Origin: Actinomycetes bacterium
Lineage (GTDB): Bacteria > Actinomycetota > Acidimicrobiia > Acidimicrobiales > Poriferisodalaceae
Direction: 5' to 3'
DNA length: 64,000 nt
Assembly: GCA_024228575.1 (NCBI GenBank)
Contig: JAAETH010000618.1
Span: 1 to 64,000 of the forward strand
Shown here: positions 1-64,000 of the stretch, one piece after another
How positions within the stretch are numbered: the first letter of the stretch is position 1
How the letters are laid out: each line of letters starts with the position of its first letter
Made by a program: the position numbers and the translations under genes
Notes under the pieces: model-generated
Told to the model about the DNA's origin: nothing
Seen by the model: only the letters and a program-made list of their open reading frames with translations
The model's database searches: none

Positions 1-1
1 G

Positions 2-691
2 GCCAAGGTTCCCGCCGCCGACATCGGCACCGCTCTGGCCGCATGGTCGGTCCGCAACGACAAAGACCACGTCATCGAGGCCCGCCAACAGCAGCATCGT
101 CATTTCACGACCCGAACAGATCCCGACGGCACCATCTGCGGGTCGTTCCGGCTACCGCCACTTGCCGGGGGCAAGCTGCTGACCGCAGTGAACACGACGA
201 TGATGCGCAGCACACCCAAACGCCACACCGACGCAACGTGGCCCACCGTCGCCCAACAAAAGGCAGACGCCCTGACCGACCTCGTCGAAACCGGCGGTGG
301 CAGGTTCATCTACGAGGTGGTCATGCACGTCACCGGCGACGGTTGCCACCTCGACGACGCAACACCACTCACCAACAGCACAGTCGCAGGGCTCATTCCC
401 CAAGCGTTCATCCGAGCACTCATCCACGACAGCGAACGTCGACCCGTCGATGCCACGAACCGGCGACGCCTACCGACCCCACGCCAAAAGCGCCTGGTCA
501 AGGCCCGAGACAAGGCCTGCGTCGACTGCGGCCGAACAGACCTACTCGTCTACGACCACACCCCGGCACACGAGATCACCAGACACACCCTCACGACACA
601 ACTCGAACTGAGGTGCTCACCGTGCCACACCCAACGGCACACAACCGGGCCTTCAAGATCAAAACCTCCAAGCGCGCAATACCACAAATAG
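2..691 (+). CDS. DUF222/13E12-type HNH endonuclease domain protein, 5' end outside window
   Basis: The reading frame is open from base 2, so the start lies upstream of the window; about 229 codons are visible. The visible part begins in the helical DUF222 region and ends in an HNH nuclease module. That module has a VDCG cysteine pair, a DH pair, a central HxxP-like segment (DHTPAHEI) and a closing CSPCHTQRH motif, which together form a Zn-bound beta-beta-alpha metal fold. DUF222-HNH proteins are numerous in actinobacterial genomes and their substrate is mostly unknown; some are tied to mobile elements. It converges on the C69 hydrolase, with 108 bases between the two stop codons and nothing recognisable there. 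Family assignment is firm, function is not. Confidence 0.85.
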   Translation, partial: AKVPAADIGTALAAWSVRNDKDHVIEARQQQHRHFTTRTDPDGTICGSFRLPPLAGGKLLTAVNTTMMRSTPKRHTDATWPTVAQQKADALTDLVETGGGRFIYEVVMHVTGDGCHLDDATPLTNSTVAGLIPQAFIRALIHDSERRPVDATNRRRLPTPRQKRLVKARDKACVDCGRTDLLVYDHTPAHEITRHTLTTQLELRCSPCHTQRHTTGPSRSKPPSAQYHK

Positions 692-799
692 GCAATCGCT
701 CAACACCAACAGGACCACTCGTCCCGGTTCGAACACCCGCCATCACCTGGCACCCTCACCACACCACCTCAGCGCGTGAGCGGCAGGCAGAATGGGCCG

Positions 800-1972
800 C
801 TATTGCGGGCTGCGGGTGTTCCAGTAGCGGCGGGCGAACCAGGGGCGTACATCGGTGTCAGCCGACGCACCGTCGACCCGTCGCTGCCACTCGTCGATCA
901 GCTCGATGTGGTGCTCGAGCGCCACCTGGCCCGATGGTGGATCGGCCATCCATTCTCGTTCGACACGATCGCGATCTGTGGTGAACATTGGCGCCAGAGT
1001 TGCCGGGTCCGTCATCACCCGGCGGGCCAGCTGTTCGTGGCGCCACCACAGCGTCCGTTCGTCGGGGTCGGCACCGGGTTCGGGCCCGATGTCGACAGGC
1101 GCGGAAATCTTCATCGGCTTGAACAGCGAGAGACACTGAGCCGAAGTCGCCGTGAGCCAGTGTGTATCGGCTGCCAGATCGGAGACCCATCCGGCCGTGC
1201 TCGACGAACCCGCCACCAGGCCGCCCCCATGCATACACGGCATCGAGAGTGTGCCGTTGACGACGTTGTATCTCGGCCAGTCCGACGAGCCGTGGCTGCG
1301 CAAGATGGTGGTCAGGTCGCCGGGGACCGCGGCGTCGGCTGATCCCAGCGAGGTGAGACGGCTGCGGACGTCGCAGGCCGACACCCGACTTCGAAGCCTG
1401 TTGCGGTACTCGTCGGCGAACCCGGGAATGGTCAACCCGTTCGAGATCGTCCTGACGCCGGCGGTGACCTCTTCGGTGGCCCAATTCTCGCCAGCCGTCT
1501 CGAGGACCGTTGCGCCTTCGCGATCGGCGACGATGAAGCTGTTGTGGTAGGTGAACGACCGCTTCTCGTAGCCGCAACCTCCCCCCTGGCCGTGGGACTC
1601 GAGCAGATCGACGAGAACCCCGATCGCCTGTTCCCGAGAGGTCGATCGTTCGAGCGCGAGCCTCAACATGTCCATGCCGGTGAGGCCGACATCGGCGTAT
1701 GGCTCGTTGGTGAACACGGCCTCGTTGCCGATGGCCACCCCGTGTTCGTTGGCGCCGATCTCGGCACCCCACATCCAGAACGGGCGCGACAAGAGGGTGG
1801 CGTGGGTGTGATCGACCTGGGGTATCTCCAGATAGGTGCACCGCACCGTCGAACCGGGTTCGTGATCACTGGCGGGGTACCACTGAGGGAACTGCGCCTC
1901 GTTCGGATCTCGGTCGGAGTTCTTCGCAAACATCACACCATCGGGTCGAACGACGACGATCGTGTCACACAT
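800..1972 (-). CDS. Peptidase C69 / secernin-like Ntn hydrolase
   Basis: This 390-residue protein starts Met-Cys-Asp-Thr. In C69 dipeptidases and secernins, Cys2 becomes the N-terminal nucleophile once Met is removed. The next block, VMFAKNSDRDPNE, is the conserved secernin/PepD motif, followed by GANEHGVAIGNEAV and a GGGCGYE glycine-rich turn. The start is fixed by a strong GAGGAG Shine-Dalgarno about 6 bases upstream; the longer open frame above it runs antisense to two real genes. No signal peptide is seen, so it should be cytoplasmic. Known members hydrolyse dipeptides or amide bonds, but the substrate here is unknown. It is divergent from the amidotransferase at 2102 across a 129-base gap that must hold both promoters. 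Confidence 0.85.
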   Translation of the reverse strand: MCDTIVVVRPDGVMFAKNSDRDPNEAQFPQWYPASDHEPGSTVRCTYLEIPQVDHTHATLLSRPFWMWGAEIGANEHGVAIGNEAVFTNEPYADVGLTGMDMLRLALERSTSREQAIGVLVDLLESHGQGGGCGYEKRSFTYHNSFIVADREGATVLETAGENWATEEVTAGVRTISNGLTIPGFADEYRNRLRSRVSACDVRSRLTSLGSADAAVPGDLTTILRSHGSSDWPRYNVVNGTLSMPCMHGGGLVAGSSSTAGWVSDLAADTHWLTATSAQCLSLFKPMKISAPVDIGPEPGADPDERTLWWRHEQLARRVMTDPATLAPMFTTDRDRVEREWMADPPSGQVALEHHIELIDEWQRRVDGASADTDVRPWFARRYWNTRSPQ

Positions 1973-2101
1973 CAGCTTCTCCTCGGATCGCTGGAGCGAG
2001 AAGACGGAACCGTCCCCAGCACCGGCCCAGTGTGCCTCCTCGATTTGGGGATATCCAGACAGGACGGCTCCGAGAAGATGTTGTCGCGCTAGCGTTACGC
2101 C

Positions 2102-2800
2102 ATGAAGCGCCTCGGGATTCTCCAGTGCGACAACCTCGGTCCCGAACTGTCGGCCATCGGCGGCGATTTCGACGTCTTGTTCACGGACTTGTTGGTGCGT
2201 AGCGACGTCGAGGTCTTTTTCTACGCAGCCCATGAGGGTGAGTTGCCGTCGGATCGCCGGGAGTGCGACGGATGGCTTGTCTCGGGTTCGCGTCGAAGCG
2301 TCTACGACGACATCGAATGGATCGTCGCCCTGCGCCGATTTGTTTCCGAGACGATCGATCGAGGCGATCCTCTCGTGGGAATCTGTTTCGGTCACCAGAT
2401 GATCGCCATGGAGCTCGGCGCAGAGGTCGCCAAGGCCGCCGACGGCTGGAATGTGGGGGCCATCGAGTATCTCCTCCACGAGGCGGCCCCGGGTGAACAC
2501 GACACCGATCCCACGACCTTCACCCTCCTCGCCAGCCATCAGGATCAGGTTCTCGAGCTCCCGCAAGATACGAGGTTGCTCGCCTCGGCACCCACATGCC
2601 CCATCGCTGGATTTGTGAGCGACTCGTTGTTGACGGTGCAAGGCCATCCCGAGTTCATTCCGGACCTCGCAGCGGCGATATTTCGGACCCGCACCGACAT
2701 CATCGGTTCGCACAAGGTCGACGAGGCGGTCGTCTCCCTGTCGCGCTCGCACGACGGCGGACGCGTGTCCGATTGGATCGTCGACTTCGTCAAGCGCTGA
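2102..2800 (+). CDS. Class I glutamine amidotransferase-like protein
   Basis: A 232-residue stand-alone class I (triad) amidotransferase domain. The nucleophile elbow GICFGHQ carries Cys95, and the catalytic His/Glu pair is in GHPEF (His182, Glu184). The size and the GHQ/GHPEF motifs fit the GMP-synthase-like amidotransferases that stand alone and may hydrolyse gamma-glutamyl compounds, but no acceptor-binding domain is present. An N-terminal oxyanion region (LVSGSRRSVYD) is seen near residues 59-69. It begins 129 bases from the divergent secernin-like gene and ends 36 bases before the LCP gene. The amide substrate cannot be told from sequence. Confidence 0.85.
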   Translation: MKRLGILQCDNLGPELSAIGGDFDVLFTDLLVRSDVEVFFYAAHEGELPSDRRECDGWLVSGSRRSVYDDIEWIVALRRFVSETIDRGDPLVGICFGHQMIAMELGAEVAKAADGWNVGAIEYLLHEAAPGEHDTDPTTFTLLASHQDQVLELPQDTRLLASAPTCPIAGFVSDSLLTVQGHPEFIPDLAAAIFRTRTDIIGSHKVDEAVVSLSRSHDGGRVSDWIVDFVKR

Positions 2801-2836
2801 CGTGGATAACTCGATAACGGCTGCGACACTGTTGCG

Positions 2837-3874
2837 GTGAAACCGGACGAACCCGCCAGCAACCCCATGGCGCGCCTCGAGGAGATGGGGCGAGAGCTCG
2901 ACGGCAAGACCGCGCCCCGCACGGCCGGCCGGAGCCGGGGGAGTCGCAGGCTGAAGGTAGCCGTCGGGGTGGTCGCTGCGCTTGTGGTGATGTTGTTGTT
3001 CGGGCTGCTCTACGGCACTTGGCGGGTAGGTCAGATCGACCGGGTCGAGTTGGGCGACGTCTTGCCGCCGGCTCCATCGAGTGGCGCGACGTGGCTGATC
3101 GTCGGTTCCGACTCCCGCGAAGGAATCGACCCCGACCGTCCCGATGCCGGCGGTCTGATAGGTGAGCCCACATACGGCCAGCGCGCCGACGCCATCATCT
3201 TGGTCCGCGATATCCCCGGCGTTGGTGCCCAGATGTTGTCGCTGCCGCGCGATCTCTGGCTCGATCCACCCGGTGACAACAATGCGACCCGTATCAACGG
3301 TGCGTACAACGACGGGCCGGCAGCCCTGGTGGATCTCATCTGGAGCGAACTCGGCATCGCGGTGCACCACTACGCGGATGTGAACCTCGCCGGCCTCGAC
3401 GATGTGGTCGACGCGGTCGGCAGTGTCACGATGCACATTCCCAACCCCGGATACGACGACGCCATCGGTCTCCGAATCGATGAATCGGGTGACGTGACAC
3501 TCGATGGGGCCACCGCACTCGCCTATGTACGCACCCGCAAGTGGACCGAGATCATCGACGGCGTCGAGCGCTATGACCCAACCGGTGACCTGGGTCGGAA
3601 CCAGCGTCAGCAAGCGTTTCTGAGGGCGCTAGGCAGCAGGCTGATGTCGATCCGCAATCCATTCACACTGAACGAGGCGGTCAGCGGAATCGTCGGGGCG
3701 GTACGGGTCGACGATTCGGCGGGCACGGGTGACATGTATTCGTTGGCGAAGATGTTGCGGTCAGCCACCAGGTCAGAGCCGTTGCCGGTCGTCGATCACG
3801 TCACCGGCGGTGGTGCCTACGTGCTGTTGCTGGGCGACGGTTCAGACGCCGTGCTCGATCCCTATCGCGTGTAG
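2837..3874 (+). CDS. LytR-CpsA-Psr (LCP) family cell-wall polymer ligase
   Basis: A 345-residue protein with a GTG start, a basic cytoplasmic tail (residues 1-39), one membrane helix (about 40-60) and an extracytoplasmic LCP domain. LCP markers are LIVGSDSREG (Asp92, Arg94), QRADAIILV (Arg116, Asp118), SLPRDLW (Arg138, Asp139), RINGAYNDG and the late YVRTRKW and GRNQRQQAF motifs. LCP enzymes move polyprenyl-linked glycopolymers onto peptidoglycan; in mycolic-acid bacteria they join arabinogalactan, and in other actinobacteria teichoic or related acids. The C-terminal LytR_C domain is absent, so this is the short form. It follows the amidotransferase by 36 bases on the same strand. Confidence 0.9.
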   Translation: MKPDEPASNPMARLEEMGRELDGKTAPRTAGRSRGSRRLKVAVGVVAALVVMLLFGLLYGTWRVGQIDRVELGDVLPPAPSSGATWLIVGSDSREGIDPDRPDAGGLIGEPTYGQRADAIILVRDIPGVGAQMLSLPRDLWLDPPGDNNATRINGAYNDGPAALVDLIWSELGIAVHHYADVNLAGLDDVVDAVGSVTMHIPNPGYDDAIGLRIDESGDVTLDGATALAYVRTRKWTEIIDGVERYDPTGDLGRNQRQQAFLRALGSRLMSIRNPFTLNEAVSGIVGAVRVDDSAGTGDMYSLAKMLRSATRSEPLPVVDHVTGGGAYVLLLGDGSDAVLDPYRV

Positions 3875-3932
3875 GCGAACCCAGCCGGTTGGCAAATCTC
3901 TCGCCTCCGGTGAAGCGACGGCCGGATCGAGG

Positions 3933-4964
3933 TCAAGCCTTGTCGTGCAACATGCGGTCGAGCACCCGGAACACACCATCGCTGCCGTCTTCCATGACCC
4001 TGAGCGCGGCCTCGACGTCGTCACAGTTGTTCTCGTCGTAGTCGAACAGATCGAAGACCTGCCTGGTGCCGTTGTGCACGATCGAGTGTGGTTTCTCGAG
4101 CTCGCGATAGCTGGACAGGTGGCCAAACCCGCTGCGCCCCTCGCCCTGTTCATACCACTTGCCGAGCCGGCAATTGTGATGGTCGACAAAGGTGAACGCC
4201 TCCTTGCGGTTGATGACCGAGAGGTAGGTGTTGACCTTCCAGATGACGTGATCGAGCTTGGCCAGGACCATGAATATGCGGTCCTTGGTGCCGAAGATTC
4301 TGTGCATCGCCCGCTGATTGGCCGTGTTTGTTGTGTGAAGGCGGGTGTCGAACTCGCTGATGATGCCCTGGATCTCCTGGCACAGGTTGGCCGAGCTGTC
4401 CATGCTTTCGGTGACGCAGCGCGATTGTGAGTTGATCTCGTCGACTGCGCTGGTGATGTCCTCCGCTGCACGTTTCGTCTGGTTCGAGAGGTTCTTGACC
4501 TCGTTGGCGACGACGGAGAAACCCCTGCCGGCCTTTCCGGCTCTGGCGGCTTCGATGGTCGCATTCAGCGCAAGCAGGTTGGTGCGTTCGGAGATGTTCA
4601 CGATGACCGCGAGCAGCCGGGTGATGTTCTCCACCAGGTCGTTCATCGTCGCGGTGCTCTGCTTGGAATCGACGACGGTCTGGGTGAGGCGGATGACCTC
4701 CTGAGCGATACGTTTCGAGTCAGCGGCTAGGCCATCGAAGTCGCGTTCGACTTGTCCGAACTCCTCGAGAACCTCCGCGTTGAACTCGACAGACTCGACG
4801 AGGTTCGTCTGGATGTTGGTCAGACCGGCGATGAGCCTCTGGTTCTCGTATTCGAGGAGGTCGACCAGACGTCGTGTCGGAGGCGCTAGGGGCGGTTCGT
4901 GGGTGCCGACACGATCGGGTGCCTCACTGTTCGTGTGCCTGTGCGACAGCGTCGTGTTTGTCAT
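3933..4964 (-). CDS. Soluble methyl-accepting chemotaxis-like protein with C-terminal CZB zinc domain
   Basis: A 343-residue protein with no membrane segment. Residues about 60-225 form a long coiled coil that holds the chemoreceptor hairpin tip near residues 125-145 ([18 protein letters not shown]), the contact site for CheA/CheW. The C-terminus is a CZB domain whose zinc ligands are readable as His239 (LDH), His262/Cys265 ([10 protein letters not shown]) and His293/His297 (PHSIVH). CZB domains sense zinc or hypochlorous acid. The start is set by GCAGGAG 6 bases upstream of ATG at 4964; the frame extends further but without support. No che or flagellar gene lies in the window, so it may control a non-motility output. 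Confidence 0.88.
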
Positions 4965-5102
4965 TGCGGCTCCTGCAAACTCATCTCGATTCGAGCAGCC
5001 AGTCGTCATCGTCGAATGGTGGCTAAGGAGCCGAGCCAGTTTGGGAGTATGGGTGGCAACCGGATCGGAGGTGTGTCGAATGCCAGGCACACTGTCAGGT
5101 GT

Positions 5103-6338
5103 ATGAAGCTGACGATGAAGACGAGAGCGGAACCCCTGCCCGAGATGCTGGCGTTCCCGTGGTCGATGCCACTCGAGGACTGGACCGAAGGCGAGTTTGT
5201 GAGCCTTCCCAGGGGTTTGCACCGTCACGTCGTGCGGTTTGTCGAGGTGACGGGCCAGTACTACGCGTTCAAGGAGTTGAGCGACGATCTCGCCAGGCGC
5301 GAGTACGAGATGCTCGACTTCCTACGTGAGGAGGGTCTGCCGACGGTCTCTCTGGTCGGCATCGTCACAGAACGAACCGGCGATGACGGCGAGCGGTTGG
5401 AGGGTGTCCTGATCACCCACTACCTCAGCTATTCGGTTCCGTACCGCATGTTGTTCGGCGGACTCAGCGACGCCGACGCTCGCGACCGGTGCATCGATGC
5501 TCTGGCGGTACTGCTGGTGAGAGCACACCTCGAGGGTTTCTTCTGGGGTGATTGTTCGCTGAACAACGCCCTGTTCCGGCGTGACGCCGGGGCGTTGCGC
5601 GCCTACATCGTCGACACCGAGACCGCCGAACGTCACCCTCAGCTGACAGACGGCCAACGGGCGTTGGATCTCGACATGGCTACCGCCAACGTCGCCGGCG
5701 GCTTGATGGACCTCGCAGCGGGCGGAAGGCTCGCGGTCGATGTCGACCCTGCCGGTGTCGCTCGATCGATCGAGGACCGCTACACATCGCTCTGGCACGA
5801 GCTGACGGCGATCGAGGAGGTCGATGGTTCGGAGTTGTGGCGCATCAACGAACGCCTCGCGCGGGTGAACAGCCTGGGTTTTGATACCGAGGAGGTCGAG
5901 ATGTCATCGACGGTGGCGGGAACGGTCCGTTTTCGTCCCACGGTGGTGGAGGAGGGGCACCACAAACGTCAGCTCGAGAGTCTGACGGGAATTGTTGCCC
6001 ACGAGAACCAGGCGCGGCGTCTGCTCTGCGCGATTCGTGGGTACGGAGCCTTTCTCTCTGGAGAAGAGGGCCGTTCCATTCCAGAAGGTGTTGCTGCGTA
6101 CAGGTGGTTGTCCGAGCGCTGGGAGCCTGCCTTGGCCAGGGTGCCGGGGGGTCTGCGCGGGCGTATGGAGGACGCGGAGGTGTTCCACGAGATCCTCGAT
6201 GAGGTCCAACGCAGTTCGAGATCGGCCGGTCGGCAGGTCGACTTGATGGAGGTGGTCGACTCGTACGTGCGCGACGTTCTGCCAACCGTCCCCGACGCCC
6301 GTGAGCTGATCGACGAGGTGGGCCCCGAAGTGTCGTGA
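5103..6338 (+). CDS. DUF4032 domain protein with kinase-like N-terminal region
   Basis: About 411 residues. The N-terminal 200 residues look like a small lipopolysaccharide-kinase/RIO-type fold: [19 protein letters not shown] carries the Lys and Glu expected in lobe 1, and the loop [14 protein letters not shown] followed by YIVDTETAE resembles the HGDxxxxN...D catalytic region. The C-terminal half is the actinobacterial DUF4032 region with [13 protein letters not shown] and helical segments. Its substrate is unknown. ATG at 5103 was chosen because AGGTGT lies directly before it and the frame upstream overlaps the divergent chemoreceptor-like gene; ATG at 5115 is an alternative. It precedes the GH13 gene by 121 bases. 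Confidence 0.75.
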
Positions 6339-6459
6339 GGAGTCTCGCTGGGGTCGCCACATCGGATGGGCTACCGTTCGAGAACGAGGAATCCGAGGTC
6401 ACAAACCACGGTTGGTCGCTCGATGTCGCCCACGTTGTTGCCATCACTGGAGAACGTCA

Positions 6460-8124
6460 ATGAGTATTGCAGCACCCTCAACGGACGTCGCTCCCTGGTG
6501 GCGGCGCGGTGTGGTCTATCAGGTGTACATCCGGTCGTTTGCCGATGGAAGCGGAGACGGAACCGGCGACATCGCCGGACTGCGTAGCCGGTTGAACTAC
6601 CTGGCCGCTCTTGGCGTCGACGCGATCTGGATAACCCCGTGGTATCCGTCGCCACTACACGACGGTGGCTACGACGTGGCCGACTATCGCGACATCTGCG
6701 CCCGATTCGGCACGCTTGCCGAAGCCGAGTCGCTCATCGATGAGGCTCACGAGCTGGGCATCAAGGTGCTGATCGACCTGGTGCCGAATCACACGTCCGT
6801 AGAACACCGATGGTTCCAGGCAGCCCTCTCCGCAGAACCCGGCAGTGCCGAACGCGATCGCTACATCTTCCGTCGTGGCAAAGGTCCCGACGGCTCCGAA
6901 CCGCCGAGCAACTGGCGCTCGGTGTTCGGAGGCCCGGCGTGGTCTCGTGTCGACGATGGCGACTGGTACCTACATCTCTTCGACGTCACCCAACCAGATC
7001 TCAACTGGGAGAACTCTGAGGTCACCGAGGAGTTCCTCGACATCTTCGCCTTCTGGCTCGACCGCGGGGTCGACGGTATGCGTGTGGATGTGGCGCATGG
7101 GCTGGTGAAGGATCTCACCTTCCCCGACATCGTGAAGTCTGCCGAAGTCCTGACCTCCGAGCAACTGGCGAATCATCCTCATTGGGACCGCGACGGTGTA
7201 CACGACATCATCAGGTCGTGGCGATCTCTTCTCGACCGCTACGACGATCGCATGATGGTGGCCGAAGCGTGGGTTCACCCCGAACGTCTGCCCCTGTATC
7301 TGCGGCCCGACGAGTATCACCAGTCGTTCAACTTCGATCTACTCGATACCGACTGGGACGCGTCACAATTCACCGCGACGATCGAGAGTTCGGCGGGAGC
7401 GGCCGCAGATGTGGGGGCGACGACGACGTGGGTGCTGTCGAACCACGATGTCATGCGCCACGCCACCCGCTATGGCTTGCCGACCGCAACGCCGTGGAGG
7501 CGCTGGTTGCTCGACGGCCCCCACGACATCCTCGACGCACTGCTCGGGGCTCGTAGAGCCAGAGCGGCGATCCTGCTCACCCTGTCGTTGCCCGGAGCGG
7601 CCTACCTCTATCAGGGTGAAGAGCTCGGACTACCCGAGGTCTGGGACCTGCCAGAAGACGTCCTCGACGACCCGACCTGGGTCTTGTCCGAGCACAAGGT
7701 GAAAGGGCGCGACGGTTGCCGTGTTCCCATCCCCTGGTCCTCGAGCGGCCCATCCTTTGGGTTCGGGAGCGCCAAGCCATGGCTGCCCCAGCCAGCGGGT
7801 TTCGGGGCGATCTCGGTGGAGGCTCAAGATGACGATCCCTCCTCGATGCTGAACCTGTACCGGACAGCGCTCGCCCTGCGCAAGAAATGGTTCACCGAGG
7901 ACGAGGACCTCGAGATGTTCGATGTGGGTAGCGATGTTGTTGCCTTCACCAGAGGCAGTGGAGCTCGGTGTCTTCTGAACATGGGAGACACGCCCGTGTG
8001 TATCGATGATGTCGAGGGGACTGTTCTGCTTTCGTCGGTGCGGGTCGAAACCTCCATCGAGGGTCATCTCGAGCTGCCCGCCAATGCTGCTGTGTGGTTG
8101 GCGCCGATTCGCACAGATTCTTGA
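6460..8124 (+). CDS. GH13 alpha-glucosidase / oligo-glucosidase
   Basis: A 554-residue cytoplasmic glycoside hydrolase of family GH13, without signal peptide. The TIM-barrel motifs are clear: DLVPNH at 106-111, the nucleophile in GMRVDVAHG (Asp210), the acid/base in VAEAW (Glu269) and the transition-state stabiliser in SNHD (Asp330). The early QVYIRSFADG and the HDGGYDVADY motif place it with exo-acting alpha-glucosidases acting on maltose, isomaltose, sucrose or trehalose-type oligosaccharides rather than endo-amylases. ATG 6460 has GGAG eight bases upstream. The UgpC-type ABC ATPase follows on the same strand, which suggests that sugar uptake and hydrolysis are linked. Confidence 0.9.
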   Translation: MSIAAPSTDVAPWWRRGVVYQVYIRSFADGSGDGTGDIAGLRSRLNYLAALGVDAIWITPWYPSPLHDGGYDVADYRDICARFGTLAEAESLIDEAHELGIKVLIDLVPNHTSVEHRWFQAALSAEPGSAERDRYIFRRGKGPDGSEPPSNWRSVFGGPAWSRVDDGDWYLHLFDVTQPDLNWENSEVTEEFLDIFAFWLDRGVDGMRVDVAHGLVKDLTFPDIVKSAEVLTSEQLANHPHWDRDGVHDIIRSWRSLLDRYDDRMMVAEAWVHPERLPLYLRPDEYHQSFNFDLLDTDWDASQFTATIESSAGAAADVGATTTWVLSNHDVMRHATRYGLPTATPWRRWLLDGPHDILDALLGARRARAAILLTLSLPGAAYLYQGEELGLPEVWDLPEDVLDDPTWVLSEHKVKGRDGCRVPIPWSSSGPSFGFGSAKPWLPQPAGFGAISVEAQDDDPSSMLNLYRTALALRKKWFTEDEDLEMFDVGSDVVAFTRGSGARCLLNMGDTPVCIDDVEGTVLLSSVRVETSIEGHLELPANAAVWLAPIRTDS

Positions 8125-8189
8125 GCGGCGCACCGAGCACACATCTGCGGGCCTGGGCTCGCACCTTTGGGGCCTGGGATCGGCGGCTC

Positions 8190-8218
8190 TTACATCGACG
8201 TGATCCAGGGCCTAGTAT
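8190..8218 (+). promoter_or_regulatory. Likely sigma-70-type promoter of the ABC ATPase gene
   Basis: TTACAT (8190-8195) and TAGTAT (8213-8218) are separated by exactly 17 bases. A transcript starting near 8225 would have a short leader containing the GAGAAGGGGA ribosome site before ATG 8246. The match is by eye against the bacterial consensus. Confidence 0.4.
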
Positions 8219-8245
8219 GGCCGGGGCGTCGAGAAGGGGAATGGA

Positions 8246-9400
8246 ATGGCTGAAGTAGTCCTGGACAAGATCAACAAGGTGTACCCGAACGGATTTCACG
8301 CTATCCACGACCTCGATCTGGACATCTCCGACAAGGAGTTCCTCGTGCTTGTCGGCCCGTCGGGTTGTGGCAAGTCGACCGCTCTTCGGATGATTGCGGG
8401 CCTTGAGGAGATCTCGTACGGCGAGATGAAGATCGGCGATCGGCTGGTCAACGATGTCGAACCCAAGGATCGCGACATCGCCATGGTGTTCCAGAACTAT
8501 GCGCTCTATCCGCACATGAGTGTGTACGACAACATCGGTTTCGCTCTCAAGCTGGCGCGTGTCCCGAAGAACGAAGCCGACCAGCGAATCCGTGAGGCTG
8601 CGCGCGTTCTCGAGCTCGACGCCCAACTCGAGAAGAAGCCCGGCCAGCTGTCGGGTGGTCAGCGTCAGCGCGTCGCGATGGGGCGTGCCATCGTGCGTCA
8701 GCCGTCGGCGTTCCTCATGGACGAGCCTCTCTCGAACCTCGATGCCAAGCTCCGCGTCCAGATGCGCGCGGAAATCGCCCGCCTCCAGCACGACCTTGGC
8801 GTCACTACCGTCTACGTGACACACGACCAGGTCGAGGCCATGACCATGGGCGACCGTGTCGCGGTGCTCAAGGACGGCTATCTCCAGCAGGTCGACACAC
8901 CACAGAACCTCTACGACAGGCCTTCGAACGTATTCGTGGCCGCCTTCATCGGATCACCTTCGATGAACCTGCGCGAGGCCACACTCGACGGCGACGAGGT
9001 CGTGCTCGGCCAATTCCGTCTGCCGATTCCGGCCTCGATCTTCGAGGCGCGCCCTGCCCTGCGCAGCTTCGACGGCAAGCGGCTTATCGTCGGGATCCGT
9101 CCCGAGGACCTCGAGGATCTCGAACGGGTCCCCGATCCCGAAGGTGTTGTCACGATTCCGGCAACCGTGTCGCACATCGAGGCTCTCGGCAGCGAGATCA
9201 TCGCCCACTTCCCGCTCGATGCACCAGCTGTCGACTCGGGCGATCCCGACGCCGTCGAGGAGATCGGTGAAGACACCATGGCTGTGGGCCGTTTCGATCC
9301 CCGCAGCCGGGCTCGTGCCCGCACCGAAATCCAGGTTGCCGTCACCATGGAGAACGTGCACTTCTTCGATCCCGAATCGCACCTCGCCATCTGGGACTGA
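8246..9400 (+). CDS. ugpC: ABC transporter ATP-binding protein, UgpC/MsmK/MalK family
   Basis: A 384-residue ATPase of the carbohydrate-importer type. Walker A GPSGCGKST is at 37-45, the Q-loop in VFQNYALYPHM, the signature LSGGQRQRVAMGRA near 135, Walker B AFLMDEPLSNLDAKLR near 155-170 and the switch VTHDQ. The C-terminal 140 residues form the TOBE/regulatory domain characteristic of ATPases that energise several sugar or glycerol-phosphate importers. No permease or solute-binding protein is adjacent, so it is probably shared by importers encoded elsewhere. A GAGAAGGGG ribosome site precedes ATG. The gene follows the GH13 glucosidase by 121 bases. Confidence 0.9.
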   Translation: MAEVVLDKINKVYPNGFHAIHDLDLDISDKEFLVLVGPSGCGKSTALRMIAGLEEISYGEMKIGDRLVNDVEPKDRDIAMVFQNYALYPHMSVYDNIGFALKLARVPKNEADQRIREAARVLELDAQLEKKPGQLSGGQRQRVAMGRAIVRQPSAFLMDEPLSNLDAKLRVQMRAEIARLQHDLGVTTVYVTHDQVEAMTMGDRVAVLKDGYLQQVDTPQNLYDRPSNVFVAAFIGSPSMNLREATLDGDEVVLGQFRLPIPASIFEARPALRSFDGKRLIVGIRPEDLEDLERVPDPEGVVTIPATVSHIEALGSEIIAHFPLDAPAVDSGDPDAVEEIGEDTMAVGRFDPRSRARARTEIQVAVTMENVHFFDPESHLAIWD

Positions 9401-9521
9401 CGAGCCGCAGGGCGCGTTTGTCGAGCCGACCCGGGCCTGACCGTCGACACGTCCGAACGCCCAGATACCAACCGATGCCGGGCGACGGCGGCACACTGGG
9501 GTCGAGCTCGACCAGAAGCCA

Positions 9522-9527
9522 TACAAT
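9522..9527 (+). promoter_or_regulatory. Candidate -10 box for a leaderless copA transcript
   Basis: TACAAT lies only six bases before the ATG at 9534, and no Shine-Dalgarno is present. This arrangement places transcription start at or next to the start codon, a pattern common in actinobacteria. No convincing -35 box is seen. Confidence 0.35.
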
Positions 9528-9533
9528 CGGCCC

Positions 9534-11681
9534 ATGACGGTCGAGATGCGTGAAGACCTGAGCGTCGACGGCATGACGTGCGCCGCGTGTGCGAACCGGA
9601 TTCAGCGCAAGCTCGGTCGCATGGACGGTGTCAGCGATGCCACGGTGAACTTCGCCACAGGCAAGGCCACGGTGCTGCACGGTCCCGAACTCGATCTCGA
9701 CACGATCCGTGGCGCCATCGAGGGTCTCGGATACGGGCTGCTCGATCCCGACGACACGGCCGAGTCGGCCGAGGAACGCCGCGAGGCCGACCTCAGAAGA
9801 CGCCTGCTGTTCGGCGCCGTGTTCGCCACTCCGGCCATGTTCATCTCGATGGTGCCCGCACTGCGGTTCTCGGGATGGGAGTGGGTCGTCGCTGCCCTGG
9901 CGACGCCCGTGGTGTTCTGGTCCGGATGGACCTTCCACCGGGCCGCTGGCCTGAACATCAGGCACGGGTCGACCACGATGGACACCCTGGTCTCGATGGG
10001 GTCGATGGCGGCCTGGATCTGGTCGGCGGTCGTCTTGTTGTTCGACATCGACGGGGGGCACATCTACTTCGAGACCGGCGCTGTCATCGTCACCCTCATC
10101 TTGCTCGGCAAGTGGTTTGAGGCGAGGGCGAAGAGGCGATCCGGCGATGCCATCCGTGCCCTGGCCGACCTCAGCGCCGGCACTGCGCGACTTGTCGGAG
10201 GTGACGAGATCGCACTCGATGATCTCGCAGTCGGAATGAGATTCCTGGTTCGTCCCGGCGAGAAGATTGCCACCGATGGGGTAGTGATCGCCGGTCGATC
10301 GGCGGTGGACGAGTCGATGGTCACCGGCGAACCTGTTCCGGTCGAGGTCGGGCCCGGTGCCGAGGTCATCGGGGCGACGATCAACACCAGCGGAGCCATC
10401 GAGGTCGAGGCGGCCCGCGTGGGAGCCGACACTGCGCTGGCTCAGATCATCCGGCTGGTCGACGAGGCCCAGGGCAGCAGGGCTGAAGTGCAACGGTTGG
10501 CCGACAGGGTGTCGGCAGTTTTTGTGCCGACCGCCATCGGCGTGGCTCTGCTGACCCTCGCGGGCTGGTTCATCACCGGGCACCAAGCCAATGAGGCGTT
10601 CACCGCTGCCGTGGCGGTCCTCATCATCGCCTGTCCGTGTGCGCTTGGTCTGGCAACACCACTTGGCATCATGGTGGGCACCGGGCGCGGCGCCCAGCTG
10701 GGCGTCATTATCAAGGGTGGCGAGGTTCTCGAGGACACCAGGACGGTCGATGTGGTGGTGCTCGACAAGACGGGAACGGTGACGGTTGGGGCAATGACCC
10801 TCGTCGACGCCGTCGCTCCCGAACTCAGCGACGACGAGGTGCCGAAGCTGGAGAGTTTTGTGGCATCGATCGAGTTGTTGTCGGAGCACCCGATCGCCGA
10901 GGCGGTCAGCAAGGTCAGCGCCGAACACCGGTCTGTTGACGGGTTCGAGAATCTTGCGGGTCGGGGCGTCGTCGGGTCGATCGACGGGATCGAGGTCAGG
11001 GTTGGCCGCAGGTTGTTGTTCGATGAGATTCCAGACGCTGTCGAACGGGTCGTAGCCGACGCGGAATCGCGTGGAATCACCGCAGTACTGGGTGGACGTG
11101 AAGGACGTGCCGAGATCGTGCTGATGGTCGCCGACACGGTGAAGGCGACCTCGCCCGAAGCGATCGAATCGTTCCGAGATCTGGGGCTCGATGTCACCTT
11201 GCTCACCGGCGACAATCGGCGGACCGCCGAGACGGTTGCGGCGTCGGTCGGCATCGAGCGGGTCATCGCCGAGGTTCTGCCCGACGACAAGGCCGCCGAG
11301 ATCAGGCGCCTGCAAGAGGCTGGTCACCGTGTGGCCATGGTCGGCGACGGTATCAACGACGCGCCGGCCCTCGCCCAGGCAGATCTCGGAATCGCCATCG
11401 GCACAGGCACCGACGTGGCCATCGAGGCCTCCGATCTGACCATCGTCAGCGGAGACCTCCGGGCTGTCGCCGACGCGATCGCACTCTCGCGTCGCACCCT
11501 GGGGACGATCAAGGTGAACCTCTTCTGGGCATTTGCCTACAACGCAGCAGCAATCCCGCTCGCTGCGTCGGGTGTGCTCAACCCGATGATCGCCTCGGGT
11601 GCGATGGGGTTGTCGTCGTTGTTTGTTGTGACGAACAGCCTTCGTTTGCGCCGATTTGGCGGATACCGTCCTGTGTCATGA
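9534..11681 (+). CDS. copA: Copper-translocating P1B-type ATPase
   Basis: A 715-residue heavy-metal P-type ATPase with one N-terminal HMA domain whose metal site is MTCAAC (Cys16, Cys19). The membrane metal site is CPC (Cys367-Pro-Cys369), the phosphorylated Asp is Asp411 in DKTGT, the HP motif is SEHPIAEA, and the hinge is GDGINDAP at 604-611. The CPC site together with the YN of FAYNAAAIP in the last membrane pair and a later MGLSS motif marks the Cu(I) exporter class. It pumps copper from the cytoplasm. The stop overlaps the start of the CopZ-like gene (ATGA), so the two are translated together. Confidence 0.93.
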
Positions 11682-11875
11682 GTACCGCCACCGTCTACGA
11701 CGTTCCCGACATGAGCTGCGACCATTGTGTTGCATCGATCACCAAGGAAGTTTCTGCCGTCTCGGGGGTCGAGTCGGTCGATGTGAACCTCGCCACCAAG
11801 TCGGTGACGGTCGTCGGAGGGTCGGGCGATGCAATCGTGGCGGCGATCGACGAGGCCGGCTTCGACGTTGCTTGA
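11678..11875 (+). CDS. copZ: CopZ-like HMA copper chaperone
   Basis: A 65-residue stand-alone HMA domain with a DMSCDHC metal-binding loop and the usual beta-alpha-beta spacing ending in [11 protein letters not shown]. Such proteins carry Cu(I) to CopA or to a repressor. Its ATG overlaps the copA stop codon by four bases, so it is translationally coupled to the pump. No CsoR or CueR repressor gene is adjacent. Confidence 0.9.
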
Positions 11876-11935
11876 ACCCTTCGGGGGTGGGCAGGCGTTG
11901 CCCGGTGATGTGCCTGCATTCGCCGGGCAGTGACC

Positions 11936-13141
11936 TCAGCTCGATGCCGGCAGGCGGGCGGTCAACAAGGCGCTGATCATCACGAAGGCTGCCGATCCCC
12001 ACAGCGCGAACTCGATTCCGCCTGCCAGGTACAGGGTGCCGGACAACATCGTTCCGACCAGTCGCCCCACGGCGTTGGCCGAGTAGTAGAAGCCGACGTC
12101 GAGGGCGACGTCGTCGCGGGTCGTGAACGCAAGAATCAGATACGAATGCAGCGACGAGTTCACGGCAAAGAGGGCGCCGAACACGATCAATCCGCCGACC
12201 ACCGTCACTTCCAGTGCCACGTCGAGCTGGACCACCACGGCGAGGGCCATGGTCGCCCCAGCCAGAGCCCACACCCAGCGGCGTGCTGTTGCGACATCAC
12301 CTCGCACCACGCGGGGCGCGAACGACTGGATGATGCCGTAGCCGATTATCCATGACGCCATGAAGGCACCGATCTGACCGTGGCTCCATCCGAACCGCTC
12401 GGAGAAGAAGATGGGAACCGCGACCACGAACCAGATGTCGCGCGCTCCGAACAGGAACAGCCTGGCGACCGACAAGACGTTGATCTGCTTCGATTTCGAG
12501 AGACTCGCCCTCAGGGTCTGTTGTTTCACCGGCCCTGTCGAGGATCCCAGATCTCCCTTGAGTAGCAGCCAGACCGCGATCAGAGCGAGGCCGACCAGAG
12601 CCGCCAGGCTGAACAGCGCCGCGTCGTAGCCCAGCCACGCCAGCAGCGCACCGCCGAGGAAGAAGCCGAATCCCTTGAGGGCATTCTTCGATCCGGTCAG
12701 GAGGGCGACAAGTTTGAATACGGCGCCCTCGACATCACCTGCGACCAGCTTCACTGCGCTCTTCGAGCTCATCTTGGTCAGGTCCTTGGCGATGCCGGAC
12801 AAGGCTTGGAAACCCATGACGTAGGCGACCGAGATGACCTCTTCCCAAGCGGCATTGGGCAGTGTCAGAGCACACAGGGCGATCACCTGGAGAGCAAGCC
12901 CGGCCGTGAGAGTCCGGTGTAGGCCCGAGCGCGAACCGATCCAGCCCCCGACGAGGTTGGTGACGATACCCATGACCTCGTACAGCAAGAACAGGAACGC
13001 GATCGAGACCGGTGAGTATCCGAGATCGTGGAAATGGAGGAGCACCAGCATGCGCAGTGCGCCGTCGGTGATGGTGAACGCCCAGTACCCGCCTGTGACG
13101 ATGGCGTATTCGCGGCCTCGCCTCTCGATCCGAGCTGTCAT
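11936..13141 (-). CDS. arsJ: ArsJ-type organoarsenical efflux MFS transporter
   Basis: A 401-residue, twelve-helix MFS protein. Its N-terminal half carries the ArsJ signature stretches YAIVTGGYWAFTITDGALRM, FLFLLYEVMGIVTNLVGGW, QALSGIAKDLTKMSSKSAVK and LTGSKNALKGFGFFLGG. ArsJ exports 1-arseno-3-phosphoglycerate, made when a dedicated GAPDH uses arsenate in place of phosphate. ATG 13141 begins the family's typical N-terminus; the frame upstream is non-homologous. No arsenic GAPDH, ArsR, ArsC or ArsB gene is adjacent, and copper genes lie convergently on the other side. It follows the D-aminoacylase gene on the same strand after 175 bases. Confidence 0.88.
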   Translation of the reverse strand: MTARIERRGREYAIVTGGYWAFTITDGALRMLVLLHFHDLGYSPVSIAFLFLLYEVMGIVTNLVGGWIGSRSGLHRTLTAGLALQVIALCALTLPNAAWEEVISVAYVMGFQALSGIAKDLTKMSSKSAVKLVAGDVEGAVFKLVALLTGSKNALKGFGFFLGGALLAWLGYDAALFSLAALVGLALIAVWLLLKGDLGSSTGPVKQQTLRASLSKSKQINVLSVARLFLFGARDIWFVVAVPIFFSERFGWSHGQIGAFMASWIIGYGIIQSFAPRVVRGDVATARRWVWALAGATMALAVVVQLDVALEVTVVGGLIVFGALFAVNSSLHSYLILAFTTRDDVALDVGFYYSANAVGRLVGTMLSGTLYLAGGIEFALWGSAAFVMISALLTARLPASS

Positions 13142-13316
13142 CACACCAGTTTCGTTCGCGGAGGCCAACGATACGCATCTTCTGGTGGGCGGACGGTCGG
13201 GCCCTTGGCAGGATCCACGACGGTGAAGGCCGCGCACGGACGTGGCCGAGGTGCGAGGCTGGCGGTCCGACGGTTGTTCGACCAACTGAGCGACGCTCGA
13301 GTAGCTCGAAGCACCC

Positions 13317-14759
13317 CTAGCGGTGTCGCAGGGCGAGACCGGGCCGCTCGCCGGTGATGGCTCCGTTCTCGACGACCAGGGTTCCGTTGACCCAAACCCC
13401 CTCGATGCCGGTTGGCACGGTCTTGGGGTCCATGTAGGTGCCGGTGTCGATGATCGTCTCGGGGTCGAACAGGACCAGGTCGGCGTAGGCACCCGCCTCG
13501 ATGACTCCTCGGTCGTGGAAACCGAACCGTTTCGCAGCAGCCGACGTCATCGCCTGAACTGCGCGGGGTAGTTCGAGCAAACCCAGCTCGCGGACGTAAT
13601 GTCCGAGGATGCGCGGGTAGGTGTGGTGCAACCTGGGATGTGGTCTCGATCCGCCGTAGACGCCGTCGGACCCGACGATCATCTCGGGGTGCGACATGAC
13701 CGTCTGGACATCCTCCTCACACATGCGATCGAGGATCACGACACACCGACGGTCGAGTTCGGTGACGATTCGATCGATCATGGTGCGAGTGTCGACACCC
13801 TCGTCGTCGGCGACCTGGGCGAGCGTTCGTCCCTCCCATTCGGGGCGGCCGGGTGCGCTGGCGATGAGGACCTCTTCTGGGCTCAGCGAGCCGAACTCGG
13901 ACTGCCCTTCGAAGGCGCCTGAATTCGCGACCTGGTCGAAGAATGTGCTGCCGCGGGTGTACGGGTACTGGTCGAACATGACATCGACGCCGCGTGCCCT
14001 CGCCGCTTCGATCTTCTCGAGAGCGGGGACCACCTCACCCCACACCGATCTGTCCGATGCCTTGAGGTGCGAGATCTGTAGCGGGGCGCCGGTTGTTTCG
14101 GCAACGGCGATCGATTCGTCGATGCTGTCGAGCAGGCCATTGGCCTCGTTGCGCATGTGGGTCGTGTAGATGCCGCCGGCGTCGGCGACGAGGCCAACCA
14201 GCTGTTTCATCTCGTCGGGTCCCGAGTATCGTCCCGGCTCGTAGGCGAGGCCACTCGAGATGCCGATGGCGCCGGCGTCGAGAGCCTCGATGACACGGGC
14301 GGACATGGCGGCCATCTCGTCTGATGTGGCTTCTCTGTTCTCCTTGAACCCCATGACCGCCGACCTCACCGAGCCATGACCGACGAGAACGGTGGCGTTC
14401 ACGGCGGCGGGCTCGTTGTCGAGAGCGGCGAAGTAGTCGGTCATCGTCGCAAACGACGGACCCATCGGGAGGTCGGCGTAGGAAGGTGCGGCCGAGAAGC
14501 CACAGTTTCCGACGACCACCGATGTGACACCTTGCAGGGTCTTGAAGTCCATGTCGGGTGTACTGAGGAGCTGGACGTCGTCGTGGGTGTGGACATCGAT
14601 GAAGCCCGGAGCCAGCACCAGGCCGGTTGCCTGGCCGGGCCCGTCTGCGGGCGGGGTCGAAACACTGACCTCGACAATACGATCTCCTTCCACTACGACA
14701 TCGCCCACGAAGGGGGCAGCGCCGGTGCCGTCGACGATCGTGACGTTGCGAAACTCCAT
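13317..14759 (-). CDS. N-acyl-D-amino-acid deacylase (D-aminoacylase family amidohydrolase)
   Basis: A 480-residue amidohydrolase. The metal motif PGFIDVHTHDD (His57, His59) is followed by GVTSVVVGNCGFSAAP, typical of D-aminoacylases, with the later GSDG metal Asp region (MIVGSDGVYGG) and AAKRFGFHDRGVIEAG-type C-terminal motifs. These enzymes remove N-acyl groups from D-amino acids, as found in peptidoglycan fragments and N-acylated detritus. No signal peptide is seen. It is divergent from glpD with only 47 bases between the start codons. Confidence 0.9.
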   Translation of the reverse strand: MEFRNVTIVDGTGAAPFVGDVVVEGDRIVEVSVSTPPADGPGQATGLVLAPGFIDVHTHDDVQLLSTPDMDFKTLQGVTSVVVGNCGFSAAPSYADLPMGPSFATMTDYFAALDNEPAAVNATVLVGHGSVRSAVMGFKENREATSDEMAAMSARVIEALDAGAIGISSGLAYEPGRYSGPDEMKQLVGLVADAGGIYTTHMRNEANGLLDSIDESIAVAETTGAPLQISHLKASDRSVWGEVVPALEKIEAARARGVDVMFDQYPYTRGSTFFDQVANSGAFEGQSEFGSLSPEEVLIASAPGRPEWEGRTLAQVADDEGVDTRTMIDRIVTELDRRCVVILDRMCEEDVQTVMSHPEMIVGSDGVYGGSRPHPRLHHTYPRILGHYVRELGLLELPRAVQAMTSAAAKRFGFHDRGVIEAGAYADLVLFDPETIIDTGTYMDPKTVPTGIEGVWVNGTLVVENGAITGERPGLALRHR

Positions 14760-14806
14760 GGCTCGATGGTACGTCTTGAGCCGGACGCGACGCCTATTGT
14801 CGTGGT

Positions 14807-16411
14807 GTGACGAATACCCAGCTGACGCCGAACAGCCGCGCTGATCTGCTCGACCGCCTGGAACAGGAAACCTTCGACGTCGTGGTGATCGGGGCAGGCA
14901 TCACCGGCGCCGGGGTGGCGCGCGACGCAGCCGGCCGAGGACTGAGCGTTGCTCTGATCGAGGCCGAGGACTTTGCTTCAGGAACTTCGTCGCGTTCGTC
15001 GAAGCTGATTCACGGAGGCCTGCGGTATCTGGCCAGCGGAGAGGTCGACCTGGTTCGCAAGACAGCGCGCGAGCGCCAAGCCGTACACGCGATGGCACCA
15101 CACCTGGCAGAGCCTTGCTACATGGTCGTACCCGCACGCAACCTGGCCGGCGCCACCAAATTCAGGGCGGGTATCGGTACCTACGAGAAGTTGGGGGGCA
15201 TCGGCGACGCGGACCGGCACCAGAACTGGGGCACCGACGAGATAGTGGTCAACGAACCCCTACTGAGAGCCGACACCTACACGAGGGCTGTTGCGTACCG
15301 CGAGTATCTCACCGACGACGCGAGGCTTGTGTTGGGGGTTCTTCGCGCCGCCGTCGCCGACGGAGCGGTGGTTGCCAACCGCCTGCCCATGGTCCGTGCG
15401 AAGGAGTTGAACGGCAAGCTGGTCGGTGTTGTGGCCCGTTGCCATGAAACAGGTCGTGAGGTGATCGTTGGAGCCTCGGTTGTTGTCAACGCCGCCGGCC
15501 CCTGGGTCGACGACGTCGTATGTATGGAGCTGGATGTGGTAGCGGCTGGTACCGAGCCCTCAACCCGTCTGCACCTGTCCAGGGGCATCCACGTGGTCCT
15601 CGAGCGCCGGCGCCTGCCGGTGAACCATCTGGTCATCTGCACCGCCGAAGATCGCCGGTCCGTCTTCGTGATTCCCCGTGGCGACAGTGTCTACATCGGA
15701 ACCACAGACACCAGCTACGGCGGGGACCGGCCACTTTGGCCCGAGATCGAGCCAGAGGACGTCAGGTACCTGCTCGCCCCGATGGATCGCTACTTCGACA
15801 TCGAACCGCTGACGTTCGACGACGTGATCGCGACGTGGGCGGGCGTCAGGCCGCTGGTCGCACAGGAGGGCAAGGCTGCCAAGGAGATATCTCGCAAGGA
15901 CGAGGTCGTCGTGGGTCCCGGTGGCATGGTCTCGATCGCGGGTGGGAAACTGACCGGATTCCGACGGATGGCAGAGGACGTCGTCGAGGTGGTTGCCAAG
16001 CAGCTGGGGCGTCGACTGCCCGACGGACCTGGGACGGCAGCAATTCCCGGCGGCGAGCCCGAGGAGGTCGCCGACGATGCCCTGTCCGTGCGTCTCGGCC
16101 GGATGTATGGATCCGAAGCCGCCGACGTATTGGCGCTGGGCCCTGAGCCGTTGATCGAAGGTGTCCCGGTCGTCGCCGGCGAGGTCGACTGGGCGATCGA
16201 CGTCGAGGCGGCCACCTCACTCGAGGATGTTGTCTATCGCCGTACCCGGGTCGCCTGGTACGTCGCCGCTCACCGTGACGAGCTGGCGTGCTCGATGGCG
16301 GCCCGAATGGCGGTCAAGCTGGGCTGGACCTCGCAACAGACCGAGATCGAGCTGGCCCAGGTGCGCGCTCGGTTCGCTGACGAACTCTCTTTCAAAGGGG
16401 ATGCCCCATGA
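14807..16411 (+). CDS. glpD: FAD-dependent glycerol-3-phosphate dehydrogenase
   Basis: A 534-residue flavoprotein with a GTG start. The Rossmann FAD-binding motif VVVIGAGITGAGVARDAAGRG lies near residues 25-46, followed by SRSSKLIHGGLRYL, the conserved GlpD signature, and FVIPRGDSVYIGTTDT. The C-terminal GlpD cap (about 400-525) is present. It oxidises glycerol-3-phosphate to dihydroxyacetone phosphate at the membrane and passes electrons to quinone. The stop overlaps the ATG of the next gene, so the three glycerol genes (14807-19181) appear to be one translationally coupled operon. Confidence 0.93.
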   Translation: MTNTQLTPNSRADLLDRLEQETFDVVVIGAGITGAGVARDAAGRGLSVALIEAEDFASGTSSRSSKLIHGGLRYLASGEVDLVRKTARERQAVHAMAPHLAEPCYMVVPARNLAGATKFRAGIGTYEKLGGIGDADRHQNWGTDEIVVNEPLLRADTYTRAVAYREYLTDDARLVLGVLRAAVADGAVVANRLPMVRAKELNGKLVGVVARCHETGREVIVGASVVVNAAGPWVDDVVCMELDVVAAGTEPSTRLHLSRGIHVVLERRRLPVNHLVICTAEDRRSVFVIPRGDSVYIGTTDTSYGGDRPLWPEIEPEDVRYLLAPMDRYFDIEPLTFDDVIATWAGVRPLVAQEGKAAKEISRKDEVVVGPGGMVSIAGGKLTGFRRMAEDVVEVVAKQLGRRLPDGPGTAAIPGGEPEEVADDALSVRLGRMYGSEAADVLALGPEPLIEGVPVVAGEVDWAIDVEAATSLEDVVYRRTRVAWYVAAHRDELACSMAARMAVKLGWTSQQTEIELAQVRARFADELSFKGDAP

Positions 16412-17802
16412 AGACACTTCTGGACGACCTCTCGGCGGTCTTGGGTGCTGGCCTACTTCTCGACGAGGATCAACGGGTCGAACGCGCCCGCGATACCTGG
16501 TCGCGCAGCCAGATCGCCATCACCGCAGGAGAGCCCGAGGTTGCGCCGATGGCGGTGTGTGCCCCGGTAAATGCAGCCGAGATGGCCGAGGTCGTCTCGA
16601 TCTGTCGGGCTCACAAGGTGCCGATGATCCCGCGAGGTGGAGGGTCTGGTGTGTGCGGAGGTGTCCTGGCCTCGACCGATGCGGTCGTTCTCAGCACCGA
16701 ACACATGACCGGTCTCGTGTCGCTGTCGACCGATGATCTGTTGGCCACCTTTGGTGGTGGAACGAACGGTTTTGTCGCCGAGACCATGATGGCGGAGAGC
16801 GGGCTGACGATCGGTCACTGGCCGCAATCCATAGAACTGTCTACGGTGGGCGGCTGGGTGGCAACCCGAGCGTCGGGTCAGTACTCGACCGCCTACGGCA
16901 ACATCGAGGACATGGTTTACTCGCTCGAGGCAGTCCTCGCCGATGGCTCCGTGTATCACAGTCGCGACACCCCCAGAGCATCTGCTGGACCCGATCTCCG
17001 GCAGCTGCTGATGGGCAGTGAGGGCACACTCGGTGTTGTCACCGAGGTGACCTTGTCGGTGCGCGAACAACCAGAACCGGGTGTACGTCAGGCGTTTCAC
17101 TTCGCCGACTTTGCTGCCGGTCTCGACGCGATCAGGGCGGTCATGCGTCAGGGTTGGCGCCCACCGGTAGCGCGGCTGTACGACGGGCGTGAGTCCTGGC
17201 GCCACTTCCGAGATCACATGCCAAAGGGCAACTGCATGCTCATCTTCTTGCACGAGGGACCGCCGGGCCTCGCAGCGTTGCAAGCCGCTGCGACCGAAGG
17301 ACTATGCGGCGCTCGTGGCGGTGTTGCGGCTGAGTCCGAGGCGGTCGACACCTGGTTCGAGCACCGAAACGCCGTTCCCACATGGGACGAACTTCTGAAG
17401 CAGGGCATCGTGTCGGACACGATCGAGGTGGCCGCTCCATGGAGTGTGCTTCCGCGGCTGTACGACGATGTCGTGGCCGCATTGAAGGCGGTTCCGGGTG
17501 TGGTGGCCGCCAGCGGACACTCGTCGCACGCCTACAGATCAGGGGCGAACCTGTACTTCACGGTCGCGGCCATCCCCGAGGACCTGCAGCGGTATGGGGC
17601 CACCTACGACACCTTTTGGAATGTGGCCATGAAGGCGACCGCCGCCCTCGGTGTGGGAGTGGCCCATCACCACGGCATCGGGCGGGTTCGGCGAGATTGG
17701 ATGCCCTCGGAGCTCGGCGAAGCCGGCGTAGGCATGCTGCGCTCGGTCAAGCGGGCACTCGACCCGGAGGGGTTGATGAATCCAGGGGTGCTGATTCCCT
17801 GA
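16408..17802 (+). CDS. FAD-linked oxidase, alkylglycerone-phosphate-synthase-like
   Basis: A 464-residue VAO/PCMH-type flavoprotein. The FAD pyrophosphate loop is IPRGGGSGVCGG (75-85), followed by GHWPQSIELSTVGGWVATRASGQYSTAYGNIEDMV, and the C-terminal domain has the HHHGIGR triad that in alkyldihydroxyacetonephosphate synthase forms part of the active site, then DPEGLMNPGVL. It sits between glpD and glpK with overlaps on both sides (ATGA upstream, TGATG downstream). Candidate roles are an ether-lipid synthase acting on a dihydroxyacetone-phosphate ester or a D-2-hydroxyacid oxidase; the motif and operon favour a triose- or glycerol-linked substrate. No acyl-DHAP reductase gene is nearby. Confidence 0.75.
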   Translation: MKTLLDDLSAVLGAGLLLDEDQRVERARDTWSRSQIAITAGEPEVAPMAVCAPVNAAEMAEVVSICRAHKVPMIPRGGGSGVCGGVLASTDAVVLSTEHMTGLVSLSTDDLLATFGGGTNGFVAETMMAESGLTIGHWPQSIELSTVGGWVATRASGQYSTAYGNIEDMVYSLEAVLADGSVYHSRDTPRASAGPDLRQLLMGSEGTLGVVTEVTLSVREQPEPGVRQAFHFADFAAGLDAIRAVMRQGWRPPVARLYDGRESWRHFRDHMPKGNCMLIFLHEGPPGLAALQAAATEGLCGARGGVAAESEAVDTWFEHRNAVPTWDELLKQGIVSDTIEVAAPWSVLPRLYDDVVAALKAVPGVVAASGHSSHAYRSGANLYFTVAAIPEDLQRYGATYDTFWNVAMKATAALGVGVAHHHGIGRVRRDWMPSELGEAGVGMLRSVKRALDPEGLMNPGVLIP

Positions 17803-19181
17803 TGGCATACGTGGCAGCGATCGACGCGGGAACCACCAGCATTCGGGTCGGGTTGTTCAGTGCCGAGGGTGAACGTATCGGTGTCGAGGGGTATCACCTC
17901 CCGGCGAACCACCCCTTCGAGGGTGCCGTCGAGCAGGATCCCCACGAGATGGTCGACGCTGCTCGAGACCTGCTCGTGGCCGTGTGTCACGAGGCGGGGG
18001 TCGAGCTGGACGAGGTCGACGCTCTGGGTATCACGAACCAGAGGGGAAGTGTCGTGGCGTGGGACGCCGAAACAGGGGCAGCCCTGCACCCCATCATCGG
18101 GTGGCAAGACACCCGTACCAACGGTCGTGTGGCCGAGCTCCGATCGGGCGGCATCCCGGCTACCACGTCGGCTGGGTGCACGAAGATCGAGTGGTTGAAC
18201 AACCACGATGAAGCGTGTATGGCCGCCGCCGAGCGCGGGACCTTGCGCTACGGCACGGTCGATTCGTGGCTCATGTGGCGTCTTTCGGGAGGAAGGGTTC
18301 ACGCAACCGACCCTTCGAACGCCGGATCGACCGGGTTCTACGCGAACGGCACCGGAGCGTGGAGCGATTTGGCGCTCGATCTATTCGGTGCCCAACGATC
18401 GACGCTCGGCGACATTGTCAGTACGGACGACATCGTTGGGGTGACCGACGCCCTGGTGGTGGGCTCCGAGATCCCTCTATCGGCCAGGTGTGGCGACCAG
18501 ATGGCCTCATGTTTGGCTCATGGGTTGGTCGAAGGCCAAGCCAAGCTGACGCTCGGTACTTCGGCCATGGTCGATGTGGCCCTCGGGGCCTCTCCGGGTG
18601 TGGCTCCCCGAGGTGCATACGTGTTGCCGCTGTACCGTTCGATGCGAAGCGGATTGGGACGACAGATCGAGGCCGACCAGGCCGGTGCCCACGAGGAATA
18701 TGTCGTCGAGGGTTCCGTTCACGCAGCAGGTTCTGCGGTCGAGTGGCTCGTGCGACTCGGCCTGCTCGACACCGTCGAGCACCTCGACGAGGTCGCTGCC
18801 CTCGGCCGTGACGGTGTCGACTTCCTGCCCGCGCTCGCGGGGCTGGGGACCCCACGTCAGGACCCAGATGTGCGCGCCGTGTTCTCCGGATTGAGTCTGT
18901 CGACGACTGCCGCCGACATGGTCAGGGGCGTTCTGGCCGGAATCGCCGCGAGGGTTGGCGAGGTTTGTGAGGTGCTCGGCGTCGAGGGCGAGCTGTTCGT
19001 CGACGGAGGGTTGAGCCAGTCCGACGTGTTGCTCCAGATGATCGCAGACGTGACCGATCTGAGGTTGCTGCGATCGATCGATCACGAGACCACCCTCACG
19101 GGAGTTGCGCGTGCTGCCTCGCGGGTCCGTGGTGCCAGTTGGTCGCCGTCGTATACACAGGTCCGCTCAGAGCGCGGCTAG
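17802..19181 (+). CDS. glpK: Glycerol kinase (FGGY family)
   Basis: A 459-residue FGGY kinase. DAGTTSIRVG (8-17) is the phosphate-1 motif, followed by GITNQRGS, the glycerol-contact WQDTRTNG, GTVDSWLMWRL, CGDQMAS and LGTSAMV of the second ATP-binding half, and FVDGGLSQSDVLLQMIAD. It makes glycerol-3-phosphate for the GlpD encoded two genes upstream. The length is slightly below the usual 495-500 residues. Its ATG overlaps the stop of the FAD oxidase by one base, and its stop overlaps the stop of the convergent SDR gene by three. No glycerol facilitator is encoded here. Confidence 0.88.
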   Translation: MAYVAAIDAGTTSIRVGLFSAEGERIGVEGYHLPANHPFEGAVEQDPHEMVDAARDLLVAVCHEAGVELDEVDALGITNQRGSVVAWDAETGAALHPIIGWQDTRTNGRVAELRSGGIPATTSAGCTKIEWLNNHDEACMAAAERGTLRYGTVDSWLMWRLSGGRVHATDPSNAGSTGFYANGTGAWSDLALDLFGAQRSTLGDIVSTDDIVGVTDALVVGSEIPLSARCGDQMASCLAHGLVEGQAKLTLGTSAMVDVALGASPGVAPRGAYVLPLYRSMRSGLGRQIEADQAGAHEEYVVEGSVHAAGSAVEWLVRLGLLDTVEHLDEVAALGRDGVDFLPALAGLGTPRQDPDVRAVFSGLSLSTTAADMVRGVLAGIAARVGEVCEVLGVEGELFVDGGLSQSDVLLQMIADVTDLRLLRSIDHETTLTGVARAASRVRGASWSPSYTQVRSERG

Positions 19182-20023
19182 GCGTCGAAGACTGCGATCG
19201 GTTCGGGGTTGCGGTTGTTCATGATCGAGTCATGTTGGTCGGCGAGGCGTGCCACCATCTCCATGTCGGTGAAGATCCAGAACCTGTTGTTGGTGATCGC
19301 GTCGTACACCTGGTCGGCGACCGACTCTGGGCTCTTCCCGTTGCGGAGCACGTCGTGTAGCCAGACCTGTGTGGCTTCGTGGTCCGGCGTGAGCTCCTCG
19401 AGTGAGTTGGGAGCCGCCCACTCGGGTCGGTTGCGCTCTGATTTTGCGATGTCGGTGTCTACCCAACCTGGGCACAAACACGAGACACCGACGCCCGTGT
19501 TCTTCGACTGCATGCTTTGGAAGAGGCCGGTTGTGATGCCGACCACCGCCCACTTGCTCGCCGAGTAGGCGGAGTGTCCTGGAAGGTGACCGGCCATCGA
19601 CGCGGTGTTGACGATGTGGCCTTCGCCCTGCTCGATGAGGCGGGGGAGGAATACCCGGTGACCGTGGATGACGCCCCACAGGTTGACGTCGATGACCCAC
19701 TTCCAGTCGGCGGTGCGAAGATCGTCCGATCCGAGGTTGCCGGCAACTCCAGCGTTGTTGCACACCACGTGGACGGTGTCGAACGCGTCGAAGGTCGCGG
19801 CGGCAAGTTCATCCATCGAGTCATCCTTGCTGACGTCGGCGACGACACTCAGCACCTCGCCTCCGTGCGAGCGCACCTCCTCGACCGCCGCGTCGAGGCG
19901 CGGCTCCTCGACATCGGTCATGACCACCTTCATGCCTGCGCGCGCCAGGCGGTCGGCAAACGACTTGCCCATACCGCTGGCGGCCCCGGTGACGACTGCG
20001 ACCTTGCCCTCTAGGTTCTCCAT
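19178..20023 (-). CDS. Short-chain dehydrogenase/reductase
   Basis: A 281-residue classical SDR. The cofactor motif TGAASGMGKS is at 13-22, NNAGVAGN follows, and the catalytic Ser and YSASK (Tyr, Lys) are present. An acidic residue after the second strand (TDVEEPRL) favours NAD(H). The long C-terminal tail is common in actinobacterial SDRs acting on lipid or steroid-type alcohols, but the substrate is not known. It reads on the same strand 13 bases after the thioesterase-like gene, so the two may be co-transcribed. Confidence 0.85.
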   Translation of the reverse strand: MENLEGKVAVVTGAASGMGKSFADRLARAGMKVVMTDVEEPRLDAAVEEVRSHGGEVLSVVADVSKDDSMDELAAATFDAFDTVHVVCNNAGVAGNLGSDDLRTADWKWVIDVNLWGVIHGHRVFLPRLIEQGEGHIVNTASMAGHLPGHSAYSASKWAVVGITTGLFQSMQSKNTGVGVSCLCPGWVDTDIAKSERNRPEWAAPNSLEELTPDHEATQVWLHDVLRNGKSPESVADQVYDAITNNRFWIFTDMEMVARLADQHDSIMNNRNPEPIAVFDA

Positions 20024-20036
20024 GGCAGCGAGAGTA

Positions 20037-20459
20037 TTACCGTGGTGACAACAGGGCATAGCCGCCGGTTGCGTGGGCGACGGGACGCTCGGGAGATCCA
20101 TCGATCCAGAGGTCGACGCGGCCGGTCATGCGAGTGCGTCCGGCCCGCAGCAACGTCGCCCGTCCCAGCAGGTCGCTACCGGTCGCCGGACGGAGGAAGT
20201 CGATCGAGATGTTCGACGTGACCGCCATCGGCTCGAGACCGATGACGCTGAACGCCAGGTACCAGAGGGCAACGTCGGCCACCGCGAACTGGGTCGGCCC
20301 GGCGATGAGACCCCCAGGACGCAGCTTCGACTCGTCGAAGGGCCAGCGTGCCACGGCCATGCCCTCGGCGATCTCGACGCAGCGCATCCCCTCGGCATAG
20401 ATGGCCGGATACGTTTCGGCCACCAAGGCATTGACCTCTTCGGTGCTGGGAACAGCCAT
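20037..20459 (-). CDS. PaaI-type hotdog thioesterase-like protein
   Basis: A 140-residue single hotdog domain. The GGLIAGPTQFAVADVALWYL segment matches the PaaI active-site helix region (HGG-type motif with Gly in place of His), and SNISIDFLRPATGSDLLGRATLLRAGR is the typical long strand pair. Such proteins hydrolyse acyl-CoA thioesters. It lies between the M20 hydrolase (24 bases upstream on this strand) and the SDR gene, so it may belong to the same transcript. Confidence 0.75.
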   Translation of the reverse strand: MAVPSTEEVNALVAETYPAIYAEGMRCVEIAEGMAVARWPFDESKLRPGGLIAGPTQFAVADVALWYLAFSVIGLEPMAVTSNISIDFLRPATGSDLLGRATLLRAGRTRMTGRVDLWIDGSPERPVAHATGGYALLSPR

Positions 20460-20483
20460 GACCCGCGATCGTAGGGCGTGCGG

Positions 20484-22022
20484 TCAGGAGCCGGCGGCGT
20501 AAGCGCTCGGGAAGCGGCTCATGAACGCGATGGCCAGGCGGAGTTCGCGCTGGTCTGTGCACTCTCCGATCTTGTGGGTGTTCTGTTCACAGCCCGCCCC
20601 GATGCCGAACATCGCCGGGTGTTTGTACTCGCCGGCCTGAACCCAGGACTTGTGTTCTGGCACGTCGAATGAGTCGTCATCGGTTCGGATCGGGAATCCG
20701 ACGCCGTCGGTCGAGAAGATCCACCGGTCGACCCTGACCTCGGCACGCATGCCTCCGCCCTCGGTCACCGGAGTCTCGATGTTGGGAGCCACGACCGAGT
20801 CGTAGACCGACACCGCTGTCTGGATCGCCTGATGTTCCTCCGGTGTGGCCCAGCCCATGTAGATCTGATCGTTGCCCAGCACGTAGCCACGCCACGACGG
20901 CTCGTTGTATGTGGGGATCGATATGTCGACCGTCAGGCCTGCGGCTCTTGCTGTGGCAACCGCGTCGAGTGCCTCGACATCGGCAACGGCCTGATCGGGG
21001 AGCTCGCCCACGGTCAGACGACGATCGAAACGGAACACGAAACGATCTGGTACAGCGCAGTCGGACGGTGTGTCGAGTGCAGACCACGACGCGGTGCGGG
21101 TGCCGTGGCCGAGGAATGGATCGTCGAGGAAACCATCGCGCTCGTCGTAGCGCCTGGCCGCCTCCGAGATGATCGCACCACCATATTCGAGGGGGTTCAG
21201 TCCTTCCCATGGCATGGAGCCGTGGCACGAACGCCCGGTGACTGCGACCTCGATCTGCATGCGGCCGCGTTGTCCTCGGTAGATGCCGAGAGCGCCCTTG
21301 TTTGCATCGCCCGTTCCCTCGGTGAGGATCACGACATCTGGGACGAGTTCGGGACCGGCACCCGGCAGCACCTCCCGAATCAAGTACATGGGTCCTGCGC
21401 CGTCGTTGTCCTCTTCGCAGGCCGTCGCGTAGGAACGAATGATGACACCTTCCAGGGCACCCTCGGATGTGAGCTCGAGCGCGATCTTGGTCGCCAGCAC
21501 CTGGGAAACGACGCCTCCGAGCTGGTCTGCCGAGCCGCGCCCGAAGATCAGATTGTCCCATTCGTCGTCTGGGGGAAGGTAGCCGAGTTGTGAACGAAGG
21601 AACTCGCGGTCGACGGATCCCTCGTCGACGAGGCCATCGTAGGCGTCGATCCCGACCAGCTTCTCGCGCCATGCGGCGGGAAGGGCCTTGACCGTGTCGC
21701 TGTGGCCGTCGAAATAGACCACACGTTTGTCGGCGGCGGCGATCCCGTCGTCGGGGTCGCTGACGGTCCACACGAGGTTCCCGAAATCGTCGAACCAGAC
21801 ATCGTCGGCGGAGCGAACCGCCTCGATCTCGACGATCTTGTCCTTCAAGTATTCGAGGCGAGGCCCCTCGTGGTTGCTCAGTCCACAGCTCGGGTCGCCA
21901 CCCTGGTCGACGGGAACGTCGACGAAGTCGGCGGGGATACGGATGACCTCGCGAAGGATCTCGGCGGCCAAGGGCAGGTACTCGGCGCTCAGCTCGGCGA
22001 TTCGTTGGTCGAGGTTGTTCAT
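20484..22022 (-). CDS. ygeY: M20-family hydrolase, YgeY type
   Basis: A 512-residue M20 metallohydrolase. Dinuclear metal ligands are visible as FDGHSDTV (His107, Asp109), GRGSADQLGG (Asp166) and CEEDNDGAG (Glu203/Glu204), with the dimerisation insert from about 260. E. coli YgeY-type proteins belong to a purine/uric-acid and diaminopropionate catabolic cluster along with YgeW and a carbamate kinase, the same neighbours found here. It is longer than the usual 400 residues, with an extra 60 residues near the first metal ligands. The start codon overlaps the carbamoyltransferase stop (ATGA), so the two are coupled. Confidence 0.82.
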   Translation of the reverse strand: MNNLDQRIAELSAEYLPLAAEILREVIRIPADFVDVPVDQGGDPSCGLSNHEGPRLEYLKDKIVEIEAVRSADDVWFDDFGNLVWTVSDPDDGIAAADKRVVYFDGHSDTVKALPAAWREKLVGIDAYDGLVDEGSVDREFLRSQLGYLPPDDEWDNLIFGRGSADQLGGVVSQVLATKIALELTSEGALEGVIIRSYATACEEDNDGAGPMYLIREVLPGAGPELVPDVVILTEGTGDANKGALGIYRGQRGRMQIEVAVTGRSCHGSMPWEGLNPLEYGGAIISEAARRYDERDGFLDDPFLGHGTRTASWSALDTPSDCAVPDRFVFRFDRRLTVGELPDQAVADVEALDAVATARAAGLTVDISIPTYNEPSWRGYVLGNDQIYMGWATPEEHQAIQTAVSVYDSVVAPNIETPVTEGGGMRAEVRVDRWIFSTDGVGFPIRTDDDSFDVPEHKSWVQAGEYKHPAMFGIGAGCEQNTHKIGECTDQRELRLAIAFMSRFPSAYAAGS

Positions 22023-23167
22023 CAGATCTGGTCCTGTGCTTCGTTGGCGAGTGTGTGCAGGGCCGATTTCAGATCGGGGACCTTGCCGCCGGCGAGCAGC
22101 GCCATGACGACATACACCTTCCAGTTGGCCTCGCGTGCGACGTTGACGGTGTGCTTCGACATGACACCGGGGGTTACCTCGGCGCCGATGTCGGCTGGCA
22201 GGCAGTGCATGTACAAGGCATCGCCCCCACTGGTGAGGCCCATGCGGCGTTCGTCGCAGATCCAGTCGGTGTGCATGGCGTTGCGTTCGAGCGCCTTCTG
22301 CTCGATGTTGGCCATTTCGGCCTTGTCGCCCGCAGCGTTGGCATCGACACGCTCGAGCATCAGGTCGTAGGCTCCCCAGCTCTTGGGGTAGACGATGTCG
22401 GCGTCCTGGAAGGCCTCATCCATGTCGTCGACGACGCGGAACGACCCGCCTCCGCCGGCGTTCGACTCGGCTGCCGACACACACTCGTCCATCAGCTGGT
22501 ATCCGGGCGGGTGGGCGAGGGTGACGTCGGCTCCGAAACGGGTCATCAGGGTGATGATGCCCTGGGGTACCGACAGCGGCTTGGCGTACGAGGGCGAGTA
22601 GGCCCACGTCATGGCGATCTTCTTGCCCGCCAGATCGCCGAAGTTCTCCTCCATCCAGAGAAGGTCGGCCATGCTCTGGGTCGGGTGGTCGATATCGCAC
22701 TGCAGGTTGACGATGGGCACCCGGCGTGAGTCGTCGGTGGCATCGAGGTAGTCGTCGATGCCCTTCTTGATGTCGCGGATGAATGTGTTGCCTTCGCCCA
22801 GAATGAGGTCGTGGCGGATGCCCATGGCGTGGGCGTTCATGCCGAGCATCGCTCCGGTCTCGATGGCGGTTTCACCATGTGACACCTGGGTGGAGGAGCC
22901 ATCGACGATGACGGGATGCATGCCCAACCTGCTGGCCGCTCCCGCCCAGGCGCTCTTGGTGCGAGTCGACTGGTCGAAGAACACGGCCCAAGCGAGCTCG
23001 TGTTCACAGAGGGGAGCCTTGAGCCCCTGGCGGTCGAACTCGGCCAGAACACGGGCGAGATCGCGGATGGTGTCGAGTTCCTCGACGGACCAGTCCTGGG
23101 TCAGCAGCAGGCTCTGGCCGAACACGGCGTCGAGCCGTGCCTGGTCGAGCGATTCGAGCAGTTGCAT
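22022..23167 (-). CDS. ygeW: Knotted carbamoyltransferase, YgeW type
   Basis: A 381-residue member of the aspartate/ornithine carbamoyltransferase superfamily. The carbamoyl-phosphate loop is FDQSTRTKS (Ser67-Thr-Arg-Thr-Lys71), the second-domain motif is CDIDHPTQSMADLLWMEE, and MHCLPADIG ends the active site. The STRTKSAWAG form and the length fit YgeW rather than ArgF or PyrB. YgeW's physiological substrate is still debated, with a ureido-type compound proposed. A clear AAGGAG lies seven bases before ATG 23167, which fixes the start. It is downstream of the carbamate kinase by 49 bases and overlaps the M20 hydrolase. Confidence 0.85.
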   Translation of the reverse strand: MQLLESLDQARLDAVFGQSLLLTQDWSVEELDTIRDLARVLAEFDRQGLKAPLCEHELAWAVFFDQSTRTKSAWAGAASRLGMHPVIVDGSSTQVSHGETAIETGAMLGMNAHAMGIRHDLILGEGNTFIRDIKKGIDDYLDATDDSRRVPIVNLQCDIDHPTQSMADLLWMEENFGDLAGKKIAMTWAYSPSYAKPLSVPQGIITLMTRFGADVTLAHPPGYQLMDECVSAAESNAGGGGSFRVVDDMDEAFQDADIVYPKSWGAYDLMLERVDANAAGDKAEMANIEQKALERNAMHTDWICDERRMGLTSGGDALYMHCLPADIGAEVTPGVMSKHTVNVAREANWKVYVVMALLAGGKVPDLKSALHTLANEAQDQI

Positions 23168-23216
23168 CTGGGTGCTCCTTCGGGTTCTGGTCGATATCTG
23201 GCCGCGGTCACCCGTT

Positions 23217-24170
23217 TCAGCCGCGGCGTATGTGTGTTCCTGCATCGCCGTTCATTGCGGCGACGAGATCTTCGGGAAGGCAGATGATGGCTTCTCCATC
23301 GATGGCCTCGAGAAAGTCGATCGCTGCCTCGATCTTTGGACCCATGCTGCCGGCGGCGAACTCGCCCGCCTCTGCGAACGAACGGGCCTGGCTGACGGTC
23401 ATCTCGTCGTGGGCGACCGGATCTTCGGAGTAGAAGCCTGTGTAGACACGGTCGACGCTGGTGGTGATGACGAGGCACTTGGCTTCGAGGCCGACCGCGA
23501 GCAACATGCTGACCCTGTCCTTGTCGATGACCGCCTCGAGCCCGACGATGTTCTCGTCGGCGTCGTGGCTGACCGGAATGCCTCCTCCACCACAACAGAT
23601 GACGGTGATGCCCAGGTCGTTCAGCTGACGAATGGTCTCGAGCTGAACGATACGTTGGGGTTGAGGCGAGGGGACGACCCTGCGCACGCCACGTTTGGGA
23701 TCGGCCATGGTGCGCCAACCACGTTCGGCGGCCAGGGCCTCGGCTTCCTCTGGGGTGTAGAAGCGGCCGATCGGCTTGTTGGGGTTCTCGAAAGCCGGGT
23801 CCTTCGGGTCGACCTCGACCTCGGTCACGATCGTGACGACGCGCCCATGGTTTGCGCGTCGCCTCAGGACGCCTCGAAGGGACCGCTCGATCATGTATCC
23901 CATCGCGCCTTGGGAATCGGCGACGAGAGAGTCGAGGGGGACCTCGGGAAGCTCGGCGCTGGCGAGCTCCGAACGAAGCTGCATGAAGCCGACCTGGGGT
24001 CCGTTGCCGTGGGTGAGGACCACGCGTTCGCCCCGATCGAGAAGGTCGGCCAAGGGCGACATGGCCGCCTTCGTGATCTCGAACTGGTTCGCGACCGTCG
24101 GCGGCAGATCGGGATCGAGCAAGGAATGCCCACCGATCGCAACGACGGTGAGTTGAGTCGATTCGGCCAT
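23217..24170 (-). CDS. arcC: Carbamate kinase
   Basis: A 317-residue amino-acid-kinase-fold protein. AIGGHSLL (11-18) replaces the common AxGGNAL, THGNGPQVG (53-61) binds carbamoyl phosphate, and CCGGGGIPV, IDKD and the C-terminal GSMGPK with DLVAAMNGDAGTHI are the carbamate-kinase motifs. It converts carbamoyl phosphate plus ADP to ATP, ammonia and CO2. First gene of the set running kinase, carbamoyltransferase, M20 hydrolase; the pathway would release carbamoyl phosphate from a ureido compound and harvest ATP. It is divergent from the kinase-like gene at 24259. Confidence 0.9.
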   Translation of the reverse strand: MAESTQLTVVAIGGHSLLDPDLPPTVANQFEITKAAMSPLADLLDRGERVVLTHGNGPQVGFMQLRSELASAELPEVPLDSLVADSQGAMGYMIERSLRGVLRRRANHGRVVTIVTEVEVDPKDPAFENPNKPIGRFYTPEEAEALAAERGWRTMADPKRGVRRVVPSPQPQRIVQLETIRQLNDLGITVICCGGGGIPVSHDADENIVGLEAVIDKDRVSMLLAVGLEAKCLVITTSVDRVYTGFYSEDPVAHDEMTVSQARSFAEAGEFAAGSMGPKIEAAIDFLEAIDGEAIICLPEDLVAAMNGDAGTHIRRG

Positions 24171-24258
24171 GACCCGCGATACTAGGCGCCTGTTTCAACA
24201 AGGTGTGGAAAAGCAGATCGAAAGGGTCCAAGGTCCTAACATCGAGCGAGGTATGCGC

Positions 24259-25428
24259 ATGGGAAAACGTCGACACATACCGCAGCTCGAATCCGAGTTC
24301 ACGGCGCAGTGGCTTGGGGAGGTCTTGTCACCGCCTGGGGGTACACGTCTCGCCGGTGTCCGGACGGAGCCGGTCGGACACGGCATCGGCTTCATCGGCG
24401 ATCTGTTCCGCTGTCACCTTCAGTGGATCCACTCAGAGCAGGCCTTGGCCAAGGATCTACCCGACTCGGTCATCGTCAAGGTCCCGGCGCTCCACGACGA
24501 CAACAGGGCGGTCGGCGAGGCACTCCAGGTCTACGAACGCGAAATTGTCGCCTACCGCGACCTGGGCGAGCGCATGGGCCTGCCGATGCCGCAGTTCCAC
24601 CATGCCGACTTCGATCCCCATCCCGCACCCTGGATCGATCGGCTGGTCGAGAAGTTGTTCACCCGCCTGCCCGTGAGGGGGGTCAACTGGGTGATCATGC
24701 GGTTCATCGGGTTGTCGAAGAGGAGCAGACGCCGCTACGTCATCGTGATGGAGGACATAGCCGATGCCCGCCCGCCTGCACAGCTCGATGGCGGCTCGAT
24801 CGATGACGCCCTCGCTGGTCTAGGTGTTCTGGCCGGGTTCCACGCCACCAATTGGATGTCGAACGAGACCACAGAGGCATCTGAGCTGATCTGGCCCATC
24901 GAACGAACACCTCGCCTCTGGCAGGCCAGCTACATCCGCAATCGCGACGAGTTCATCGAACGGTTCCGCGACGTCATCGGCGACGAGCTCATCGCTCGCC
25001 TCGACGACGTACAGGAGCGAATTCCAGAGCTCACAGAAGTGCTCGGGTCCAAACCGTGGACCTTGCAGCACGGCGATTTCCGGCTCGACAACATCTTGTA
25101 CCGGCCCGATGGGTCTCTGGTGGTTGTCGACTTTCAGCTGATCGGCAGGGGTCGCGCCGGCTGGGATGTTGCCTACCTCATCACGACGGCACTTCATCCC
25201 GAACATCGTGAAGCCGAAGAACAGATGTTGCGCCACTATCACAACGCCCTGGTATCGGCTGGTGTCGACGACTACCCGTGGGGGATGTTCTGTTCGGATG
25301 TCGAGGCGAGCAAGATGGTTCTCGCCCATCGGATGGTCTGCTCCTCCGATGTGCTGAATACCCAGATGTCGGACCAGCCCGACTCGTTCGTAGATCTCTT
25401 GGTCAAACGTGTTGTCGGCTGGATCTAG
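24259..25428 (+). CDS. Aminoglycoside-phosphotransferase-like kinase (APH/CHK family)
   Basis: A 389-residue protein with the bacterial small-molecule-kinase fold. The catalytic loop is QHGDFRLDNILY and the metal Asp is in VVVDFQLIGRG, followed by DVAYLI, which is typical of APH and CHK kinases in actinobacterial lipid and sterol regions. The N-lobe is present (VIVKVPALHDDNR, YEREIVAYRDLG). The substrate is not known, perhaps an alcohol or lipid. ATG 24259 has GAGG seven bases upstream; ATG 24253 is possible. It converges on the MttB-like gene with 10 bases between stops. Confidence 0.82.
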   Translation: MGKRRHIPQLESEFTAQWLGEVLSPPGGTRLAGVRTEPVGHGIGFIGDLFRCHLQWIHSEQALAKDLPDSVIVKVPALHDDNRAVGEALQVYEREIVAYRDLGERMGLPMPQFHHADFDPHPAPWIDRLVEKLFTRLPVRGVNWVIMRFIGLSKRSRRRYVIVMEDIADARPPAQLDGGSIDDALAGLGVLAGFHATNWMSNETTEASELIWPIERTPRLWQASYIRNRDEFIERFRDVIGDELIARLDDVQERIPELTEVLGSKPWTLQHGDFRLDNILYRPDGSLVVVDFQLIGRGRAGWDVAYLITTALHPEHREAEEQMLRHYHNALVSAGVDDYPWGMFCSDVEASKMVLAHRMVCSSDVLNTQMSDQPDSFVDLLVKRVVGWI

Positions 25429-25438
25429 CCCTGCGGGT

Positions 25439-26956
25439 TCAGGGTTCCCCGGTGCCGATCTCTTCCTTGCGATGGGCGATGTACTCGTCGAGTTCGGCGC
25501 GGGCGGCCGGGTTGAGGGCCGGCTCGGTGTAGTCGTCGAGGGCGGTCTGCCACAATGCGGTTGCCCGTTGGGTCGTGTTCAATGATCCAGCTTCGGCCCA
25601 TGCGCCGTGGTTCTGCCAGTCGGAGAGCATCGGAGTGTAGAAGGCGTGTTCGTAGCGGGCCAGGGTGTGTTCGTCGCCGAAGAAGTGGCCACCTGTGGGA
25701 ACCCGCGACATGGCGTCGAAGCCGAGTTCGTCGGGCGATACATCGATGGGTGTGAGGAACTCCATCATGTGCTGGAGCATCTCGACGTCGAGAACGAGCT
25801 TCTCGTAGCTGGCCTGAAGGCCACCCTCCATCCAACCGGCTGCGTGGTAGACGAGGTTTGCTCCGCCGAGGACACATCCCCACAACGCCATCTGGGTCTC
25901 GTAGGCGGCCTGGGCGTCGACAGTATTTGATGCGCTCGCGGGCGAGGCCCGGTAGGGCAGGCCGTAGCGGCGTGCCAACTGGCCGCTGGCGACGTTTGCT
26001 TTGGCGTGTTCCGGCGTGCCGAATGCAGGTGCACCCGACCTCATGTCCACATTTGAGGTGAACGAGCCGTACAGAACGGGAGAACCGGGCCGAGTGAGCT
26101 GGGTCAAGGTGATGCCGAACAGGGCTTCTGCGTTCTGCTGGGTGAGAGCGGCGCCGAGTGTCGCCGGCGTCATGGCACCCATGAGCGTGAACGGGGTGAC
26201 CGACACGGGCTGGCCGAACTCGGACATCGTCATCAGGCCGAGGGCCATCTCCTCGTCGAAGCGGCGTGGTGAGTTGACGTTGATGACCGTGGCGACACCG
26301 GGGGAGTCGATCATCTCCTCGGGGCTGATCTGGCGGCCGATGGCCGTCATGTTGATGCCGTCGAGAGCGCGACCTCGACCGATCGACAAGGCGTGGAAAC
26401 ACAGGTCGCTGTACGTCAAGTTGGCGTCGTATGCATCGAGGTGGCGCGTGTTCGCGGGCAACTCGAGCGGTGAGGCGACCTGGTTGCCGATGATGTGGAT
26501 GGCGTTGAAGTAGTGCGCCAGTCGTATGAAGTTGCGATAGTCGTCGAGATTCGATGCCCGGCGGCCATCGATCTCGTCATGCACCGCGGGTGGCCCGGCC
26601 ACGAGGCCGAACGCCATGCGGTTTCCGCCGATGTTCAGGGCCTTGGCGGGGTTGCGAGAGGTGAGGGTGAACTCGGCGGGTGCTGAAGCGAGTGCTGCGT
26701 CGACGATGTCGCGTCCGACCCGGACCGTTTCACCCTCGACGATTGCGCCGGCGTCGGCGAACAGTCGGCGCGCTTCGGCACTCCACAGTTCGATCCCCAG
26801 CTCCTCGAGCACCCGCAGCGACGCCTCGTGGATGGTGTCGACCCCCTCGGGGTCGAGCACAGGCAATGTCCCGTGCGGGTTGTCGACCTGGCGCCATGGA
26901 AGCTGCCTGACGCGTGGCTGAGCTGCAGTCGACCGTGCCCGTCCTCGTCTTGCCAT
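25439..26956 (-). CDS. MttB-family (trimethylamine methyltransferase-like) protein
   Basis: About 505 residues of the MttB superfamily: ASLRVLEELGIEL at the front, then LTYSDLCFHALSIGRGRALDG and AGWMEGGLQASYEKLVLDVEMLQHM. Methanogen MttB has an in-frame amber codon for pyrrolysine; here the frame is uninterrupted, so it belongs to the non-pyrrolysine group, some of which demethylate glycine betaine, proline betaine or carnitine with a corrinoid partner. No corrinoid protein, reactivase or tetrahydrofolate methyltransferase gene is adjacent, so the substrate is open. The start at 26956 (ATG before a basic tract) was preferred; a start at 26980 would add eight residues. No good ribosome site is visible for either. 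Confidence 0.8.
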   Translation of the reverse strand: MARRGRARSTAAQPRVRQLPWRQVDNPHGTLPVLDPEGVDTIHEASLRVLEELGIELWSAEARRLFADAGAIVEGETVRVGRDIVDAALASAPAEFTLTSRNPAKALNIGGNRMAFGLVAGPPAVHDEIDGRRASNLDDYRNFIRLAHYFNAIHIIGNQVASPLELPANTRHLDAYDANLTYSDLCFHALSIGRGRALDGINMTAIGRQISPEEMIDSPGVATVINVNSPRRFDEEMALGLMTMSEFGQPVSVTPFTLMGAMTPATLGAALTQQNAEALFGITLTQLTRPGSPVLYGSFTSNVDMRSGAPAFGTPEHAKANVASGQLARRYGLPYRASPASASNTVDAQAAYETQMALWGCVLGGANLVYHAAGWMEGGLQASYEKLVLDVEMLQHMMEFLTPIDVSPDELGFDAMSRVPTGGHFFGDEHTLARYEHAFYTPMLSDWQNHGAWAEAGSLNTTQRATALWQTALDDYTEPALNPAARAELDEYIAHRKEEIGTGEP

Positions 26957-27029
26957 GGACGCCGACGGTAGTTGCGGCAACCACGGCGCATGTGGATCTG
27001 CCGTAGGCCGGGAAGTGTGGTGTCCGGAA

Positions 27030-29705
27030 CTAGATGGCGTCGATTGCGGTGATCGGATCGGTGAGGTTGGTGTCGCCGAGGGAGCCGAGAAAGCTGAGGT
27101 TGGAGAAGTTGAAGATGCCTCCGTCGGATGCGACGAGGAGGTAGCCGTTGCCGTATGGGACCATGCCGTTGATCGGTTCGTCGAGTCCGTTCCCCGGCGT
27201 CAGGATGGCGGGAATGGATCCGCGGAATGGTGCGTCGAACGCGAAGACACCTCCGTCTGCGGCGACGAGCCAATAGCCGGTGTTGTCCGGGTCTGGTGTG
27301 AGGCCCACGACCGGCTGGTCGAGGGTGGCGCCGGGGAGGACCTGGGGTATCGATCCGGCGAAGTTGGCGTCACCGAAGGCGAAGATACCTCCGTCGGATC
27401 CCACGAGGTAGTAGCCGTTGCCCGTTGGGGTTGAGGCGGCTCCGATGATGTCGCCCGCGAGGCTGAAGGCGAGCAGGTCACCGTGTGATTCCGCGGATCC
27501 GTGGGCGCTGACTCGTCCCCTGTTGGTGAAGATCCAATAACCGTTGCCGTCTGGTGTGGATGCGAGGGTTGTGGCTCGTTCGTCGGTTTCGAGTGTGGCG
27601 GGGTCGAGGTGGCCCTGGTCGGTCGCGTTTGCGAAGGCATGGATGTTGCCGTCCTGGTCGAGGATCCAGTAGCCGTCGCCCGAGGGGTGAAGCTCGATGG
27701 CCGTGGCGTTTGTGGTGGTGGCGTTGCCTTGGTCGGTGATGTCCCCGAAGGGGTAGACGCCACCCGCCGACGTGACGACCGCGTATCCCTCCGGTGCCGA
27801 TGTGGGCGCCAGCCCGGCAGCGGCGGTCGAAGTCGATGTTGTTGTTGGCGAGGTCGTCGAGGTCGTGGAGGTGGTGGAGGTGGTGGACGGTGTCGTACTG
27901 GTCGTTGAGGTCGTAGTGGTACCGGCCGGCGGAGCGGTCGTCGGGGTCGTCGGGGTCGTCGATGTCGTCGATGTCGTCGACGTGGTGCTGGTTGTTGTCG
28001 TGGTGGTGGTCGGTGGCGGCGGAGTGCATGGCCGATCGAGAACACCACCGATCGCCAGATCGGGCCTCTGGACCGTCAGGTAGCCGTAGTAGACGTGATG
28101 CACGATCACCGAAGACGCGGCCGGAGTATCGAGATCGACCTCGAACTTCCCGTTCCAGTCGAACTCGATCGTGCCAGGAGCCGATGCAGGCGGAGGCGAC
28201 ATCAGATCCACGATCAGGTTCTGGGGTGGCTCGATGAAATAGGTCACCGGCCCCAACGTGGCGGTCAACGGCGCCTCGCAGCCGTCGGCCGAGCCGACGT
28301 TCACCGAGTTGAGCGCGAAGTCGGTTTCGTTGCCGAGGATCAGGGGCGGGTCCACAAAGAGGCCTCCGCCGCCCGGCCCGAAGTAGAGCTCGTAGGTGCT
28401 CCACCGGTGATCGGCCGGATAGGCGATGACGAGCTGGTCGCCGCGGGGTCCCTTGCTTCTCTGCACCCCACACCCGATGGTGCCCGAGCACTCGAGAGGT
28501 TGCTCGCCGAGCCTCGCGATGGTGGGAACACTTCCCTCGGGGTGATCGATCGATGGGTGAATGTCGATGAGCAGCGGTTGACCAACGCCATATGGTTGGA
28601 GCTCGATACCGGTGTTGACCCAGTCCTGGTCCGAGGTGCGCCCCTTCTCGACGATGTTGACGCCAGCGAGTGGTCCGTACGAGAACGTCGAGACGGCGAC
28701 CGGATCGGCCTCGGTCGCCACAGCTCGTTGGGTGCCGGCTGGCACCCAACGGCCGTACGGAAGGACGATCTCGACCTCGGGGTGGCGTTCATCGGTGGGC
28801 CACTCGGCGGTGCGTATTCCGTCGCTCTGGGGTCCGCCGGCTGCGAGATCGGGGCGGTCGGCCGGTGGGTAGGCAATGGGGACACCCAGCGTCTCCAACA
28901 TCTCGAACCGGCCATCGGGTCCGGTGAGCAGATCGTCGTAGATCAACCACATTCCGTTGTCGCCAATGGGTATGCGGAACCTGGCACCTTCCACGGGGTT
29001 GCCCTGTGGGTCGATGACCCGGCCTGTGGCCGATCGAGGCTCGAGGATCTCGACGGGAGACATCAGCGTGTGGATGGTGCCCGCCTCGGTCGGGGGTATG
29101 TCGACCGATGTCAGATCGCTCGACTGCCCCACGGCGAGAACACTTCGCAACGGTGCGGGCCAGACTTCGATCTCGAACCAGCCATCGGTGGCCTCCGTGG
29201 GTGTGAGAGCGGAGAACGCTCCTCGCGATGATCCCGTGTCTGGATCCACGAGCCACGTGGTGGCGTTGAGCGAGTCGAGGGCCGGGCCGAACTCCGACAC
29301 CGCTTGAAAGCGAACGTGGGCCGGTGGTGTCATTTCGATTCGAGCCACGGTCTCCACATCCTCGGCCACTTCGACCGTCGCCAGCTCGCCGGTTCGGTAG
29401 ACCTCCGACCACCAGTCATTGCCATACCGCCCGAAGATGGCCCAGATCTGGCGTTCCCCGACGGGCAGTTCGATCACCGTTCCGGCGTCGGTCGAGCCGT
29501 CCCACACGGCGCCCAGTGCCGCGTCAAAGACACTTGCCGGCAGTGCTTCGCCGGTAGCCGCATCGACAACCTCGAAGCGCACCGTGCCGGTGCCAGCCGC
29601 ATTGGCGTCAGTCGCCAGCGGGAACACCGATGCCGCCACCACACAAGTACTTGCCACGCAGAGTGCTTGAAGCCATCTGCGTCCACCACGGAGAGTAGTC
29701 ATCAT
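27030..29705 (-). CDS. Large secreted protein with Thr-rich linker and C-terminal GYWLVA-DGG repeat domain
   Basis: An 891-residue exported protein. Residues 1-36 are a signal peptide (basic start, hydrophobic ALCVASTCVVAASVFPLA core, AxA-type site near ANA). Residues 37-560 contain several beta-sandwich-like segments (carboxypeptidase-regulatory-like GRVIDPQGNPVEGARF near 230) of unknown role. Residues about 561-626 are a Thr/Ser/Pro linker. The last 260 residues hold six repeats of about 45 residues built on GYWLVAxDGGVFAFGDAxFxGS, which suggests a beta-propeller. Such repeats are frequent in Acidimicrobiia surface proteins. There is no LPXTG signal or C-terminal helix, so it is likely released or bound through another partner. 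Confidence 0.82.
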   Translation of the reverse strand: MMTTLRGGRRWLQALCVASTCVVAASVFPLATDANAAGTGTVRFEVVDAATGEALPASVFDAALGAVWDGSTDAGTVIELPVGERQIWAIFGRYGNDWWSEVYRTGELATVEVAEDVETVARIEMTPPAHVRFQAVSEFGPALDSLNATTWLVDPDTGSSRGAFSALTPTEATDGWFEIEVWPAPLRSVLAVGQSSDLTSVDIPPTEAGTIHTLMSPVEILEPRSATGRVIDPQGNPVEGARFRIPIGDNGMWLIYDDLLTGPDGRFEMLETLGVPIAYPPADRPDLAAGGPQSDGIRTAEWPTDERHPEVEIVLPYGRWVPAGTQRAVATEADPVAVSTFSYGPLAGVNIVEKGRTSDQDWVNTGIELQPYGVGQPLLIDIHPSIDHPEGSVPTIARLGEQPLECSGTIGCGVQRSKGPRGDQLVIAYPADHRWSTYELYFGPGGGGLFVDPPLILGNETDFALNSVNVGSADGCEAPLTATLGPVTYFIEPPQNLIVDLMSPPPASAPGTIEFDWNGKFEVDLDTPAASSVIVHHVYYGYLTVQRPDLAIGGVLDRPCTPPPPTTTTTTTSTTSTTSTTSTTPTTPTTAPPAGTTTTSTTSTTPSTTSTTSTTSTTSPTTTSTSTAAAGLAPTSAPEGYAVVTSAGGVYPFGDITDQGNATTTNATAIELHPSGDGYWILDQDGNIHAFANATDQGHLDPATLETDERATTLASTPDGNGYWIFTNRGRVSAHGSAESHGDLLAFSLAGDIIGAASTPTGNGYYLVGSDGGIFAFGDANFAGSIPQVLPGATLDQPVVGLTPDPDNTGYWLVAADGGVFAFDAPFRGSIPAILTPGNGLDEPINGMVPYGNGYLLVASDGGIFNFSNLSFLGSLGDTNLTDPITAIDAI
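27829..28025 (-). repeat. Low-complexity Thr/Ser/Pro-coding minisatellite
   Basis: Short imperfect ACC/ACG/TCG-type units (GTCGTCGA, GTGGAG on the plus strand) encode runs of Thr-Ser-Thr-Thr between the N-terminal and repeat domains of the secreted protein. Copy number is likely to vary between strains. It has no constant repeat-spacer order. Confidence 0.8.
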
Positions 29706-29783
29706 TCACACGAAGATATAGCTGTGTGTGCCGGATGCGCAAGGGCTTGTGAGCGACTCATCGGGATTGACTACGGTTCACCC

Positions 29784-30707
29784 ATGACGCAGTACGAACG
29801 GCTCGAGATTCCCGTGGATGGTGGAGCGCTGGCGGCCGGCCGCTGGGGGAGTGGCGACACCGTCATCGTCGCTTCACACGGCATCACGGCAAACCATCTT
29901 TCGTGGCAGGCCGTCGGCGACATGCTCGACGCAGAAAGCCACGGTGCCGTCAGTCTGGTCGCGGTCGACCACAGGGGTCGCGCAGGAAGCGCCGACACAC
30001 CCGGTGAGTACGGCCTGGCCCAGCACGCGGACGACGCGGTTGCGGTCCTCGACCATATGGGCATCGACAAGGCCGTCTTCGTCGGCCACTCGATGGGGGC
30101 CTTTGTTGTCGCAAACGTCGCCGAGCGACACCCGGACCGGGTCGAACGGCTCGTTCTCGTCGACGGTGGTGTGCCGTTCGTGGTCGACCTGCCCGGCGGA
30201 TTCGAGATCGACGAACTCGACGACGAGGCGATCGAGGCAATTGTCCAGTCGGTCATCGGGCCAGCACTCGATCGGCTGAATCAGCGCTGGGCAACCATCG
30301 ACGAATACGTCGACTTCTTCCGCGCGCACCCCGCATTCCAGCCGCCCAATGAGTGGACGCCTGCCGTGGAGGCATACGTGACCTACGACGCCGTGACCAC
30401 ACCAGAGGGCGATGTTCGGTCGAGCGTGGCGAAGGGGGCCGTCCTGGTCGACGGCGCCTCCGCCATCGTCGATCCGATCTCGGCTTCGGCCATCGAGCGC
30501 GTCTCGGTTCCGACGACTCTGTTGTGGTGCCCGCGTGGCATTCTCGACCAGACACCAGGCCTCTACGCCCCAGAGCAGATCACTGCGGTCGAGGCCGAGT
30601 TCGATCATCTGACCGTCAGGCTCATCGACGGTACGAACCACTACACGGTCCTCGTAGCCGATGCCGGCGCGGCGGCGATTGTGTCCGAATTGCTCGCGAA
30701 CGCGTAG
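29784..30707 (+). CDS. Alpha/beta-fold hydrolase
   Basis: A 307-residue alpha/beta hydrolase. The oxyanion region is SHGITANHLSW, the nucleophile elbow is VGHSMGAF, and the catalytic His is in GTNHYTVL near the C-terminus. The DHRGRAGS stretch is the usual HGxxG-adjacent motif of esterase and epoxide hydrolase-like enzymes. The start was chosen at ATG 29784 because the upstream frame runs antisense to the secreted protein gene. Substrate unknown. It ends 44 bases before the aldehyde dehydrogenase gene and could be co-transcribed with it. Confidence 0.85.
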   Translation: MTQYERLEIPVDGGALAAGRWGSGDTVIVASHGITANHLSWQAVGDMLDAESHGAVSLVAVDHRGRAGSADTPGEYGLAQHADDAVAVLDHMGIDKAVFVGHSMGAFVVANVAERHPDRVERLVLVDGGVPFVVDLPGGFEIDELDDEAIEAIVQSVIGPALDRLNQRWATIDEYVDFFRAHPAFQPPNEWTPAVEAYVTYDAVTTPEGDVRSSVAKGAVLVDGASAIVDPISASAIERVSVPTTLLWCPRGILDQTPGLYAPEQITAVEAEFDHLTVRLIDGTNHYTVLVADAGAAAIVSELLANA

Positions 30708-30751
30708 CTTGGAGGCAAGTACGTAGTCCATCGCCGGAATCGGAGACGCGC

Positions 30752-32203
30752 ATGACAACCGATCAACTACTCGATCGTCGCAAGTTCTACATCGATGGGG
30801 GATGGGTAGACCCCAAGTCCCCACACGATCACGGGGTCATCAATCCCTCGACCGAGGAACCGTGTGCCGTCATCTCCTTCGGTTCTCAGGAGGACACCGA
30901 CGCCGCCGTCGCCGCAGCGAAAGCTGCGTTCTGGGGCTGGGCCGAGACGCCAAAGGCCGAGCGCCTCGAGAAACTCAAGGCTCTTCTCGAGATCTACAAG
31001 TCGCGCCGCGATGACATGGCCGCGACCATCTCACTCGAGATGGGTGCCCCTATGAACCTGGCGGGTACCGCCCAGTGGGGTGCGGGGATGATGCACCTCA
31101 TGGATGCCATCAACCAGGTCGAGAGCTTCGACTTCGACCAGATGCTGGGCGAGCACGCCCCCAACGACCGCATCTTGCGCGAGCCGGTTGGTGTCTGCGC
31201 CATGATCACACCCTGGAACTGGCCGATGAACCAGGTCATCCTCAAGGTCGCATTCGCTGCCGGTGCCGGCTGCACGATGGTGCTCAAGCCTTCCGAGGAG
31301 GCACCGCTGTCCTCGATGTTGTTCGCCGAGATGGTCCATGAAGCCGGGTTCCCGCCAGGCGTGTTCAACCTCGTCAACGGTGACGGCCTCGGTGTCGGCA
31401 CCCAGCTGTCTGGTCACCCCGACATCGACATGGTGTCGTTCACCGGCTCGACCCGCGCCGGTACTGCCATCACCAAGAACGCAGCCGACACCGTCAAGCG
31501 TGTTGCCCTCGAGCTCGGTGGCAAGGGCGCCAACATCATCTTCGACGACGCCGACGAGATGGCCGTTCCTCGCGGCACCGCACACTGCTTCAACAACAGC
31601 GGCCAGTCGTGCAACGCACCGACTCGCATGCTGGTTCAGCGCGGTCGCTACGACGAAGCCGTAGCGGCAGCAAAGGCGGTTGCCGAGCAGACCGCTGTCG
31701 ACATCGCCCAGAAGGAGGGTGGCCACATCGGACCGGTTGTCAACGCGGTCCAGTGGGGCAAGATCCAGGACCTCATCCAGAAGGGTATCGACGAGGGTGC
31801 AACCCTCGTGGCCGGTGGTGTGGGACGTCCCGAAGGCCACGACAAGGGCTACTTCGTCAAGCCGACGGTGTTCGCCGATGTCACCCCCGACATGACCATC
31901 GCCAAGCAGGAGATCTTCGGCCCGGTCCTGTCGATCATGCCCTTCGACACCGAGGACGAGGCGCTCGAGATCGCCAACGACACCTCGTATGGTCTCACCA
32001 ACTATGTCCAGACCACCGACAACGAGCGGGCGCACCGCCTCGCACGGCGTCTGCGTTCTGGCATGGTCGAGATGAACGGCCAGGGCCGCGGCATGGGTGC
32101 TCCGTTCGGCGGCTACGGCCAGTCGGGCATCGGCCGTGAAGGCGGCGTCTGGGGTCTCGAAGAGTTCCTCGAGGTCAAGTCGGTCAGCGGCTGGACCGAG
32201 TAG
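30752..32203 (+). CDS. NAD(P)-dependent aldehyde dehydrogenase
   Basis: A 483-residue ALDH-superfamily enzyme. The catalytic Cys is Cys287 in NNSGQSCNAPTR, the general base is Glu254 in ALELGGKGAN, and Asn156 sits in TPWNWP. FTGSTRAGTAI is the cofactor glycine motif. The acidic residue and Thr positions do not settle NAD versus NADP. The substrate is probably an aliphatic or aromatic aldehyde; no specific neighbour identifies it. An upstream CGGAGACGCGC gives a weak ribosome site. A 13-bp hairpin lies 46 bases after the stop. Confidence 0.9.
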   Translation: MTTDQLLDRRKFYIDGGWVDPKSPHDHGVINPSTEEPCAVISFGSQEDTDAAVAAAKAAFWGWAETPKAERLEKLKALLEIYKSRRDDMAATISLEMGAPMNLAGTAQWGAGMMHLMDAINQVESFDFDQMLGEHAPNDRILREPVGVCAMITPWNWPMNQVILKVAFAAGAGCTMVLKPSEEAPLSSMLFAEMVHEAGFPPGVFNLVNGDGLGVGTQLSGHPDIDMVSFTGSTRAGTAITKNAADTVKRVALELGGKGANIIFDDADEMAVPRGTAHCFNNSGQSCNAPTRMLVQRGRYDEAVAAAKAVAEQTAVDIAQKEGGHIGPVVNAVQWGKIQDLIQKGIDEGATLVAGGVGRPEGHDKGYFVKPTVFADVTPDMTIAKQEIFGPVLSIMPFDTEDEALEIANDTSYGLTNYVQTTDNERAHRLARRLRSGMVEMNGQGRGMGAPFGGYGQSGIGREGGVWGLEEFLEVKSVSGWTE

Positions 32204-32249
32204 GTCCAGATCTCGAGCTCTACCCGGGCTCGTTACTACTTCTCTGCTC

Positions 32250-32296
32250 AACCCCGGTGTTCCGGTGTCGCTTGACGACATCTGAACACCGGGGTT
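32250..32296. terminator. Perfect 13-bp inverted repeat after aldehyde dehydrogenase
   Basis: AACCCCGGTGTTC (32250-32262) and GAACACCGGGGTT (32284-32296) form a perfect 13-bp stem with a 21-base loop. The right arm runs into TTTGTATTTG. It fits a transcription terminator for the gene ending at 32203. The same AACACCGG core recurs at 33249 and 33284, so it may instead be a protein-binding site; both roles are possible. Confidence 0.55.
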
Positions 32297-32354
32297 TGTA
32301 TTTGATGGTGTTCTCGCTCGTTTCGGTGTCCCACCCTCGCACCAGACACTGGGC

Positions 32355-33245
32355 ATGTCGAAACAGATCGATTCCGCCCTCACCCGTATCGCTGCGGGCC
32401 AGCACGGGCTTCTCAGCCGTGTCGACATCGCCGAAGCCGGCGTCGATTGCGTTCGGGGTCCTATCGAAAGGCAGCGCCCGGTGTCGTGTCGGTAGCCGGG
32501 TCGGTGTCGACGTGGGAACAGTCGGTTCTGGCTGCGGTGATGTCGACGGGAGAAGGGGCGGTGGTCTCCCACCACACGGCCGCCTTCCTGCATGGCCTTG
32601 TCGAGTCGAGGCCCGAGAGAATCGAGATCTCGACCACGAAGTCCTACACGCCCAAGCGCGCGTGGAGAATTCATCGGCGCCACGAACTCCCACCGTCTCA
32701 TCGGGCACGGAAGCGTGGGATAGCCACGACATCGGTTCTCCGGACGCTTGTCGATTGTGTCGCCGATGGTGCTGATGCCGCCGCGCTTCTCGACACCGCA
32801 GGCCGATTGAAGCTGACCCGGCTCGCGGCAGCGTACGAGTTCCTCACCGGCTTTGCCGGACGGGGCAGGACGGGTGTGCCGGCGCTGCTCGCCGAGGTCG
32901 AGAAGCGACATCGGCGGGAAGGGATCAGCGAGTCCGAACTCGGATCGATGTTCCACCGGCTGCTGCGTGACAACGATGTGCGGGCACCGACACCCGTTTC
33001 GAGATTGGTCGCTCCGACGGCACATTGATCACGCGGGCCGAAAACGCCTACGTCGGGCCAAGGCGATAGTCGCGATCGACGGATACAAGTGGCACAGCGA
33101 TCACTCCCGGTTCCAGAAGGATCGGACCCAGCAGAACGAGCTCGGGTCGATGGGGTGGAGAACCTTTCGCTACACGGTGCACCATCTGGAGGAGTCGCCA
33201 GAGGTCGTCATCGCGCAGATGTGTTCGCTCGCTATCGAGTCTCGA
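32355..33245 (+). pseudogene. AbiEi-type/DUF559 domain protein, broken by at least three frameshifts
   Basis: The gene can be followed across three reading frames. Frame A (from ATG 32355): MSKQIDSALTRIAAGQHGLL, the usual winged-helix opening of AbiEi-like proteins, ending at a stop near 32490. Frame B (from about 32441 to 32995): RKAAPGVVSVAGSVSTWEQ, then helices reaching ESELGSMFHRLL. Frame C (about 32992-33060): TRFEIGRSDGTLITRAENAY. Frame A again from about 33060: IVAIDGYKWHSDHSRFQKDR and the GWRTFRYTVHHL ending of DUF559. A piece between the first two blocks also seems lost. The order and spacing match intact family members, so this is decay or uncorrected sequencing error, not chance. 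Confidence 0.8.
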
Positions 33246-33248
33246 CAA

Positions 33249-33295
33249 AACACCGGTGTTGGGTGGTCGGAATCCGACACGGAAACACCGGTGTT
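33249..33295. promoter_or_regulatory. Paired AACACCGGTGTT palindromes upstream of acyl-CoA synthetase
   Basis: Two exact copies of the 12-base palindrome AACACCGGTGTT at 33249-33260 and 33284-33295, 35 bases apart start to start. A third palindrome, GTCGGAATCCGAC, lies between them. The pair is 53 bases before ATG 33348 and probably covers its promoter. They could be operator sites for a dimeric regulator. Confidence 0.55.
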
Positions 33296-33347
33296 CGCAA
33301 CGGCTTCGTCGATTGGGGCAGAATCGAGTCCGAACAAGGGGAAGACC

Positions 33348-35015
33348 ATGACCGAGAAGATGTCCTACACGGTTGGCGAATCCGACCCGCCGGTTCGCGA
33401 TCTGACCATCGGAGATGCGCTGCGTGAAGCGGCCGCGGATGCCCCGGACACGATCGCCATCATCGAGGGTGTGCCCGATCCGGCGAACAGACGGACCTGG
33501 ACCTACGCCCAGTACTTCGCCGATGCCGAGACGGTGGCCAGGGCGCTTCTGGCCCGGTACGAGCCGGGTGACCACATCGCCATTTGGGCCCAGAACATCC
33601 CAGAGTGGATCCTCCTCGAGATGGGTTGCGCTCTCGCCGGCATGGTCGTGGTCACGGTCAACCCCGCATACCAGGCCCACGAGCTGCACTATGTCCTCAC
33701 CCAGTCGAAGGCAGCTGCCCTTTTTGTCGTGGACGAATACCGGGGGAACCCGATGCTTGCGACCGCGAGAGAGGTTCAGCCGAACTGTCCGGATCTGAAG
33801 GAGATCGTGCGCATCGCAGAGTGGGAAGACTTCGTCGGGGCTGCCGGCTCACACGAGGGCGACCTGCCGGAGGTGGCTCCCATGGACACGGAGCTGCCGG
33901 AGGTAGCTCCCATGGACACGGAGCTGCCGGAGGTAGCTCCCATGGACAAGGTCATGATCCAGTACACGTCGGGTACCACGGGCTTCCCGAAGGGGGCCTT
34001 GTTGCATCACCGAGGGCTGGTCAACAACGGCGCCCACTTCCTGAACCGCATGGGAATCGAGACAGGCGACACCTACTTGACGATCATGCCCCTGTTTCAC
34101 ACGGCGGGAAGTGTGATGTCGACCCTTGGCTCGATATCGAAGCGAGCGACCAACGTGTTGGTCGAGACCTTCGATCCCGTTCTGGTGCTGAAGCTGATGG
34201 AGGAGTACAAGTCGGCCGGGCTGATGGGTGTGCCAACGATGCTGGTCGCCATGATGGAAGCCCCGACGTTCGAGACGACCGACCTGTCCTCGCTGAAGGG
34301 CATCTGTTCTGGCGGGTCGCTCGTGCCAGAGCAGATGGTAAAGGAGCTCGAGAACCGCCTCGGGGCTCCCTTCACCATCGTGTTCGGTCAAACCGAGTGT
34401 TCACCCGTGTCTTCGATGACGTTCCCCCACGACACCCTCGAGGACAAGGCGACCACGATCGGACCGCCCATGCCCAACGTCGAGGTGAAGATCGTCGATC
34501 CCGAAACCGGCGAAACCTTGCCCGTGGGCGAGACCGGTGAGTATTGCGCCCGCGGCTACAGCATCATGCACGGCTACTTCGACATGCCCGGACAGACAGC
34601 CCAGACAATCGATTCCGAGGGCTGGCTTCACACCGGCGACCTCGCGGCGATGGACGAGCGTGGGTATTGCACCGTCGAGGGCCGCCTGAAGGACATGATC
34701 ATCCGCGGAGGCGAGAACATCTACCCCAAGGAACTCGAGGAGCTGCTGTTCGCTCACGAGGCGGTGGGTGAGGTGGCTGTCGTCGGCCTTCCCGACGACA
34801 AGTGGGGCGAGGTCGTGGCCGCATTTGTGCGGCCGGTTCCCGGCCACGCTGTCGACAAGACGAACCTGTTCGATTTCATGAGGGCGAACCTGGCGCCGCA
34901 CAAGACTCCGAGGCACTGGTTCGCTGTCGAGGACTTCCCCCTCACAGGGTCGGGCAAGATCCAGAAGTTCCGGCTGCGTGAGCAGTGGCAGGAAGGCGAG
35001 TGGGAGGAGCTGTGA
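33348..35015 (+). CDS. fadD: Acyl-CoA synthetase (AMP-binding, class I adenylate-forming)
   Basis: A 555-residue fatty-acid/aryl CoA ligase. The AMP-binding loop is QYTSGTTGFPKGALL, then FGQTECSP, GWLHTGDLAAMDERGY, GRLKDMIIRGGENIYPKELEE and the C-terminal GSGKIQKFRLRE, whose Lys transfers the acyl group. AAGGGGAAG precedes ATG 33348, which fixes the start; the open frame continues upstream into the remains of the DUF559 gene but has no other support. Residues 173-201 hold a three-copy 10-residue repeat (LPEVAPMDTE) just before the ATP loop, absent from normal family members. It is followed by the monooxygenase gene on the same strand. Confidence 0.9.
   Translation: MTEKMSYTVGESDPPVRDLTIGDALREAAADAPDTIAIIEGVPDPANRRTWTYAQYFADAETVARALLARYEPGDHIAIWAQNIPEWILLEMGCALAGMVVVTVNPAYQAHELHYVLTQSKAAALFVVDEYRGNPMLATAREVQPNCPDLKEIVRIAEWEDFVGAAGSHEGDLPEVAPMDTELPEVAPMDTELPEVAPMDKVMIQYTSGTTGFPKGALLHHRGLVNNGAHFLNRMGIETGDTYLTIMPLFHTAGSVMSTLGSISKRATNVLVETFDPVLVLKLMEEYKSAGLMGVPTMLVAMMEAPTFETTDLSSLKGICSGGSLVPEQMVKELENRLGAPFTIVFGQTECSPVSSMTFPHDTLEDKATTIGPPMPNVEVKIVDPETGETLPVGETGEYCARGYSIMHGYFDMPGQTAQTIDSEGWLHTGDLAAMDERGYCTVEGRLKDMIIRGGENIYPKELEELLFAHEAVGEVAVVGLPDDKWGEVVAAFVRPVPGHAVDKTNLFDFMRANLAPHKTPRHWFAVEDFPLTGSGKIQKFRLREQWQEGEWEEL
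33864..33950 (+). repeat. Tandem 30-bp in-frame repeat, 2.9 copies
   Basis: Units begin CTGCCGGAGGT and end ACACGGAG; copies lie at 33864-33893, 33894-33923 and 33924-33950. Copies 1 and 2 differ by a single G-to-A change and copy 3 ends AAG instead of ACGGAG. The near identity points to recent expansion. Confidence 0.92.
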
Positions 35016-35120
35016 GGTTCGGCCGCTCCTTCGAGCACCACACACCCTTGATCGGATCATGTGTGACGGGTTGGTACCTGCCGCCCGGTGGTGAGATCCT
35101 TTGAGGCGGAGGGGAAGATC

Positions 35121-36596
35121 ATGACTGAAACTACTTCGGCCGAACACTTCGACGTACTCATAGTCGGCGGCGGCATCTCGGGTGTCGGCGGCGCCTATCA
35201 CCTGACAAAGAACCGGCCGGGTACCTCGCTGGTTGTCCTCGAGAACCAGGAGAGTTTTGGTGGAACCTGGCTCACCCACACCTATCCCGGCGTCAGATCC
35301 GACAGCGATCTGTACACCTTCGGGTACGAGTTCAAGCCGTGGACCGGCCCGCCCATCGCGACAGCGCAGGAGATCCTCACCTATATGGGTGAGGTCATCG
35401 AGGAGAACGATCTCGCCCAGCACATCCGGTACAGCCACGAGGTGAAGAAGGCGGAGTGGTCGGGCGAGGACGGGCGCTGGACCCTCACGGCCGACAAGAC
35501 CGATACCGGCGAGGAGGTCACCTTCACCTGCAACTTCCTCTACATGTGCCAGGGTTACTACAACCACAAGGAGCCCTACACGCCCGAGTGGCCAGGCATG
35601 GATCGCTTCGAGGGCCAGATCGTCCACCCACAACTGTGGCCAGACGATCTCGACTACAAGGGTAAGAAGGTCGTCTGCATCGGTTCTGGAGCCACAGCGG
35701 CGACCATCATCCCGGCGATGGCGCCCGACGTCGAGCACATCACCATGGTGCAGCGCTCGCCGACGTACTTCGTCTGTGGGCGAAACGCCGACGAGTTGGC
35801 CGATCAGCTTCGCGAGCTCGAGGTCGACGAGACTTGGATCCACGAGATCATCCGCCGCAAGCGGCTCAAGGACCAGGACACGGTCACCCAGATGGCTCGC
35901 GATCATCCCGACATGGTGAAAGAAGAGCTCTTCAAGGGCCTCAGGGAGATCCTTGGCGAAGACTTCGATCTGTCGCCTCACTTCACGCCGAAGTATCGGC
36001 CATGGCGTCAGCGGCTCGCCTTTGTACCCGACGGCGATCTGTTCCACGCCGTCAAGGACGGAAAGGCGTCGGCCGTCACGGGGGAGATCGAGACCTTCAC
36101 CGAGACGGGCCTGCGAATGGAGGATGGCGAAGAAGTCGAGGCCGACATCATCTTGACGGCTACCGGTTTCAACATGAACGTGCTCGGCGACATCGAGTTC
36201 GACATCGATGGAGCCCCGCTCGACTGGCCAAATCGTGTCGGATTCCACGGCACGATGTTCTCCGACATCCCCAACCTGGCGTGGGTGTTCGGCTACTTCC
36301 GTGCATCGTGGACTCTCAGAGCCGACATGATCGCCAAGCTGGTATGTCGTCTGCTCGACCACATGGACGAGAAGGGTGCCGAGGTGGTAACTCCGAAGCT
36401 GCGTTCAGAAGACGAGGGTATGGAGCGCCTCCCCTGGGTCGACCCAGAGGACTTCAATCCGGGCTACATCAGCAGGGCGATGCACATCCTGCCCAAGCAG
36501 GGCGATCGCGATCCGTGGCGTCATACCCAGGACTACTGGAACGAACGAAAGGTGTTTCCCGTCTTCGATCTCGACGACGGTCTCGTCTACGAGTAG
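35121..36596 (+). CDS. FAD-containing Baeyer-Villiger-type monooxygenase
   Basis: A 491-residue class B flavoprotein monooxygenase. FAD motif GGGISGVG is at 15-22, the flavin-side LENQESFGGTW and TYPGVRSDSDL are clear, and the fingerprint FxGxxxHxxxW is exactly met by FEGQIVHPQLW. The NADPH motif GSGATAA and the late LTATGF motif are also present. BVMOs insert oxygen next to a carbonyl, as in ketone or steroid degradation. ATG 35121 has GAGGGGAAG seven bases upstream; an in-frame GTG at 35088 is less likely. It follows the acyl-CoA synthetase by 105 bases. Confidence 0.9.
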   Translation: MTETTSAEHFDVLIVGGGISGVGGAYHLTKNRPGTSLVVLENQESFGGTWLTHTYPGVRSDSDLYTFGYEFKPWTGPPIATAQEILTYMGEVIEENDLAQHIRYSHEVKKAEWSGEDGRWTLTADKTDTGEEVTFTCNFLYMCQGYYNHKEPYTPEWPGMDRFEGQIVHPQLWPDDLDYKGKKVVCIGSGATAATIIPAMAPDVEHITMVQRSPTYFVCGRNADELADQLRELEVDETWIHEIIRRKRLKDQDTVTQMARDHPDMVKEELFKGLREILGEDFDLSPHFTPKYRPWRQRLAFVPDGDLFHAVKDGKASAVTGEIETFTETGLRMEDGEEVEADIILTATGFNMNVLGDIEFDIDGAPLDWPNRVGFHGTMFSDIPNLAWVFGYFRASWTLRADMIAKLVCRLLDHMDEKGAEVVTPKLRSEDEGMERLPWVDPEDFNPGYISRAMHILPKQGDRDPWRHTQDYWNERKVFPVFDLDDGLVYE

Positions 36597-36621
36597 CAGC
36601 CTCTGAACACCGAACCGAGGG

Positions 36622-37263
36622 TCAGTCGTTTGGCGGAGCGATCGTCTCTACATCGTGGGGGATGGGCAGGCATCGGATGCCCCAGGTCGCCATGCGGTCG
36701 AGCAATCGGTGGCCGATAGGGGCCGTCGACAGGCGACTCGCCCACCCCTTGGGCAAGTGTTCGCCAGCTCGACCGAACAAGGCGAGTGAGCGCAGCCTCG
36801 CCGTCACGTCGTGACGCGGGATCGATAGCAGTGCGCGAAAGCCGGCCCGGTGAAGGGCGGTGGCCCAGCCTCGGGTGATCGTGTAGTCGACGGTGGTGTG
36901 GAACTCGGCCGTCAGACCGAACCCTCGAGCCCGCTGGACCGGGGAGTTCGCACATGCCAGCTCTGATGGCAGGCGCACCTCGCTCAGTGCGTACCGGTCG
37001 ATCAACTCGATCGGGATTGTCGACACCGGCCGTCGGGCAAGGGTCTCGAGAAAGGCAGCCTCGGGCCGAAGGGCCCAATAGGACGTTCCCCTCGGTGGCT
37101 TCAGGTCGAAGCGACCCGCGTTGGGGTGCTCCTCGGGAAACCCGCTGTACCAGCATGGGCTCAGGTTGGCGTGGTGGATCCGAAACAGGCGGGTATCGCC
37201 GCGTAGGGTTCGTCGCGGGAATCGATCGAGCCCGCTTCTTGGGGGTTCGGCCAGGTCGGTCAT
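36622..37263 (-). CDS. RES-domain toxin
   Basis: A 213-residue RES-domain protein. The three conserved positions that name the fold are readable as Arg28 (LFRIHH), Glu73 (AFLETLARR) and Ser147 (LLSIPR), and GRFD near residue 50 fits the family core. RES toxins such as M. tuberculosis MbcT break down NAD. The ATG overlaps the antitoxin stop codon (ATGA), the usual antitoxin-toxin order. It converges on the monooxygenase with 25 bases between stops. Confidence 0.85.
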   Translation of the reverse strand: MTDLAEPPRSGLDRFPRRTLRGDTRLFRIHHANLSPCWYSGFPEEHPNAGRFDLKPPRGTSYWALRPEAAFLETLARRPVSTIPIELIDRYALSEVRLPSELACANSPVQRARGFGLTAEFHTTVDYTITRGWATALHRAGFRALLSIPRHDVTARLRSLALFGRAGEHLPKGWASRLSTAPIGHRLLDRMATWGIRCLPIPHDVETIAPPND

Positions 37264-37760
37264 CCGCGGAGGATCGCTGCCAGTTCTCGGGCAGAGGAGG
37301 CCGCCGGTTCGATATCGCCGTCGACCAGGGCCTCGATCGGTTTGCGGCCCGACAATGCTGGGTCGGGGGTGGTGAGCCACGATGCGAGGTACCACGCTTC
37401 GGTGTCGTCGGGAGCGACGATGTCGAGGACCTGATCCAGCCCGACGACCACATCACGTCCGCGGAACTGGCACGTCGGGTACACGAGGCGACCTGACTGG
37501 GTCCGAAGTGCCAGTAGTCGGTGTCGGCGGACTCGATCGTGCACAGCCTGCTTCGAGACCCCTCCGAGCAGCTCGATGACACCCTGGGTGTCGTAGAAGG
37601 GGCCGACGCGTTCGGCCCACATGGCTCCCGAAACCGCATCGAGAGCCGCCCTGCGCCCGGCCTCGGCCGCGTCGAGTTCGGGGCGGGACTCGCCGATGAG
37701 TTCGGCCAATGCATCCTCGAACGCCGAAGATGCTGAATCGATCCACGTCTGGCCTGTCAT
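37260..37760 (-). CDS. Xre/MbcA-type antitoxin with HTH and C-terminal toxin-binding domain
   Basis: A 166-residue protein upstream of the RES toxin. The middle has a helix-turn-helix (VIELLGGVSKQAVHDRVRRHRLLAL) and the C-terminus has the antitoxin motif WLTTPDPALSGRKPIEALVDGD, common to MbcA/ParS/Xre partners of RES toxins. The start at ATG 37760 has a strong GAGGAGG ribosome site; an in-frame ATG at 37778 does not. The HTH suggests it represses its own promoter. Confidence 0.85.
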   Translation of the reverse strand: MTGQTWIDSASSAFEDALAELIGESRPELDAAEAGRRAALDAVSGAMWAERVGPFYDTQGVIELLGGVSKQAVHDRVRRHRLLALRTQSGRLVYPTCQFRGRDVVVGLDQVLDIVAPDDTEAWYLASWLTTPDPALSGRKPIEALVDGDIEPAASSARELAAILRG

Positions 37761-37860
37761 CTCGACCTCCTCAACCATGAGTCTAGCAAGTCAAGATGGT
37801 CAAGGACGACATACGATGACGCGATCTTGCTGGGATGCGCGCTGAATCGGGTTGTGGGAT

Positions 37861-38280
37861 CTAGCCCGGAGACGGCGTGAACCTCAGCACGGCACCTCCG
37901 TCGGCTCCGGCGTGGAACACGGCTTGCACCTCGAGGCCGACCTCGAGCATGTCGAGGTCTGCATCGACGATGTTGCTCATGACTCGTGGTCCCTCGTCGA
38001 GTTCGACATATGCGATGACGTAGGGCGCGTGTGCACCCCAATTGCCAGGCGCCTTGTGGGTGACCGAGTAGCTGTAAATCGTTCCGTTGCCGGTAGCCGC
38101 GAACCAGTCGATTCTGGTGCAGGAGCACTCGGGGCAGAAAGGGCGAGGGTGCCAGAAGACCGAACCACAGGAGGTGCAGCGGGGGAGGAGAAGCCTGTCC
38201 TCGGCGAGGCCGTCCCAGAAGACCTGGTCGTCGGAGCTGCTCCGTGGTGTGGGCGTCGGGAGATCTGTTGGTCGAGGCAT
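37861..38280 (-). CDS. DUF35 OB-fold/zinc-ribbon protein (ChsH2-like partner)
   Basis: A 139-residue protein with an N-terminal rubredoxin-like zinc ribbon (Cys35, Cys38, Cys49, Cys52) followed by an OB fold containing GNGTIYSYSVTH and PYVIAYVELDEGPR. DUF35 proteins bind thiolase-fold enzymes and hold the acyl-CoA; in steroid degradation the ChsH2 DUF35 domain forms a retro-aldolase complex with Ltp2. Its ATG overlaps the stop of the thiolase-fold gene, so both are made together. Confidence 0.88.
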   Translation of the reverse strand: MPRPTDLPTPTPRSSSDDQVFWDGLAEDRLLLPRCTSCGSVFWHPRPFCPECSCTRIDWFAATGNGTIYSYSVTHKAPGNWGAHAPYVIAYVELDEGPRVMSNIVDADLDMLEVGLEVQAVFHAGADGGAVLRFTPSPG

Positions 38281-39440
38281 CAGCTTTCTCTTCCCAGGAT
38301 GAGGGTGGCCGATCCCATGCGGGTGGCAAGGCTGCCTCCCGTTCCGTGGGCAAGGGCGATGCTGCAGTCGGGGACTTGTACGGCCGGGTTGGCCTCGCCC
38401 CGCAACTGTCTGACGGCCTCGACGACCTTGGTCATGCCACCGCGGTTGGCGGGGTGGTTGTTGCAGAGCCCGCCTCCGTCGGTGTTGAACGGCAACCTGC
38501 CATGTGGAGCCTGAAGTGCACCCTCCATCACGAACCGGCCACCATCGCCCTTTTCGCAGAACCCGAGGTCCTCGATGGTCTGGAGGACCGTGATCGTGAA
38601 GCTGTCGTATATCGACACGTACTTGATGTCGGCCGGTGTGATCCCGGCCTCGGAGAAGGCGGCTGGACCCGACCAGACAGCGCCGGTGTGGGTGAGGTCG
38701 ATGCGGCCCCCGGCTGTTTTGATGGCCAGTCCAGAGCCGAGCACGGGTACGGTGTGGCGATCGAGGCTGGCGGCGATCTCGGGACTCACCACCACCAGGG
38801 CGCCGCCTCCGTCTGTGATGACGCAGGCATCGAGGCGGTGCAGCGGATCGGCCACGAGTGGACTGTTCACGACGTCCTCGACGGTGACCACATTCGGCAG
38901 ATAGGCGTTCGGGTTGTGTTGGGCGTGGGTCGAGGCCGCGACCTTGATCTCGGCTAGTTGCTCGCTGGTCGTGCCGAACTCGTGCATATGCCGGCGGGCG
39001 GCCATGGCGTAGCCGTTCACGACGTTCAAGCCGAAAAGGCCCTCGAAGCTGCTCTCGGGACTTGCCCCGCGTGCGCTACCCCCAGGTTGTGCTCCGCCCG
39101 TTCGAGGTTTGCCGGCCAGGGTGATCAGAGCGACCGAACAATGGCCTGCTGCGATCGCTTCGGCGGCATGCTGCACGTGAACCAGGTAGGAGGAACCGCC
39201 GGTCTCGGTCGAATCGATGTGGCGACATGTGAGCCCGAGGTGTTCGGCCATGCTGAGCCCTCCGAAACCCGGAGCGTCGCCGGCACAGAAGTAGCCGTCG
39301 ACATCGGCGAAGGTCATGCCGGCGTCGGCGAGTGCTCCGGCCGCCACTTCGAAATGGATGCCGGGAACCGTATGGTCGGGTAGATGTCTGCCTGGGTGTT
39401 CGAAGACTCCGGCGATGTGGGCGGCGTTCCTGATGCTCAT
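38280..39440 (-). CDS. Thiolase-fold protein, probably an acyl-CoA aldolase (Ltp2/SCP-x type)
   Basis: A 386-residue thiolase-fold protein that lacks the catalytic cysteines of true thiolases: the first Cys position is in STETGGSSYL and the second is in ALAHGTGGSLA, where thiolases have CxGGGQG. The NNHPANRGG segment retains the active-site His/Asn region. It is coupled by a four-base overlap with its DUF35 partner. This combination matches Ltp2-type retro-aldolases rather than beta-ketothiolases; substrate unknown. ATG 39440 begins the family N-terminus (AAHIAGVFEHPGR). Confidence 0.82.
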   Translation of the reverse strand: MSIRNAAHIAGVFEHPGRHLPDHTVPGIHFEVAAGALADAGMTFADVDGYFCAGDAPGFGGLSMAEHLGLTCRHIDSTETGGSSYLVHVQHAAEAIAAGHCSVALITLAGKPRTGGAQPGGSARGASPESSFEGLFGLNVVNGYAMAARRHMHEFGTTSEQLAEIKVAASTHAQHNPNAYLPNVVTVEDVVNSPLVADPLHRLDACVITDGGGALVVVSPEIAASLDRHTVPVLGSGLAIKTAGGRIDLTHTGAVWSGPAAFSEAGITPADIKYVSIYDSFTITVLQTIEDLGFCEKGDGGRFVMEGALQAPHGRLPFNTDGGGLCNNHPANRGGMTKVVEAVRQLRGEANPAVQVPDCSIALAHGTGGSLATRMGSATLILGRES

Positions 39441-39510
39441 CACCGACCATGGTGGCGCGTGCCCGATCGAAGGGCGAAATCTCGCGGCATGTTCCGGTGA
39501 CCCGGCGAGG

Positions 39511-40158
39511 TCACAGACCGAACATCGGTAGGCAGTCGTCGAGCCCGGCCACATCGATCTCGAGGTTCGGCCCAGCCTGCTCCCAACGATCCGCCGTGAT
39601 GCGGAATCGATGCTGTTCCACCCGACGGTCGCGCTGCATGGCGAACGAAGTGCCGTTCGGTTCGTAGCCAGTCGAGAGCGAGACCTTCTGTGAGGCGACA
39701 CTGTCGTGGAAGGCCGTGCTGACAACCTCGGCGGCGCCCAGATGTTCGAACGCCAGACACAACATGGCCAAACGCATCTCCTTGCCGAGACCCAGCCCCT
39801 GGTGACCGCTGCCAAGCCACGAGCCTGTCTCGGCGGATCTCATGGTGGGAAACGCCCTCGACAGCAAGCCCTGAGCACCGACCATTTCACCATCGAGGAC
39901 GACGACGAACTCGAGGTTCCACGACTCGGGTGAGAACTCGGCTCTGGCGCGCCAGTGGTACTGCAGTGTGTTGTGTTCGAACTCGGGTGATTCGGCATCG
40001 GTCCACGGAGTGGTGAACGGCATCAGCTCCGGGGCGTGGATTCCCCGCGCTGCGAGCTCGACCAGTTCGACCAGGTCGTCATCGGTCGGGATACGCAGTT
40101 CGAGTCTTGGCGTCGATACTCGTAGGTCGAAGAGGGGCCAATAGTCGGTGAGAGCCAT
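39511..40158 (-). CDS. GNAT-family N-acetyltransferase
   Basis: A 215-residue RimJ/RimL-like acetyltransferase: RLELRIPTDDDLVELVELA at the start, EFVVVLDGEMVGAQGL in the middle, and the acetyl-CoA loop GSGHQGLGLGKEMRLAMLCLAF. The C-terminus includes SVASQKVSLSTGYEPNG. It begins at ATG 40158; the frame above is out of family and overlaps the methyltransferase gene in antisense. Substrate unknown. Confidence 0.85.
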   Translation of the reverse strand: MALTDYWPLFDLRVSTPRLELRIPTDDDLVELVELAARGIHAPELMPFTTPWTDAESPEFEHNTLQYHWRARAEFSPESWNLEFVVVLDGEMVGAQGLLSRAFPTMRSAETGSWLGSGHQGLGLGKEMRLAMLCLAFEHLGAAEVVSTAFHDSVASQKVSLSTGYEPNGTSFAMQRDRRVEQHRFRITADRWEQAGPNLEIDVAGLDDCLPMFGL

Positions 40159-40238
40159 CCCCGATGATCGCTCATGGACAACAGGAGTGTCATGTCGATT
40201 TCTGGTTCGCAGGCGTGTCTGAGCGGCATTGGGATCGG

Positions 40239-40916
40239 TCAGTGCCGAACCCAGACCCCGGTGCACTCGGGTATGCGTGACCACGAGTTCGTCCGGACCG
40301 AGTCGGCGAAGTCGGTTCCGAAGAACTCGCCGGTGATCCGGGCGGCCTCGTCGACCGAGGTGAACCGATAGTCGGTGCGTACCCAGTGCCGGGTGAATCC
40401 GAGTGTGTCCTCGAGCCACGAGTAGTAGGCGACGAGCTCTTCGGGCGGGTTCGGCACCTCCGAACCGGTCCCCAGGGTTTCGATGATGATCATGGTCCCG
40501 CCCCCGGTGACCCTGTCGCACTCGTCGATGAAGGACGAGATCGTGTCCCGCCAGCGTTGTGGCTGCCATTCGATCTGATGACCGAACACCCAGCCGGCGA
40601 TGGCGGCATCGCAGGTCGAGTCGGTGAAGGGCATCAGGGATGCCTCGGCTTGACACAGAGAGACGTCTGCGTCGTCGCGCATCGAGTTGTTTGCGACGGC
40701 GAGCATCGCCGGCGCTGGCTCGGTGGCGATGACATGCAGACCGAGTGATCTCAGGATCCGAGTAACGCGGCCCGTTCCTGCCCCGACCTCGAGTACGGCT
40801 TCCGCCGTCGCGAGAAGGTCCGCTAGTACTGGTCGGAGATTCCCATCGGCATCCTCGGCAGCGACGAGGGCCTGGTAACCCTCCGCTCCGCTCGCGTAGA
40901 TCTCGCGATAACCCAT
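40239..40916 (-). CDS. Class I SAM-dependent methyltransferase
   Basis: A 225-residue methyltransferase. Motif I is VLEVGAGTGRVTRIL near residue 41, then ATEPAPAML (motif II) and AEASLMPFTDSTCDAAIAGWV (motif III/IV). ATG 40916 was chosen over an in-frame TTG at 40934 because it is a standard start codon with ACAGGT upstream. The substrate is not evident. It lies between the thiolase and the acetyltransferase genes on the same strand. Confidence 0.85.
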   Translation of the reverse strand: MGYREIYASGAEGYQALVAAEDADGNLRPVLADLLATAEAVLEVGAGTGRVTRILRSLGLHVIATEPAPAMLAVANNSMRDDADVSLCQAEASLMPFTDSTCDAAIAGWVFGHQIEWQPQRWRDTISSFIDECDRVTGGGTMIIIETLGTGSEVPNPPEELVAYYSWLEDTLGFTRHWVRTDYRFTSVDEAARITGEFFGTDFADSVRTNSWSRIPECTGVWVRH

Positions 40917-40958
40917 GAGACCTGTTCTATCCAATCGGCGGGTCGCCGGAGCCTCTGG

Positions 40959-42143
40959 TCAGTAGATCTCGATGAGGCCCGCGGCGCCCTGACCGCCACC
41001 GATACACATGGTGACCACGCCGTACTTGGCGCCCCGGCGCTTGCCTTCTTGAAGGATGTGGCCGGCGCAGCGGGTGCCCGTCATGCCGAACGGGTGGCCG
41101 ATTGCGATAGAGCCGCCGTTGACGTTGTACTTCTCGAGGTCGATACCGAGGGTGTCGCGGCTGTAGAGGCACTGGGAGGCGAAGGCCTCGTTCAGCTCCC
41201 AGATGTCGATGTCGTCGACGGTCAATCCATGTCGCGCCAGCAGCTTCGGCACCGCGTAGATCGGTCCGATTCCCATCTCGTCGGGTTCGCAACCAGCGAC
41301 CGCCCAACCCCTGAAGGCGCCCAGCGGAGTGATGTCGTGACGCGAAGCCTCCTCGTTGGACATCATGACCACGGCGGCGGCGCCATCGGACAACTGGCTG
41401 GCATTGCCCGCGGTGATGTAGTTGCCCTCGCCCCGGACGGGTTGCAGCTTGGCGAGGCCCTCCATCGTGGTGGTGGGCCGGTTGCACTCGTCTCGGTCGA
41501 CTGTGTAGTCGACGATCGATTCTTCGCCCGTCTCGCGGTTGACGACACGCATCTTGGTTTCCATCGGGACGATCTCATCGACGAAGAGTTCGTTCTCCTG
41601 GGCCCTCGCCATTCGCATCTGCGACTCGAGGGAGTATTCGTCCTGGTACTCGCGCGAGACGTCGTAGCGCTCGGCGACGACGTCTGCGGTCTCGATCATG
41701 GCCATATAGATGGCGGGGTACATGTCGGTGAGGGTGGGATCCATGTTGTCGGCGCCGCCGAAACCCGGGCTCTTGATCGAGATCGACTCGACGCCGGCAC
41801 CGACGGCAACGTCGACGCCGTCGTTGCGGATGTGGTTGGCCGCAATAGCGATTGAGTTCAGGCCCGACGAGCAATGCCGCTGGATGGTGTTGCCACCCGT
41901 GGTGACGGGCAGGCCTGCCAGCAGACTGGTCAGACGCCCGAGGTTGCCCGAGCCGTGGGCACCGTTGCCGAGAGCAACGTCCTCGACTGCCTCTGGCTCG
42001 ACGCCCGACTTGGCAACGGCATGCTTGATCGCATGTGCTGCCATCGACATGGCTGGGGTCATGTTGAATCCGCCGCGGCCGGCCTTGGCCAGTCCGGTGC
42101 GGGCATATGAGACAAATACGGCTTCACGCATGCGGGCCAACAT
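40959..42143 (-). CDS. Acetyl-CoA acetyltransferase (thiolase)
   Basis: A 394-residue thiolase with all catalytic residues: nucleophile Cys91 in QRHCSSGLNS, the His in GHPFGMTGTR and the second Cys in CIGGGQGAAG. It catalyses the last step of beta-oxidation or the condensation of acetyl-CoA. Start is ATG 42143 or 42131; the first has GGTGA upstream. It is the only canonical thiolase in the window and contrasts with the Cys-less thiolase-fold gene at 38280. It diverges from the thioesterase-like gene at 42239. Confidence 0.93.
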   Translation of the reverse strand: MLARMREAVFVSYARTGLAKAGRGGFNMTPAMSMAAHAIKHAVAKSGVEPEAVEDVALGNGAHGSGNLGRLTSLLAGLPVTTGGNTIQRHCSSGLNSIAIAANHIRNDGVDVAVGAGVESISIKSPGFGGADNMDPTLTDMYPAIYMAMIETADVVAERYDVSREYQDEYSLESQMRMARAQENELFVDEIVPMETKMRVVNRETGEESIVDYTVDRDECNRPTTTMEGLAKLQPVRGEGNYITAGNASQLSDGAAAVVMMSNEEASRHDITPLGAFRGWAVAGCEPDEMGIGPIYAVPKLLARHGLTVDDIDIWELNEAFASQCLYSRDTLGIDLEKYNVNGGSIAIGHPFGMTGTRCAGHILQEGKRRGAKYGVVTMCIGGGQGAAGLIEIY

Positions 42144-42238
42144 AGTTCACCGTCGCCGGAGGAACCCATCTGATAGGAATGGGGCCACAATTCGGTGCTG
42201 CATTTGAATCGCGGCGGCCAGGGGTGGAAGATCGGATC

Positions 42239-42886
42239 GTGACAAGCCACGATCCCTTCCTCGATGCGGCCCGAATCGCTGCAGCGGACCGCGTCAGAGA
42301 CGTGACCCATGCCCTGATGGGGCACGAACAAGACCCGCTCACCCTCGACAAGTTGGTCCGGTCGCTCGACGAACTGCTGCCAGAACTTGTCGACGGACCC
42401 CGCAACAAACGGTCATTGGCCAGCTTCGCCGACGAACGCCTAAACAACTCCATGCCCGACGATGAGGCCGTGTTTCCCCTGCACCTGGAACGCCCGGTAT
42501 CTGGTGCCGGGAATCCTTGGAGCATCCCGTTGACGGTGGTGCGCCGCGGAGATCGCGCCGTGTCGACTGTGTTGTTGCGCGAGGCGTTCGAGGGGGCACC
42601 TGGGCGCAGCCACGGCGGTGTTGTGGCTGCGATCTTCGACGACCTGTGCGGTTATGTGCTGTCGATGACCCAGACGATGGCGTTCACGGCTTGGCTGCGC
42701 ATCGAATTCCTGCACGGAACACCGTTGGGGCACCCGATCACGTTCAGTACGTGGCTCGACAGGCAGGAAGGCCGCAAGCTGTTCATCGAAGGCGAGTGCG
42801 CTGACGGCGAGCGCCACGACGGTGACAACATCGTGACGCGCTGCCACGCCTTGTTCATCATTCCGCCTGGAGTACCGATCGACTGA
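42239..42886 (+). CDS. PaaI/hotdog thioesterase-like protein
   Basis: About 215 residues. The C-terminal half is a hotdog domain with APGRSHGGVVAAIFDDLCGYVL, the family active-site helix (HGG plus Asp), then AWLRIEFLHGTPLGHPITF. The N-terminal 90 residues are helical and of unknown role. The start is uncertain: GTG 42239 has GGAAG upstream and leaves promoter room from the divergent thiolase; ATG 42179 would add 20 residues. Likely an acyl-CoA thioesterase linked to the neighbouring thiolase. Confidence 0.72.
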   Translation: MTSHDPFLDAARIAAADRVRDVTHALMGHEQDPLTLDKLVRSLDELLPELVDGPRNKRSLASFADERLNNSMPDDEAVFPLHLERPVSGAGNPWSIPLTVVRRGDRAVSTVLLREAFEGAPGRSHGGVVAAIFDDLCGYVLSMTQTMAFTAWLRIEFLHGTPLGHPITFSTWLDRQEGRKLFIEGECADGERHDGDNIVTRCHALFIIPPGVPID

Positions 42887-42892
42887 GACAAC

Positions 42893-42918
42893 CTGGCGCC
42901 CAAGGGGTCAGGCGCCAG
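42893..42918. terminator. Hairpin between convergent genes
   Basis: CTGGCGCC (42893-42900) and GGCGCCAG (42911-42918) form an 8-bp GC-rich perfect stem with a 10-base loop. It lies exactly between the stops of two convergent genes (42886 and 42925). No T tract follows on either strand, so it may act weakly or need Rho. Confidence 0.55.
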
Positions 42919-42924
42919 ATCGCC

Positions 42925-43335
42925 TCAGTGCTGGTGGAGTGGTTCGGGAACCGGATACTTCTCGAACATCCTGACCTTTGGACAGCCGACCTTGCGCCCG
43001 TCGTCGCATCGAGGACACGTCCAGTCGTCGCCCTCGGCCTTCCAAAGAGGTCCCTCACATGTGGGACATTGAGCCTGGAAGACGTTGCATTGCACCATCT
43101 TGAGGCGCTCCGAGCTGAGTGGGCAGCCGCGGCCGTGGCAGACCACCCACTCTGGATCGGGAACGATGGCGATCTCTGGGCACAGCGGGATGCAGTCCAG
43201 GCAGTCGTCGCAACGGTAGGGATCGATCTCGAACAGACCCAGGAACGAATCGGTCTTGTAGAGCGCCCCGGTGGGGCATGCGTAGTCGCATCCCCCACAG
43301 CCGATACAGGCGGAGTCGAGAACCTTGTGAGACAC
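42925..43335 (-). CDS. Double-cluster ferredoxin fused to a C-terminal zinc-ribbon region
   Basis: A 136-residue protein with a GTG start and GAGG upstream. Residues 10-20 and 42-52 give two 4Fe-4S motifs (Cys10, 13, 16, 20 and Cys42, 45, 48, 52), so this is a bacterial-type 2[4Fe-4S] ferredoxin. The C-terminal half adds Cys66, Cys71 and Cys83 and a CPTC...CPRC ribbon (Cys90, 93, 107, 110), an uncommon extension. It closes a four-gene minus-strand cluster led by the diiron protein gene at 45137, so it is the probable electron donor for that enzyme. Confidence 0.85.
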   Translation of the reverse strand: MSHKVLDSACIGCGGCDYACPTGALYKTDSFLGLFEIDPYRCDDCLDCIPLCPEIAIVPDPEWVVCHGRGCPLSSERLKMVQCNVFQAQCPTCEGPLWKAEGDDWTCPRCDDGRKVGCPKVRMFEKYPVPEPLHQH

Positions 43336-43368
43336 CGTTCAACCTCTCGCCTTCTTGTTGCCTCTGAC

Positions 43369-43581
43369 TCAGGCCGATGTATCCGAATAGTCGTTTTGTG
43401 GGTGCATGTCTCGCAGCTCGCCCATACATGCCCGGTGAACCCAGGGTGCCACGTCGACTCGTTCCGAGCACGTGCGGTGTTCGTAGCGACTGTTCTCGTC
43501 ACTCCACGCCCAGTAGCCGTAGGCCAGGTCGAGCATTGTTGTTACCGGCTCCCCGCAGTTGGGGCACAGTGGTGCGGCCAT
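43369..43581 (-). CDS. Small cysteine-containing protein of unknown function
   Basis: A 70-residue protein beginning AAPLCPNCGEP, a single CxxC knuckle, with two later cysteines (RTCSE, RACMG) that could complete a zinc site. The middle is aromatic (YGYWAWSDEN). A GAGGAG site seven bases upstream and a one-base gap from the preceding gene's stop show it is a real, co-translated gene. No known family recognised. Confidence 0.7.
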   Translation of the reverse strand: MAAPLCPNCGEPVTTMLDLAYGYWAWSDENSRYEHRTCSERVDVAPWVHRACMGELRDMHPQNDYSDTSA

Positions 43582-43582
43582 G

Positions 43583-44029
43583 TCAGGACTCCTCGGAGGT
43601 CGCGGAACTCAGCACCGACGAAGCGCCGTCGAAGAACTCCTGCAGGGTTTGGTTGAAACGGTGGAACATGTCCCACCCCATGGGGTCCGACGCCCTGAGG
43701 AGGATCCTCTCGTCCATCAAGGTGAGGGTGTTCAGCGTCCATTCGCCGGTCGCCTGGCCGTTGGCCGTGATGTTGTCGAACATCGCCTGGAAGTGCTCGA
43801 GGTCGCCCACGAGCCAGCAGTCGGCGTTGGCTTCGTCGCCGGCCTCGACTTCGGCGACCTTCTCACAATTGATACCGGCGAAGCCGAGCATCAAACGAAA
43901 GGCACTTCCGTCTGGGCGGTTCATGACGATCGCGAGGTCCATGTCGATATCGCCCAGCAACTCGTACTGGTTGGGGCTATCGGCCATCTCCTTGGCCAAT
44001 CGGTCATAGAGGGTCAGACTGTCGATCAT
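43583..44029 (-). CDS. Small protein, possibly SCP2-like, of unknown function
   Basis: About 148 residues, acidic, with no signal peptide. Its alternating strand/helix pattern (MDLAIVMNRPDGSAFRLMLGF, ADCWLVGDLEHFQAMFDNI, MDERILLRASDPMGWDMFHRF) vaguely recalls a sterol-carrier-type lipid-binding fold, but I cannot confirm it. It is one base from the stop of the diiron protein gene and one base from the next gene, so it is firmly part of that operon. ATG 44029 preferred over GTG 44038, which would overlap. Confidence 0.6.
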   Translation of the reverse strand: MIDSLTLYDRLAKEMADSPNQYELLGDIDMDLAIVMNRPDGSAFRLMLGFAGINCEKVAEVEAGDEANADCWLVGDLEHFQAMFDNITANGQATGEWTLNTLTLMDERILLRASDPMGWDMFHRFNQTLQEFFDGASSVLSSATSEES

Positions 44030-44030
44030 C

Positions 44031-45137
44031 TCAACCACCCGGTCCCTTGATCGCCTCGATGTCGATTCCGAGCTTGTCGAGCGGCAACTGGGTGCGCTCG
44101 AGGCGACTGATGCCGGCGCGCTCGCAACGTGCGAGATACGACGTGAACTGGTTCTTGTTCAGACGCTGCTGGAGTGGGAATCCAACCTCTTCGACCTTCT
44201 CGGCTCCGCCGGCGAGCAGCAGGGCCAGAGATGTCGACATGTCTGGGTTGCCGCCGAGAGCGACCATCGCGTGTTCGCCGTGGTCGAGTGCCTCGTGGAT
44301 CTCCTCGGCCACATCGGGGTCGTTTTCGACCGAGTGACGGATATGGAGTGTGCCGTACGCGACGTGGCGGGCCTCGTCTTGCATGGTCATGCGGAAGATG
44401 CGCTTCTCCACCTCCGTCGGAGCGATCGCCTCACCCTGGCGGAAGAGGTCGAGAATGAAGCCCTCGCCCAACAGGTGTAGCAGTGCTGTTGCCTGTGTGT
44501 AGGTCTTGGCTTCGATGATCGTGCGCAGCAGGCTTTCGGTGCCGGCACGTGACTTGAGCAACCCACCACCGTTGGCCAGGGCCCTCTTGCGGAATACCTC
44601 GGTGTGACGTGCCTCGTCCATGATCTGGGTACAGAGGAACATCTTGGCCTCGAGGAACTCGTGGTTCATCCGCCACCTCCACTTGGCCGGCAGGTCCGAG
44701 GCGATCATCTCGATCTCGGACAGGGTGGTGCAGAGCTGGCACATGGCGTGCTCGAGATCGGATGGCAGTTCCTGGAGTTCGTTCCAGGGGATGTCGCGTG
44801 TCGCCGACCACTGGCGTGCAACAGCTTCTTCGTACAGCTCGCTGACGTTTTCGGCCCACACATCGCTCTTCTTGTTGAGGATGTAGCCCATGTCGGGGAC
44901 ATCGTCATCGATGTCTGCGCCGCGAGCTGCCATGGCGCGGTGTTTCGGTACTTCTGGGACCTCGCCGTAGGAACCGACGGCGATGTCCATCATCGTCAGG
45001 CCTCGGGCACTGGGTTTGGGCCGAATGCCCCACTCGCTTTCGTGACCCGCCAACCAGGCCCAGTCCAGATGGGTTCCCGAAGGATTGGTGTCGGGTAGAT
45101 CCGGGTATTTGTCGAGAATGTCAGTAGCAATGACCAT
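44031..45137 (-). CDS. Ferritin-like diiron protein
   Basis: A 368-residue helical protein with the repeated carboxylate-bridged diiron pattern: Glu in LSEIEMIASD, ExxH in MDEARHTEVF, Glu in LLGEGFILDLF and ExxH in MQDEARHVAYG. This E-ExxH-E-ExxH order fits the ribonucleotide-reductase/AurF/ferritin-like superfamily of oxygenases. The GAGGGGG ribosome site precedes ATG 45137, and a TetR-type palindrome sits at 45155-45170 within its promoter region. Followed by three co-directional genes, including a ferredoxin, it is probably an oxygenase with a dedicated reductant chain. Substrate unknown. Confidence 0.8.
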   Translation of the reverse strand: MVIATDILDKYPDLPDTNPSGTHLDWAWLAGHESEWGIRPKPSARGLTMMDIAVGSYGEVPEVPKHRAMAARGADIDDDVPDMGYILNKKSDVWAENVSELYEEAVARQWSATRDIPWNELQELPSDLEHAMCQLCTTLSEIEMIASDLPAKWRWRMNHEFLEAKMFLCTQIMDEARHTEVFRKRALANGGGLLKSRAGTESLLRTIIEAKTYTQATALLHLLGEGFILDLFRQGEAIAPTEVEKRIFRMTMQDEARHVAYGTLHIRHSVENDPDVAEEIHEALDHGEHAMVALGGNPDMSTSLALLLAGGAEKVEEVGFPLQQRLNKNQFTSYLARCERAGISRLERTQLPLDKLGIDIEAIKGPGG

Positions 45138-45154
45138 GTCGCCCCCTCGTCGAA

Positions 45155-45170
45155 TTAGTCGGTCGACTAA
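45155..45170. promoter_or_regulatory. TetR-type operator palindrome upstream of diiron gene cluster
   Basis: TTAGTCGGTCGACTAA is a 16-base palindrome with 7-base arms and a 2-base centre, the normal form of TetR-family operators in actinobacterial lipid genes. It lies 18 bases before the start codon of the ferritin-like gene, so a bound repressor would block transcription or its start. No tetR gene is in the window. Confidence 0.7.
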
Positions 45171-45332
45171 CTGTCAAGAGCCGACAGTAGCAGGACCGGA
45201 TCGGAGGTCCCTAGTCGGACCAGCGGAGCCGATGGTCCGGAAACGCCAAGCCGATGTGCACTGGTTTCGGGGACAGGATTAGTGCCAGTTCAACTCGCAG
45301 TACATGACATCTGGCCTGGTAGGGTCGACCGC

Positions 45333-45779
45333 ATGGCGACGGTTGAGCGAGTCAGGATCCTCACAGCGCCCTCCGAGCAGGTTTGGAGTGTGCTGGCCGA
45401 CTTCGGGCAGATTGCGGAATGGGCCGGCAATGTCGACCATTCGGTAGTGCTCACCCCCACGGGTGGGGGTGAAGGAGCGGCCCGGCGCGTGCAGGTGGGG
45501 CGCCTCGCCCTGATCGAAACGATCGTCGGCTGGGATCCACCGCGACGGCTTGCCTATTCGATAGCCGGGTTGCCACCTCGTCTGGGCGAGGTCGTCAACG
45601 AGTGGACCCTCGAAGCCATGGGCGAACAGACTCGTGTCATCCTCGCAACATCGGTCGATCCGGGCCCGCGACCACCTCAACAGGGAGTGGGAAGGCTTGT
45701 CGCCGGCCGTATGGCCAAGGCATCGGACAAGATGCTCGACGGCCTCGCCTCTCACCTGACCACAGGAAGTTCGACATGA
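45333..45779 (+). CDS. SRPBCC (START/Bet v1-fold) family protein
   Basis: A 148-residue lipid- or ligand-binding fold: TVERVRILTAPSEQVWSVLADFGQIAEW is the standard opening, then VGWDPPRRLAYSI and NEWTLEAMGEQTRVI. These proteins bind hydrophobic ligands or help polyketide-like chemistry. The ATG was chosen at the conserved opening; the frame above is unrelated. Its stop overlaps the start of the sulfatase/DJ-1 gene (ATGA), so the two are co-translated. Confidence 0.82.
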   Translation: MATVERVRILTAPSEQVWSVLADFGQIAEWAGNVDHSVVLTPTGGGEGAARRVQVGRLALIETIVGWDPPRRLAYSIAGLPPRLGEVVNEWTLEAMGEQTRVILATSVDPGPRPPQQGVGRLVAGRMAKASDKMLDGLASHLTTGSST

Positions 45780-48355
45780 CCAGGCCCGACATCGTCATCG
45801 TCATGACCGACCAGGAGCGTGCGACTCCTCCCTACGAGGGCGACGAGGTGGCTCGCTGGCGCTCCGAGGCACTTGCGGCGCGGCGCTGGTTTGGCGAGAA
45901 CGGGGTGACGTTCGATCGGCACCACGTGGGATCACTCGCCTGCGTGCCAGGGCGCCCGACGTTGTTCACAGGCCACTACCCCGACGTACACGGGGTCACC
46001 CAGACCGATGGCCTGGGCAAGTTCTTCGACGACTCGCGCATGCGCTGGTTGCGCGAGGGCGAGGTCCCGACCATGGGCAACTGGTTCCGAGCCGGCGGCT
46101 ACGACACCCACTACGACGGCAAGTGGCACATGTCCCATGTCGATCTGATCGATCCCGAAACGGGCGAGTCCCTCGCTACCAACGACGACGACGGCACCAT
46201 CGACTCGGCGGCCGTCGACGCGTACCTCGACGCGGACCCATTGGCGCCGTACGGATTCTCGGGTTGGGTCGGACCCGAGCCCCACGGAGCAGCGATCGCC
46301 AACGCCGGGATTCGACGCGATCCCCTGATCGCCGATCGCGTCGTCGCGTGGCTCGAGGACCGCTATGCCAGGCGTGCTGCGGGCGATGCCGCGGCACAGA
46401 AGCCATTCCTGTTGGTGGCCTGTTTCGTCAACCCCCACGACATCGTGTTCTTCCCCGGCTGGGCAAGGCGGGGCGCACCTCTCGACGAGGAGGCCTTCGA
46501 TGTGCCCGCCATCGCTGAGTCGCCGACCGAACACGAGGATCTGCGCACCAAGCCGGCGGCGCAGGTCGCCTATCGCTCCTCCTATCCGACCACCTACGGA
46601 CCGGGCCCGTTGGTCGAGCGCGCCTACCGCACCCAAGCTGATCGTTACAGGCGTTTGTACTACCGGCTGATGGCAGAGGTCGACGAACCGATCGATCGGG
46701 TTCGGCGAGCGGTCACCGACCAGGAAGATGCCCAGACCGTGATGGTCTACACGGCCGACCATGGCGAACTTCTCGGCTCGCACGGCGGGCTGCACCAGAA
46801 GTGGTTCAACCTCTACGACGAGGCCTGCCGGGTGCCGTTTGTGGTCGCACGGGTCGGCGAAGCGGCGACAGCGGCTACGACCGTCGACGACATGGCGACC
46901 TCACACGTCGATCTGCTGCCCACCCTCCTGGCTGCGGCGGGGATCGACCAGGCGGCGGTTGCCGACGAGTTGAGGCAATCGTTCAGCGAAGTTCATCCGC
47001 TTCCCGGACGAGATCTGATGCCGGTGGTCGCGGATGCGGCTGCTGCAGATGTCGACCGAGCGGTCTACATGCAGACACGCGACAACATGCCAGAGGGCGA
47101 CAGCGGCGCTTCGGGCCTCGCACGCATGATGGGTCGCGCTGAGAAGGTGCCGGTGCCCCTGCGAATCCAGGTCCCCGCCCACGTTGGCGCAAACCTCGAA
47201 GCGGTCGTGGCGAGGGTCGGCGAGACCGATGGGGGCGCCAACCACCTGTGGAAGATCGTGCGCACGTTCGACGATCCGGCCACCTGGACCGAACCAAACG
47301 AGCGCCACCTGTCCGCGATGAACCCCACGGGCCCCATGTATCGGACCGAACCCATTGCCGACGAGTGGGAGCTGTACGACCTGATCGACGATCCCATCGA
47401 GGCGAAGAACCTGGCCGGGTCGGCAGCGGCGAGTTCGGTATTCGCGGCGATGAAGCGTCGCCTCGACGAGACCCGGACCGTGGTTGTCCCCGAACGCAAC
47501 GAACCCTGGCCATACGAGAAGCTGAAGCCCTCGGTGGCACCAAGGAAGACCGCACCGCCCCCTGCGCGCGCTCTGCGCAAGCTCCTGAGCAAGATCGGCA
47601 TGCATCCCGACGATGCCGATGTCGCCACTTTCCATCTCGCCGGGAGAAGAGCACTCGTGGTTGCCACGAACCACGGCACCCTCGATATCGGCAAGGCCAC
47701 CGGGGTGTTCGCAAGCGAGATGACAGTGCCGTACTACGCCTTCCTCGACGCTGGAATGGAGGTCGATGTGGCGAGCCCCCTCGGAGGTGTTGTCCCGGTC
47801 GATCCTCAGTCGCTCAAGCCGGTCATTCGCACCGATGAGGACGACCGGTTCCTGGCCGACGACGAGCTGCGCGACAAGGTTATGGATTCGTATGCGATCG
47901 GCGATCTCGACATGGACGACTACGACATCGTCTGTCTCGCCGGAGGGTGGGGCGCCGCGTTCGACTTCGGATTCTCACAGGATCTCGCCGACAAGATCAC
48001 CGAGGCCAACGTGTCCGACAAGATCATCGGAGGTGTGTGTCACGGCCCGCTCGGCCTTCGAAATGCCAAGGCCAAGGACGGTCGACCACTGGTCGAAGGC
48101 CGCCGAGTGACCGGCGTCAGCGACAAGCAGGTCAGCGAGCTCGGCATCGAATCGACCCCGCACCACCCCGAAACCGAGTTGAGGCGCATGGGTGGGCTGT
48201 ACGAGTCCGAGACCAAGTTCCGAGACCCATTCGCAAACCACTGGGTCGTCGACGGCAACCTCGTCACCGGACAGAATCAGAACGCCGCACCGATGGTGGC
48301 GAGGGAGATGATGAGAATCTTGACCCGGCAGCTCGAAGCGGCGAACCAGGCTTGA
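45776..48355 (+). CDS. Sulfatase fused to C-terminal DJ-1/PfpI domain
   Basis: An 859-residue two-domain protein. Residues 1-590 are a type I sulfatase: the formylglycine motif is Cys56-Val-Pro58-Gly-Arg60 (CxPxR) followed by PTLFTGHYP, metal ligands are in MVYTADHGELLGSHG (Asp328, His329), and KWHMS and HQKWFNLYDEACRVPF are conserved. A Pro-rich linker follows at 590-610. Residues 620-859 are a DJ-1/PfpI fold with the nucleophile Cys755 in GGVCHGPLG. No signal peptide, so cytoplasmic. It is in an overlap with the SRPBCC gene and 55 bases before the TauE/SafE gene. CxPxR predicts oxygen-dependent activation by FGE. Confidence 0.85.
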   Translation: MTRPDIVIVMTDQERATPPYEGDEVARWRSEALAARRWFGENGVTFDRHHVGSLACVPGRPTLFTGHYPDVHGVTQTDGLGKFFDDSRMRWLREGEVPTMGNWFRAGGYDTHYDGKWHMSHVDLIDPETGESLATNDDDGTIDSAAVDAYLDADPLAPYGFSGWVGPEPHGAAIANAGIRRDPLIADRVVAWLEDRYARRAAGDAAAQKPFLLVACFVNPHDIVFFPGWARRGAPLDEEAFDVPAIAESPTEHEDLRTKPAAQVAYRSSYPTTYGPGPLVERAYRTQADRYRRLYYRLMAEVDEPIDRVRRAVTDQEDAQTVMVYTADHGELLGSHGGLHQKWFNLYDEACRVPFVVARVGEAATAATTVDDMATSHVDLLPTLLAAAGIDQAAVADELRQSFSEVHPLPGRDLMPVVADAAAADVDRAVYMQTRDNMPEGDSGASGLARMMGRAEKVPVPLRIQVPAHVGANLEAVVARVGETDGGANHLWKIVRTFDDPATWTEPNERHLSAMNPTGPMYRTEPIADEWELYDLIDDPIEAKNLAGSAAASSVFAAMKRRLDETRTVVVPERNEPWPYEKLKPSVAPRKTAPPPARALRKLLSKIGMHPDDADVATFHLAGRRALVVATNHGTLDIGKATGVFASEMTVPYYAFLDAGMEVDVASPLGGVVPVDPQSLKPVIRTDEDDRFLADDELRDKVMDSYAIGDLDMDDYDIVCLAGGWGAAFDFGFSQDLADKITEANVSDKIIGGVCHGPLGLRNAKAKDGRPLVEGRRVTGVSDKQVSELGIESTPHHPETELRRMGGLYESETKFRDPFANHWVVDGNLVTGQNQNAAPMVAREMMRILTRQLEAANQA

Positions 48356-48410
48356 TCAGACGTTCGCCGGATCAGCCGGCGTCGAGGGGCGGGGCGTACA
48401 CTCGCCGGTC

Positions 48411-49148
48411 ATGATCTGGTGGCAAGTCCTCCTGTTGCTCGGTGGCGGTGCCTTCGCGGGAGTCATCAACACCATCGCAGGTGGAGGCTCGACGCTGACC
48501 GTGCCGCTGCTCGTGCTCGCGGGAGTTCCGGGCAACAGCGCCAACGGGTCGAACCGTGTTGGTGTTCTGGCCCAGAACGCCACGTCGGCCGCTTCGTTCA
48601 AGAGACTCGGTGTCGATGGGCTGGTCCACGCGATTCCGGTCCTCGCTCCAGTGGTGGCGGGCTCGCTGACGGGATCGTTTCTGATCAGCCGGCTGACCGA
48701 CGATGTGTTCGAGACCGTGTTTGGTCTGTTGATGGTACCGATCATCATCTTGTCGGTCCTCAAGCCGAAGTTCGACGCTGAGGGGGACGCCTGGAGCCGC
48801 CCGGTCACCTATGCCGTGTTCTTCGGTATCGGCTGCTACGGGGGCGCCATTCAGGCGGGTGTCGGCCTGGTTCTGTTGGCCGCCCTGACCCGTGCCGGAT
48901 TCGACCTGGTGACGGCGAACAGCATCAAGGTGCTGGTCATCTTCAGCGTCACCGCTGTTGCGCTGCCTGTCTTTGTCGTGCAGGGAAAGGTCGACTGGCT
49001 GCCGGCGCTGACCCTGGCCGTCGGGTTCTCGGCGGGCGGATGGGTCGGAGCTCACCTGGCGGTCAGGGGCGGCGAGAGGATCATCCGTGTCGTCATGGTG
49101 ATGGCGGCGCTCGTGTTGGCCGCGAAGTTGCTCGGAGCGTTCGGCTAG
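48411..49148 (+). CDS. TauE/SafE-family sulfite/organosulfonate exporter
   Basis: A 245-residue integral membrane protein with about seven or eight helices. The opening GGGAFAGVINTIAGGGSTLTVPLL and the repeat half GCYGGAIQAGVGLVLLAAL match the TauE/SafE family, in which each half carries a GGxxG-like loop. Family members export sulfite, sulfonates or other anions. It is 55 bases after the sulfatase gene on the same strand, which suggests removal of sulfate or sulfite released by it. Confidence 0.85.
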   Translation: MIWWQVLLLLGGGAFAGVINTIAGGGSTLTVPLLVLAGVPGNSANGSNRVGVLAQNATSAASFKRLGVDGLVHAIPVLAPVVAGSLTGSFLISRLTDDVFETVFGLLMVPIIILSVLKPKFDAEGDAWSRPVTYAVFFGIGCYGGAIQAGVGLVLLAALTRAGFDLVTANSIKVLVIFSVTAVALPVFVVQGKVDWLPALTLAVGFSAGGWVGAHLAVRGGERIIRVVMVMAALVLAAKLLGAFG

Positions 49149-49243
49149 GAAGGCTGGGCCTCGACGACGGCGGGATAGTCTGGCCGGGACCTGGCCGTGG
49201 ATCGTGTGGGCCAATCGTTCGCCAGCGATGCCGGCGCGCAGAC

Positions 49244-49273
49244 TTGCCGAGTAGTTCCAGCCACACATAGAGT
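49244..49273 (+). promoter_or_regulatory. Possible promoter upstream of the NRPS gene
   Basis: TTGCCG (49244-49249) and TAGAGT (49268-49273) are separated by 18 bases. The 208-base gap between the exporter stop and NRPS start contains no other feature that I can see. Matching is by eye and weak, so the NRPS may instead be read from an upstream promoter. Confidence 0.25.
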
Positions 49274-49356
49274 GACTACGGCCGCAGATGTGGGCGACGC
49301 AAAAGTGGACCGTGTGATGACCGATGCCGCTCCGGCAAGACGAGGATGGTGATGGC

Positions 49357-52300
49357 ATGGTTGTGGCGGTGATCGATACCGATCTACAAGCTGGGCTCGC
49401 CGCGGAGATGGCGAGGGTCCTCGGGATCGATTCGGTGCCGCCGGAGAGCAACTTCTTCGAGGATCTCGGAGCCGATTCGATGCTGTTGATGCAGTTCTGC
49501 GCGCGGCTGGGGAAACGAACCGACCTTCCGTCACCGTCGATCAGGGACGTGTATCAGAATCCGACGATCAGCAGCTTGGCCAAGGCATTTGGGGCGGTGG
49601 AATCGCCCCCCGACGTCGATTCCCCTGCTGTCGAGGATGTGGGAGCAGGTGATCTCGGGCCGGCGATGTGGTCGCACAAGCGTTTGCCAGCTCCGCGGGC
49701 AAACCGTCGGCAGTATGTGACCTGTGCGCTGCTTCAGCTCGCGTTCATGGCGGCGGGCACATTGCTCGCTGCGCTCGTTCTCTCCCGGGGCTTCGTCTGG
49801 ATCTCTGAAGCCTCGGGAATCGTCGATACCTATCTGAGAGCGGCTGTTTACGGCGCCGTCCTGTTCGTGGCGTTGTCGGTGTTTCCGATTCTGGTCAAAT
49901 GGGCGTTGGTCGGTCGGTCGAAGCCGGGCCAGGTGCCACTGTGGAGTCTCGGCTATGTCCGATTCTGGGTCGTCAGATCGATTGTGGGGTCGAGCCCCAT
50001 GCGGGTGTTTGCGGGTACCCCTCTGTACGTGCTGTATCTGAAGACCCTCGGGGCCCGGATCGGACGCGGCACGGTGATCCTCTCGACCCACGTGCCGGTG
50101 TGCGCCGACCTTCTCACCATCGGAGAGAACGTGGTGATCAGGAAGGACTCGGCGTTCAGCTGCTACCGGGCATTCGCCGGCTACATCCAGATGGGCACCG
50201 TACACATCGGGGACAACGCTTTCGTCGGCGAACAAACCGTGCTCGACATCGACACCTCTATCGAAGACAACGCCCAGGTCGGTCACGCATCCGCCCTGTA
50301 TCGAGGTCAGTCGGTTCCGGCAGGGCAGCGGCGTGTTGGTACCCCGGCCCTGCAGACCACCGATGTCGACTACATGGCGGTGGGAGCCGGCGGCCATCCT
50401 GGGCTTCGTAGGATCTCCTACTCGGCTCTGCAGACCACGGTGATGTTCCTGGTGAGCTCGCCGATCGCTATCAGCATCGCTACCGCGATCTTTGAATGGC
50501 GCGTGGTTGCGGCGCGTGTCGAGACTGCTCCCGCTCCGGGGACCCAAGGTTCCTTCTACGTCGGCGTATTGCTGCTCGCATTGGCACTGTTCGCCATCTC
50601 GACGGTGGTCAGGTTTGTGTTGGTGATGACCGTGCCGAGGTTGCTGAATCTCGCGATCCAGCCAGGAACGGCCTACCCCCTGTACGGCTTCCGGTATTGG
50701 TGTCACCGGGGAGTCGGCCGGTTCAGCAACGCCAAGTTCTTCACCAAACTGATGGGCGACTCCTCCTACATCGTTCACTACCTCCACCTGCTCGGATACG
50801 ACGTGTCGTTCGAGGAGCAGACCGGCGCCAACTTCGGCATGCACGTCAAACACGACAATCCCTTCGCCGTGTCTGTGGGCGCCGGGACGATGGCCGCAGA
50901 CGGGCTGTCGATCATCAACACCGAATACTCCAGTACGGCGTTCCGGGTGGACAGGGTCGCCATAGGAGCGCACTGCTTCATCGGCAACGAGGTCGTATAT
51001 CCCTCTCAAGGAACGACCAGCGAGAACTGTCTGCACGCCTCGAAGGTGATGGTGCCCATCGAGGGCGACGAGCGGGGAGACGTCGGCTATCTCGGCTCGC
51101 CGGCGTTCGAGATCCCCCGAGTGGTGTTCCGCGACAAACAGTTCGACGACCTCAAGGACGAGGAAACGCTGCCGCTTCTGCTGCGGGCCAAGAACCGGCA
51201 CAACCTCAAGACCATGGGTTGGTATCTGCTCTCGCGATTCGTCGCCTTGTTCGGAGCGGTGGCCATCGTGTTGGGAGGGGCCGACCTATACCCCGATCTG
51301 GGGATGTGGTCGTTTGCACTGGTGCCCGTCGGCGTCTTCGCGGCCGGCTCCGCCTACTCGGTGCTGCTCGAACGCTGGTCCATCGGATTCAGGCGGCTCG
51401 AGCCGATGTATTGCTCGATCTACGACAAGGAGTCCTGGAAGATCGAGCGCTATTGGAAGATGAGTTGGTATCCGACAGTCCTCAACGGCACGCCGTTCAA
51501 AGCCATGTTCTGGCGGATGCTGGGTGCGCGTGTGGGCCGGAGGCTCTACGACGACGGCGGCACCATGACCGAGAAGACCATGGTCACGATCGGTGATGAC
51601 TGTGTGTTGAACGCCGGCAGCCTCATCCAACCCCACTCGCAAGAGGATGGTTCGTTCAAGTCGGACCACATCCGAATCGGATCGGGCTGCACTGTGGGCG
51701 TTGCTGCCTTGGTCCACTACGGCGTGACGATGGGTGACGGATCGTCGCTTGCCCCGAACTCGTTTCTTATGAAGGGCGCGGAAGTGCCGGCCCACACCAA
51801 CTGGGGTGAGAACCCAGCGCGTGAACTCGTGAATCAGCACAGCGATCGAACTCTGCAGAGGAGAAACCTCGTGGACAAATCAACCGACGATGCCGAGGAG
51901 TTCTGGCGCAACATTCTGGGTGCGGGCGGACTCAACCCGGTACCCAGATGGGGCGCTGGAGCAGAAGCAGGAGTCGCCGGGAGCGGCTTGTTCTTGCCCG
52001 ACGGCCTCGCCGAGCGACTCCACGCTGCCACCGAGGCACTTCAGCTCTCGGCGACCTCGATCCTGCTGGGCGCTCACGCGAAGGTGCTTGCTGCGCTGAC
52101 AGGTGAACAGAGCGTCATGACCGGATATGTCCCGGCCGCCGACGTCGAGACCGGTCCGTTGCCCTGTCCGCTGGTCGTGTCGGGTGGCTCTTGGCGAACG
52201 GTCCTGGAGAACGCCGGCAGGGCAGAGACGATGCTGTTGGCGCGTCGTCGGTTTCCCGTCGCGGGGCTCTACCCGGAGTTCGGGCTCTCGAAACCTCCGT

Positions 52301-55300
52301 TTGAGACGATCCTCGACGCCGGCGAAGGCGAAGCGACGCTCGACGCCGACACGGTCTTCTCGGTTGCCGCGGTCGAACGCGATGGTCGCCCGGCGCTGGT
52401 GCTGCGCTACCGAACCGACCTACTGGACGAGGCCGCTTCGAAGCGGATCCTCGGGTATCACCTCACCGCGCTGGACCAAGCCACAGCCGATGTCGAAGCC
52501 GATCATGAGCGACAAAGCCTGTTGTCGGCAGCTGAACTCGACTTCCAGGTCGAGGGGCTGGCGGGACCGCGTCGCGAGATTCCCGACGGCGGCTTCCACG
52601 AACTGTTCGAACAGAGGGTTCGTCGACACCCCGACTCGGTGGCAGCGGTTCAGGACGAGAGGTGTTGGACGTATCGCGAGCTGAACGCCAGAGCGAACCG
52701 GCTCGGTCGTGCCCTCCTTGCCAGGGGCCTCGAGCGAGAGGGGGTTGTGGCTGTTGTAACCGAGCGAAACCTCGATTGGATGGCGGCGGTATTGGCCGTC
52801 TTCAAAGCCGGAGGTGTCTACCTTCCGATCGAGCCCCACTTCCCTGCCGATCGCGTCACCGCGACCCTGGCCCGTGCCGGGTGTCGGATCGCCATCACCG
52901 AACACACCAGCGACGAGAGCCTCAAGAGCGCTGTCGACACCATTGGCGACATCGACGTCATGTATGTCGGCGACGTCTGGAACGCCTCCCACCCGGATCG
53001 GAATCTGGGCCTCGCGGTCGCTCCCGATCAGCTCGCATACATCTATTTCACATCGGGATCTACCGGGGAGCCCAAGGGTGCGATGTGTGAGCACGCCGGC
53101 TTTCTCAACCATCTCTACGCGAAGATCGACGACTTCGAGATGGTCGAAGGAGAAGTTGTCGCCCAGATAGCTCCGCAGTGTTTCGACATCTCGCTGTGGC
53201 AGCTCGTGTCCGCTCTGCTGGTGGGCGGTACGACGGTCGTCGTCGAGCAGGAGACCCTTCTCGACCCTGGACGTTTCATCGCCACGATCGTCGACGAGAG
53301 GGTCGGTGTCATGCAGGTGGTGCCGTCATATCTCGAGGTCCTGCTCTCGTATCTCGAGCAGAACCCACGCGACCTCGTCGATCTGCATTGTGTCTCGGCC
53401 ACCGGTGAAGCCCTGAAGCCCGACTTGGTACACCGTTGGTTCGCAGCTCAGCCACACATCAAGCTCGCCAATGCCTACGGGCTCACCGAAACCTCCGATG
53501 ACACCAACCACGAGGTCATGACCAAACCGCCGAGCGACGGCACGGTTCCACTCGGTCGATCGGTGAACAACGCCTACGTTTATGTGGTCGACGAGAACCT
53601 GCTCCCAGTTCCGCTCGGTGCGCCAGGCGAGATCGTGTTCTCAGGTGTTTGTGTGGGGCGCGGGTACATCAATGATCCGGAACGCACGGCTCTCGCCTAT
53701 CTCGACGATCCCCTCCGACCGGGAGAGCGGCTCTACCGAAGCGGCGACTTCGGTCGCTGGCGACCCGACGGCAAACTCGAATATCTCGGCCGTCGAGATG
53801 CCCAGGTCAAGATCCGCGGTTTCCGCATCGAGATCGGCGAGATCGAGAATTCGATGCGCCGAATCGACGGGGTCCGCGAGGGAGCGGTCGTCCTGAGCGA
53901 ACGTCCCGATGGAAACAAGCAGCTCGTGGCGTTCTACTCGGGTGAGGAGTACGACAGGGACCAGCTGAAGGGGCGGATGGGACAAGTGCTCCCCGACTAC
54001 ATGGTTCCCTCCGTGATCGAGCGGTGCGAACGTCTACCACTGACCGCAAACGGTAAGGTCGATCGCAAGATGCTGACCGCTCTGGCCGGCGGACTCTTCG
54101 ATGAGAGAGGCGAGATCGAATCCCCGATCACCCCCGCCGAGATCCGAATCGCAGCAGCTTGGGCCAAGGCCCTGAACCTTCCGACCGACCAGATCGGTCG
54201 AGGCGACGACTTCTTCGACCGAGGTGGCACCTCGTTGTCGGCTGTCGAACTGGTGATCGAGCTCGGGGACGACATGTCGCTCAAGGATGTCACCCGGCAT
54301 CCGGTCCTGTCCGACATGGCGCTTCTCGCCGGCGGCGAGAAGAAGTCGAGCGCCGGCCTTCTCCAGCAACTGTCCAACCACAACGATGTGGGTGCGGGGA
54401 TGTTGGTCTGTTTCCCGCACGCGGGCGGCAACGCGATCAACGCCCACGCGATGGCTCGAGCGCTGAGCGACAACCCCATGGCGGTATACGCCGTCGAACT
54501 GCCCGGCCACGACCCAACGATCGGCGGGGAACCATTTGCGCCGCTGCCCGACATTGTCGAGCGGGTTGTGGCAGAGGTCGTCGAACTCGCACCAACCTCG
54601 GTGGCGATCTGGGGGCACTCGTCGGGAACGGCGTTTGCCGTCGACACGGCTAGAACCCTCGAGGCTCGAGGCGTGTCGGTGAGCAAGGTCTTTCTGGCCG
54701 CCCAGCTCCCCGGTGATCTCGCGGGTCGGCAAGCCCATGTGGCGAAGTTGCGCGGACAGAGCGACACCGAGATCGCCCAGCATCTGATGTCGGACCGCTC
54801 CGACTTCGAGATCGCCGACCTCGATGCCTCACACACGGAGCAGATCGGAGCGGCCTACCGTCACGATTGCCTGGCGGCCCACGAGTTCTTCATCGCGGCG
54901 GCCAAGTCGCCGCCGGCGAGATACCTCTCTGCACCGGTCGTGGCAATCGTGGCCGATGATGATCCAGCCACGGACGGCTGGCGCGAGCGATATCTGGAGT
55001 GGCGCATGTTGGTCGACAACATCGAGGTTGTTGCGCTCAGCGACGGGGGTCATTTCCTACTGCGTACCCGCCCCGAAGAGGTAGCTGCTGTTGTGGAGCG
55101 AGCCCTCGCCGGCCAAACCATTGTTTCCGAGCCGTCGACCGGACCGGTTCGTCTGTCTCCCGGGGCGACGGCATCTCACCTCGAGATTGTCGAGCAGCCG
55201 AACAGACCACCGATGGTGCTGGCCGAAGGGGTGGGCGACCCATTGCTGTGGGTCGCTGCGAATCGCGACGATCTGAGGGGAGCTGTCCTCGAACATGGTT

Positions 55301-56127
55301 CCTTGGCCGTTCGTGGGCTGGGTCTGGGGGCGAAGGATCTGGCGATCGATGTCGTGACGGCTCTGGCCGATCAGATGGCTGTCGACCGCGAGGCGTTCGC
55401 TGGGCGAGACCGCTATCGCGATGGCATCTACTCGTCGTCGAACTGGCCTGCGACACAACAGATGTGTATGCACCACGAACTCAGCTACAGAGTCGAGGTG
55501 CCGGGCATGATGATGTTTGTCTGCCTCGCTCCCTCGACCACCGGTGGCTCGATACCCCTCGCCAGTGCTGCGGCGATGCTCTCGAAGCTGCCGACGGAGG
55601 TGGTCGATCGATTCGACCGGGAGGGCTGGATGCTCACTCGCAGTTTCACCGACGAGATCGGCTTGTCGGCTCAGGAGGCGTTTGGGATCGAGGAGCGGTC
55701 CGGGATCGACAGCTATTGCATGGCCAACAGCATCGAGTTCGAATGGCAGCCCGACGGAGGTCTGCTGACCAGGCAGTGCAGGCCAGCCGTCGTGAACCAT
55801 CCGATTACGAGGCAACGCTGCTGGTTCAACCAGATCGCCTTCTTGAGCGAGTGGACCATGAAGAAGGAAGTCCGCGAGTTCATGATCGACGTGTACGGCG
55901 AGGACGGCCTTCCGTTCAACACGAGATTCGGCAACGGCGATCCGATCGGAGAGGACGTCGTCAAGGCCATCAACGACGCCTACGACGCGATCACTGTCGA
56001 GGAACCGATGCAGGCCGGCGACCTCTTGTTGGTCGACAACATCGGGACGGCTCACAGCCGAGAGCCTTATGAGGGTGGGCGCGATGTGCTTGTGGCCATG
56101 ACCGATCCGGTTCGACTGGTGTTGTAG
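49357..56127 (+). CDS. Membrane-embedded NRPS: carrier - Pls-like module - half C - A - carrier - TE - TauD oxygenase
   Basis: A 2256-residue multidomain protein. Residues 1-85: carrier domain with phosphopantetheine Ser41 (FEDLGADSML). 120-183: two membrane helices. 228-318: left-handed beta-helix domain 1. 360-426: helix pair. 441-570: beta-helix 2. 621-674: helix pair. 714-824: beta-helix 3. This six-helix, three-domain block matches the epsilon-poly-lysine synthetase C-terminal module. 844-1048: half of a condensation domain, without HHxxxDG. 1077-1578: adenylation (YIYFTSGSTGEPKG, NAYGLTET, YRSGDFGRW, LTANGKVDRK). Carrier 2: Ser1626. Thioesterase: Ser1755 (GHSSG), His1899. 1925-2256: TauD/TfdA-type Fe/2-oxoglutarate domain (HHELSY, GTAHSREPYEGGRD). 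By hand alignment the specificity residues read D-I-W-Q-S-T-A-D-D-K; I cannot name the amino acid. No PPTase is adjacent. Confidence 0.85.
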   Translation: MVVAVIDTDLQAGLAAEMARVLGIDSVPPESNFFEDLGADSMLLMQFCARLGKRTDLPSPSIRDVYQNPTISSLAKAFGAVESPPDVDSPAVEDVGAGDLGPAMWSHKRLPAPRANRRQYVTCALLQLAFMAAGTLLAALVLSRGFVWISEASGIVDTYLRAAVYGAVLFVALSVFPILVKWALVGRSKPGQVPLWSLGYVRFWVVRSIVGSSPMRVFAGTPLYVLYLKTLGARIGRGTVILSTHVPVCADLLTIGENVVIRKDSAFSCYRAFAGYIQMGTVHIGDNAFVGEQTVLDIDTSIEDNAQVGHASALYRGQSVPAGQRRVGTPALQTTDVDYMAVGAGGHPGLRRISYSALQTTVMFLVSSPIAISIATAIFEWRVVAARVETAPAPGTQGSFYVGVLLLALALFAISTVVRFVLVMTVPRLLNLAIQPGTAYPLYGFRYWCHRGVGRFSNAKFFTKLMGDSSYIVHYLHLLGYDVSFEEQTGANFGMHVKHDNPFAVSVGAGTMAADGLSIINTEYSSTAFRVDRVAIGAHCFIGNEVVYPSQGTTSENCLHASKVMVPIEGDERGDVGYLGSPAFEIPRVVFRDKQFDDLKDEETLPLLLRAKNRHNLKTMGWYLLSRFVALFGAVAIVLGGADLYPDLGMWSFALVPVGVFAAGSAYSVLLERWSIGFRRLEPMYCSIYDKESWKIERYWKMSWYPTVLNGTPFKAMFWRMLGARVGRRLYDDGGTMTEKTMVTIGDDCVLNAGSLIQPHSQEDGSFKSDHIRIGSGCTVGVAALVHYGVTMGDGSSLAPNSFLMKGAEVPAHTNWGENPARELVNQHSDRTLQRRNLVDKSTDDAEEFWRNILGAGGLNPVPRWGAGAEAGVAGSGLFLPDGLAERLHAATEALQLSATSILLGAHAKVLAALTGEQSVMTGYVPAADVETGPLPCPLVVSGGSWRTVLENAGRAETMLLARRRFPVAGLYPEFGLSKPPFETILDAGEGEATLDADTVFSVAAVERDGRPALVLRYRTDLLDEAASKRILGYHLTALDQATADVEADHERQSLLSAAELDFQVEGLAGPRREIPDGGFHELFEQRVRRHPDSVAAVQDERCWTYRELNARANRLGRALLARGLEREGVVAVVTERNLDWMAAVLAVFKAGGVYLPIEPHFPADRVTATLARAGCRIAITEHTSDESLKSAVDTIGDIDVMYVGDVWNASHPDRNLGLAVAPDQLAYIYFTSGSTGEPKGAMCEHAGFLNHLYAKIDDFEMVEGEVVAQIAPQCFDISLWQLVSALLVGGTTVVVEQETLLDPGRFIATIVDERVGVMQVVPSYLEVLLSYLEQNPRDLVDLHCVSATGEALKPDLVHRWFAAQPHIKLANAYGLTETSDDTNHEVMTKPPSDGTVPLGRSVNNAYVYVVDENLLPVPLGAPGEIVFSGVCVGRGYINDPERTALAYLDDPLRPGERLYRSGDFGRWRPDGKLEYLGRRDAQVKIRGFRIEIGEIENSMRRIDGVREGAVVLSERPDGNKQLVAFYSGEEYDRDQLKGRMGQVLPDYMVPSVIERCERLPLTANGKVDRKMLTALAGGLFDERGEIESPITPAEIRIAAAWAKALNLPTDQIGRGDDFFDRGGTSLSAVELVIELGDDMSLKDVTRHPVLSDMALLAGGEKKSSAGLLQQLSNHNDVGAGMLVCFPHAGGNAINAHAMARALSDNPMAVYAVELPGHDPTIGGEPFAPLPDIVERVVAEVVELAPTSVAIWGHSSGTAFAVDTARTLEARGVSVSKVFLAAQLPGDLAGRQAHVAKLRGQSDTEIAQHLMSDRSDFEIADLDASHTEQIGAAYRHDCLAAHEFFIAAAKSPPARYLSAPVVAIVADDDPATDGWRERYLEWRMLVDNIEVVALSDGGHFLLRTRPEEVAAVVERALAGQTIVSEPSTGPVRLSPGATASHLEIVEQPNRPPMVLAEGVGDPLLWVAANRDDLRGAVLEHGSLAVRGLGLGAKDLAIDVVTALADQMAVDREAFAGRDRYRDGIYSSSNWPATQQMCMHHELSYRVEVPGMMMFVCLAPSTTGGSIPLASAAAMLSKLPTEVVDRFDREGWMLTRSFTDEIGLSAQEAFGIEERSGIDSYCMANSIEFEWQPDGGLLTRQCRPAVVNHPITRQRCWFNQIAFLSEWTMKKEVREFMIDVYGEDGLPFNTRFGNGDPIGEDVVKAINDAYDAITVEEPMQAGDLLLVDNIGTAHSREPYEGGRDVLVAMTDPVRLVL

Positions 56128-56169
56128 ACCGTCGCTCGTGGGCCAGTTGGGGAGAGGCTCGAGTTCGTC

Positions 56170-57591
56170 TCAGCCGGCGGCCCACAGCGGTGGGATCCGA
56201 TCCGCCCACGGCGCAGCATCCTCGAGCTGTGATGCCAGCCGGATCAGCAGATCCTCGCCTGCGTAGGGCCCGACGAACTGGACGCCGACCGGCAGGCCGT
56301 CGGCCGTTTGATGAAGAGGGAGCGACACCGCCGGCTGGCCGGTCACGTTGAACTGGGCGGTGAACAACATGATCTCTTGGACCCGTCCGAAGCCGAGTTC
56401 GGGGTCGCTGAGCCACCCGATTGGGGGTGGGGGCACGGCGAGTGTAGGTGTGACCAGGATGTCGAATCCGTCGTGAGCCCACCACGAGGCCATGCGGCGC
56501 TGCCACGCGTGGGTCCATTGCACGCTCAGCAGGTATTGCTCGCCCGTGACAGCGCGCCCCATCTCGGCGAAGAACCAGTTGCCCGGCTCGACATCGTCGG
56601 CTTCGAGAGGCCGACCGATCGCCGCGGCCAGGTTGTGGAAGTCGGCCGCCGTCGAGGCCGCCAGAACGGTGAGGAAGTTTTCGGTCAGCGCCTCCTCTGA
56701 CAACGCTGCAGGCTGCGCGATCTCGACCGCGTGGCCCAGGTCCTCGAGCAGCGACCCCGCGGCCTCGACAGCAGCGATGCACTCGTCGTGGCTGGTTCCG
56801 TGCGGAGCGGTCGGAGCGATGCCGATCTTCAAGCGTCCTGGGTCGACGCCCACCTCGGATGCGAACGGGCGAAGTGGGGGAGCGGCGTAGTAGGGATCGC
56901 CGGGCTCGGGGCCGCTGATCCCGTCGAGCGCCGTCGCGGTATCGCGTACCGATCGGGTCACCACACCGTCGATGGTGGATCCGGCCCACGCCTCGCCGAT
57001 GTCGGGGCCCTGGGAAACCCGGCCTCGCGTCGGCTTGAGGCCGACCAGACCACACTCACTTGCGGGAATCCGAATAGAGCCCCCGCCGTCGTTTGCGTGG
57101 GCGATGGGGACAAGACCTGCAGCCACCGCAGCGGCCGAACCACCGCTCGACCCGCCGGTCGAGTGGTCGGTGTTCCACGGGTTGCGGCTCGGGCCGTACG
57201 CCTCTGGTTCGGTGGTGATAGTCGAACCGAACTCTGGTGTGTTGGTGCGCCCGAGTGTGACGAGGCCCAGCTTCTGGAATCGCCGATACAGGAACGAGTC
57301 GATCGGTGCAATGAAGCCCGCTTCCTTCAACGCCTTGCAGCCCATGTGGTGGGGTTCTCCGGCGATTGCGCAGTTCAGGTCCTTCACCAACATCGGCACG
57401 CCACGGAACGGCCCGTCGACGAGGCCGCCGGCGGCTTCGTCTCTGGCAGCTTCGAAGCGGGGGTGGATGACAGCGTTGATGGTGGGATTGGTGGACTCGA
57501 TTCGTGTGATGGCTTCGTCGACCAACTCGGCAGGTGAAGCCTTGCCATCCCGAACGAGTTCGGCCAGGGCTGTTGCGTCTGGGATTTGCAT
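56170..57591 (-). CDS. Amidase-signature family hydrolase
   Basis: A 473-residue amidase with the Ser-cisSer-Lys triad: Lys70 in PMLVKDLN, Ser148/149 in STGGSSGGSAAAVAAG and the nucleophile Ser172 in DGGGSIRIPA. Such enzymes cleave amides, nitrile-derived amides or peptides; the absence of GatB/GatC neighbours argues against GatA. ATG 57591 has GGAG nine bases upstream; an ATG at 57627 has none. It converges on the NRPS with 42 bases between stops. Confidence 0.9.
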   Translation of the reverse strand: MQIPDATALAELVRDGKASPAELVDEAITRIESTNPTINAVIHPRFEAARDEAAGGLVDGPFRGVPMLVKDLNCAIAGEPHHMGCKALKEAGFIAPIDSFLYRRFQKLGLVTLGRTNTPEFGSTITTEPEAYGPSRNPWNTDHSTGGSSGGSAAAVAAGLVPIAHANDGGGSIRIPASECGLVGLKPTRGRVSQGPDIGEAWAGSTIDGVVTRSVRDTATALDGISGPEPGDPYYAAPPLRPFASEVGVDPGRLKIGIAPTAPHGTSHDECIAAVEAAGSLLEDLGHAVEIAQPAALSEEALTENFLTVLAASTAADFHNLAAAIGRPLEADDVEPGNWFFAEMGRAVTGEQYLLSVQWTHAWQRRMASWWAHDGFDILVTPTLAVPPPPIGWLSDPELGFGRVQEIMLFTAQFNVTGQPAVSLPLHQTADGLPVGVQFVGPYAGEDLLIRLASQLEDAAPWADRIPPLWAAG

Positions 57592-57781
57592 CGGTTCGCT
57601 CCGGTCTGTGAAGGACTGACCCGTCATAGCACAGGAGCACGACCCCCACCTCCTCGTCGGGCTGTCCTCGCGAGTGATGAGGTGGGACCGCTCAGGCCGG
57701 ATGGCGAACCTCGCTGCCTCTCTCGAGCCAGATGAACGATGCCATTCGGTCCGTCCCTTGCCCTCGTGACATCATCTACCG

Positions 57782-58939
57782 GTGATCGGCGCGTCCTTCC
57801 CAGCAGAGGACCGCGGCGACAGGCGAGTATTGGTCGCGTCGATAATGTCGACCATCTCGGCGGTGTTTCCCGGTTTTCTCATCGGGGCGGTCGCCGTTCA
57901 GGCCCGAGAAGAGTTTGGTGTGTCGGAGGCGGTGTACGGCTGGGGGCTCGGGAGCTTCTTCTTGTCTGCAACCGTGGGGTCCGTACTGCTCGGTCGCATC
58001 GCCCAGAGGGTCGGAGCACGCCGCCAGGTTGCCGGTGCACTGGTGGTCTCGATCGCAGCCCAGTTGTCAATTGCGGCGTTTGCCACCACATTTGCGGCCG
58101 TGGTGGCGCTCCTCGTGGTCGCCGGCTTGTGCAACGCGGCGAACCAGACCGCCGTGAACCTGTTTCTGGCCCAGGCCCGGCTGCCGCGCCTCGGCCTTGC
58201 GGTGGCCCTCAAACAATCGGGGATGCCGACGGCGTCGCTTCTGTGTGGCCTGATGGTCCCGACGTTTGCCCTGACCGTCGGCTGGCGGTGGGCCTATGTG
58301 TTCGGTGCGGGAGTGGCCGCTGCTTCCCTTGTGCTGATAATCGGGGCGCCCGACCCAGATCGGGTCGAGCGACGTCGGATGCGACCTGTGACCTCGCGAC
58401 GTTCCCTCATCGTCGCCGCACTGACGGGAACACTGCTCGCTTTCGCGGCGGGTTCGACCAACTCGTGGCTGGTGAGCTCTGGCGTCGACGCGGGCATGAG
58501 CGAGGGAGCGGCCGGACTCCTCCTGAGCGGTGGCGCGGCGGCGGGAATTGTCATGCGACTCTTCTTCGGGTTCCGTCTCGACACGATGGGGACGTCGCCA
58601 TTTCGAGCCGGTGCCATCCTCGCCTTCATCGGCTCGTTCGGACTGGCCGGACTGGCGGTCGGTGTGCCCTCGATCCACGTCGTGGCGACTCTGGTCGCGT
58701 TTGGCAGCGGGTGGGTATGGCCGATCTTCACGAACTTCGGAATCGTGCGCGCCAACGGAGCCGCCTCGGCAGCGGCGTCCGGCATCACACAGATGGGCGT
58801 CTACATCGGTGTGTTCAGCGCTCCGCTCGTGACCGGATGGATCATCGAGCACCACGGGTACGGAACCATGTGGCTGGTCGTAGCCCTTCTCACCGTCGCC
58901 GGCTCGGGTTTGGCCCTGAGCCTTCAAAGTGAGTTCTGA
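57782..58939 (+). CDS. MFS transporter
   Basis: A 385-residue, roughly twelve-helix MFS permease with GTG start. Loop 2-3 has the GRIAQRVGARRQV motif A, and loop 8-9 has RLFFGFRLDTMG. It resembles the CynX/cyanate-type and oxalate-type exporters in general shape, but the substrate is not identifiable. It lies 190 bases from the divergent amidase gene. A role in exporting the NRPS product is possible but not shown. Confidence 0.85.
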   Translation: MIGASFPAEDRGDRRVLVASIMSTISAVFPGFLIGAVAVQAREEFGVSEAVYGWGLGSFFLSATVGSVLLGRIAQRVGARRQVAGALVVSIAAQLSIAAFATTFAAVVALLVVAGLCNAANQTAVNLFLAQARLPRLGLAVALKQSGMPTASLLCGLMVPTFALTVGWRWAYVFGAGVAAASLVLIIGAPDPDRVERRRMRPVTSRRSLIVAALTGTLLAFAAGSTNSWLVSSGVDAGMSEGAAGLLLSGGAAAGIVMRLFFGFRLDTMGTSPFRAGAILAFIGSFGLAGLAVGVPSIHVVATLVAFGSGWVWPIFTNFGIVRANGAASAAASGITQMGVYIGVFSAPLVTGWIIEHHGYGTMWLVVALLTVAGSGLALSLQSEF

Positions 58940-59108
58940 CAAAGGATGAGGCATCAACTATCGATCGAGACATGATGCTCAAAACCCATCCTGACCTGGA
59001 CAGGTGGCATGGAGCTCAATCATGACTTGAGGGTTAGGGGGCAATCTGGGTGGGTGTCATTCGGACCGGCTTCACTTCGGCACGCTCCCAGGCGATACGT
59101 TGAACCTC

Positions 59109-60101
59109 ATGGATTCTTTCTCAGCTTTCCTCGTAGGCAAGGTCGACGATGTCTGGACCCAGCGGGTCGAGGACCTGACGGTCGACGATCTCCCCGACGG
59201 TGATGTCCTGGTCGAGGTCGAGTACTCGGGAATCAACTACAAGGACGGGCTCGCCTCGACCGAGGCTGGTCGAGTCGCTCGCATAGATCCACTGATCCCC
59301 GGAGTTGACCTCGCGGGAACGGTCGTGCAAGACGGCGGGGGTTTCGTGGCCGGCGATCGGGTCATCGCCCACGGGTACGACATCGGTGTGGCACACCACG
59401 GCGGGTATGCCAGGTATGCACGGGTCCCGTCGGGATGGGTCGTTCCCATGCCCGATGGGTTGAACGCCATGCAGGCCATGCTGGTCGGAACAGCGGGATA
59501 CACGGCGGCGCTGTCGGTCGAGGCACTCGAGTCCCACGGCCTGACGCCAGGTGACGGACCAGTTCTCGTCACCGGGGCAACCGGTGGCGTTGGCTCGATG
59601 GCGGTTGGCATGCTCGCCAAACGTGGCTACGAGATCGTGGCGAGCTCTGGCAAGGCGGACCAGGTCGGCTGGCTTCGCGACCTGGGTGCCGCCGAGGTCG
59701 TCGGACGTGAAGAGACCTCGGCCGAGTCGAAGCGGCCACTCGAGTCGGAGCGATGGGCGGGTTGTGTCGACTGCGTCGGCGGAAACACCCTCGCGTATGC
59801 TCTGCGGACCACACGCTACGGCGGCACGGTTGCGGCGTCTGGTCTGACCGGGGGAGCTGCTCTACCCACAACGGTGTTGCCGTTCATCTTGCGCGGTGTC
59901 ACCCTGGCCGGCATCGACAGTGTGATGAACCCGATCGAGCAGCGCATCCCTGTCTGGCAGCGGATCTCAACCGACCTCAGGCCCGCACAACTCGACGGAC
60001 CGGCACCCACAGTCGTGGGATTCGACGCTCTCGGCGTAGAACTGGATCGCATCCTCGCCGGCGGGATGGTCGGTCGAACCCTGGTGTCGCCAACCGTCTG
60101 A
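59109..60101 (+). CDS. acuI: AcuI/YhdH-type NADPH-dependent acryloyl-CoA reductase-like oxidoreductase
   Basis: A 330-residue medium-chain reductase without zinc ligands. The N-terminal block is VEYSGINYKDGLA, the cofactor motif is VTGATGGVGSMAVGML, then ASSGKADQVGWLRDLGAAEV with the GKA pattern of the AcuI/YhdH group. AcuI reduces acryloyl-CoA, a step that detoxifies products of DMSP cleavage or 3-hydroxypropionate metabolism. ATG 59109 was chosen over TTG 59100. No DMSP lyase gene is in the window, so its use here is inferred only from family. Confidence 0.82.
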   Translation: MDSFSAFLVGKVDDVWTQRVEDLTVDDLPDGDVLVEVEYSGINYKDGLASTEAGRVARIDPLIPGVDLAGTVVQDGGGFVAGDRVIAHGYDIGVAHHGGYARYARVPSGWVVPMPDGLNAMQAMLVGTAGYTAALSVEALESHGLTPGDGPVLVTGATGGVGSMAVGMLAKRGYEIVASSGKADQVGWLRDLGAAEVVGREETSAESKRPLESERWAGCVDCVGGNTLAYALRTTRYGGTVAASGLTGGAALPTTVLPFILRGVTLAGIDSVMNPIEQRIPVWQRISTDLRPAQLDGPAPTVVGFDALGVELDRILAGGMVGRTLVSPTV

Positions 60102-60107
60102 ACCCAC

Positions 60108-60944
60108 TCAGGCCTCGTCGCGGATGACCTGTATCCCCGCAGGGTCGACCAGGCTGTCGTCGAACATCAGACGATTGTGGCTGTGACCCACATGGTGCAG
60201 CCCGAACGCGGACTGGATCGACGTATACATGCCCATCGCTTCGAGTGAGTTGTTGACCGACTGCTTGGCGAGGGTCAGGCCGAACATCGGCCGTTTCGAG
60301 ATGTGCTCGGCCAGGTCGAGTGTTGCCGACTCGAGTTGGTCGCGGGGAACCACCCGGTTGACCATGCCGTGCTGCAAGGCTTCTTCGGCTCCGATCGAGC
60401 GGCCCGTGAACAACATGTCCTTGGCGAGGCGGGCCCCGGCCTCGTATGGGTGAACGAAGTACTCGTGACCGTTCACTCCAAAGGCCACGACCGGGTCGGA
60501 GAAGCTGGCATCGTCGGAGCACACGATCAGATCCATCGGCCACACCAGCATCAACCCGCCTGCGATGACCTTGCCTTGCACCGATGCAATTGTCGGCTTG
60601 GGGATGTTGCGCCACCTCCAGCACAACCCGACGTACATCTCGGCTTCCTTGGCCATGTAGCCCTCCGCGCCCCCGGCGCCGAAGTGGCACTGGGTACCTA
60701 TTGTCGGTAGGTCGTCGATGCTGCTCGGGCCTCTCAGGTCGTGGCCAGACGAGAAGTGGTTTCCATCGGCAGCCAGCACGATGACACGAACGGTCTCGTC
60801 CTGGGCAGCCGCGTCGAAGGCTTCATTCAGCTCGCTGAGCATCGTGTAGTCCTGGGCATTGGCGGCCTCGGAGCGCGCGAGAGTTATTCGCGCCACCGCC
60901 GGCAATGGCTGGTCGTATCGAACTCTGGTCCACGTGTCTGCCAT
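60108..60944 (-). CDS. Enoyl-CoA hydratase/isomerase family protein
   Basis: A 278-residue crotonase-fold enzyme. The two oxyanion segments are NHFSSGHDLRG and GKVIAGGLMLVWPMD, and ITLARSEAANAQDYTML opens the fold. It has the SSGHDL form, seen in many actinobacterial hydratases. The canonical catalytic Glu pair is not obvious in the second loop (SDDASFSDPV), so it may be an isomerase or hydrolase rather than a hydratase. It faces the reductase gene with six bases between stops. Confidence 0.87.
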   Translation of the reverse strand: MADTWTRVRYDQPLPAVARITLARSEAANAQDYTMLSELNEAFDAAAQDETVRVIVLAADGNHFSSGHDLRGPSSIDDLPTIGTQCHFGAGGAEGYMAKEAEMYVGLCWRWRNIPKPTIASVQGKVIAGGLMLVWPMDLIVCSDDASFSDPVVAFGVNGHEYFVHPYEAGARLAKDMLFTGRSIGAEEALQHGMVNRVVPRDQLESATLDLAEHISKRPMFGLTLAKQSVNNSLEAMGMYTSIQSAFGLHHVGHSHNRLMFDDSLVDPAGIQVIRDEA

Positions 60945-60983
60945 GAGTCGAATGTAGGCCTACCCTTCTTGACGGAGGTAAAC

Positions 60984-61742
60984 ATGATCGATCTGAGCGG
61001 CAAGGTCTTCGTCGTCACCGGCGGAAACGGGGGTATTGGCCTCGGCATGGCCGAGGGCATCGCCGCGTCTGGCGGGTCGCTTGCGATATGGGGTCGCAAC
61101 GAGACCAAGAATGCCGCGGCGGTCGAGAAGCTGCGGGTGCTCGGAGCCGAGGCCAGAGCCTATGTTTGTGATGTGGGGGACGAGCAGCAGATCGTCGAGA
61201 GCATGACTCGTTCGCGAGACGATTTCGGGCGCATCGACGGCTGTTTCGCCAACGCCGGTCGGGGTGGGTTCGGCAAGACGTTTCTCGAAACGAGCCTCGC
61301 CGAGTGGCGCGAGGTGATGCGGATCAACCTCGATGGTGTGTTCCTGACGTTGCGAGAGGCCGGCCGCCACCTGGTCGATCAGGGTGAGGGGGGCAGTCTC
61401 GTGGCTGTCTCTTCGACATCGGCGATCCATGGAGCTGCGGGCAACGACGCATATGGTGCCGCCAAGACAGCGGTGAACGGTCTGGTCAGGTCGCTCGCCG
61501 TCGGGTTGGCCCGCTATCGGATCCGGGTCAACTCGCTGGTGCCTGGCTGGACCATCACCGATCTTGCGTCTGGCGGCTACGAGAACGACATCTTCCGTGA
61601 TGCCACGGTCAAGCGCACACCGGTACGGCGCTGGGCCGAACCGAACGAGTTCAAAGAGATCGGTGCCTTTCTCGCCGATCCGACCATCACCTATCACACG
61701 GGCCAGGAGGTGGTCGTCGATGGCGGCTACACGGTGTTCTAG
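60984..61742 (+). CDS. Short-chain dehydrogenase/reductase
   Basis: A 252-residue SDR with TGGNGGIGLG near residue 12, NAGRGGFG, the catalytic Ser in AVSSTSAIHG and YGAAK. The ending VVVDGGYTVF is the standard FabG-like C-terminus. GGAGGT five bases upstream of ATG 60984 makes the start certain. It is followed 20 bases later by the coiled-coil gene. Confidence 0.88.
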   Translation: MIDLSGKVFVVTGGNGGIGLGMAEGIAASGGSLAIWGRNETKNAAAVEKLRVLGAEARAYVCDVGDEQQIVESMTRSRDDFGRIDGCFANAGRGGFGKTFLETSLAEWREVMRINLDGVFLTLREAGRHLVDQGEGGSLVAVSSTSAIHGAAGNDAYGAAKTAVNGLVRSLAVGLARYRIRVNSLVPGWTITDLASGGYENDIFRDATVKRTPVRRWAEPNEFKEIGAFLADPTITYHTGQEVVVDGGYTVF

Positions 61743-61762
61743 GTTCGGATCGAGGGGACGAA

Positions 61763-62215
61763 ATGGCAGCTACTAATCCAGGCGACCTGTTCAAGCGGCT
61801 GATGGCAGCACAGGAATCGCTGAGCAAGGTGCAGGAGACGATCGCCAGGTTCGCCCTACCCGTCGAGCAGCAGAAGGCTCTCGTGGACAATCTTCGCAAG
61901 TTGATGTTGCCCCGCGAACAACTACAGGCCATGCAGGATCTGATCGAGTCGTTCGGGCCCCCTGTGACCCAGGTCAAGAATCTCCAGGACGACATCGACA
62001 CACATCGTGAGATGGTGGCCGAGATGTCCGAACGCCTCGACCGCATGAGTGCCTCGGCCGACCGGCTGGCGGCAGCGACCGAGACCCTCAACGAGTTCTA
62101 CGGGGCATGGACCCAGGCGGCCGGTGTGTTTGGCTGGAATCCGCTTCAGGCATCGGGCGAACCCGTGACCGACGCAGCGGACACACCCGACCCAGACGAA
62201 CTCGACAATACGTAG
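61763..62215 (+). CDS. Coiled-coil protein, phasin-like appearance
   Basis: A 150-residue helical protein. Residues 10-105 are continuous amphipathic helix (LMAAQESLSKVQETIARF, LQDDIDTHREMVAEMSERLD) with aromatic residues only near the end (FYGAWTQAAGVFGW); the tail is acidic. The pattern resembles phasins or storage-granule surface proteins but no family motif confirms it. GGGGACGAA lies before ATG, and the SDR gene is 20 bases upstream. Confidence 0.68.
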   Translation: MAATNPGDLFKRLMAAQESLSKVQETIARFALPVEQQKALVDNLRKLMLPREQLQAMQDLIESFGPPVTQVKNLQDDIDTHREMVAEMSERLDRMSASADRLAAATETLNEFYGAWTQAAGVFGWNPLQASGEPVTDAADTPDPDELDNT

Positions 62216-62259
62216 CTCGACGTTCTGGGTACCGCAGCACACGCCGGGGTCGAGGGGTG

Positions 62260-63054
62260 TTATTCGATGGGATGCACAACGAGGACCGGGCTGGTGGCGT
62301 CGTGGACCACGTGCATCGCGACGCTGCCTTCCTTCAGACGAGCGAACCCGGTGCGACTGTGGGTGACCATGGCGATCATTGCACCATCGTGGCGGTTTGC
62401 GTAGTCGGCTATCTCTTCGGCGATATGGGTCGCGTGCAATGTGTCGAAATCGACTGTGCGGCCCAGGTCGCGGGTCATGTCTTTGGCCAGCCGCGACACA
62501 TGGTTCGATTCGTGTGCGGCGTCAGAGAGTTTGGGATCGCCGACCGAGATGATCCATGGGTGCAGCCCGGTGACCTTGCACATCTGGGTCGCTGGTCCGA
62601 CGATCTGTTCGGAGTAATGAGAGCTATCGGTGCAAACGAACATCTCGTCGCTCGGCCATTCGTCCGTGGGCATCTCGACATCTGGCCCCACGAGTAGGAC
62701 CGGCGTGGCGATGGACGCGAGCACGTCTTCGGCCACACTGCCCACCAGGCCCGCAAGCCTGCCGCGAGCCGCTGTGGCCATGACCACGAGGGTGTTCGGT
62801 TCGGCCCGGGATTCGCTGGCGATCTCGTCGCCGGCGGCGGCGCGAACGGTGCGGGTGACCGTGCTCTCGCGGATGATGATGTCGGCTATCTGCTTCTCAG
62901 ATGTCGTCTGGACGCGCAGGTCTCCGTCGACGGATTCGACGAGCTTGAGCACGTCCATGGGTGCCCCTGACAAGGCGGCAATTCGGGATGCATATTCGAG
63001 TGCCACATCACCACGAAACGATCCATCAATCGGTACCAACACTCGTTCGTACAT
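62260..63054 (-). CDS. Universal stress protein with two Usp domains
   Basis: A 264-residue tandem UspA-fold protein. Domain 1 (1-125) begins VLVPIDGSFRGDVALEYA and ends with the ATP loop ATAARGRLAGLVGSVAEDVLA. Domain 2 (about 138-264) begins FVCTDSSHYSE and ends MVTHSRTGFARLKEGSVAMHVVHDATSPVLVVHP, in which the nucleotide loop is altered, so ATP binding there is uncertain. AAGGGGATGG precedes ATG 63054. Role in stress or nutrient sensing inferred from family. Confidence 0.85.
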   Translation of the reverse strand: MYERVLVPIDGSFRGDVALEYASRIAALSGAPMDVLKLVESVDGDLRVQTTSEKQIADIIIRESTVTRTVRAAAGDEIASESRAEPNTLVVMATAARGRLAGLVGSVAEDVLASIATPVLLVGPDVEMPTDEWPSDEMFVCTDSSHYSEQIVGPATQMCKVTGLHPWIISVGDPKLSDAAHESNHVSRLAKDMTRDLGRTVDFDTLHATHIAEEIADYANRHDGAMIAMVTHSRTGFARLKEGSVAMHVVHDATSPVLVVHPIE

Positions 63055-63121
63055 GCCATCCCCTTCGCTGGCCTCTACCCAAATGGTCGCCTCGGAAACG
63101 CGGACAGACAAGGGACCAACG

Positions 63122-64000
63122 TCACGACGACCCGCTGGATCGGTCGGGATCGATGATGCCGGCGAGCTCGAGGATCTTTGTCGGGGGTAGGTATTGGTCC
63201 GTGACCTTGGCACCGAGTGGTGCCAATGCGTGTTCGATGGCGTTCGTGATAGCGGCAGGGGCACCGATCATGCCGCCCTCGCCGACACCTCGGAAATCGT
63301 TCTCGCCACCCGGAGACAGTGTTTCGAGATGATGGACTTCGATCTCGGGGATCTCGGTCGCCGACGGCATCAGATAGTCCATGTAGGTGGTCGTTTGAGG
63401 GTTGGCCTCCGTGTCGAACACGGCGCTCTCGTAGAGGACTGCGCCGATTCCCTGGGCGACCCCACCACGAACCTGACCGTCGACGATGGCAGGGTTGATG
63501 ATCGGCCCACAGTCTTCGACAACGAAGTACCTGGGGATCTGAACCGTGCCGGTCTCGAGATCGATGTCGACCATACACACGTGGGTGGCACACGACCAGC
63601 CGCCGTCGCCCTTTCCCCTGTAGTCCTGGTTGTGTGAGAACGCCTCGCCGTCGAGGGTTGCCACAGCTCCGGCGACCTCGCCGTAGGTGAGGCCGCGCGA
63701 GGGAACACCCGCAACGTGGATGTTCCCGTCGACGATCTCGATGTCGTCGACCGAGGCCTCGAGCATCGAGGCAGCCTTCTCGGCGACCAGCCGGCGCACC
63801 TCACGCGACGCGTACTTGATCGCGCCACCGCCCAACGGGCCACCCCTCGAGCCGCCGGTGCCCAGCGCACTGAACGGTGTTTTGTCGGTGTTTCCCCACA
63901 CCAGCTTCACATCGTCGATACCTACACCCATCTCGTCGGCGACGACCTGGGCGTAGGTGGTTTCGTGACTCTGGCCGTGGGGCATTTGTGAGGTGTAGGC
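63122..64000 (-). CDS. Xanthine-dehydrogenase-family molybdopterin-binding subunit, C-terminal part
   Basis: The last 292 residues of a CoxL/XdhB-type large subunit; the 5' part is beyond the window end. Visible motifs are MPHGQSHETTYAQVVADEMG, SRGGPLGGGAI (molybdopterin contacts), VVEDCGPIINPAIVDGQVRGGVAQGIGA and GVGEGGMIGAPAAITNAIEHAL, with the conserved Glu of the active site in GEGG. The order and ending fit carbon-monoxide-dehydrogenase/aldehyde-oxidase-type enzymes. The substrate cannot be read from this piece. It is not adjacent to the yge genes at 20-24 kb. Confidence 0.88.
   Translation of the reverse strand, partial: AYTSQMPHGQSHETTYAQVVADEMGVGIDDVKLVWGNTDKTPFSALGTGGSRGGPLGGGAIKYASREVRRLVAEKAASMLEASVDDIEIVDGNIHVAGVPSRGLTYGEVAGAVATLDGEAFSHNQDYRGKGDGGWSCATHVCMVDIDLETGTVQIPRYFVVEDCGPIINPAIVDGQVRGGVAQGIGAVLYESAVFDTEANPQTTTYMDYLMPSATEIPEIEVHHLETLSPGGENDFRGVGEGGMIGAPAAITNAIEHALAPLGAKVTDQYLPPTKILELAGIIDPDRSSGSS

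Follow-up and report, generated by a model that had tools for sequence, protein, structure and literature searches.

A single-chain form of an actinobacterial operon whose probable product is an oxidised derivative of 2,3-diaminopropionic acid, made by membrane-bound "poly-lysine" machinery

The window analysed here is a 64,000-nucleotide stretch of a metagenomic contig (JAAETH010000618.1) from an acidimicrobial actinobacterium. It holds a single open frame of 2267 codons with zero internal stops, which was also recovered in the genome search; an in-frame ATG at 49357, codon 12, is a possible alternative start. An earlier note on this DNA had described two carriers, a thioesterase and a TauD-like oxygenase in one chain. 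Pfam and NCBIfam profiles bear this out, giving the order carrier (PCP1), Pls/PosA module, tail of a condensation (C) domain, adenylation (A) domain, second carrier (PCP2), thioesterase (TE) and TauD (Table 1). Because these domains are kept across homologues, mostly at about 43–73% identity, a chance frame is ruled out, and we regard the observed fused chain as confirmed to be genuine. The earlier note knew of no described protein with this order, and none was found in the open-access literature that we searched. Upstream of the synthetase, an 859-aa frame (45776–48352) combines sulfatase and DJ-1/PfpI domains.

Table 1. Features of the fused synthetase, in window coordinates.
Feature	Position	Strand	Evidence
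Whole fused synthetase, 2267 aa	49324..56127	+	Open frame
PCP1 (aa 25–88), phosphopantetheine serine S52 in GADS	49396..49587	+	PF00550, motif position
Pls/PosA membrane module (aa 134–832), candidate catalytic H771/E774/D775/K779	49723..51819	+	TIGR02353, hydropathy, canonical-Pls alignment, AF2, Foldseek
Half condensation domain, C-terminal lobe only (about aa 860–1088)	51901..52587	+	PF00668 fragment, 8jbr alignment, AF2
Adenylation domain (aa 1095–1580), code DIWQSTADDK	52606..54063	+	PF00501/PF13193
PCP2 (about aa 1602–1670), serine S1637 in GGTS	54127..54333	+	Second PF00550 stretch; boundaries read off sequence
Type I thioesterase (aa 1694–1926), S1766, H1910, acidic pair D1879/D1880	54403..55101	+	PF00975
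TauD/TfdA Fe(II)/2-oxoglutarate dioxygenase (aa 1976–2258), H2050-x-E2052, H2244, R2253	55249..56097	+	PF02668

The membrane module scores well above the profile cut-off for the Pls/PosA terminal membrane module (627.7 bits vs. 423.1), and the Pls type that had been proposed for it therefore stands. Hydropathy analysis revealed six hydrophobic segments in three pairs, all within this module; one further segment above threshold (residues 1289–1307) lies inside the A domain. An AlphaFold2 (AF2) model of the module, made with 52 sequences (pLDDT 80, pTM 0.84), contains three repeats, each comprising a helix pair and then a beta-strand-rich, beta-helix-like domain, which is the alternation predicted earlier. 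Foldseek matched hexapeptide acyltransferases to the beta-helix domains with partial overlap, and it found no solved structure related to the whole module. This picture agrees with the published model of PosA, in which three left-handed beta-helices with approximate three-fold symmetry are packed as in acyltransferases (PMC10522769). In the third beta-helix, H771, E774, D775 and K779 are invariant in all 81 members of the gene cassette described below, and H771 and D775 have equivalents in an alignment with two canonical Pls sequences and one type-II sequence; the C3 motif around these two residues is common to the window chain and canonical Pls/PosA. The region of the four residues is a candidate catalytic site of the module. 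In an unrooted tree of Pls modules, those of the cassette group with type-II members (L019, L126–L128), far from the canonical ones, and do not form one clade; the window clusters with the Acidimicrobiia loci L101, L018 and L064.

Does the chain also possess a conventional condensation domain? The Pfam match covers only the far C-terminal end of the profile (positions 392–451 of 456, E = 0.025), and HHxxxD(G/A) is absent from the entire 2267-aa chain. A half-C profile from seven loci aligns to residues 209–484 of the C-A-PCP structure of McyA (8jbr), and an AF2 model of half C plus A (pLDDT 81) has C-A modules as its top Foldseek matches. Judged by these comparisons, the segment corresponds to a C domain's second lobe: of the HHxxxDG motif and two lobes that mark NRPS condensation domains, the C-terminal lobe is all that is present. 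The absence of HHxxxDG had been noted before, together with the idea that ligation may depend on the membrane module. As the half C is unable to carry HHxxxDG chemistry, ligation probably does rest on that module.

The A domain comprises an AMP-binding match (residues 1095–1448, 1e-79) and an AMP-binding_C match (residues 1506–1578). Its code, DIWQSTADDK, occurs in 72 rows of the alignment including the window, and the variants DIWQSTTDDK and DIWQCTTDDK occur in 13 further rows and one row, respectively. We found neither a characterised A domain that has the exact code nor a close characterised match to it. The acidic pair at positions 8 and 9 would suit a diamino acid. Glu at position 3 is said to be conserved across all cationic homopoly-amino-acid synthetases, with Asp at position 1 (PMC10522769); in the window, position 3 is Trp.

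The TE (PF00975, 5.5e-16) has the GxSxG serine, Asp and His of type I NRPS thioesterases, and S1766, the acidic pair D1879/D1880 and H1910 are conserved in 48 of 48 members. The TauD domain (PF02668, 3.1e-32; 113 bits vs. 27) carries the HxD/E...H iron triad and distal Arg of the TauD/TfdA family, with all four residues listed in Table 1 invariant in 82 of 82 members; its closest solved structures are 1y0z and 9yut. Within the taxonomic order of the window organism the TauD gene is rare: of 397 genomes, three matched at E <= 1e-40, one of them at only 33% identity, and no other genome of the same family matched at that threshold.

Relatives of the synthetase in a phylum sample of 397 genomes are split into separate genes. 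A single-protein scan of genome contigs had yielded 67 pattern matches and no relative; the half-C alignment was used instead to scan a genome collection, and it confirmed 365 relatives. The best 80 of these 365, titled as actinobacteria except for one Acidobacteria MAG (L088), were combined with six loci from the genome search, giving 86 loci for analysis. Nearly all share one arrangement, with PCP-Pls, halfC-A-PCP(±TE) and TauD as neighbouring genes on one strand, and TauD is present in 81. The spacing is tight, with medians of 42 nt between the Pls stop and the half-C codon that is aligned first and of 63.5 nt between the following stop and the corresponding TauD codon. The operon is common: hundreds of bacteria carry it, and most of these are actinobacteria of the soil.

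The window protein is the full fusion of this conserved three-gene operon, and among the loci examined only the window has TauD inside the chain. In L101, its closest relative, the three genes are separate; in G077, of the same taxonomic order, PCP-Pls-halfC-A-PCP-TE forms a single frame of 1995 aa, and TauD follows directly after it. The earlier note had called the protein a permuted Pls. Because the unfused operon is common, permutation is rejected; the evidence favours a fusion that joined a Pls gene with a decayed A domain, a separate halfC-A-PCP(-TE) gene and the gene for TauD. Two other candidates for a Pls-halfC fusion were not counted: L096, where separate gene calls and spacing are unsupportive, and L024. 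The 7.7-kb contig of L024 bears two partial cassettes in tandem. Conserved neighbour families 5, 10, 11 and 14 proved to be antisense shadow ORFs and were discarded.

No published description of the operon was found in the open-access literature searched, and related plasmid genes are annotated generically (Pls/PosA-family NRPS; TauD/TfdA family dioxygenase). The Streptomyces coelicolor cluster SCO6431/6432 was considered as a possible known version, and the papers found gave no link. The operon is common in actinobacteria yet apparently undescribed.

How did a Pls module come to stand without an A domain of its own? Four Pseudonocardiales loci (L041, L044, L082 and L110, the last on a plasmid) retain an N-terminal A domain ahead of PCP-Pls, and in all four it has decayed: the A3 motif is broken, and A_sub with Lys517 is lost or unrecognisable. 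In L110, Pfam matches AMP-binding and gives no AMP-binding_C match. The code remnants DFECLSVVT (L082) and DFECLFVVT (L044) resemble the code of the A-PCP-Pls protein of L019, DFECLSAVTK, and keep the D-F-E start reported for PDAP/PDAB synthetases, which have Phe at position 2 and Glu at position 3 (PMC10522769); those of L041 (DCQCLSVVT) and L110 (DLERVSTVT) have drifted further. No second intact A domain occurs in the cassette. These four decayed domains suggest that the Pls module was deprived of its A domain and now depends on that of its neighbour. The simplest history that would accommodate these remnants runs from a poly-Dap/Dab-type A-PCP-Pls enzyme through decay of its A domain to dependence on a neighbouring Dap A domain and finally to fusion. 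Two of these loci also have tandem carriers before the Pls module, two in L082 and three in L110.

Together, the enzymes SbnA and SbnB make L-2,3-diaminopropionate (Dap). Recurrent gene families sit downstream of TauD, and their representatives exceed the NCBIfam cut-offs for SbnA (389.5 vs. 350) and SbnB (408 vs. 327). From the sequence alone, the earlier note could reveal neither how widespread the unfused operon is nor these neighbouring genes: within about 10 kb, SbnA is present in 74 of the 86 loci and SbnB in 76, and 73 loci have both. A second association comes from loci in which the A domain occurs in another setting. On a Streptomyces plasmid (L114:10567-18890), an NRPS of A, PCP and TE without Pls has the identical code and adjoins two genes, one for an SbnA-like PLP enzyme and the other for an ArgH-like lyase. 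The locus L109 (7781-24171), with the code DIWQATCDDK, is similar, and a kinase lies in both regions. These clusters may represent a second route to Dap. As two distinct Dap-type gene sets accompany the DIWQ code, we take Dap to be the likely substrate of the A domain. Ten loci, mostly of Pseudonocardiales, carry a threonine-synthase-like PLP enzyme with the cassette (e.g., L065:15669-16829).

Neither SbnA nor SbnB was found above cut-off in the window's own genome (a 97% complete MAG) or in that of G077, while the genome of L101 encodes both, away from its cassette. The best SbnA match in the window genome, a frame of 544 aa that precedes a cystathionine gamma-synthase-like gene, is read as a putative cystathionine beta-synthase. 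The Sbn genes may be missing from the MAG, or Dap may be made by another route.

We tentatively propose, at somewhat less than even confidence, that the chain is an NRPS that sits in the membrane and uses Dap, with the Pls module taking the place of the C domain and TauD oxidising an intermediate while it is bound to a carrier. The single A domain would activate L-2,3-diaminopropionate and load the adjacent PCP2, and would also load PCP1, a carrier without its own A domain. The Pls module is pictured as an intramolecular trimer, its hexapeptide-acyltransferase-like beta-helices being anchored by three TM hairpins. It would substitute for the missing C domain and form an amide bond, linking the aminoacyl groups to each other or one of them to a soluble amine. 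The half C would do no more than cap the A domain structurally. TauD would then hydroxylate or desaturate the intermediate, with Dap presumably the oxidised residue and still on its carrier, and the TE would release a short product. The conserved tight operon, the Sbn genes, the shared A code, the vestigial A domains and the invariant catalytic residues support this reading; the window and G077 genomes, with their missing SbnA and SbnB, the TE-less loci and the failure to find a characterised A domain with this exact code count against it. So does a chemical point: the hemiaminal formed by hydroxylation of the beta-carbon of Dap is unstable if the beta-nitrogen carries no acyl group. That the beta-helix module was recruited as a true condensation domain, and that it links two residues which sit on carriers and come from a single A domain, is a bolder idea that we consider doubtful.

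Parts of the proposed scheme have counterparts elsewhere. The dapdiamide system (DdaA-D) has SbnA/SbnB-type Dap genes, an A-PCP-TE protein and a 2-oxoglutarate oxygenase that acts on a carrier-bound Dap derivative; there, however, no Pls module is known, and ATP-grasp enzymes ligate. In the capreomycin/viomycin NRPS, as proposed here, one Dap A domain (CmnA-A1) serves an A-less carrier of another module, CmnI (PMC12400406), but that assembly line uses ordinary C domains and no Pls module.

The best-surviving alternative, which we judge rather unlikely, is that the chain is a polymer synthetase. The Pls module would iterate to poly- or branched poly-Dap, TauD would hydroxylate the units, and the TE would merely edit or terminate. 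Epsilon-poly-L-lysine synthetase Pls, PosA and poly-Dap synthetase resemble the chain in having a PCP followed by the TIGR02353 module, six TM segments and three left-handed beta-helix domains, and the characterised relatives of this module in the literature consulted make homopolymers (PMC4668381, PMC10522769); ligation in the window chain may be similar to theirs. A branched Dap-Dap polymer, poly[beta-(L-Dap-L-Dap)], has been reported, and the vestigial A code belongs to the PDAP/PDAB kind. The TE, whose presence is clustered on the A-domain tree, is found in 47 of the 86 loci and missing in 39, which also speaks for this alternative; for the same reason, release by the TE cannot be essential. 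However, the polymer synthetases are A-PCP-Pls with nothing else, lacking C, TE and oxygenase, whereas the window chain has no N-terminal A domain and adds another A domain, PCP2, TE and TauD after Pls. Two carriers, a TE in about half of the loci and an oxygenase in nearly all are foreign to such enzymes, and Trp replaces their Glu at code position 3. On the grounds of domain order and A code, we did not file the chain as a poly-amino-acid synthetase. In some Streptomyces genomes two cassettes occur together, a TE being present in one and absent from the other (L036/L104, L039/L079, L051/L066), suggesting two functional types.

It is also possible, although less probable again, that the A domain of the NRPS activates a different residue and that Dap from SbnA/SbnB is only a soluble acceptor for the Pls module. 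The lack of a close characterised match to the code would permit this, as would the window genome, which keeps the code without SbnA/SbnB. Against it, the code co-occurs both with SbnA/SbnB and, in L114 and nearly identically in L109, with the SbnA-like and ArgH-like pair, and its acidic pair would fit a diamino acid.

A monobactam-like route, with the TE closing a beta-lactam on Dap and TauD oxidising the ring, is very improbable. The sulfazecin NRPS SulI/SulM shares a parts list with the cassette: the Dap genes SulG and SulH, a terminal Dap module with the TE of SulM, and the non-haem iron oxygenase SulO (PMC11298585). The SulM TE nucleophile, though, is Cys, whereas that of the cassette is Ser in 48 of 48; sulfazecin has a sulfotransferase, which was not identified among the recurrent neighbour families, and no Pls membrane module; and the TE is absent from 39 of the 86 loci. 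Equally improbable is that separate genes were joined by an error of metagenome assembly: the window comes from a single MAG contig and its nearest relative has the genes apart, but two stop-start boundaries would have to be removed in frame, and G077 has most of the same fusion.

We return to the favoured reading of a Dap-using NRPS. In the literature found, the Pls module has been known only as a self-contained maker of polymers. Here it apparently lacks an A domain of its own, with decayed intermediates visible, and is partnered with an NRPS module and an oxygenase. This suggests that a family of Dap natural products awaits characterisation, and the single-chain version allows the function of the Pls module to be tested apart from polymerisation. 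If the bolder idea of a recruited condensation domain is true, it would amount to a second, structurally unrelated way of making peptide bonds from carrier to carrier, one present in hundreds of bacteria and, in the window, fused with its oxygenase in one chain.

Two further arrangements of Pls genes were observed. PCP-Pls genes on Streptomyces and Arthrobacter plasmids (L111, L112 and L113) have no annotated halfC-A partner within about 12–15 kb, and two of the three are close to SulP/carbonic anhydrase and other ion-transport genes. On a plasmid of Skermanella mucosa (L127), an A-PCP-Pls gene directly follows ectB, which encodes diaminobutyrate transaminase, an arrangement that suggests a diaminobutyrate polymer.
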